Below, one piece after another: positions 1 to 26,161 of a stretch of 26,161 nt of DNA. Source of the DNA: a virus; IMG/VR virus record IMGVR_UViG_3300010160_000200, positions 1-26,161 of that record; one strand, 5' to 3'. The notes under the pieces were generated by a model that was not told the origin of the DNA, ran no database searches, and saw only the letters and a program-made list of their open reading frames with translations. A program made the position numbers and the translations under genes. Within the stretch, counting starts at the first letter, position 1. The number at the start of each line of letters is the position of its first letter.

Positions 1-59
1 GGGCAAACTAATTCTTCACTCCATTGATTTTCTCGTCTTGCAAGTATCTTTATACTCAT
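1..59 (-). CDS. Partial CDS at left edge, unknown function
   Basis: An ATG on the minus strand at 59 opens a frame that stays open to the window edge, about 20 codons, beginning MSIKILARRENQW. Its start codon overlaps the stop of the upstream nuclease gene as ATGA, the same coupling used throughout this operon, which is the main reason for calling it. Too little protein is visible to assign a family; a replication or repair protein would fit the neighbourhood but that is only inference. Confidence 0.5.
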   Translation of the reverse strand, partial: MSIKILARRENQWSEELVC

Positions 60-730
60 CTGTAATACCCTTTCCCGTTATGTTCGCAAGTTAATACCTT
101 GCAAAAACTCTTGCATGTGAAATTAGGTTTTGGGTTCCATACCCCCGTTTTATGCGCTGCTTCTAAGCGGTCGGTTTCTTCTATCCAGCGTATCCAAAAT
201 GTTGGCGCATCATCCGCAGAATACTTTGCTTTAATAAAATCATCACATACCACAAACGCCAGCCCAGCTTTAACTTTGTGCACCTGGGGAAAATGTCTGA
301 ATATAGCTAAAGCCATAAGCTCTAACTGTTTGGTGTCGGCGTACTTGCTAGACTTGCCCGTCTTATAATCAACTACATAGGCAGAGTCTTCATCAATAAT
401 TAACAAATCTGCTACCCCCCTAAACCAAACATTTGCGTCAAAAAAATCACATGCAGCTAGCTTCTTAGTCAAACCCATTCGGTACTCAACTAACTTTTCG
501 CCTTTTATGTTCTCTAATACTTTGAGAACTGGTTCAATAAATTTATACTTAGCAGGGATTGGTGTCCCATTACCAATGTAATCTTCCGCAGCTTTATGAA
601 CATCCTTGCCAAACATAATAGCTTCTGTTGGCGGCTCTTGTATATCCTTGATTACCCTTAGATGGTAGTATTTTTTAGGGCATTGTTGAAATAATCCAAG
701 AGAGGAGTACGACCAAGTTACAGGTTTCAT
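56..730 (-). CDS. PD-(D/E)XK nuclease, Cas4/RecB-like, with putative Fe-S cysteines
   Basis: A 224-residue protein with the RecB/Cas4 exonuclease core. From the ATG at 730 the visible motifs are CPKKYYHLRV (Cys17), GKDVHKAAEDY with His45, Glu82 in VEYR, GVADLLIID with Asp108, VVDYKTGK with Asp121 and Lys123, and a QLELMAL helix matching the QxxxY motif. Three cysteines near the C-terminus (206, 210, 215) together with Cys17 resemble the four-Cys Fe-S clamp of Cas4 and AddB. The ATG at 730 is chosen over an upstream in-frame ATG at 757 because it forms an ATGA overlap with the preceding gene. Family knowledge suggests DNA end-processing during phage replication or recombination. It shares an operon with DNA polymerase and a VRR-NUC nuclease. 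The nuclease fold is fairly certain; the cluster is inference. Confidence 0.85.
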   Translation of the reverse strand: MKPVTWSYSSLGLFQQCPKKYYHLRVIKDIQEPPTEAIMFGKDVHKAAEDYIGNGTPIPAKYKFIEPVLKVLENIKGEKLVEYRMGLTKKLAACDFFDANVWFRGVADLLIIDEDSAYVVDYKTGKSSKYADTKQLELMALAIFRHFPQVHKVKAGLAFVVCDDFIKAKYSADDAPTFWIRWIEETDRLEAAHKTGVWNPKPNFTCKSFCKVLTCEHNGKGYYR

Positions 731-897
731 TTGACTTTTTCTTTGGCAATCAAGCACAGCAATCGGGCGTCAACTAATGCAGACTCAGCGTACAGTTGGG
801 CTTCTTTAAATTTTCTATCTAACATACACTCTTCAAAGTCTTTAATGTTTTTCCGTATATCCAGTAAAAACTCAGCATAATCTATCAATGTTCCCAT
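727..897 (-). CDS. Small conserved-looking phage protein, unknown function
   Basis: A 56-codon frame beginning MGTLIDYAEFLLDIRKNI. It fills the gap between two real genes precisely: its ATG lies 13 bp inside the end of the upstream gene and its TGA overlaps the nuclease start as ATGA. The product is predicted all-helical and amphipathic, with Cys and Leu residues spaced as in a short helical hairpin, and has no membrane segment. I do not recognise the family. Translational coupling on both sides is the evidence that it is real. Confidence 0.7.
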   Translation of the reverse strand: MGTLIDYAEFLLDIRKNIKDFEECMLDRKFKEAQLYAESALVDARLLCLIAKEKVK

Positions 898-1124
898 TCA
901 TCGTCATCCAAGTCAGCGTGTTCAAGTATTACTTTCTTAGCTCGTTCTAATAGCCATACCATTAAAGCTGAGTCTCCTGTACTAGATACTAAGCGTTCCG
1001 CACCCATCTTAGTGTAGCCAACTATAACTACACATTCATATTCGCCCATATTGTTTTCTAATACGGTGTCGGCGTTGATGTCTTCGGTTGTTGCTCCAGT
1101 AAAAGGTAATATTTTTGCGGTCAT
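885..1124 (-). CDS. Hypothetical phage protein, 79 residues
   Basis: A small soluble protein with an N-terminal MTAKILPFTG segment, a central beta-like stretch (YECVVIVGYT) and a C-terminal helix ending in the acidic DLDDDEWEH tail. Its ATG at 1124 overlaps the stop of the upstream gene as ATGA, and its 3' end overlaps the 56-residue gene by 13 bp, so it is one of a coupled string downstream of DNA polymerase. Short proteins with an ILPF start and a central strand are common next to phage replication genes, but I cannot name the family. Confidence 0.75.
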   Translation of the reverse strand: MTAKILPFTGATTEDINADTVLENNMGEYECVVIVGYTKMGAERLVSSTGDSALMVWLLERAKKVILEHADLDDDEWEH

Positions 1125-1378
1125 TTTTTACTCACTTTCTTTTTGATAGCTGGTTTAGTCCGCTTAGTAACAGCTTTGCTGCTTTTCTCGGGTCTAACTC
1201 GGTACTCATCAATTGCTGCGGTAAGCAAACTAATAAGCCCCCATTGCACAAGCGTTTCAAGTCCTTGTTTATTAAACTTAACCTGAGCATCAGCCGAGCC
1301 ATCTTTGTTCTCCTTAATAATCTTTACACTAATGCCACATGAGTCTACATCTTTAACTGTTATTTCTTTTGCTTTCAT
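1121..1378 (-). CDS. Hypothetical basic phage protein, 85 residues
   Basis: The N-terminal two thirds carry alternating charged beta-like segments (KEITVKDVD, ISVKIIKENKDGSADAQV) followed by a helix (LETLVQWGLISLLTAAIDEY). The C-terminus is a lysine-rich tail ending KKKVSKK, which could bind nucleic acid. The ATG at 1378 is preferred over one at 1384 because GGAG lies 7 nt before the former and only 1 nt before the latter. The start overlaps the polymerase stop as TAATG, so it is translationally coupled to polymerase. Function unknown; a role in replication is inferred only from position. Confidence 0.75.
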   Translation of the reverse strand: MKAKEITVKDVDSCGISVKIIKENKDGSADAQVKFNKQGLETLVQWGLISLLTAAIDEYRVRPEKSSKAVTKRTKPAIKKKVSKK

Positions 1379-3174
1379 TAACATTCTCCATACGATTTAC
1401 CAACACCTATTTCGCAAGCAAGAGGAAGAGTTTGCGCCCAGCTTGGTCGCCATACCATACATTCTTCTATGTAAGCTAAAGCCTCGTCCTTCTCTTCTTC
1501 CTTGACAACTGCCATGACCGCATCATGCACAGTCAAAGCAACCTTGTACTTCCTACTAATCTTTAGCATTTGTTCACCGATGACACATCTAGCCAATGCT
1601 TGGCATACATTCTCCACAACTTTCCCGCCGTAAATCTTGATACGACCCCGTCGGCTTTTATAGGTATAGCCTTCATCATCTTCCTGTAAGTCCGCATAGT
1701 TTAGGTATAAGCCCGATGGTAGTAAGAAACCTGACTCCGTAACCGATAATGCCTGTGGCTGGTGACCAATCGCCGTAGTCTTGTTCTGTCTGAGGGCTTC
1801 CAAGGAATTATTAGCTTCTTTCCACAATCTAGGGATATGTGGGTAGGTTTGTCGGTAGACGGATATGATTCGTGACGCCTCCTCATCTGCAATTTCCACG
1901 CCAAAAGTCTTGAGTTGTATACCAAACTTTGTATGTCCCATGCCATAACCCGCCCCGAGGATTGTCGTCTTGCCCACAAATCTTTCGCTTGGGTCAATCT
2001 CTTTTTCAGCTTTGTTGTAGATCGCCGACGCCATGATCTTGTATACATCTTCATGCCTTTCAAAAGCTGTGACGAGGTCGTTCTGCCCACTTATCCAAGC
2101 CACGATGCGTGCCTCAATCTGAGAGGAGTCGGCGTCGATTAGAACATACCCTTTAGGGGCGATAATAGAATCCTTAAGAAGGGATTTTCTTGGAAGATTT
2201 TGAAGATTAAGTTTGTCGTCACCTCCCCAACGTCCAGTATGAGCAGCGTAATACCTAAGAGGAACAGGCATTTTGCCCCGTAGCGATATACTAATAAATC
2301 TTTGCGTGCGGGTTTCTTCGAGGGTCGACTTAGTCCCCAGTCTAGCGGCAATGATAGCTTGAACTCGTTCATCAGGGTGCTCCATGAGAGCCTTAAACTC
2401 TTCGTCGTTCTTTGCAAAAGCAAAAGTAAGTTTTCCATTGGCAGGGCTTTCCTTCATTGGTGGTTCTACGCCCATCTTGATAAGTAACTCGGCAAGCTTG
2501 GGGTTCGACATGAGGGTTTCTTTGTTAGCAACGCACTGCGCCAATAGCTTTTCTTTACGGGCTTGTACTTGCATCAGGTGTTGCTCTAGCAGGGGTGTAT
2601 CTAACTGCAATACGGGTTCCGAAAACATCTTAATTGTGAGGCTTATAAGCTGAAGTTCAGACTTTGAGAACCGTTGTACTAACACATGGAATAAAGCGTA
2701 AGTTAACTCCACATCATTATTACAATATCCGCCATATGCGCTAAGATCATGCTTGCTAAAATCTTCACGTCGTTTGCCGAGGGCTTCAATAACTTCTGTC
2801 CCTTTGCGTCCAAGGTTGTAGCGCACAGCAAGTTTAGCCAAACTGTTTCCAGCTTCCAAACCATCTGTCGCACGAGCCATGCTAAGCGTGTCCAGCCAAG
2901 CCATTGGTTGAATACCAAACCGCCAAGACAAAATAGCAGAGTCAAACATAGCGTTATGGGCAAGAGCAAAAGAACTACTCCAGTCGTAGTGAGACAAGAA
3001 ATCCAATATCTCTTCGTGAGTACCGCTAAACCATTTAGTTTCACCGTCATTCTCCTTTACAGAAACTCCAATTGTTTGAAATGAATCCGACCTTACATAC
3101 TCCTCAGTCGTGGACTTGGTCAGGCTAAACTCACGGCTGTAATACGTTTCAAAATCTAGGGTAATTATGTTCAT
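1378..3174 (-). CDS. Family A DNA polymerase with 3'-5' exonuclease domain
   Basis: A 598-residue replicative polymerase of the T7/Pol I family. The N-terminal DnaQ-like exonuclease shows Asp7 and Glu9 (LDFETY), Asp78 (HNAMFD) and Asp154 (YCNNDVELTY), all expected metal ligands. The polymerase half has HTGRWGG (312-318), motif A DADSSQIEAR with Asp347, motif B from Lys402 to the GYGMG turn (409-413), and motif C TVHDAV with His550 and Asp551. No 5'-nuclease domain is present, as usual for phage enzymes of this length. Motif C reads VHDA where most relatives have VHDE. The ATG at 3174 overlaps the upstream stop as ATGA, with small genes coupled downstream. It is the likely replicative polymerase; no helicase or primase was recognised in the window. 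Confidence 0.97.
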   Translation of the reverse strand: MNIITLDFETYYSREFSLTKSTTEEYVRSDSFQTIGVSVKENDGETKWFSGTHEEILDFLSHYDWSSSFALAHNAMFDSAILSWRFGIQPMAWLDTLSMARATDGLEAGNSLAKLAVRYNLGRKGTEVIEALGKRREDFSKHDLSAYGGYCNNDVELTYALFHVLVQRFSKSELQLISLTIKMFSEPVLQLDTPLLEQHLMQVQARKEKLLAQCVANKETLMSNPKLAELLIKMGVEPPMKESPANGKLTFAFAKNDEEFKALMEHPDERVQAIIAARLGTKSTLEETRTQRFISISLRGKMPVPLRYYAAHTGRWGGDDKLNLQNLPRKSLLKDSIIAPKGYVLIDADSSQIEARIVAWISGQNDLVTAFERHEDVYKIMASAIYNKAEKEIDPSERFVGKTTILGAGYGMGHTKFGIQLKTFGVEIADEEASRIISVYRQTYPHIPRLWKEANNSLEALRQNKTTAIGHQPQALSVTESGFLLPSGLYLNYADLQEDDEGYTYKSRRGRIKIYGGKVVENVCQALARCVIGEQMLKISRKYKVALTVHDAVMAVVKEEEKDEALAYIEECMVWRPSWAQTLPLACEIGVGKSYGEC

Positions 3175-3497
3175 AAGGTTTGCGTTACTCCAGCAATAGG
3201 GGTAGGCATAGTTATAGTTCCTGTTACTGCACCGCTATTTAAAGTAACTTTCCCTGACGTAGTAGGGTATTCTATGGCTCTAAGCTTTATTTTCTTTGGT
3301 TCAACAAGTTCCTCTAATATTTTTTCAGTAAAGCGTTGTTGCATTAGCTTATTTAATCCATCAGTAAGGGCTTGGCGGTCTTCCGCATCTAAGAAGTCTT
3401 CGTGTTTGTTCATTATGTGCGCCCACTTACCACCATCAACAAATTCCTCAGGATGAGTCTTCATACGCTCCAATAATAATGCTACGCCGTCGTTCAT
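3171..3497 (-). CDS. Conserved-looking phage protein upstream of DNA polymerase
   Basis: A 108-residue soluble, helix-rich protein starting MNDGVALLLERMKTHPEEF. The start at 3497 is chosen because it has a near-perfect AAGGAG 5 nt upstream; the in-frame ATG at 3527 has no ribosome binding site and would overlap the preceding gene. The C-terminal 30 residues are Thr/Gly/Pro-rich and look disordered. The stop overlaps the polymerase start as ATGA. I recall similar ERM-x-HPEEF proteins near polymerase genes in environmental phages but know no function; a polymerase-associated role is only inference. Confidence 0.8.
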   Translation of the reverse strand: MNDGVALLLERMKTHPEEFVDGGKWAHIMNKHEDFLDAEDRQALTDGLNKLMQQRFTEKILEELVEPKKIKLRAIEYPTTSGKVTLNSGAVTGTITMPTPIAGVTQTL

Positions 3498-3531
3498 TTG
3501 TTCTCCTTTAGGGAACGGGTCAGACATCGCT

Positions 3532-3843
3532 TTAACAGCGCCCGTCAATGTCATTAAGACGGTCAAAATAAGACACAAAAAAGTCTATGTTTTCTTCATT
3601 AGCAACAAAGGCATGACCCCCTGAGGTCATAATGTTTTTAAGTTCTCGTTGTTGTAATGCGGTAGGTTTGTTATCGCCAGCCTTACATTCGATAGCCACG
3701 AACTGTCCACGATAACAGCATATAATATCAGGCACGCCTGATCTGCCAAAGCCAAAGGTGGCGGGAAAAAAGTAGTAGACACTATGTTTCTTTAGTATCT
3801 TAACTATCTTATCTTTAACTTTTGATTCGGGTGTTGAACTCAT
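3532..3843 (-). CDS. VRR-NUC domain nuclease
   Basis: A 103-residue single-domain nuclease of the VRR-NUC branch of the PD-(D/E)XK superfamily. Visible motifs from the ATG at 3843 are GRSGVPDIICC with Asp39, FVAIECKAG with Glu52 and Lys54, and a following Gln64 in TALQQREL, giving the D-ExK-Q signature. Members act on branched DNA such as Holliday junctions or flaps, in phages usually as a stand-alone resolvase-like enzyme; this activity is inferred from the family. The gene is the first of its transcription unit. No ribosome binding site precedes the ATG, while a TATACT box lies 6 bp upstream, so the message may be leaderless. A TTG at 3849 is an alternative start. Confidence 0.9.
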   Translation of the reverse strand: MSSTPESKVKDKIVKILKKHSVYYFFPATFGFGRSGVPDIICCYRGQFVAIECKAGDNKPTALQQRELKNIMTSGGHAFVANEENIDFFVSYFDRLNDIDGRC

Positions 3844-3849
3844 TGACAA

Positions 3850-3877
3850 AGTATATCACATACAAAGTCAAACACAA
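3850..3877 (-). promoter_or_regulatory. Candidate promoter for the VRR-NUC/polymerase unit
   Basis: On the minus strand a TATACT box (3850-3855) is preceded after 16 bp by TTGTGT (3872-3877). A better -35-like TTGACT also sits here but only 11 bp from the -10. The predicted transcript start falls at or next to the VRR-NUC ATG, which would explain the absence of a Shine-Dalgarno. A promoter is needed here because a strong terminator for the upstream operon lies at 3958-3980. Confidence 0.4.
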
Positions 3878-3921
3878 TAAATATTTTAGTTTATTTTATA
3901 GGGATATACCCCTATTGACTT

Positions 3922-3952
3922 GCACCGTCTGACATGGTATGTCAGGTAGTGG
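3922..3952. promoter_or_regulatory. Dispersed inverted repeat, site A
   Basis: Two half-sites face each other: CACCGTCTGACA on the left and, reverse-complemented, CCACTACCTGACA on the right, with 5 bp between. It is one of seven related dyads in the minus-strand module. This copy is intergenic, about 80 bp upstream of the VRR-NUC start and just beyond the terminator of the upstream operon. Confidence 0.75.
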
Positions 3953-3957
3953 AAATG

Positions 3958-3980
3958 AAAAAGCCACCCGAAGGTGGCTT
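3958..3980 (-). terminator. Rho-independent terminator, UUCG loop
   Basis: On the minus strand AAGCCACC and GGTGGCTT form a perfect 8 bp stem around a TTCG tetraloop, and the stem runs directly into a TTTTT tract. It closes the long operon whose last gene ends at 4120. About 140 bp of apparently non-coding trailer lie between that gene and the hairpin. Confidence 0.9.
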
Positions 3981-4119
3981 AGTAACGCAGAAAGATAGGT
4001 TAAGCAGATTACGCCCTTGTACGTTTACGGGTTACTGCGTGGTATATACATCTGCCGTATACATATCCACAACCCTGTGAAAGGATTAACTATGAAGTCA
4101 ACCTAGAAACCAGTATACA

Positions 4120-4983
4120 TCACTTTGCTACAAAAGCAAATCCCTCGGTGAACGCACAACCTATATGGGATATAGCCTCTCCTACCTTTAAGACTTTAAA
4201 TACTGCGTACTTCTCGGCTATGTTCTCGGGCAAATCTTCATACGAGGCATACCTTTGCACAGTATCGGTAGCATAGCTATACACTACCAAACTATTGTCG
4301 GCGTTGGCTTTCACACCATAACCTAGCTTGGCATCTACCATGTTCTTCAGTTCATTAACGTGCTCAAACTCATCACACTTTTTATCGTGCTGTTCTAAGT
4401 CTTTAATGCTGATAGGTTTTGACGGCATACTACATTTATCCTCGCCATGTTTCCTAGCGTAGTAAGCCTGCATAGCATACATAGCAATTTCCCCCTCAAC
4501 ATTAAAGTCCCACCGCAAATGATTTGTAGAAGCATTGTGCAAACTTCTAATCCCATTGGTAACATAATCTTTAATGAGTTGCGTCAATTCGTCGTCTACC
4601 CTAGGTGTAAAGACTTTCTTGACAACGCTAATTGCTTTCTTTAGGTCACTCGTTGTAGTTACGTTGCGACTACCCCTTGACTTAGAAACACGAAAGCCTT
4701 CAACCGTATAGCACTCCTCACTAGCCCTGTTACGCCAACGACTTTGGATACTAATAGAGCCAAGCCGATCACCACCCTCGTAGACTTTGATACGAAACAC
4801 TTGGAATTTAACTTTCTGCTCGTTGTCTTCCATATAGCATTTTGTTTCGACGCACCTATCCGATACTTCAAACTTAGCCAACGGCTTGAGCATAGCTACC
4901 TTCATCAAGAACTCCTCGAGTCCTTCCTTATACTCAGCGTTGCGCCACTCGGTTTTAATCTTACTGCGATCTACTGCTATCAT
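4120..4983 (-). CDS. Hypothetical phage protein, last gene of the AAA+/vWA operon
   Basis: A 287-residue soluble protein of unknown family. The N-terminal half alternates strands and charged loops (residues about 35-110); the middle contains a helical region (ELTQLIKDYVTNGIRSLH, then FNVEGEIAMYAMQAYYARKHG); the C-terminus returns to mixed alpha/beta and ends FTEGFAFVAK. No catalytic motif or membrane segment is evident. The ATG at 4983 has AAGGAA 7 nt upstream. It follows the DUF3150-like gene by 9 bp and is the last gene before the terminator, so it may work with the AAA+/vWA module, but that is inference from position. Confidence 0.85.
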   Translation of the reverse strand: MIAVDRSKIKTEWRNAEYKEGLEEFLMKVAMLKPLAKFEVSDRCVETKCYMEDNEQKVKFQVFRIKVYEGGDRLGSISIQSRWRNRASEECYTVEGFRVSKSRGSRNVTTTSDLKKAISVVKKVFTPRVDDELTQLIKDYVTNGIRSLHNASTNHLRWDFNVEGEIAMYAMQAYYARKHGEDKCSMPSKPISIKDLEQHDKKCDEFEHVNELKNMVDAKLGYGVKANADNSLVVYSYATDTVQRYASYEDLPENIAEKYAVFKVLKVGEAISHIGCAFTEGFAFVAK

Positions 4984-4992
4984 TTGGTTTCC

Positions 4993-5892
4993 TTAGAATG
5001 AGAATTTGTTGAGGATTGCATCAACCCTAGCCTTGACTGCCTCTCTTGCTATCATGTTCTGACGCAAGTCGGTAGAGTCGTGGTTCATAATGGCTACTGC
5101 TAAGTCTTTGCGTGCTTGCTCCATGTTAGGGTCTTTGGCTACATTGAAGTGAGAAAGCAGGTCTACTAACTCCGTAGCTTCCTCTAGCATGGTGTCTTTA
5201 AACACACGGGGTTTGTGTGTGCGTTCCCAACGACCATCAACTTCTTCCTCAACCTCGTCAATCTCAAGCCTATCACTCATGCGTAGCAATACTTTATGCA
5301 ACCTGTCCCACGCATCTTTCATCGCATTGTTAAGTCTGTCGGCGTAGGCTTTCTCGCAACTTGCCACAATCTCCGACTTAGACTCCTCGTTGATATCGAT
5401 ACGGAAATCCCCTGCCATAGGTACAGGCATATAGTTCACCCCGAACTTAAACTTGCGGGCGACTTTCTCTACATCGGGATACTCCTCTCGGTCAAACAAA
5501 TCACCAAGCTGGAACGCTGCCGCACTTACCAAGTTAGGGTATGCTATGACAAACTTATCCACCAGAGCTGTGTAGTTCTTCTCCAGCGTAGCTAGGTTTT
5601 CCTTGTATGTTAGGAAGTTACTCATCGGGAGCAATCGTAAGCCGTTGTCCGACCAAGGTAAAGTTTGGGTCAAGTGCCAATTACGAGCAGATGACGCATA
5701 CTTCTGAATGGTATCCAAGAACCCTGTGCCTGCTAAAAGATTCTTGTTGTAATTACCCACCCGAGTCTTGGTGTTCTTATCAAAGTCCACCTGCGTGGAT
5801 ACCTTCTTGTCTAGCTTACGAGCAGTCCACGCACTAATAGATAATTCTACTAACATGGCTGATGATGCGATTGATATGCTATTGTCTTGCAT
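4993..5892 (-). CDS. DUF3150-like protein associated with the AAA+/vWA module
   Basis: A 299-residue, mostly helical soluble protein. The start at 5892 (MQDNSISIASSAMLVELSIS) has AAGGAA 5 nt upstream; an upstream ATG at 5940 would overlap the preceding gene without a ribosome site. The opening segment with SISAWTARKLDKKVS, a central tyrosine/proline-rich part (YPNLVSAAAFQLGDLFDREEYP) and a long C-terminal helical region match my recollection of DUF3150 proteins, which travel with CobS/MoxR-type ATPases and CobT/vWA proteins on conjugative elements and in phages. The matching neighbours here support this. Biochemical function is unknown; an adaptor or substrate role for the ATPase/vWA pair is inferred. 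Family assignment is from memory. Confidence 0.75.
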   Translation of the reverse strand: MQDNSISIASSAMLVELSISAWTARKLDKKVSTQVDFDKNTKTRVGNYNKNLLAGTGFLDTIQKYASSARNWHLTQTLPWSDNGLRLLPMSNFLTYKENLATLEKNYTALVDKFVIAYPNLVSAAAFQLGDLFDREEYPDVEKVARKFKFGVNYMPVPMAGDFRIDINEESKSEIVASCEKAYADRLNNAMKDAWDRLHKVLLRMSDRLEIDEVEEEVDGRWERTHKPRVFKDTMLEEATELVDLLSHFNVAKDPNMEQARKDLAVAIMNHDSTDLRQNMIAREAVKARVDAILNKFSF

Positions 5893-5894
5893 GA

Positions 5895-6056
5895 TTATTC
5901 CTTCACTAATAAGTTGAGATTTTTGGTAATTAACTTCCATACTTTGTCCGCTTTCTTTGTAGGCTTACCTGTCATATGTTCGTGTATATGTAAGTCAACC
6001 AAGTCTTGAATAAGATATTCAACCTTACTCGCTACCGCTTCTCGGTTTAGTTCCAT
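5895..6056 (-). CDS. Small hypothetical protein between vWA and DUF3150-like genes
   Basis: A 53-codon frame starting MELNREAVASKVEYLIQDL and ending LNLLVKE. The ATG at 6056 is preferred over one at 6062 because AAGGAG ends 7 nt before the former and 1 nt before the latter. It occupies the space between the vWA gene and the DUF3150-like gene exactly: its TAA is 2 nt from the next start. The product is a charged two-helix protein with no recognised domain. Coupling and spacing argue it is real. Confidence 0.7.
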   Translation of the reverse strand: MELNREAVASKVEYLIQDLVDLHIHEHMTGKPTKKADKVWKLITKNLNLLVKE

Positions 6057-6068
6057 TTTCATTCTCCT

Positions 6069-7250
6069 TTATTCAACATGGACTACTTTACCTACTACAA
6101 CATCGCTATTAAATCTAGCGTTCCCTTTGATGCACCACATGACAGGAGCAGTCAGATCGTGCCACTTAGCTTTGTCCGAATTGAGATAGCCGTCGGTGAG
6201 CATAATCACACACTCGGGCTTCAAGTTCTCCTTCTTCATAAAGCTAGGTACACAGTCAGGGTTAGTCCCACCGCCACCTTTGGCTTGCGTTGATTCAACT
6301 AAGTTGCACAACTCCGTATCACGATAAGTTTCGTGCCCTGCGACATGGGTATCCCAATACAACAAATCAATCTGCTCGGGACACACCTCATCACATATAG
6401 ACTTCACCTCAGATAGAAAGCCTGCTAACTCCGTATCACCTATCGAGCCTGATGTATCTATACCTACAAGGATAGAGCCTACCTTCTCAGAGTAAGACGA
6501 TGGCATGATAATGTCCGAGCCAATGTATCGCTTGTGCAAACGCTTCCACGTTGTTTGGTCTTTACCTTGAGTTGTCGTCTTAACAAAGTCACGCAACGCT
6601 TCCTTCCAGTCAATCTTCGGGGTAAGTAAGTCTTGCAGTTCTCTACTTACGTTGCCTTTCATCTTGCCTGCTAGGATAGAGCCTTGACGTAGAGCCCTCT
6701 CAATCTCGTTAGCGATTTCTTCCTTGTCGCCTTCTTTTGCGTTCTCCCAATCGTGCTCGTCAAAGCCTTTGTCTGACCCGTTCCCATCTTCTCCATACTC
6801 TTCCTCGAGTAGACGGAACACCTGAGCCGTATCCATGCCACGATACTTCTCATCTATCAAGCCCATGACATTACCATCTGCATCTAGTGGCATCTCAACA
6901 TCATAGCCCTCGGGGTCATAGTCACGGATTTGTAGGTTAATCACATAGTCACACGCAGCGTTAGCTAGTTGTGCGTTCTTCTTATGTAACTTCTCCCACA
7001 CGACTAGGTGTCGATAAGCCTTGTGCATATTCTCATGCAAGATAACAAAAGCTAGAGCCTTGTCAGTCAAGCTACCTACAAACTCACGACCATAGATAAC
7101 ATCCAAGCCGTTAGTCTTAGCAGTCGGCGTCGTGTCATCCACGGATACCTTGCCTACCATAAACAAACCTGAGAACAGACAGAAGTTTCTATGCTTCATT
7201 AGCTGGACATGGGTTCTCTCAATGCGTTGTTCCGCTGATAATTTGCTCAT
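6069..7250 (-). CDS. vWA protein with HExxH metallopeptidase-like domain (CobT/DUF2201-like)
   Basis: A 393-residue two-part protein. Residues 60-115 carry LHENMHKAYRH, an HExxH zinc signature at 72-76, followed by ANAACDYVINLQI, typical of the putative metallopeptidase domain that precedes vWA-like domains. A charged, acidic linker (about 140-190) leads to the vWA domain with the MIDAS motif DTSGS (265-269), a conserved Thr329 after a Gly run, and Asp353 in MLTDGYLN. Such proteins pair with MoxR/CobS ATPases, here two genes upstream, and are thought to receive remodelling force from them. The ATG at 7250 has AAGGAG 7 nt upstream and overlaps the previous gene by 32 bp. Whether the HExxH is a working protease is unknown. 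An inverted-repeat site lies inside its 3' end. Confidence 0.92.
   Translation of the reverse strand: MSKLSAEQRIERTHVQLMKHRNFCLFSGLFMVGKVSVDDTTPTAKTNGLDVIYGREFVGSLTDKALAFVILHENMHKAYRHLVVWEKLHKKNAQLANAACDYVINLQIRDYDPEGYDVEMPLDADGNVMGLIDEKYRGMDTAQVFRLLEEEYGEDGNGSDKGFDEHDWENAKEGDKEEIANEIERALRQGSILAGKMKGNVSRELQDLLTPKIDWKEALRDFVKTTTQGKDQTTWKRLHKRYIGSDIIMPSSYSEKVGSILVGIDTSGSIGDTELAGFLSEVKSICDEVCPEQIDLLYWDTHVAGHETYRDTELCNLVESTQAKGGGGTNPDCVPSFMKKENLKPECVIMLTDGYLNSDKAKWHDLTAPVMWCIKGNARFNSDVVVGKVVHVE
6132..6162. promoter_or_regulatory. Dispersed inverted repeat, site F (inside the vWA gene)
   Basis: CACCACATGACA faces the complement of a degenerate half-site (GCACGATCTGACT), with 5 bp between. It is the weakest of the seven copies and overlaps codons for the vWA C-terminal strand, so chance or protein constraint could contribute. 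It lies about 75 bp upstream of the 53-residue gene start, comparable to the intergenic copies. Confidence 0.45.
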
Positions 7251-7476
7251 CGTTGCTCTCCTTTTCGTTAGTTGCATCTTCATACTTCTCTACTGCCTGA
7301 CCAAGCAAGCGTAATAACTGAACGCCTGTCATGTTTGCCTGATTTAATGCCGTTGATACCATCATAGATATGAGCACAGACATTACTACCTCGATCTCTA
7401 GATTTTCTTCTGTGAGCAAATTGCCAACCCTGTCGGCTACGCTTTCTGCTTTCATTTGCAATTCTTCTGCTTTCAT
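7219..7476 (-). CDS. Small helical hypothetical protein
   Basis: An 85-residue protein, acidic and helical throughout, with a Met/Leu-rich central helix (IEVVMSVLISMMVSTALNQA) that could be an oligomerisation helix or weak membrane-associated segment, and a hydrophilic C-terminus. The ATG overlaps the upstream stop as ATGA and has GAGGAGG 7 nt upstream, one of the strongest ribosome sites in the window. It overlaps the vWA gene start by 32 bp. It sits between the ATPase and vWA genes, which suggests co-expression with that module. Function not recognised. Confidence 0.8.
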   Translation of the reverse strand: MKAEELQMKAESVADRVGNLLTEENLEIEVVMSVLISMMVSTALNQANMTGVQLLRLLGQAVEKYEDATNEKESNDEQIISGTTH

Positions 7477-7817
7477 GCTGTTGCCTCCTCATCTTCTTCC
7501 TCGTCAAGCCAATCGTACCAATCCGTGCCTACTACCCACTCTTCCTTAAAATCCCCCGAGGCATACAAAGCACCCGCCACATTAAACATCATGTCAATTA
7601 GCTGATCTTTACGGATCAATGTCCACTCCTCAGAGAAAAACCCATCAAAGTCCTGTGCTTTTGCCCATACTTCTTCCCATGCTTTGTCCCAGTCGGTCAT
7701 GTCATACTCACCTACATATTGACTACCGTCTTGTTCAGTCCCGATGACATACCACTTAATCTTGCCGTTGTCGTGGGGTATCCCGCTTTCTTCTTTCCAG
7801 TTTTTCATATCGTTCAT
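7473..7817 (-). CDS. Acidic Trp-rich hypothetical protein
   Basis: A 114-residue strongly acidic protein unusually rich in tryptophan: WKEE, KWYVIG, TDWDKAWEEVWAKAQ, SEEWTLIRKD, EEWVVGTDWYDWLDEEEDEE. Start ATG at 7817 has AAGGAG 6 nt upstream; the adjacent ATG at 7820 is possible. It follows the MoxR-like ATPase by 10 bp and overlaps the next gene as ATGA. No catalytic motif is visible. Highly acidic small phage proteins sometimes act as inhibitors or DNA mimics, but nothing here proves that. Confidence 0.8.
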   Translation of the reverse strand: MNDMKNWKEESGIPHDNGKIKWYVIGTEQDGSQYVGEYDMTDWDKAWEEVWAKAQDFDGFFSEEWTLIRKDQLIDMMFNVAGALYASGDFKEEWVVGTDWYDWLDEEEDEEATA

Positions 7818-7827
7818 CATCTACTCC

Positions 7828-8922
7828 TTAGAATAAGTATTGGTTAGTACGCATCCAATCCACAAAGGACTGGCTTGTTAGGAATAGCTTCTTCTTGTCG
7901 TCATTCTTCATACCAGTCAGGCAGAACACAGACTGCAACTCCTTCGGTGTCCGCTTCAGATACTCAAAGAACTTCCCGATGGTCTCTCTATCCACACGCT
8001 GAACCGCAGAGAAAGCCAGCATACATAGAGCCGCAGGAGAACTCGGAACCTGAGCCGTTGTCGGGGACTTAACTATATCTTCCCATCTTGGTAGCGAGTC
8101 GGCGACTTCCACAAACGCCATCAAGTCACGCGCTGCTGGTGCACCGATAGTGCCTTCCAATGCACATACAGTAGCATTTGTTGTTACGCCTGCTCGAGCC
8201 TTAAGAATGTTTGATGCTCTAGCTAGACTGCGTGGTGAGACAAAGGACTTCTGTGCTTCCTTGGGGTTGAAGATATACTTATTACCTGCTTGGGCAGGGT
8301 CAAGATACGATGCCAATACATGAGGGTGTTCCTTTACCCACGCACAGACCTCGGGAGCCACATCATTTAAGATAGCCCACTCACCCCATGAATCAGGATC
8401 AATCGAGCCATCTATATTAAAACCCGAGTGAGGCTTACGCACACTCATCACAGAGATACGGTTTCGGCTATGTGCCATCATGTTGTCACCCACACCATCG
8501 CCTGTGTAGTTGCCTGCCGTTACGACAATCGTATCAGGGTGTAGCGGTATACCCATAATCTGTCTTGGTTCATTTAGCATGGGGTGTAGCATATTCTTGA
8601 CTGCGGTGTGAGCCTTAGTAAACTCGTCAATAAAAATAACCAATGGCTCATCAAGATGGAATCCCCATTGCTCGTTCGGATACATCCGTGTTGTCTTGGT
8701 GCTATGGTCAGGGATTGGAATACCCAACTCACCAAGTTCTATATTAGGTGCGTCAATGTAAATACCTTTGTAGCCAGTACGCTTCACAATGTTCTTAAAC
8801 ATGGAAGTTTTGCCGACCCCCGGCTCACCCATAAGGTGCACCGTAGCGTTAGCACCAAGCGATATAATTTGGTCTTCTGCCTCTTTGAGAGATACAGATT
8901 TGTTCATGAATACTTCTGACAT
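7828..8922 (-). CDS. AAA+ ATPase, MoxR/CobS-like
   Basis: A 364-residue AAA+ ATPase. From the ATG at 8922 (AAAGGAA just upstream) the protein shows Walker A GEPGVGKT (32-39), Walker B VIFIDE (95-100), sensor 1 Asn138 in VVTAGNYTG, an arginine-finger-like SRNRI near 152-155 and sensor 2 SPRSLARA (229-236). This arrangement belongs to the MoxR branch, whose members form hexameric rings that remodel partner proteins, typically together with a vWA protein encoded nearby. The vWA gene two positions downstream fits. The likely role is chaperone-like activation or remodelling of a phage or host complex; the target is unknown. Inverted-repeat site B lies just upstream of the start. Confidence 0.95.
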   Translation of the reverse strand: MSEVFMNKSVSLKEAEDQIISLGANATVHLMGEPGVGKTSMFKNIVKRTGYKGIYIDAPNIELGELGIPIPDHSTKTTRMYPNEQWGFHLDEPLVIFIDEFTKAHTAVKNMLHPMLNEPRQIMGIPLHPDTIVVTAGNYTGDGVGDNMMAHSRNRISVMSVRKPHSGFNIDGSIDPDSWGEWAILNDVAPEVCAWVKEHPHVLASYLDPAQAGNKYIFNPKEAQKSFVSPRSLARASNILKARAGVTTNATVCALEGTIGAPAARDLMAFVEVADSLPRWEDIVKSPTTAQVPSSPAALCMLAFSAVQRVDRETIGKFFEYLKRTPKELQSVFCLTGMKNDDKKKLFLTSQSFVDWMRTNQYLF

Positions 8923-8948
8923 AGTAATTCCTTTCGTTGTTTTAGTGG

Positions 8949-8978
8949 ACACCATCTGACACCCTTGTCAGGTAGTGG
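8949..8978. promoter_or_regulatory. Dispersed inverted repeat, site B
   Basis: Half-sites ACACCATCTGACA and CCACTACCTGACA (second one reverse-complemented) flank a 4 bp centre. It lies in the 72 bp gap ahead of the MoxR-like gene and ends about 27 bp from that start codon. No convincing promoter is present in the same gap, so if it regulates, it acts on read-through transcription or on the mRNA leader. Confidence 0.8.
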
Positions 8979-8994
8979 TACTGCGTTGTGATAC

Positions 8995-9912
8995 TTAATA
9001 AAAATACTTAGCGTTGCGATCATAGAAAGCTTCGCCGATGGGCATTGCTTCTTTGTGGAATACTAAATCCTTGAACCTATACTTGAGCATCTCGTTTATG
9101 CCATTGATCCACTCAGACATACGGCATCTGTTAGTACCAAAGCCAAAGCCATGTGCGACCTCAACCGCTGCTTTGTACGCAATTTCTAAGTTGTCGGTGT
9201 CGATGAACTCGTCAATCAGGTTAAATACCCTACCCCTGTTACCTCTAGCAAGATCGGGCTGATACTTTATGTAAGTGAAGTTGTAGTGATACCATGCCCC
9301 TTGCTCTCTTGGTTCAGGTATCTTGGAGTCAATGTTAAACATAGCCGTGCCGTAGTCAATGAACTTTTTATATTGCTTGCGAATCTTGTTCATCTCCTTG
9401 CGGTTTGCTCGATACTTAAACTCCTGAACTGGGTTAAGAGGGTGCATGACTCTAGCTTGGTATGGCAGGTTAGAAATTTCCTCGCTTGGCTCTAACACCA
9501 GTCCAGCTTTGGTCATGACATAAGACTTGCCGTCCTTAGTCCTAAAGTAAGGTTTGCCGTTGTGCGAGTAGAGATCACCGTAGCTATCAGCCACCGAATA
9601 ATTGATGACTGCGTTTATGCTCGGGGAAGAATACCCATTAGTTCTGACAAATAATGTGCCGTCTGAGAACCATTCAACATAGTCCGTACCCCAAAGCCTA
9701 GCCGTGTAGCTTTCCATGTATTTACCTAGGCAACCATCGTCCATCACCCGCCAATGTTTCTTGATCTCGTAGTCAGACCGAGAACGATTCCTACCCAACG
9801 GGCGACACTCGACAGTCCTACCCCTGATTGGCACAGAATTGTCAAACTTATTCTTAGCCTCGTTAAAGCTATGCAGTTGCACTAGCCCTGCGCTATTACC
9901 GAATCCCCACAT
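8995..9912 (-). CDS. Hypothetical phage protein, 305 residues
   Basis: A soluble, Tyr/Trp/Arg-rich protein with no motif I can assign. The N-terminal half (about 25-145) is beta-like with repeated short strands (YVEWFSDGTLFVRTNGY, GKPYFRTKDGKSYVMT), while the C-terminal half is helical (KEMNKIRKQYKKFIDYGTAM, LEIAYKAAVEVAHGFGFG). The ATG at 9912 has GAGGAG 6 nt upstream and is 1 nt from the upstream stop. It directly precedes the ATPase gene, separated by site B, so it could belong to the AAA+/vWA module. Proteins with a similar look occur in environmental phages, but I know no function. Confidence 0.85.
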   Translation of the reverse strand: MWGFGNSAGLVQLHSFNEAKNKFDNSVPIRGRTVECRPLGRNRSRSDYEIKKHWRVMDDGCLGKYMESYTARLWGTDYVEWFSDGTLFVRTNGYSSPSINAVINYSVADSYGDLYSHNGKPYFRTKDGKSYVMTKAGLVLEPSEEISNLPYQARVMHPLNPVQEFKYRANRKEMNKIRKQYKKFIDYGTAMFNIDSKIPEPREQGAWYHYNFTYIKYQPDLARGNRGRVFNLIDEFIDTDNLEIAYKAAVEVAHGFGFGTNRCRMSEWINGINEMLKYRFKDLVFHKEAMPIGEAFYDRNAKYFY

Positions 9913-9913
9913 A

Positions 9914-10141
9914 TCAAACTCCTCTCACAATTAAATAACAAACATAGCCAACAAACAAAAGCACAGGCGACATAAACACCATGCCACCCATGAACTCAAC
10001 GCAGTCCTGCCACTCAGACTTGGGTTTATATATGGCGCTAGCATAGTCGGCGTCACGAAAAGCCTCACTAACTGACCGATGCGTCATGTTGTGGCGTTGC
10101 CACTCCCAAATATCATCACTCGCTTTATAGTTCTTCTTCAT
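9914..10141 (-). CDS. Small membrane protein, one C-terminal TM segment
   Basis: A 75-residue protein with a charged N-terminal part (KASDDIWEWQRHN, then an acidic/aromatic helix) and one hydrophobic segment at about 52-72 (GMVFMSPVLLFVGYVCYLIV) ending in RGV. The topology suggests a tail-anchored inner-membrane protein. Its ATG lies 17 bp inside the previous gene and its stop is 1 nt from the next start, so it is well coupled. Family not recognised; anti-host or superinfection functions are possible but unsupported. Site G lies in its 5' part. Confidence 0.75.
   Translation of the reverse strand: MKKNYKASDDIWEWQRHNMTHRSVSEAFRDADYASAIYKPKSEWQDCVEFMGGMVFMSPVLLFVGYVCYLIVRGV
10065..10094. promoter_or_regulatory. 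Dispersed inverted repeat, site G (inside a small gene)
   Basis: TCACTAACTGACC faces the complement of CCACAACATGACG with a 4 bp centre. It matches the other copies in both arms but in the opposite orientation to sites A, B, C and E. It is inside the small membrane-protein gene, about 150 bp upstream of the next gene start. Confidence 0.6.
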
Positions 10142-10502
10142 AGTCTTCGTCCCATTTGTGGTTAAAGTCGGTAGCAGAGTCTAGCGTTGGCAAAGCTAAG
10201 GCTTTTGTATGCCTCTCGATCTGCTCCTCTAGTTCTGCCATAGTTTCTCCGCCAACATAACTGTTGCAATACCCGCATGGCTCACCTTTCTTGTTGTAGT
10301 AGACTTCTTGAACCTCGAGCCAATTCTCTCCGAGTGGGTCGGGTATCCGCACAACTCTATGATTCCAAAAGCTTTTTGGGTTGTTGTTGGCGTTGTCGGC
10401 TTCGTCAGGCTGAGGTTGTTGGGTTTGTGCGTGCTGGATTTCGTCATCGCCTTCGATTGCTTTGAGGGCTTCGAGTCTGTCCTCGGTTGTAAAGGTTGTC
10501 AT
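10125..10502 (-). CDS. Hypothetical phage protein, 125 residues
   Basis: A hydrophilic protein with a Gln/Asn/Asp-rich low-complexity N-terminal stretch (about 20-42), a central beta-like region (RVVRIPDPLGENWLEVQEVYY) and a CGYC pair near 76-79, then a helical, acidic C-terminus. The central part resembles a compact single domain that might bind metal through CxxC, but only one such pair exists. The ATG overlaps the previous stop as ATGA with GGAGG-type ribosome site upstream. Function unknown. Confidence 0.8.
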   Translation of the reverse strand: MTTFTTEDRLEALKAIEGDDEIQHAQTQQPQPDEADNANNNPKSFWNHRVVRIPDPLGENWLEVQEVYYNKKGEPCGYCNSYVGGETMAELEEQIERHTKALALPTLDSATDFNHKWDEDYEEEL

Positions 10503-10684
10503 GCTTGCTCCTCCTCTAGTTCGGTTAGGTATGCGTCTACTTCTTTAGCTACATGGTTAGGGATTTCGCTTAGGGTTTGCCTTGTGCCATCAGCCCATTC
10601 CACTTCGATAGTCCACCACACAATGCGGTTGGGTTCTTTTATTGGGTCGTTGTTTCCGCCGTATCCGTCTTCGATTATGTTCAT
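10499..10684 (-). CDS. Small acidic hypothetical protein, 61 residues
   Basis: The core is a strand pair (IVWWTIEVEWADGTRQTLSE) followed by an amphipathic helix (NHVAKEVDAYLTELEEEQ), with overall negative charge. AAGGAG lies 7 nt before the ATG, and both ends overlap neighbouring genes as ATGA. The fold looks like a minimal beta-beta-alpha unit; no family recognised. Confidence 0.8.
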   Translation of the reverse strand: MNIIEDGYGGNNDPIKEPNRIVWWTIEVEWADGTRQTLSEIPNHVAKEVDAYLTELEEEQA

Positions 10685-10881
10685 GCTTTTTCTCCTTCCT
10701 TTACTGGGTTTTTAAAGCGGTCTGTCACCAGACTAGGTAAGTCCCTGTGTTGCTCTAGCCTGTCCTGATGTGGGTGTGGGCTAGGTTTGAACGGCTTGGG
10801 TGGTGCGTGCGTAGCGGGTTCTGCTACTTTTGGTACTTTGAATGAGGGCATTGGTTTTACCCTCGGCGCTCCGATTTTCAT
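10681..10881 (-). CDS. Proline-rich small hypothetical protein
   Basis: A 66-residue basic protein with Pro/Lys/His-rich composition (SFKVPKVAEP, HAPPKPFKPSPHPHQD), probably intrinsically disordered. AAGGAG lies 7 nt before the ATG and both ends form ATGA overlaps. The composition would suit a linear-motif protein binding a host partner, which is speculation. No family recognised. Confidence 0.75.
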   Translation of the reverse strand: MKIGAPRVKPMPSFKVPKVAEPATHAPPKPFKPSPHPHQDRLEQHRDLPSLVTDRFKNPVKEGEKA

Positions 10882-11078
10882 TCTGCTTCTCCTTGTAATG
10901 CAGTTAACTTCGCTTTTGCGAGGGCAAGCGAGGTATAGCCCTGTGCTACTTCTTCATACTGCGCCATGCTAAATGGGTTGTGGTGGTTGTCGGCAGTTAA
11001 AAGCCTAAGCCGTTGTTCCATTTCAGCAATAACTTCTAGCAACTCGGTGATGCGTTGCCCTCTGTAATGCGTTGTCAT
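10878..11078 (-). CDS. Small helical hypothetical protein, 66 residues
   Basis: The sequence is nearly all helical: GQRITELLEVIAEMEQRLRL, a short Asn/His turn (ADNHHNPF), then a second helix (AQYEEVAQGYTSLALAKAKL). It is likely a helical hairpin or coiled-coil dimer. ATGA overlaps couple it to both neighbours. No family recognised. Confidence 0.75.
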   Translation of the reverse strand: MTTHYRGQRITELLEVIAEMEQRLRLLTADNHHNPFSMAQYEEVAQGYTSLALAKAKLTALQGEAE

Positions 11079-11320
11079 AAGTCCTTATCTCCTGTAATTT
11101 TGTAAGTAAAGCCTGCCAAGAACCCTGCGGTGTAACCTTCTTTTAATGCGTGGTAGCCTTGTCTATCTTCAGCCCTGCCCGAGGTTGGGTTATATTCCTG
11201 TGCAAATGCGTGGGCTTTTACTACTGCCAGCCCTGTTAGGTTTTCCTGTTCATCGTAGTCGGTGTCGCTTATCTCCTCAAAAAAGGGGTCTTGGATTAGT
11301 GTTGCTTTAAGTTTGCCCAT
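11075..11320 (-). CDS. Hypothetical phage protein, 81 residues
   Basis: Begins MGKLKATLIQDPFFEEISDTDY and continues with helical segments containing HAFAQEYN and GYHALKEGYTAGFLAGF. The ATG at 11320 is chosen over one at 11353 because AAGGAG lies 6 nt upstream of it; this gives a 14 bp overlap with the preceding gene, similar to others here. The stop overlaps the next start as ATGA. The glycine-rich C-terminal helix is only mildly hydrophobic. Function unknown. Confidence 0.75.
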   Translation of the reverse strand: MGKLKATLIQDPFFEEISDTDYDEQENLTGLAVVKAHAFAQEYNPTSGRAEDRQGYHALKEGYTAGFLAGFTYKITGDKDL

Positions 11321-11504
11321 TAAGTTCTCCTTCGTATGGGTTGCGTGGGTCAAGGTTTATGCCAAAGATTAGTAGCAAGGGGTTCGCTTCCACCACATGA
11401 CTGCGTTTGTCAGATAGTGTCGGCTTTGCTTTTAACTCGGCTAGGAATGAGTTCTCCTTCATGAACGGGCTGTTCTTGCGTATGCGGGGTTTATAGATTC
11501 TCAC
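11307..11504 (-). CDS. Small basic hypothetical protein with GTG start
   Basis: A 65-residue protein, N-terminally basic (RIYKPRIRKNS), then a helix (KENSFLAELKAKP) and a short hydrophobic strand (NPLLLIFGIN). The start codon is GTG at 11504, overlapping the previous stop as GTGA; the internal ATG at 11462 lacks a ribosome binding site. Inverted-repeat site E lies within the gene. No family recognised. Confidence 0.7.
   Translation of the reverse strand: MRIYKPRIRKNSPFMKENSFLAELKAKPTLSDKRSHVVEANPLLLIFGINLDPRNPYEGELNGQT
11390..11420. promoter_or_regulatory. Dispersed inverted repeat, site E (inside a small gene)
   Basis: CCACCACATGACT faces the complement of ACACTATCTGACA with a 5 bp centre. 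Both arms match the intergenic consensus at all but one or two positions although the site is in coding sequence. It lies about 70 bp upstream of the next start codon (11320). Confidence 0.7.
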
Positions 11505-11698
11505 GTTGTTCTCTTGGGGTTAAGTTGCTTGAGCATTTCTAGGTCGGTGATGACCATATAGTTGCTTTTGTTGATAGGGGCGATTGTGTAGCGCCTTAGC
11601 TTGGCGTTGTGATTACCGCAGTCAAGACAGGTCTTGATGTTTAGCTTGGTATAGCGGGTCTTAGGAACTATGGGGTTATTACAGTTTACGCATTTCAT
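11501..11698 (-). CDS. Zinc-ribbon-like small protein, first gene of the operon
   Basis: A 65-residue protein with two CxxC pairs, VNCNN (Cys3, Cys6) and KTCLDCGNH (Cys24, Cys27), separated by 17 residues, the layout of a small zinc ribbon. The rest is basic. The ATG has AAAGG upstream at slightly long spacing. It is the first gene behind the strong minus-strand promoter at 11.8 kb, so it is expected to be expressed early and highly. Small zinc-ribbon phage proteins often bind nucleic acid or RNA polymerase; that role is only suggested here. Confidence 0.8.
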   Translation of the reverse strand: MKCVNCNNPIVPKTRYTKLNIKTCLDCGNHNAKLRRYTIAPINKSNYMVITDLEMLKQLNPKRTT

Positions 11699-11724
11699 GG
11701 TTTGCTACCTTTCACTAGGGTTTG

Positions 11725-11754
11725 CCACTATCTGACTGAGGTGTCATTTGGTGG
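11725..11754. promoter_or_regulatory. Dispersed inverted repeat, site D
   Basis: CCACTATCTGACT faces the complement of CCACCAAATGACA with a 4 bp centre. It sits in the leader between the strong promoter at 11795-11823 and the zinc-ribbon gene, about 35-65 bp downstream of the predicted transcript start. A protein bound here would block elongation, or the RNA copy could fold. Confidence 0.8.
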
Positions 11755-11794
11755 ACGTGGTTAGAGTTGTGTACCTTTTTTGAGTCTATGTTAT

Positions 11795-11823
11795 ATTTTA
11801 CCATAGGTAGTTTACAATGTCAA
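11795..11823 (-). promoter_or_regulatory. Strong sigma70-type promoter of the left operon
   Basis: On the minus strand a perfect TTGACA (11818-11823) is separated by 17 bp from TAAAAT (11795-11800). The predicted start is near 11788, giving a leader of about 90 nt before the zinc-ribbon gene. It is the best match to a host housekeeping promoter on the minus strand. Confidence 0.8.
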
Positions 11824-11831
11824 GTTTTGGT

Positions 11832-12142
11832 GGAACATTAGGGCTTACCAGATAAGGGTAGCTTTGTTCCAGTATTGTTCTAGCTTTGTTCGAAAGGGCG
11901 GAACATTGCAAAAGCCTTGTAGTATAAGGACTTCCTGTTTATTTATTTATATTGTTCTTATTGTTCTAATGTTATATATTTTAATAAGGGCTCCAAGATA
12001 ATAATCCTGCTATGCTAGAGCAGTATACGAAGGGGGTCTTTGGAAACTAAAATTTAAAAGTGCAAAGTAAAAGTCGGAACATTAGGAACATTGTACAAAG
12101 CCCTGTTTATAAGGCTCCCCTCGGAACATTAGGTGGAACATT
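11832..12142. repeat. GGAACATT iteron cluster in non-coding DNA
   Basis: Six exact direct copies of GGAACATT start at 11832, 11900, 12076, 12085, 12123 and 12135; four are packed into the last 70 bp. Complementary-looking TTGTTC boxes occur between them (around 11875-11890 and 11960-11975), and a short stem CTGCT/AGCAG lies at 12007-12023. The segment is AT-rich and lies in a gap of about 540 bp with no credible gene. Iterons of this kind mark replication origins or regulator arrays. Confidence 0.65.
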
Positions 12143-12242
12143 GCTTAAAAAATTAGAACAAAGCTAAAGCGTTGCGACCAACGAAGCACCCACGTTGCGT
12201 CATGACCAGTTCCCTAGTGAGATAGGGTTAGGGTAAAGAAAC

Positions 12243-12264
12243 AAAAAAACCCCTTTCGGGGTTT
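12243..12264 (-). terminator. Rho-independent terminator, GAAA loop
   Basis: On the minus strand AAACCCC and GGGGTTT pair around a GAAA tetraloop, followed by a T tract. It lies 3 bp after the stop of the 56-residue gene and insulates the iteron region from upstream transcription. Confidence 0.9.
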
Positions 12265-12266
12265 GG

Positions 12267-12437
12267 TTAAGTGGATTCTCGAAGTAGTTCAATAACTTCA
12301 TTTGTTCTGCCTTGTTCTAGCAGTATAAGCAAAACCCTTAAATAGTCTTGCATCATTCGGTCAGTCATTACAGTTTTCTTTGGCGGAGTATTAAAACTGT
12401 TAGTAGTGTTTACCCCAAAATCATCATAAGTATTCAT
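12267..12437 (-). CDS. Small hypothetical protein between two hairpins
   Basis: A 56-residue protein starting MNTYDDFGVNTTNSFN, with a disordered Asn/Thr-rich N-terminus and a C-terminal amphipathic helix (QDYLRVLLILLEQGRTNEVI). The ATG at 12437 has AAAGG 6 nt upstream; the frame extends upstream but into the hairpin at 12456-12475. A terminator follows directly. The single-helix C-terminus could mediate dimerisation. Not recognised. Confidence 0.65.
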   Translation of the reverse strand: MNTYDDFGVNTTNSFNTPPKKTVMTDRMMQDYLRVLLILLEQGRTNEVIELLREST

Positions 12438-12449
12438 AATAAGCCTTTC

Positions 12450-12475
12450 AAAAATGGGGGGGAATTTCACCCCCC
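12450..12475 (-). terminator. G/C hairpin, likely terminator or attenuator
   Basis: On the minus strand a run of six G pairs with a run of six or seven C around TGAAATT, followed by CATTTTT. It stands between the 237-residue gene and the 56-residue gene and immediately upstream of the latter's ribosome site, so it may partly terminate read-through and lower expression of the small gene. Confidence 0.65.
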
Positions 12476-12481
12476 GAAGTA

Positions 12482-13195
12482 TTAACCTAACAACTTAGCT
12501 ACCTTTTCCAGCGTAGCTTTATTATTGCAACTGCGAACCAGCTTACAGATCGCATCTTTCTGTGGTGCTAGGGCTTCATTAGCTTTCTTATCGAGAGCCT
12601 TAGCTTCAGCCTTAGCTTTAGCAGTAAGCAACTCAAGCATGGCATAGTCATTACGAGCACTAGCATTTGCTATTGCCTGACCCACATCTTGCTTAGCATC
12701 GGATAAAGCCTTACCAACCGCCTGATCTTTAGCCAACTTGATCTTAGCCTTGCGATCCGCTTCAGCGATAGCCTTAGCATTAGTAGCCTTAGGAATGGCA
12801 TTAAACCCTGCTCTCTCATAAGCACGACTCCAAGCCTTATCAGCAGTATTACGCTGAAAATCTTCTAGACCCTCGTAAGCCATATACGCTTCTTTGAAAG
12901 CACCGCCAACTTCGCTATACCACGCAAACGAGGGTAATTTAGTTACCGCATCAACCCCGTTACGCTTTAGCAACGCCGACAACTTAACGGCAACAGTATT
13001 GAGCAGAGCCTTACCCGCTTGTTCTTTACCCTCACCATCAGACCAATCAGACGCACACGATTCAAGCACCGAGCGATCAGACGCACCGAGAACTTCATTA
13101 GCGAGAATGACCGCAGGAACGACAGAGCCTTGCGAATTACGCTCGGCAACCAGACCGCCAACAACATCAGCGAAAACATTTGATAATTGATTCAT
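12482..13195 (-). CDS. Ala/Lys-rich hypothetical phage protein, first leftward gene
   Basis: A 237-residue protein beginning MNQLSNVFADVVGGL. The first 120 residues are mixed helical; from about 125 to 215 it is strikingly Ala/Lys-rich (AIAEADRKAKIKLAKDQAVG, TAKAKAEAKALDKKANEALA), suggesting long charged helices or nucleic-acid contacts. Four Cys are scattered without a metal pattern. The ATG at 13195 has GGAG 6 nt upstream; an ATG at 13207 overlaps that site and is less likely. Inverted-repeat site C lies 33 bp upstream. As the first gene leftward of the divergent region with its own terminator it is likely expressed strongly. Function unknown; single-strand binding or a nucleoid-like role are guesses. 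Confidence 0.85.
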   Translation of the reverse strand: MNQLSNVFADVVGGLVAERNSQGSVVPAVILANEVLGASDRSVLESCASDWSDGEGKEQAGKALLNTVAVKLSALLKRNGVDAVTKLPSFAWYSEVGGAFKEAYMAYEGLEDFQRNTADKAWSRAYERAGFNAIPKATNAKAIAEADRKAKIKLAKDQAVGKALSDAKQDVGQAIANASARNDYAMLELLTAKAKAEAKALDKKANEALAPQKDAICKLVRSCNNKATLEKVAKLLG

Positions 13196-13227
13196 AATAA
13201 ACTCCATTCACAGTTAAGTTAAATAAA

Positions 13228-13257
13228 CCACCACATGACAACCCTGTCAGATAGTGG
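13228..13257. promoter_or_regulatory. Dispersed inverted repeat, site C
   Basis: CCACCACATGACA faces the complement of CCACTATCTGACA across a 4 bp centre. This is the copy closest to consensus. It lies 33-62 bp upstream of the 237-residue gene. A TTGACT and a TATAAT are present about 50 bp farther upstream on the minus strand, though not in good relative spacing. Confidence 0.85.
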
Positions 13258-13768
13258 AACGAACCAAGCAACTACTACCTGATTCATTAAATACAGTTTA
13301 ACACAGTCAAATTATAAAGGGGATTCTTGGACAGGCATTGATAGCGTAGCTAGGCAGAGCCGACTACAAAAAATAAAATCGTTTTCGCTCGCTTCGCTCG
13401 GCATAAGATAGCGTAGGGCAAAGAATCGACCAACCTCGAACCCCACCATACCCCATCCCCCAAGACTGTGGTTGATTGTAGCTATGGCACTATATACACA
13501 TTAATCTGCACAATAGATATACATATTTTAAAAATACATATAAAAAATCCGGAACAATATATATGTACCCACCCCCCATGTTGTATTTACACAACCTTAA
13601 GAGCGTACGTAGCTAGACAAGGGTACCCCTATCAAAACTTTACCTCCCCTATACCGGGGGGTATATAAAAAATATATATACAAATCAAAGACCTACAAAG
13701 AAAAAGTGCATGAAACTTTAATAAAATCAACCCCCGGGGGGTATATATAAAATATATACAAAACCATG
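13258..13768. other. Divergent non-coding region
   Basis: About 510 bp with no credible gene on either strand, where transcription direction switches. It is AT-rich with many TATATA runs, broken by C-runs and G-runs (around 13570-13580, 13656-13661, 13731-13741). It holds a pair of roughly 30 bp direct repeats and possible minus-strand promoter boxes (TATAAT near 13311-13316). It could hold divergent promoters and possibly an origin. Confidence 0.6.
13654..13763. repeat. Two direct repeats of a G6-TATATA element
   Basis: Copies at 13654-13684 and 13734-13763 both begin CCGGGGGGTATATA and continue with an A-run, ATATATA and CAAA, 80 bp apart start to start. They differ by small shifts in the A/T run. 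The second copy ends 6 bp before the -35 box of the rightward promoter, so they may be activator sites or part of an origin. Confidence 0.7.
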
Positions 13769-13797
13769 TTGCACTGCAATAAAATGTATCGTATACT
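13769..13797 (+). promoter_or_regulatory. Strong sigma70-type rightward promoter
   Basis: TTGCAC (13769-13774) and TATACT (13792-13797) are separated by exactly 17 bp. The predicted start near 13804 gives a leader of about 36 nt containing AAAGGAG before the ATG at 13840. The same -35 hexamer and spacing recur in the promoter at 23876. Confidence 0.8.
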
Positions 13798-13839
13798 ACG
13801 CAAATCGGGCGAAAGCCTAATAACTTAAAGGAGCTAAAA

Positions 13840-13989
13840 ATGTTTAATACAGAATTTGAAAAACAGTACAAAGAAGCAACTAAGCAATTCGAAGAACTCG
13901 CAGAACGCGTAAAAGACGTAAACGAGTTTTGGGTTAATATCGTGCTTTCAAGCGCAAAAGACTTTTTCAAAGTAGTAAAGACTAAATAA
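13840..13989 (+). CDS. Small helical protein, first rightward gene
   Basis: A 49-residue protein starting MFNTEFEKQYKEATKQFEEL and ending FFKVVKTK. AAAGGAG lies 6 nt before the ATG and a consensus promoter lies 43 bp upstream, so expression should be high. The product is one long amphipathic, charged helix with a Phe/Trp/Val-rich second half (VNEFWVNIVLSSAKDFFKVV). The pattern slightly resembles phasin-type helices, but the match is too weak to name it. As the first gene of the right arm it may be an early regulator or takeover protein; that is inference. Confidence 0.8.
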   Translation: MFNTEFEKQYKEATKQFEELAERVKDVNEFWVNIVLSSAKDFFKVVKTK

Positions 13990-14068
13990 GGGTAAACCCT
14001 AGGGGTGGGTAGAAACTGCCTGCCCCACCTCCAAACATGTAGTAAACTCTGTAAAACGGAGGGACCTC

Positions 14069-14215
14069 ATGAGCGCATGGCTTATTATCGTTACAGGATT
14101 GATATATGCGTACATCGCAGCAGAACAAGGATTCAAAGGTAACATTCCTATGTGTGTTTGCTACGCTTGCTATGCTGGCGCTAATGTGGGTCTGTATATG
14201 ATGGCTACCAAATGA
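14069..14215 (+). CDS. Small membrane protein, two TM segments
   Basis: A 48-residue frame starting MSAWLIIVTGLIYAYIAAEQ. Two hydrophobic stretches, about 4-18 and 27-45, flank a short polar loop (EQGFKGN); the second contains CVCYACYAGANVG with three Cys. Upstream is CGGAGGGA, a strong ribosome site. The TGA overlaps the next ATG as ATGA, supporting reality. A two-span small inner-membrane protein; function unknown. Confidence 0.75.
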   Translation: MSAWLIIVTGLIYAYIAAEQGFKGNIPMCVCYACYAGANVGLYMMATK

Positions 14216-14433
14216 AACGATCAGACATTAGAGAGATGGACACAGGGCTATTTGATGATATTCAAATCAATAACCCCGACAGGGATAAAGCGTGGGCGGC
14301 ATTTATTAAACGCAAAGATGTCAAGTCTTGGGCGGTTGACAGAGACGGATTTCCACTAAACGGATTTTATGATGTTTGGTGCATTGCGTGGAGCAAAGGC
14401 TGGGATAAAGGTTGGGAGTCACAAGAAAAATGA
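14212..14433 (+). CDS. Trp-rich small hypothetical protein, 73 residues
   Basis: A charged soluble protein with aromatic-rich C-terminus (DVWCIAWSKGWDKGWES). Trp/Lys/Asp patterns of the form WAAFIKRKDVKSW recur. Both ends overlap neighbours as ATGA, so it is translated together with the membrane protein upstream and the HslV-like protein downstream. No family recognised. Confidence 0.8.
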   Translation: MKRSDIREMDTGLFDDIQINNPDRDKAWAAFIKRKDVKSWAVDRDGFPLNGFYDVWCIAWSKGWDKGWESQEK

Positions 14434-14861
14434 CTACAATCGTTGGCGACTGGAGAAGAAAAATTCTGGTTTCCGATAGCCAGTTTACGGATTCCGATAC
14501 TGGCATTAAATATTTTGAAGATAAAGTTGTCCCCATAGACGGTGGTTGGCTAGGCGTTGCTGGAAATTGGAGCGACTGCGAAAAGGTCATAGACTATCTA
14601 AGTAAGAAGAACAAAACCAAACCCAAGTTAAAATCCGATAGCTCATTCTTAAAATTAACTAAAGATGGGCTTTTTTCTTGTGGTGATGACCTAGAGTGGG
14701 AAAGGGTTCGAACCTTCATGGCTATTGGCTCTGGAAGCATGGCTGCCGAAGTTTGTTTAAGGATGGGCTTGACTGCCGAAGAAGGCGTAGAGTGGGCCTG
14801 TAATGTCGATGCAAATAGTAGTGGACCAATCAAAACCTATAAGTTAGACGATGCCATATAA
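14430..14861 (+). CDS. HslV/proteasome-like Ntn hydrolase
   Basis: A 143-residue protein with the hallmarks of an HslV-type N-terminal-nucleophile fold. It begins MTTIVG, so removal of Met exposes a catalytic-type Thr; Asp16 (VSDSQF) and Lys32 (FEDKVV) are 16 residues apart, as Asp17 and Lys33 are in HslV. Next come a GGWLGVAG strand, AIGSGS (98-103) and a helix with GLTAEEGVEWACNVDANSSG matching the AIGSGS and helix region of the family. The start at 14430 makes an ATGA overlap. Such proteins occur sporadically in phages; whether this one is a working peptidase, and its unfoldase partner, are unknown. No HslU is present; the MoxR-like ATPase is in the other operon. Confidence 0.8.
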   Translation: MTTIVGDWRRKILVSDSQFTDSDTGIKYFEDKVVPIDGGWLGVAGNWSDCEKVIDYLSKKNKTKPKLKSDSSFLKLTKDGLFSCGDDLEWERVRTFMAIGSGSMAAEVCLRMGLTAEEGVEWACNVDANSSGPIKTYKLDDAI

Positions 14862-14870
14862 AGAATAAGG

Positions 14871-14876
14871 TATAAT
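14871..14876 (+). promoter_or_regulatory. Possible -10 box for the HNH gene
   Basis: A perfect TATAAT followed by GCG lies 33 bp before the HNH start codon, in the 47 bp gap after the HslV-like gene. No good -35 is present at 16-18 bp, so this is a weak or activator-dependent promoter, or chance. A private promoter would suit a freestanding endonuclease. Confidence 0.35.
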
Positions 14877-14908
14877 GCGCTAATTGTCATAGAAATATGG
14901 AGCTCCAC

Positions 14909-15544
14909 GTGAAAACAAAAGCCTGTACCAAATGCAAAAAAATAAAACTTATAGCGGAGTTTGGCGTTGATAGTCGTCTAAAAAGTGGCATACGGGCAGA
15001 CTGTAAAGAATGTAATAGAACGGCAGCTTTAAATTATCGAAATAACAATTTGGAAAAAGCTAGGGCTAGTTGTAGAAACTGGGCAATAAAAAACCCAAAA
15101 AAAGCAACAGAACTAAAGTTACGTTGGGTTAGAGAGAACAAAGAAAAAGCTTTACAACAAGGTAGAGAGTACCACTACCGAAATAGAGATAAACGCCTTG
15201 CATCCCAAAAAGCTGTAAGAGCAGCAAACCCTAAAAAATATGCCGCAAAGCAACAAGAGTGGCGAAAAAATAATATGGACTACATATTATCCATAAATGC
15301 CCTGCGACATGCAAATAAATTACAAAGAACCCCCAAATGGCTGACAGAAGAAGACAAAAAGAAAATAAAGAGCATCTATAAAAATGCAAGACACCTTACT
15401 GTAACAACTGGGGAACAGCATCACGTAGACCATATCATCCCACTACAAGGAGAGCTAGTATCTGGATTGCACGTGCCCTCAAATCTTCAAGTACTACACT
15501 GGAGAGACAATCTTTCTAAGCGACATAAATACACCCCCGAGTAA
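14909..15544 (+). CDS. HNH homing-type endonuclease
   Basis: A 211-residue freestanding endonuclease. The N-terminus has a zinc-finger-like CTKC and CKEC (Cys6, 9, 32, 35), the middle is a lysine/arginine-rich helical region (about 45-140) suited to DNA binding, and the C-terminus is an HNH domain: HHVDHIIPL (171-179), SNLQVL with Asn192, and NLSKRH (201-206). I choose the GTG at 14909 because GGAG lies 6 nt upstream; the ATG at 14897 overlaps that site and has none of its own. Location next to the terminase genes is typical for HNH genes in phages, some of which aid packaging and others are selfish homing genes. Which applies here is not evident. Confidence 0.88.
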   Translation: MKTKACTKCKKIKLIAEFGVDSRLKSGIRADCKECNRTAALNYRNNNLEKARASCRNWAIKNPKKATELKLRWVRENKEKALQQGREYHYRNRDKRLASQKAVRAANPKKYAAKQQEWRKNNMDYILSINALRHANKLQRTPKWLTEEDKKKIKSIYKNARHLTVTTGEQHHVDHIIPLQGELVSGLHVPSNLQVLHWRDNLSKRHKYTPE

Positions 15545-15589
15545 AACCTGCTAAGATGCAAACATTAACAACCAACCAGCTGCCAGAAC

Positions 15590-16159
15590 ATGCCGGTCAA
15601 CGTTGAACCAACGAACGAATACCCGATCCCAAAAGGTCCACTGCGCAAGACCACTGCCACGCACTCAGATGCAATAAGGGCTAAATCAAACACGGCTTTG
15701 CTTTTAAAAGAACTTGGCGGGCCAATAGAAACTACACCTGAAGAAGATGCAGAAGCTAAAAGACTTTTTGCACAGGTAGATGGACAAGATCCATCAAGAG
15801 AAACCCAAGAAAAACAAAACGAGGCTCTTACACAGCCAGGAATTGCATTAGCGCTTGGTGGATACATCACACACTACGACCAGCAAGTAGTCCACGACAA
15901 GGTACAGCTGCGCAATATCGCTATAAACCGACTATTAGAGATGAGTCAGAACGATGACCAGAAGATTGCTATCAAAGCGGTTGAGTTAATAGGCAAAGCG
16001 AGCGATTTATTCACCGAGCACCAAGAAATAACTATCACACACAAGAACAGCGCCGAGTTGCAAGACGCAATTAGGGAAAGAATACGCATGCTAATGGAGA
16101 TGAACACGATAGATATCACTCCTAAGGCCGAAAAACTAACAAATAGCCTCGATGAGTAA
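15590..16159 (+). CDS. Terminase small subunit (probable)
   Basis: A 189-residue protein directly upstream of the large terminase, overlapping it by 8 bp. The first 50 residues are basic/polar and likely disordered; a helical segment follows (VQLRNIAINRLLEMSQNDDQ, IKAVELIGKASDLFTEH) and then a C-terminal helix (ELQDAIRERIRMLMEMN). That layout, with a DNA-binding/oligomerisation helical core and C-terminal tail, fits small terminases, which recognise the packaging site and stimulate the large subunit. The call rests on position and general features, not a diagnostic motif. No Shine-Dalgarno precedes the ATG and no alternative early start exists, so expression may be low. Confidence 0.75.
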   Translation: MPVNVEPTNEYPIPKGPLRKTTATHSDAIRAKSNTALLLKELGGPIETTPEEDAEAKRLFAQVDGQDPSRETQEKQNEALTQPGIALALGGYITHYDQQVVHDKVQLRNIAINRLLEMSQNDDQKIAIKAVELIGKASDLFTEHQEITITHKNSAELQDAIRERIRMLMEMNTIDITPKAEKLTNSLDE

Positions 16160-17684
16160 GCTTAGCGTTGAAGAACTCCAAGATTTGGAGCAAAATCTAA
16201 CTAAACTGACTCCAACTCAGCTTAGACAGCTCTTAGAACAGCTAGATACAGCCGTAGAGGCCAAGCAACAAGAGAACTGTCAAGAAAATTTTATGGATTT
16301 TGTGCATAAAGTGTGGCCAGGCTTTATTGATGGTGCACATCACAAGGAAATGGCAGCAGCCTTTGAAAGGGTAGCCCGTGGTGAATGTAAACGCCTTATT
16401 ATTAATATGCCTCCTCGTCATACTAAGTCAGAATTTGCTAGTTATCTACTACCAGCGTGGTTTTTGGGCAAATTTCCTAAAAAGAAGATTATTGAAACCG
16501 CTCATACTGCCGAGTTGGCGGTTGGTTTTGGACGTAAAGTCCGTAATTTGGTGGATTCCGACGTTTATAAGTCTATCTTCCCGGGAGTTGGACTACAAAG
16601 TGACTCTAAAGCTGCTGGGCGCTGGGCAACTAACCAAGGGGGAGACTATTTTGCTATCGGTGTGGGAGGCGCAGTTACGGGTAAAGGCGCAGATATCCTC
16701 ATTATTGACGACCCGCATTCAGAACAAGAAGCAGCCTTAAGCGAGAACAATCCAGAGGTCTACGACAAGACCTACGAGTGGTACACCTCAGGCCCACGGC
16801 AACGACTACAGCCTGGCGGCTCAATTATCATGGTTATGACAAGATGGTCCAAAAAGGACCTTACAGGCCAAGTTTTAAGATCAGCTATGCAAAGAAGTGG
16901 CGAACAATGGGAAGTGATTGAATTTCCTGCCATTTTACCCGACGATTTACCCCTATGGCCTCAGTTTTGGAAGCTAGAAGAGCTATTAGCGTTAAAGAAT
17001 GAATTGCCTAATGGTAAATGGATGGCGCAGTACATGCAACAGCCAACCTCAGATGTCTCAGCAATCATCAAGCGGGAGTGGTGGAAACAATGGGAGCACG
17101 AAGACCCACCATTTTGTGAGTTTATTATCCAATCTTGGGATACAGCGTTCTTAAAAACACAACGCTCAGACTATTCTGCTTGTACTACATGGGGTGTATT
17201 TTATCGACCAAACGACCGTGGGATTGACGTAGCTAACATAATTTTGCTAAATTCCTTTAAAAGGCGTATGGAGTTTCCCGAATTAAAACAAACTGCGTTT
17301 GAGCACTATAAAGAATGGGAGCCTGACTCCATAATTGTTGAAGCAAAAGCTTCGGGTGCGCCGTTAGTATTTGAGCTACGGGCAATGGGCATTCCGGTTC
17401 AAGAGTATACTCCGAGCAAAGGTAATGATAAAATAGCCAGATTAAATGCTTGCGCAGATCTTTTTGCGTCAGGCAGAGTGTGGGTACCTGCAACAAGCTG
17501 GGCAGAAGAATTAGTAGAAGAAGTAGCAAGTTTCCCCTCGGGCGAGCACGACGACTTAGTGGACTCAATGTCCCAAGCATTACTGCGTTTTCGTAGAGGG
17601 GGTTTTGTGCAGTTAGACTCAGACGAACCAGACGATATTAAAGAATTTAAGTCAAAACGAAATTTGGGTTACTACAACGTATAG
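16152..17684 (+). CDS. terL: Terminase large subunit
   Basis: A 510-residue packaging motor. The ATPase domain has a Walker A-like INMPPRHTKSE (84-94), Walker B DILIIDDP (181-188) with the catalytic acidic pair, and a coupling-type VMTRW at 228-232. The C-terminal RNase H-like nuclease shows Asp330 in QSWDTAF, Glu397 in IIVEAKASG, and Asp467 and Asp468 in GEHDDLVDS. All expected residues are present, so it should translocate and cut concatemeric DNA. It overlaps the small subunit upstream and is 8 bp from portal. The first 45 residues are a charged helical extension that may contact the small subunit. Confidence 0.97.
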   Translation: MSKLSVEELQDLEQNLTKLTPTQLRQLLEQLDTAVEAKQQENCQENFMDFVHKVWPGFIDGAHHKEMAAAFERVARGECKRLIINMPPRHTKSEFASYLLPAWFLGKFPKKKIIETAHTAELAVGFGRKVRNLVDSDVYKSIFPGVGLQSDSKAAGRWATNQGGDYFAIGVGGAVTGKGADILIIDDPHSEQEAALSENNPEVYDKTYEWYTSGPRQRLQPGGSIIMVMTRWSKKDLTGQVLRSAMQRSGEQWEVIEFPAILPDDLPLWPQFWKLEELLALKNELPNGKWMAQYMQQPTSDVSAIIKREWWKQWEHEDPPFCEFIIQSWDTAFLKTQRSDYSACTTWGVFYRPNDRGIDVANIILLNSFKRRMEFPELKQTAFEHYKEWEPDSIIVEAKASGAPLVFELRAMGIPVQEYTPSKGNDKIARLNACADLFASGRVWVPATSWAEELVEEVASFPSGEHDDLVDSMSQALLRFRRGGFVQLDSDEPDDIKEFKSKRNLGYYNV

Positions 17685-17692
17685 GTTAAAAC

Positions 17693-20227
17693 ATGGCAAT
17701 AGATAAGTCACTCTCACAAGCCCCAATGGGTTTAGATGCAATTAATATGGCAGACGTAGATAATACCGAGCCGGACTTAGAAATCACTATTGAGGACCCA
17801 GAGTCTGTAGAAATTGGCGTCGACGGCAAGCCGATTCTTAAAATAGAAAAAAGCGAAGACGAAGAGGGTTTTGATGATAACATCGCCGAGTACCTATCTG
17901 ATTCCGAGTTAACACAGCTTGCTAGTGACATCATAGGTGACATTGAAGATGATATGTCTGCTAGAAAAGATTGGATGCAGACTTATGTAGATGGCTTGCA
18001 GCTGTTGGGTATGCAGATAGAAGAGCGCATGGAGCCATGGCCTGGTGCTTGTGGTGTCTACCACCCACTACTCTCCGAGACATTAGTTAAGTTTCAAGCA
18101 GAGACTATCATGGAGATTTTTCCAGCGCAAGGTCCTGTTAAGACACAAGTAATTGGAAAAGAAACACCTGAGAAAAAACAATCCGCCGAGCGGGTTGCAG
18201 ATGACATGAACTACCAGCTCACTGAGAAGATGGATGAGTTCCGCCCTGAGACAGAGCGCATGTTGTGGGGCTTAGGCTTGTCAGGTAATGCGTTCAAGAA
18301 GGTCTACTACGACCCAACGCTAGAGCGTCAAGTTAGTATGTTCGTGCCAGCAGAAGACTTAATTGTCCCTTATGGTGCGTCTAGTTTAGAGCAAGCCCCT
18401 CGTGTAGCGCACGTGATGCGCAAGACCGAGAACGAAGTTCGCAAGTTGCAAGTAGCAGGCTTTTGGTTAGACGTTGATCTTGGCGAGCCAACAGATAGTT
18501 TTGATGAAGTAGAAAAGAAAATCGCCGAAAAGATGGGCTTTAGAGCCACTACGGATGACCGATTTAAAATCCTTGAAGTACAAATTGACCTCGACCTAGA
18601 AGGTTTTGAGGACAAAGACGAAGACGGCGAACCTACGGGTATTGCACTGCCATATATTGTGACTATTGAGAAGTCCAATCAGAAGGTTCTGGCTATTCGT
18701 CGTAACTGGAGACCCGAAGATGCAAATAAAAAGAAACGTAATCACTTTGTTCACTATGGCTATATACCCGGCTTTGGCTTCTATTGTTTTGGTCTTATTC
18801 ATCTTATCGGTGCATTTGCTAAATCAGGCACTTCCATCCTCCGCCAATTGGTTGATGCTGGATCGCTTAGCAACTTGCCAGGTGGCTTTAAGACCCGTGG
18901 ATTGCGTGTCAAAGGCGACGACACTCCGATTGCGCCCGGTGAGTTCAGGGACGTTGATGTGCCGTCCGGATCAATTAGGGACAATATTGTTCCCTTGCCT
19001 TACAAAGAACCGTCAATGGTTCTCGCAGGTCTCTTAGATAAAATTATTGAAGAAGGTCGTCGCTTTGCATCCGCAGCGGATTTAAACATAAGCGACATGA
19101 GCGCCCAAGCTCCCGTAGGTACAACTCTAGCAATTTTAGAACGTACTCTCAAAGTCATGTCCGCAGTACAAGCTCGCATCCATTATTCGTTTAAGAAGGA
19201 GCTTGGTCTCCTGCGCGACATTATTCGTGATTACACCCCAGATGAATATAGTTATGAGCCAGTTGAAGGCCCACGCCGAGCAAAGCAAACCGACTATGAC
19301 AACTGTGATGTAATTCCAGTAAGTGACCCAAATGCCGCTACCATGGCACAGAAAGTTACTCAGTATCAAGCAGCGCTACAGTTAGCCCAAGGAGCACCAC
19401 AGCTCTACAATCTCCCTTATCTCCATCGCCAAATGTTGGACGTACTAGGAATTAAAAATGCTAACAAATTAGTTAAGCTGCCAGAAGATCAAAAGCCCGA
19501 AGACCCCATCTCAGAAAACCAAAACGTTCTGATGATGAAACCAGTCAAAGCGTTTTTGTATCAAGACCACCAAGCTCATATCGCAGTTCACCAAGCAGCG
19601 ATGCAAGATCCAAAAATCATGAAGCTAGTAGGTCAAAACCCAAATGCACAAGCAATGATGTCTGCGATGCAAGCCCATATTAATGAGCACATTGCGTACG
19701 AATACCGCAAGCAAATGGAAGAGGAAATGGGGGTTACTTTACCGTTCCACCCAGACGAAGACGATGCAGATGAACGTGCTATCCCAGAAGATATGGAAGT
19801 TCAAATCTCTCAACTCGCTGCTAAAGCTTCACAAGTATTACTACAACGTGATAAGACCGAGATAGCTGCTCAGCAAGCACAACAAGCTGCGCAAGATCCA
19901 ATTATCCAGATGCAAATGCAAGAACTTAAGATTAAGCAAATGGAAGTTGATATTAAGAACCGTAAACTTGCCGCAGATGCAGCAGCTAAGGTTGACCAGC
20001 TTGAGCTTGAGAAACAACGCATTGAATCACAAGAAAAAATTGCTGGTATGAATGCTACTCTCAAGGCCCAGAAAGACCGAGATGACCGCATGGCTAAGCA
20101 AGAAGAAGCAGGAGCAAGACTAGGTGTTGATATGGCAAAAACAAAACAACAACTAGACCATCAAAAGGAGCAAGGATTTCAGAATCGCCAACAACAATCG
20201 CAGAAACCTCAGAAAGGGAATAAATGA
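17693..20227 (+). CDS. Portal protein, P22-like
   Basis: An 844-residue portal. After an acidic N-terminal stretch (20-70), the portal core begins with SARKDWMQTYVDGLQLLGM and WPGACGVYHPLLSETLVKFQ, a sequence style typical of P22-type and related podovirus portals. The middle (about 170-560) includes the stem/clip region with an IHLIGAFAKSGTSILRQLVD stretch. From about 690 the protein is Gln/Lys/Ala-rich and coiled-coil-like to the end, resembling the long helical barrel of P22 portal that projects into the capsid. It forms the dodecameric DNA channel, docking terminase outside and connecting to the tail. The TGA overlaps the next gene as ATGA. Confidence 0.92.
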   Translation: MAIDKSLSQAPMGLDAINMADVDNTEPDLEITIEDPESVEIGVDGKPILKIEKSEDEEGFDDNIAEYLSDSELTQLASDIIGDIEDDMSARKDWMQTYVDGLQLLGMQIEERMEPWPGACGVYHPLLSETLVKFQAETIMEIFPAQGPVKTQVIGKETPEKKQSAERVADDMNYQLTEKMDEFRPETERMLWGLGLSGNAFKKVYYDPTLERQVSMFVPAEDLIVPYGASSLEQAPRVAHVMRKTENEVRKLQVAGFWLDVDLGEPTDSFDEVEKKIAEKMGFRATTDDRFKILEVQIDLDLEGFEDKDEDGEPTGIALPYIVTIEKSNQKVLAIRRNWRPEDANKKKRNHFVHYGYIPGFGFYCFGLIHLIGAFAKSGTSILRQLVDAGSLSNLPGGFKTRGLRVKGDDTPIAPGEFRDVDVPSGSIRDNIVPLPYKEPSMVLAGLLDKIIEEGRRFASAADLNISDMSAQAPVGTTLAILERTLKVMSAVQARIHYSFKKELGLLRDIIRDYTPDEYSYEPVEGPRRAKQTDYDNCDVIPVSDPNAATMAQKVTQYQAALQLAQGAPQLYNLPYLHRQMLDVLGIKNANKLVKLPEDQKPEDPISENQNVLMMKPVKAFLYQDHQAHIAVHQAAMQDPKIMKLVGQNPNAQAMMSAMQAHINEHIAYEYRKQMEEEMGVTLPFHPDEDDADERAIPEDMEVQISQLAAKASQVLLQRDKTEIAAQQAQQAAQDPIIQMQMQELKIKQMEVDIKNRKLAADAAAKVDQLELEKQRIESQEKIAGMNATLKAQKDRDDRMAKQEEAGARLGVDMAKTKQQLDHQKEQGFQNRQQQSQKPQKGNK

Positions 20228-20421
20228 TTGAAAAGTATCTTGATCGTGTAGTTCAGCAACTAGACGAAAAAGTAGGACGGCTACAGGAAGCCGTTGGTGC
20301 CGGAGCAGCAAAAGATTTTTCCGAGTACCAGAAGATGTGCGGGGAAGTGCAGGGTCTATTAACCGCCCGTCTATACATAACAGACCTTAGAAAAAACCTG
20401 GAGTCAGCAGATGACGATTGA
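20224..20421 (+). CDS. Small head-region protein, helical hairpin
   Basis: A 65-residue, wholly helical acidic protein (EKYLDRVVQQLDEKVGRLQE, then YQKMCGEVQGLLTARLYITD). Overlaps with portal (ATGA) and with the GroES-like gene (11 bp) tie it to the head operon. Short coiled-coil proteins in this position are frequent in related phages, with unknown role; assembly cofactor or minor head component is inferred. Confidence 0.85.
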   Translation: MIEKYLDRVVQQLDEKVGRLQEAVGAGAAKDFSEYQKMCGEVQGLLTARLYITDLRKNLESADDD

Positions 20422-20845
20422 TAATTTAACCGGCTCAAACCCCGGCGTGAATTTGTCGCAAGCAGTAGATTTAACAGCATTACTACACAAAACCGAAGAA
20501 GAAAAAGGTAAACAGCTCCCTAAACCGTCTGGATACAGGATTCTTTGTGCTATTCCCGAAGCAGAGAAAGAGCATGATGGAGGAATCCTCAAAGCCGATG
20601 AGACTTTAAGGCATGACGAACTATTAACCACAGTGCTATTTGTTGTAGATTTAGGTCCCGATTGCTACAAAGATCCAGAACGATACCCCAATGGCCCTTG
20701 GTGCAAACAAGGTGACTTTATTCTAGTGCGACCAAACGCAGGAACCCGCTTAGTGATTCATGGACGAGAGTTTAGAATTATTAACGATGATTCTGTCGAA
20801 GGCACAGTAGATGATCCACGTGGTATTAAACGTAAAACTGTATAG
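20411..20845 (+). CDS. GroES-like co-chaperonin
   Basis: A 144-residue protein with a Cpn10 fold pattern. After a 36-residue N-terminal extension, KPSGYRILC (38-46) matches the PLGDRVLV start of GroES; the mobile loop region EHDGGILKADE (54-64) retains a GIL hydrophobic tip; VVDLGPD (78-84) matches VVAVGPG; and KQGDFILVRPNAGTRLVIHG (99-118) with FRIINDDSVEGTV matches the dome and closing strands. GroES and phage equivalents such as T4 gp31 cap GroEL to fold capsid protein. Location between portal and scaffold, a few genes before the major capsid gene, supports a capsid-folding role with host GroEL. No groEL gene is in the window. Confidence 0.85.
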   Translation: MTIDNLTGSNPGVNLSQAVDLTALLHKTEEEKGKQLPKPSGYRILCAIPEAEKEHDGGILKADETLRHDELLTTVLFVVDLGPDCYKDPERYPNGPWCKQGDFILVRPNAGTRLVIHGREFRIINDDSVEGTVDDPRGIKRKTV

Positions 20846-20854
20846 GAGCTATAA

Positions 20855-21814
20855 ATGAGTCAAGAATTTAAATTCCCTGATGAACAGGACAAAGATTTGC
20901 CCGAAGATACTCTAGACATTGAGTTAGAAATCGAGGACGATACCCCTGAAAAAGACAGGAATAAAGAAGCAATCCCTAAAGAAATGGTGGACAAGTTTGA
21001 CGCCGCCGACGATGAAGAAGAACTCGATGAGAAAGCCCAAGCCCTACGCTTAAAGCAGTATAAGAAGGTCTACCACGATGAGCGTCGTGCTAAAGAAGCT
21101 GCTTTTAGAGAGCAACAAGAAGCAGTTAGTCTAGCTAAACGGGTGATGGAGGAGAACAAGAAGCTCCGTGAACAGTACTCCGCAGGCGAGAAAACCTACA
21201 TTGAGACCGTACAAAACCAAGCCGACTTACAAGTCCAAGTGGCTCAACGTGCTTATAAGGAAGCTTTGGAGTCTGGAGATCCAGATCGCATCGTCGAAGC
21301 ACAAACTGCACTAAATGATGCGGGCTATAGAGTACATAAGGCAAAAGACTTTAGACCTAGTACTTTACAAGCGGAAGAAAATGATGTACAAATGCAGGAA
21401 GTGGAGCAACAGCGCCCTAAGATTGACCCCAAAACTCAGTCTTGGTTGGAACAGAATCCATGGTATGGCACTAAAAAAGCTATGTCCAGCTATGCTGTTG
21501 GGATACATGAAGAATTATTGGATGAGTACGGACAGACAGTTGTAGGTACTGACCAATACTTTAGACGTATAGACAGAACTATGCGTGATAAATTTCCTGA
21601 GTATTTCGATACTTTGGAAGACAAGGCCGAGCCGAATGAAGAGGTCCAGAAACCTACCTCCAAAGCTAAGCCAAGCACGGTAGTAGCTCCGGCAACTAGA
21701 AGTACGGCCTCTAAACAGGTACGACTTAAGACGTCTCAGCAAGCAATTGCTAAGAAGCTAGGATTAACCCCAGAGCAGTACGCTCGTGAACTTATGAAAT
21801 TGGAGGCCCTATAA
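20855..21814 (+). CDS. Head scaffolding protein (probable)
   Basis: A 319-residue highly charged protein. The first 70 residues are acidic and disordered (DKDLPEDTLDIELEIEDDT), followed by a long helical, coiled-coil-like region (about 75-165), a Gln/Pro linker, a helical section around residue 200 with NPWYGTKKAMSSYAVGIHEE, and a C-terminal basic tail ending KKLGLTPEQYARELMKLEAL. The layout, helical core plus basic C-terminal helix for coat binding, and the place between portal and capsid genes fit phage scaffolds. AGGAG precedes the start and the stop overlaps the next start as TAATG. It would be released or degraded before packaging. Confidence 0.82.
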   Translation: MSQEFKFPDEQDKDLPEDTLDIELEIEDDTPEKDRNKEAIPKEMVDKFDAADDEEELDEKAQALRLKQYKKVYHDERRAKEAAFREQQEAVSLAKRVMEENKKLREQYSAGEKTYIETVQNQADLQVQVAQRAYKEALESGDPDRIVEAQTALNDAGYRVHKAKDFRPSTLQAEENDVQMQEVEQQRPKIDPKTQSWLEQNPWYGTKKAMSSYAVGIHEELLDEYGQTVVGTDQYFRRIDRTMRDKFPEYFDTLEDKAEPNEEVQKPTSKAKPSTVVAPATRSTASKQVRLKTSQQAIAKKLGLTPEQYARELMKLEAL

Positions 21815-22269
21815 TGGCTGGCAATAACAACAGAATTACTCGTGAATTAGAAAGTCGTGATGTAACGGAGCGTCCTAAACAGTGGCAGCTTCCAGAACTT
21901 CTCCCTGAGCCTGACAAACAGGCTGGCTATTCTTATCGTTGGATTCGTGTTTCTACGTTAAATGCGGCTGACCCGCGCAATCTTTCTGCAAAACTGAGAG
22001 AAGGCTGGGAGCCCGTACGTTTAGAAGAACAACCTAAATTTCAACTGTTAGCTGATCCAAATAGTCGTTTTAAAGACAATATTGAGATTGGCGGGTTATT
22101 ACTCTGCAAAACCCCAACTGAGCTCGTAGAGCAGCGGAATGCATACTTTGCAAACCAAGCACAGAATCAGACGGAAGCTGTAGATAATAATTTAATGCGC
22201 CAAAGCGACCCACGGATGCCACTCTTTAACGAGAGAAAATCTTCGACTAGCTTTGGTAATGGTTCTTAA
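21814..22269 (+). CDS. Conserved-looking head-region protein
   Basis: A 151-residue hydrophilic protein beginning MAGNNNRITRELESRDVTER. Central motif YSYRWIRVSTLNAADPRNLS and GWEPVRLEEQPKF, followed by IEIGGLLLCKTPTELVEQRN, suggest a small folded alpha/beta domain; the C-terminal 45 residues are Gln/Asn-rich and likely flexible. I recall proteins of this type between scaffold and capsid genes in environmental podovirus-like phages, without a known function. It is coupled to scaffold by a TAATG overlap, suggesting similar production level and a role in head assembly. Confidence 0.82.
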   Translation: MAGNNNRITRELESRDVTERPKQWQLPELLPEPDKQAGYSYRWIRVSTLNAADPRNLSAKLREGWEPVRLEEQPKFQLLADPNSRFKDNIEIGGLLLCKTPTELVEQRNAYFANQAQNQTEAVDNNLMRQSDPRMPLFNERKSSTSFGNGS

Positions 22270-22289
22270 ATTTAATTAGGAGTTTTTAA

Positions 22290-22904
22290 ATGGCTTATCC
22301 TACCGTTTCAGGCCCTTACGGGTTTCAGCCAATCAATTTGATTGGTGGTCAGGTATTTGCTGGTTCAACTCGCTTAATTCCCATCGCTTCAGGCTCTGGC
22401 ACATCAATTTTTTACGGTGATGTCGTACGTCTAAATACAGGTGGTACACTAAGCAAAGTTTCAACCACAGCTACCGCAACCGACGCAGTTGGTATTTTCT
22501 TGGGTTGTCAGTTCACAAACCCAACCACCAAACAATTGTTGCAACAACAGTATTACCCAGCTAGCACAGTGGCTTCTGACATTCAAGCTTTTGTATTGGA
22601 TGATCCAGATGCATTGTTCAAAGTAGCGGTAACAGCTGCTGGCGCATCAACAATTAGCGGCGTAACACGTGCAGCAGTTGGTCTAAATACAGCTTTAATT
22701 TTGACCGCTGGTAGCACAACCACAGGTGACTCTTTAGCATCTGTTTCAGCAACTACAGCAGGCACTTCGACTCTTCCGATTCGTATTGTTGACGTAGTTC
22801 CAGAAACAACCAATGCAGCGGGTTCTTATACTGAAGTTATTGTTAAATTTAACTTTGGTACCCACACTTACTACAGCGCTACTGGTGTAGCTACTGCAGC
22901 CTAA
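22290..22904 (+). CDS. Probable capsid decoration or minor structural protein
   Basis: A 204-residue Ala/Thr/Ser/Gly-rich protein of beta-sandwich character, no charged clusters, starting MAYPTVSGPYGFQPINLIGG. Strand-like segments such as FYGDVVRLNTGG and AVGIFLGCQFTNP recur, and the composition is typical of phage virion surface proteins. AGGAG is 7 nt before the ATG. It lies immediately before the major capsid gene, the common site for decoration or stabilising proteins. The assignment is by composition and position. Confidence 0.75.
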   Translation: MAYPTVSGPYGFQPINLIGGQVFAGSTRLIPIASGSGTSIFYGDVVRLNTGGTLSKVSTTATATDAVGIFLGCQFTNPTTKQLLQQQYYPASTVASDIQAFVLDDPDALFKVAVTAAGASTISGVTRAAVGLNTALILTAGSTTTGDSLASVSATTAGTSTLPIRIVDVVPETTNAAGSYTEVIVKFNFGTHTYYSATGVATAA

Positions 22905-22917
22905 TAGGAGCTAAATA

Positions 22918-23826
22918 ATGGCTATTTCACGCGCACAACTATTAAAAGAGCTCCTTCCCGGACTGAATGCATTGTTCGGATTAGAGTATGCTCGCTATGG
23001 CGAAGAGCACAAAGAGATCTACGATACAGAGACCTCTGAGCGTTCTTTTGAAGAAGAAACCAAATTGTCTGGCTTTACAGCAGCCCCAGTCAAAAACGAA
23101 GGCTCTGCTATTCGTTACGACAACGGCCAAGAAGCATGGACAGCACGTTACAACCATGAAACAATCGCAATGGGCTTCAGCTTAACTGAAGAAGCTATCG
23201 AAGATAACTTGTATGACTCTTTGTCTGCTCGTTATACTAAGGCATTGGCACGTTCCATGGCTTACACTAAGCAAGTAAAAGCTGCTGCCGTTATTAACAA
23301 CGGTTTTAGCTCTTCTTATGCTGGTGGTGACGGTGTTGCTCTGTTCTCTACAGCACATCCATTGGTTTCTGGCGGTACAAACAGCAATACACAGACAACT
23401 ATGACTGACTTAAACGAGACTTCTTTGGAAGCCGCCGTTATTCAGATCGCTGGTTGGACTGATGAGCGTGGTTTGTTAATCGCTGCTAAACCTAGTAAAT
23501 TGATTGTTCCACCTAACCTCATGTTCGTTGCAACTCGCTTGCTCGAAACTGAATTACGTGTTGGCACAACCGATAATGACATCAACGCCTTGAAGAACAA
23601 TGGTTCTATCCCTGGTGGCTACACAGTTAATCACTTCCTAACCGATACAAACGGCTGGTATTTGACAACTGACGTACCTAATGGTATGAAGCACTTTGTT
23701 CGTACACCCCTTGCTAATAGCATGGATGGTGACTTTGATACTGGTAACGTTCGTTACAAGTCTCGTGAGCGTTACAGCTTCGGCTGGTCTGATCCTCTCG
23801 GTATGTGGGGCTCACAAGGCGCTTAA
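22918..23826 (+). CDS. Major capsid protein, Mu gpT-like
   Basis: A 302-residue coat protein. The N-terminus (AISRAQLLKELLPGLNALFG) is a helix; residues 30-120 include EEETKLSGFTAAPVKNEG and a long helix with YTKALARSMAYTKQVKAAAV; LFSTAHPLVSGGTNSN (about 141-156) matches the conserved STAHP region of Mu gpT-type major head proteins. The C-terminus ends with strands including VRYKSRERYSFGWSDPLGMW. No cleavable N-terminal prohead domain is apparent, consistent with a separate scaffold gene. AGGAG precedes the start and a strong terminator follows the stop by 22 bp. Expected HK97-like fold, hundreds of copies per head. Confidence 0.92.
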   Translation: MAISRAQLLKELLPGLNALFGLEYARYGEEHKEIYDTETSERSFEEETKLSGFTAAPVKNEGSAIRYDNGQEAWTARYNHETIAMGFSLTEEAIEDNLYDSLSARYTKALARSMAYTKQVKAAAVINNGFSSSYAGGDGVALFSTAHPLVSGGTNSNTQTTMTDLNETSLEAAVIQIAGWTDERGLLIAAKPSKLIVPPNLMFVATRLLETELRVGTTDNDINALKNNGSIPGGYTVNHFLTDTNGWYLTTDVPNGMKHFVRTPLANSMDGDFDTGNVRYKSRERYSFGWSDPLGMWGSQGA

Positions 23827-23848
23827 TCAGTTCCTTGGCTTTACTAAG

Positions 23849-23874
23849 ACCCCGCTCAAAAGGCGGGGTTTTTT
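23849..23874 (+). terminator. Rho-independent terminator after the capsid gene
   Basis: ACCCCGC and GCGGGGT form a 7 bp GC-rich stem around TCAAAAG, followed by a run of T. It closes the packaging/head operon. A promoter begins 2 bp after the T tract, so the next operon is decoupled from the previous one. Confidence 0.93.
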
Positions 23875-23875
23875 A

Positions 23876-23904
23876 TTGCACTTCTTTTTTATTTGTAGTA
23901 TGAT
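23876..23904 (+). promoter_or_regulatory. Strong sigma70-type promoter downstream of the capsid terminator
   Basis: TTGCAC (23876-23881), 17 bp, then TATGAT (23899-23904). It uses the same -35 box and spacing as the rightward promoter at 13769. Predicted start near 23911. It would boost the structural genes that follow. Confidence 0.78.
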
Positions 23905-23910
23905 TGGGAC

Positions 23911-23993
23911 ATCTGGGTAATTCCAGCCTATTTAACTGTCCCAGCAGACGATATACCGATTAATAGGCTTAACTTGTATATAGGAGAATCCTC
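23911..23993 (+). other. Structured 83-nt mRNA leader
   Basis: The leader contains competing inverted repeats: CTGG/CCAG around GTAATT (23913-23926), CTGGG/CCCAG (23913-23917 with 23940-23944), and AGCCTATT/AATAGGCT (23925-23932 with 23962-23969). They cannot all form together. AGGAG and the start codon follow at 23982-23996. It may stabilise the message or regulate translation. Confidence 0.5.
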
Positions 23994-24458
23994 ATGGGTT
24001 TCGCTACACACTTAGGCCCTTGGTTATTGGGCACAAATCGTTACACTACCGGTACAACTGCAACTACTTTAGCTAACACAGGTTGCACCGTTGTTTCTCA
24101 ATCAGCTCCTGTTGTATTCGGTACGTTGACTGGAAATTTAATTGCTGTTCCTGCTGGATCACAAATTGTTGACGTTAAAGTTGTTACTACAACCGTATTT
24201 AGCGCTGCCACTACTTGCGTATTAGATATTGGCGGTACAGCATTTACTACTACTGGCACTATTACTAGTGTTGGTTCTACAGCTCTTGGCGCTAATGCAA
24301 CAACTCCTGGCGGCTGGTTAAATGTTGGCTCTACTGATGTGTTAATTGCTTACACACTAGCTGGAACTTCCTTGTCTACTGGTGCAGCAACTATTATTGT
24401 TACTTATGCTGTTCGTAATTCTGATGGTAGTCAGCGTCCTACTGGTCAACAAAATTAA
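23994..24458 (+). CDS. Probable virion structural protein, Thr/Gly-rich
   Basis: A 154-residue protein dominated by Thr, Gly, Ala, Val and Ser with almost no charge except at the C-terminus (RNSDGSQRPTGQQN). Strand-forming segments such as NLIAVPAGSQIVDVKVVTTT and TTCVLDIGGTAF point to a beta-sandwich or beta-barrel. It is the first gene of the strong second late promoter, with AGGAG 7 nt upstream, so high production is expected. Decoration protein, tail or fibre-related component are all possible. Function inferred from composition and context only. Confidence 0.75.
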   Translation: MGFATHLGPWLLGTNRYTTGTTATTLANTGCTVVSQSAPVVFGTLTGNLIAVPAGSQIVDVKVVTTTVFSAATTCVLDIGGTAFTTTGTITSVGSTALGANATTPGGWLNVGSTDVLIAYTLAGTSLSTGAATIIVTYAVRNSDGSQRPTGQQN

Positions 24459-24464
24459 TCTTGC

Positions 24465-24481
24465 GGGGGCTTAGTGCCCCC
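24465..24481 (+). other. GC hairpin in short intergenic gap
   Basis: GGGGGC and GCCCCC pair around TTAGT in the 46 bp between two structural genes. There is no T tract after it, so it is probably a processing or stability element, or a weak attenuator, rather than a full terminator. Confidence 0.5.
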
Positions 24482-24504
24482 ATCACATCTTTAGGAGATT
24501 AATT

Positions 24505-25017
24505 ATGACAATGCAATATGACGTAAAACAAGCGCATATAAACGGTAGCGGAATTTTAGTTGTTGGACCAACTCGTATTAAAGGTATTTCATTGACTGGC
24601 AGTGCTACTGCTGGTCAGTTAGCTATGTTTGATACGCTTACAGCTCCAGTAACTACTGGAACATACGGTCGCTCTGGCACTACTGTTACTGTAACCCAAT
24701 CAGCTCACGGTTTGGCAACAGGGCAAGTTATTGGTATTGATTTTGCTGCTGGTACAGGCGGAACAGCTACTAACGGAAATTATATTGTTACTGTTACAAA
24801 CTCAAGTACTTTTACTGTAACTGATATTAATTCTGGCTCAATTACTGCTGGCGCTGCAATGATTTATTCCACAGGCAAATGGTTGTTAACATACGATACT
24901 GCAGCTGGTGATTCTTACAATAATTCTCCAGTAATTCCAGGTGAAGGCGTAAGAGTAGATAATGGTGTATATGCTTATTTATCAAACTTAACTGCAGCAA
25001 ATATTTTTTACGGATAA
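24505..25017 (+). CDS. Probable virion structural protein with FCCH-like insert
   Basis: A 170-residue protein in two parts. The outer frame (1-45 and about 118-170: YDVKQAHINGSGILVVGPTR, KWLLTYDTAAGDSYNNSPV, IPGEGVRVDNGVYAYLSN) looks like a small virion protein. Between them (about 52-115) is a beta-rich module with VTVTQSAHGLATGQVIGIDF and NYIVTVTNSSTFTVTD, the HGL-x-x-G signature of small modules found in phage tail and surface proteins and compared with the FCCH domain. The insert looks like a shuffled, exposed beta module. AGGAG precedes the start. High expression behind the 23.9 kb promoter is expected. Confidence 0.75.
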   Translation: MTMQYDVKQAHINGSGILVVGPTRIKGISLTGSATAGQLAMFDTLTAPVTTGTYGRSGTTVTVTQSAHGLATGQVIGIDFAAGTGGTATNGNYIVTVTNSSTFTVTDINSGSITAGAAMIYSTGKWLLTYDTAAGDSYNNSPVIPGEGVRVDNGVYAYLSNLTAANIFYG

Positions 25018-25019
25018 AA

Positions 25020-25778
25020 ATGACCGAGCCAATCAAAGCAGAGGGTTCTTATAATTTAGCGGGTCGGAAGGTAATGATTGGCCTTCCTTCTTACGACTAT
25101 AAAGTATCTTCTAAGCTAGCCATTTCGCTAGCTTCTTTTTGCGTACAAGCGACGCAGCACGGGGTTGACGTTCAGATTTGTAATATTTCTGGATGCTCTG
25201 TTGTGTCCCGTGTTCGTAACTTAATTGCAACGGATTTGTTAAATTCAGAGTGTACTGACTTGATGTTTATTGATTCAGATATCAACTTTAATGCCGAAGA
25301 TATTTTTCGCTTGATGGCGTGGAACACAGACCCTAAAAAAGGTATTGTTGCTGGTATTCCTGTTGCTCGTAAAAAAGGTCAAGTCTATTTCTCCACACTA
25401 GATACAGATGAAGACGACAGCATTTTTATGGACAAAATGGGCTTAGTCAGAGCCAAGCGTGTTGCTACAGCGTTTATGATGATCCGCAGAGAAGTGTTTG
25501 AGAGCCTTAGAGATGCACATCCAGAATGGCTTTACTATGACGAAAAGAAAGAAGGCGATCAAGTAATTTGTTTCTTTGACTTTGAGTTAAAAGACGGGCA
25601 TTATATTGGCGAAGATTATTTGTTCTGTGATCGTGCCCGTGAACAAGGTTTTGAAGTATGGATTGACCCAACGATTAAGCTAGGTCATATGGGAGTGCAT
25701 GAGTTTGAAGGTTCGTTTGGTGAAGAGTTTTTATACCCATTGATCCGCCCAGTAGATTCAAACAAGGAAGCCGCATAA
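25020..25778 (+). CDS. GT-A type glycosyltransferase
   Basis: A 252-residue enzyme with a GT-A fold. VMIGLPSYDYKV opens the nucleotide-binding strand; a DxD motif at 85-87 (LMFIDSDINF) should bind metal and sugar nucleotide; GEDYLFCDRAREQGFEVWID (197-216) matches the acidic catalytic-base region with following helix; LGHMG supplies a conserved His223. No membrane segment or signal peptide, so it is cytoplasmic. It follows the structural genes by 2 bp. Family enzymes in phages can glycosylate virion proteins or modify host surface sugars; the location favours virion proteins, but substrate is unproven. Confidence 0.88.
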   Translation: MTEPIKAEGSYNLAGRKVMIGLPSYDYKVSSKLAISLASFCVQATQHGVDVQICNISGCSVVSRVRNLIATDLLNSECTDLMFIDSDINFNAEDIFRLMAWNTDPKKGIVAGIPVARKKGQVYFSTLDTDEDDSIFMDKMGLVRAKRVATAFMMIRREVFESLRDAHPEWLYYDEKKEGDQVICFFDFELKDGHYIGEDYLFCDRAREQGFEVWIDPTIKLGHMGVHEFEGSFGEEFLYPLIRPVDSNKEAA

Positions 25779-26041
25779 TGGCTACTAAAAAGAAAAAAGG
25801 TCCCTCCCTTGCGGTTGGCCGTGGTGAAAAGTTGCCTGTATCTAAGGGCGCTGGGCTTACCGCCAAAGGTCGTGCTAAGTATAATGCGGCTACTGGCTCG
25901 AATTTAAAAGCCCCACAGCCTGAAGGTGGACCCCGTAAAAAATCGTTTTGCGCTCGTATGTCTGGTATGCCCGGCCCTATGAAAGATGAAAATGGTAAAC
26001 CAACCCGCAAAGCCGCAAGCCTAGCAAGATGGAAATGCTAA
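25778..26041 (+). CDS. Small basic conserved-looking protein (DUF6321-like)
   Basis: An 87-residue Lys/Arg/Gly-rich protein. Core motif GAGLTAKGRAKYNAATGSN, then LKAPQPEGGPRKKSFCARMS and GMPGPMKDENGKPTRKAASL, ending ARWKC. I recall this conserved pattern in many environmental phages as DUF6321; name from memory. The high positive charge suggests nucleic-acid binding and possible packaging with DNA. The start overlaps the previous stop as TAATG and AAGGAAG lies upstream. Function unknown. Confidence 0.82.
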   Translation: MATKKKKGPSLAVGRGEKLPVSKGAGLTAKGRAKYNAATGSNLKAPQPEGGPRKKSFCARMSGMPGPMKDENGKPTRKAASLARWKC

Positions 26042-26042
26042 A

Positions 26043-26161
26043 ATGAAAGATCCGTTTATGAACATGGACGAAGCAACAAAACACATAATTGACTTTGCTT
26101 CTATTGCAACCGTACTAGGAACCCTTGCAGATATGCTACCAGCTATTGCCGCTATTTTTAC
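26043..26161 (+). CDS. Partial holin-like small membrane protein (cut by right edge)
   Basis: The frame starts MKDPFMNMDEATKHIIDFAS and continues with IATVLGTLADMLPAIAAIF, a hydrophobic segment, to the window edge (39 codons seen). The pattern of a short polar N-terminus and a membrane helix with VLGTL and LPAIAA is familiar from small phage proteins annotated as putative holins. ATG is 1 nt after the preceding stop. The C-terminus is missing, so number of membrane spans is unknown and the holin call is tentative. Confidence 0.6.
   Translation, partial: MKDPFMNMDEATKHIIDFASIATVLGTLADMLPAIAAIF

Follow-up and report, generated by a model that had tools for sequence, protein, structure and literature searches.

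A MoxR-like ATPase, a DUF2201 metallopeptidase-vWA protein and a DUF3150-related protein encoded as a trio in a freshwater phage, its relatives and plasmids

Genes and transcription signals at the locus

The genes described here lie in a 26,161-base IMG/VR virus record, a freshwater phage fragment that was analyzed over its whole length and is referred to below as the window. Genes for the terminase, portal and head proteins are on its plus strand, and the minus strand carries genes for DNA polymerase A, an exonuclease and a VRR/Hjc nuclease together with a module encoding an ATPase, a vWA protein and a third protein. Elsewhere in the window, positions 14897-15544 encode an endonuclease VII-like protein whose N-terminal part matches a Lar-like restriction alleviation family. 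The three genes of the module form one shared operon, and the features of that region are as follows.

3961-3980, minus strand: predicted intrinsic terminator at the 3' end of the module, AAGCCACCTTCGGGTGGCTT followed by a T-rich tail
4120-4983, minus strand: 287-aa protein downstream of the module, specific to the phage lineage
4993-5892, minus strand: third component, DUF3150-related; reading frame open to 5940, likely start at 5892
5895-6062, minus strand: 55-aa basic reading frame between the vWA and third genes
6069-7250, minus strand: DUF2201 protein with an N-terminal putative zinc metallopeptidase and a C-terminal vWA domain with MIDAS; reading frame open to 7283
7219-7476, minus strand: 85-aa acidic reading frame, poorly conserved
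7473-7820, minus strand: 115-aa acidic, Trp-rich reading frame between the ATPase and vWA genes
7828-8922, minus strand: MoxR-like AAA+ ATPase; reading frame open to 8955, likely start at 8922
8995-9912, minus strand: 305-aa protein upstream of the ATPase, specific to the phage lineage
11795-11823, minus strand: predicted sigma-70-type operon promoter, TTGACA-17-TAAAAT with extended TG

A sequence-only reading of the window had credited the ATPase with all AAA+ motifs, and the protein was found to have the Walker A and B motifs, the sensor 1 Asn, and conserved arginines for the finger and sensor 2. K49, D110, N149, R166, and R242 (numbered from the start at 8955) were invariant in all 81 aligned sequences. 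Matches to the Pfam models AAA (1.2e-7) and AAA_5 (3.5e-6) were both above cut-off, phrog_1297 ("ATPase") was matched at 2.5e-49, and the score against the bpMoxR model was 18.1 bits, where the model cut-off is 27. The top solved-structure profile match was midasin (1.7e-31).

The vWA protein was likewise confirmed as having an intact MIDAS and HExxH. Its matches to DUF2201_N (metallopeptidase, 1.5e-21) and DUF2201 (vWA-like, 3.4e-16) were above the Pfam cut-offs, the metallopeptidase motifs HExxHxxxxH and NxAxD were present, and the HExxH, D112 and MIDAS residues were invariant among 85 of 85 aligned sequences. Within the phage family the catalytic residues do not vary. The start at 7250 agrees with the family. 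An AlphaFold model of moderate confidence (pLDDT 80.5) gave vWA-fold matches with VIA Z scores of about 12-13, in which about 134-165 residues were aligned at an rmsd of 2.3-3.2 A, and the MIDAS domain of MDN1 ranked second in Foldseek. The vWA domain filled the match list of the fold search, so the metallopeptidase half was barely probed and could be given no fold with confidence; its sequence profile gave weak matches, such as that to an M48 peptidase (0.0059). With the vWA protein as query, no relatives were detected in the bacterial genomes searched. The family phrog_1314 is labelled HNH endonuclease, yet it is matched by this DUF2201 protein, which has no HNH match. The phrog_1314-type vWA protein is matched by 702 phage records, many of them named HNH, and that name is probably misleading and wrong for phage DUF2201 proteins.

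The third protein had been called DUF3150-like, and a failure of profile searches to place it in DUF3150 had been named as a possible refutation. That refutation did not occur, although the window protein by itself had no Pfam match and did not reach the PF11348 cut-off. When the family alignment was scanned member by member, 39 of 61 members matched PF11348 at E<=0.1, with 14 reaching E<=0.001 and the best of them 5.5e-8. Cyanophage MinM2 has a homologue annotated as DUF3150 (26% identity, 3e-29), and a Candidatus Manganitrophus plasmid protein that matches PF11348 above cut-off was also found with the third-family profile (5.6e-33) and by HHalign (99.7% probability). The HHalign comparison of the family with the classical DUF3150 protein of plasmid pRA1 was weak (8.6%). 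Family homology points to a DUF3150-related protein rather than a member of DUF3150 itself. In Candidatus Manganitrophus (L012, 3860-6882), the DUF3150 gene follows genes for an AAA ATPase, DUF1257 and DUF2997, with no annotated vWA gene adjoining.

The AlphaFold model of the third protein (pLDDT 88.8) was mainly helical, with two long helices and small beta elements predicted. A BFVD structure search matched it to a phage DUF3150 protein (E 2.1e-22, TM 0.80), and Foldseek against the PDB gave nothing below 0.001. The VIA matches were to helical bundles, with Z no higher than 8.1, and no fold relation is claimed from them. As the sole query in a pattern scan, the third protein found no viral relatives; the most divergent phage third protein found none among phage isolates, and the classical pRA1 protein found no phage relative and only one Salmonella record. 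DUF3150 was not mentioned in the literature searched.

The promoter at 11823-11795 is the only site in the window that matches at least 11 of 12. A comparable promoter was found upstream of the trio in 41 of 52 related loci (2.3 expected), and the terL-strand control had one in 1 of 30 loci (1.1 expected), the expectations coming from a simple null in which dinucleotide blocks were permuted. Judged by the promoter consensus, these strong host-type promoters suggest early transcription of the trio. The terminator has a UUCG loop and its stretch was matched in more than 20 relatives; a similar hairpin lies between the third and VRR genes in 29 of 63 loci. The terminator hairpin of the window explains a 37-base match to Aeromonas phage Aeh1. 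Across related loci, the trio shared its strand with polA (52/52), the VRR nuclease (64/64) and the exonuclease (43/43), and each of the 30 loci in which terL was seen had it on the opposite strand.

Conservation of the trio in phages and plasmids

Related viral loci were retrieved with the vWA protein in one scan. The best 80 of 91 were kept, so near relatives are over-represented in the counts. The sequence-only reading had named a lack of synteny in relatives, beforehand, as a possible refutation; among the best 80 of 91, the phage loci that extend 4 kb or more to either side of the vWA gene had all three genes without exception (45 of 45). Six other loci in this set had two of the three genes because contig ends fall near the module. 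The commonest phage order was ATPase-vWA-third; third-ATPase-vWA occurred in three loci (L091, L092, and L094), and ATPase-third-vWA, the order also found in MinM2 and plasmids, in one (L079). The grouping of the three genes is not due to chance, and the shuffling of their order without gene loss argues for a joint function.

The smaller interleaved genes fared differently. They had been described as acidic or Trp-rich, which is true of the product of 7473-7820 (pI 4.1, 7.8% W) and, as to acidity, of that of 7219-7476 (pI 4.3); the product of 5895-6062 is basic (pI 9.1). Their proposed place in the module was not upheld by the co-occurrence check, since homologues were found in 3, 20, and 0 loci, respectively, among the best 80 of 91, which puts them outside the conserved set. 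The flanking genes were more widespread in the same 80 loci, with blastp homologues of the 287-aa protein in 51 and of the 305-aa protein in 59, and the gene for the latter sits between the vWA and third genes in six loci. Neither protein was detected by profile in the loci compared from plasmids and MinM2, and this absence ruled them out as core parts.

The expectation that related trios occur on conjugative elements was borne out by plasmids. Ten plasmid regions that were inspected had a complete trio in the order ATPase, third, vWA, and 41 of 42 plasmid records with the third gene had a vWA gene adjoining (two tables compared by reading). The carriers were Burkholderiales and Rhodovastum plasmids, often with type IV secretion genes nearby, and cyanophage MinM2; many of the plasmids are conjugative or mobilizable. 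On several Burkholderiales plasmids (L108, L109, and L110), the trio has a PRTRC cassette on one side and MOBH/type IV secretion genes on the other. The third gene is seemingly split on the Burkholderia cenocepacia plasmid NZ_CP015038.1 (about 163111-166363). The vWA protein of a Variovorax plasmid (L006, 7956-9254) retains its MIDAS but has neither the first His nor the Glu of HExxH, which suggests a non-catalytic version and indicates that cutting may not always matter.

MinM2 grouped with Rhodovastum on starred branches of the ATPase and third-protein trees, and in the vWA tree it fell inside a plasmid-containing clade, apart from the window lineage. Its placement with plasmids in all three trees suggests that the three genes are transferred together. 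The MinM2 terminase is 46.5% identical to that of the window; as the MinM2 trio stands apart despite this related terminase, the phage group probably gained the trio more than once. Four complete phages with 51-58% identical terminases, which are marine or lake phages with other or unknown hosts, had neither the ATPase nor the vWA gene. These relatives could use a host equivalent, and the virions of trio-bearing phages may differ from theirs in other parts. The third-family profile detected no third protein beside the DUF2201 pair in the complete N4-like genome PT15-A5, so a third component is not required in every case.

Possible roles of the three proteins

The ATPase and metallopeptidase-vWA genes are present in hundreds of sequenced phages, and our literature search found no tested function for them. 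Starting from the domains, the conserved catalytic residues, the inseparability of the genes and their shared operon, we infer that the proteins associate and are active. On balance, they probably constitute one ATP-driven remodelling and proteolysis machine that acts early and inside the cell on a host complex or a nucleoprotein. MoxR-vWA systems include midasin, CbbQ-CbbO and RavA-ViaA. Such systems are treated in part in PMC7159879. By analogy with these three, the ATPase would form a ring. The vWA protein would use its MIDAS metal to hold a partner, which it would couple to the ring, as in other MoxR-vWA systems; pulling by the ring would expose a segment, which the attached HExxH domain may then cut. 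The DUF3150-like protein would serve as the adaptor by which the target is chosen or held, and this candidate adaptor is a possible lead to what the target is. The operon, its promoter and the distribution of the trio suggest that the machine would act early in the cell, either on a protein complex of the host or on nucleoprotein of the phage or plasmid as it enters or replicates, and that its action would be the same in phages and conjugative plasmids and would not be virion building.

A bolder version of this reading is tentative, and we hold it to be possible rather than probable: the AAA+ unfoldase, the metalloprotease-vWA protein and the DUF3150-like adaptor would represent an unrecognised class of three-part establishment machine with which phages and conjugative plasmids, early after entry, take apart one specific complex of the host or of nucleoprotein, perhaps one with an immune role.

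A role specifically in counter-defence, in which the machine would unfold or cut a host immune protein or restriction complex, would account for a trio common to phages and to plasmids that are in many cases conjugative or mobilizable. It would also fit the early-type promoter and the DNA methylases that adjoin the plasmid trio in some cases. Counter-defence genes usually turn over, whereas the trio is stably retained in its lineage; no anti-defence gene is consistently found beside it, and PADLOC, with models that cover defence rather than counter-defence, gave no substantial match. We consider this explanation unlikely.

Less likely still, and in our view improbable, is a chaperone-protease for virion assembly, as proposed for the group 2.2 jumbo phages in PMC7824862. 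The domain pair is the same as that described there, and vWFA is reported to be a core gene of N4-like phages (PMC10783043). Plasmids make no virions, however, and that they carry the same trio suggests an early role in the infected cell over particle building. The four complete phages that have a related terminase and lack the ATPase and vWA genes, the position of the trio on the strand opposite terL and the early-type promoter on the trio strand also argue against assembly. The remaining proposal, that the pair represents phage CobS and CobT cobaltochelatase subunits that hijack host CobN and raise cobalamin (PMC8651126), shares the AAA+ plus MIDAS-vWA logic and could draw on a weak match of the ATPase to phrog_249 (porphyrin biosynthesis, 2.8e-5, confined to the AAA core), and is very improbable given that the window proteins matched neither the CobT nor the CbbQ_C Pfam model (the pRA1 control proteins matched both, so the models work), that the N-terminal part of the vWA protein matches a metallopeptidase model with an invariant HExxH, and that the third protein family is related to DUF3150 and not to CobN. 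The presence of the trio on plasmids, the strong promoter and the trio-less relatives thus argue against both virion assembly and cobalt chelation and toward an early intracellular role that can be tested.

Comparison with known systems

Two known kinds of system were rejected as identities for the module. A MoxR-vWA-beta-propeller/VMAP ternary conflict system was set aside on the mainly helical model of the third protein, which has no such Pfam match, and a known anti-phage defence system on PADLOC matches that were weak and partial (best E 0.0019). In the tailed viruses of archaea, CobS-CobT pairs have been read as serving cobalamin production (PMC8651126).

The group 2.2 jumbo phages resemble the window in having a MoxR-type AAA+ ATPase gene adjoining one for a vWA protein that bears a metallopeptidase at its N terminus, and differ in that the passage of PMC7824862 on this pair mentions no DUF3150-like third protein. 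The virion role proposed there, by analogy with Acidianus two-tailed virus, is not favoured by the context of the window. N4-like phages (Schitoviridae; phrog_1297 and phrog_1314) encode the same two proteins in adjacent genes near DNA helicase and polymerase genes, but rIIA-like and rIIB-like genes precede the pair and the one genome profiled, PT15-A5, had no third protein.

Midasin (MDN1) resembles the window proteins in coupling AAA+ modules to a MIDAS domain, but it is a single giant eukaryotic protein of ribosome assembly and has no protease domain. The midasin matches of the ATPase and of the vWA model back the analogy and not the function. The conjugative IncA plasmid pRA1 resembles the window in having genes for an AAA+ (CbbQ-like), a vWA and a DUF3150 protein in one region. 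Its vWA protein, however, is CobT-like and not DUF2201, its DUF3150 protein is longer (425 aa), and the genes are separated by those for bet and a lambda-type exonuclease. The trios of MinM2 and the other plasmids differ from that of the window in their gene order and in forming a separate clade in the trees, and PRTRC or type IV secretion genes often adjoin the plasmid trios; as in the window, all three families are encoded close together on a single strand.
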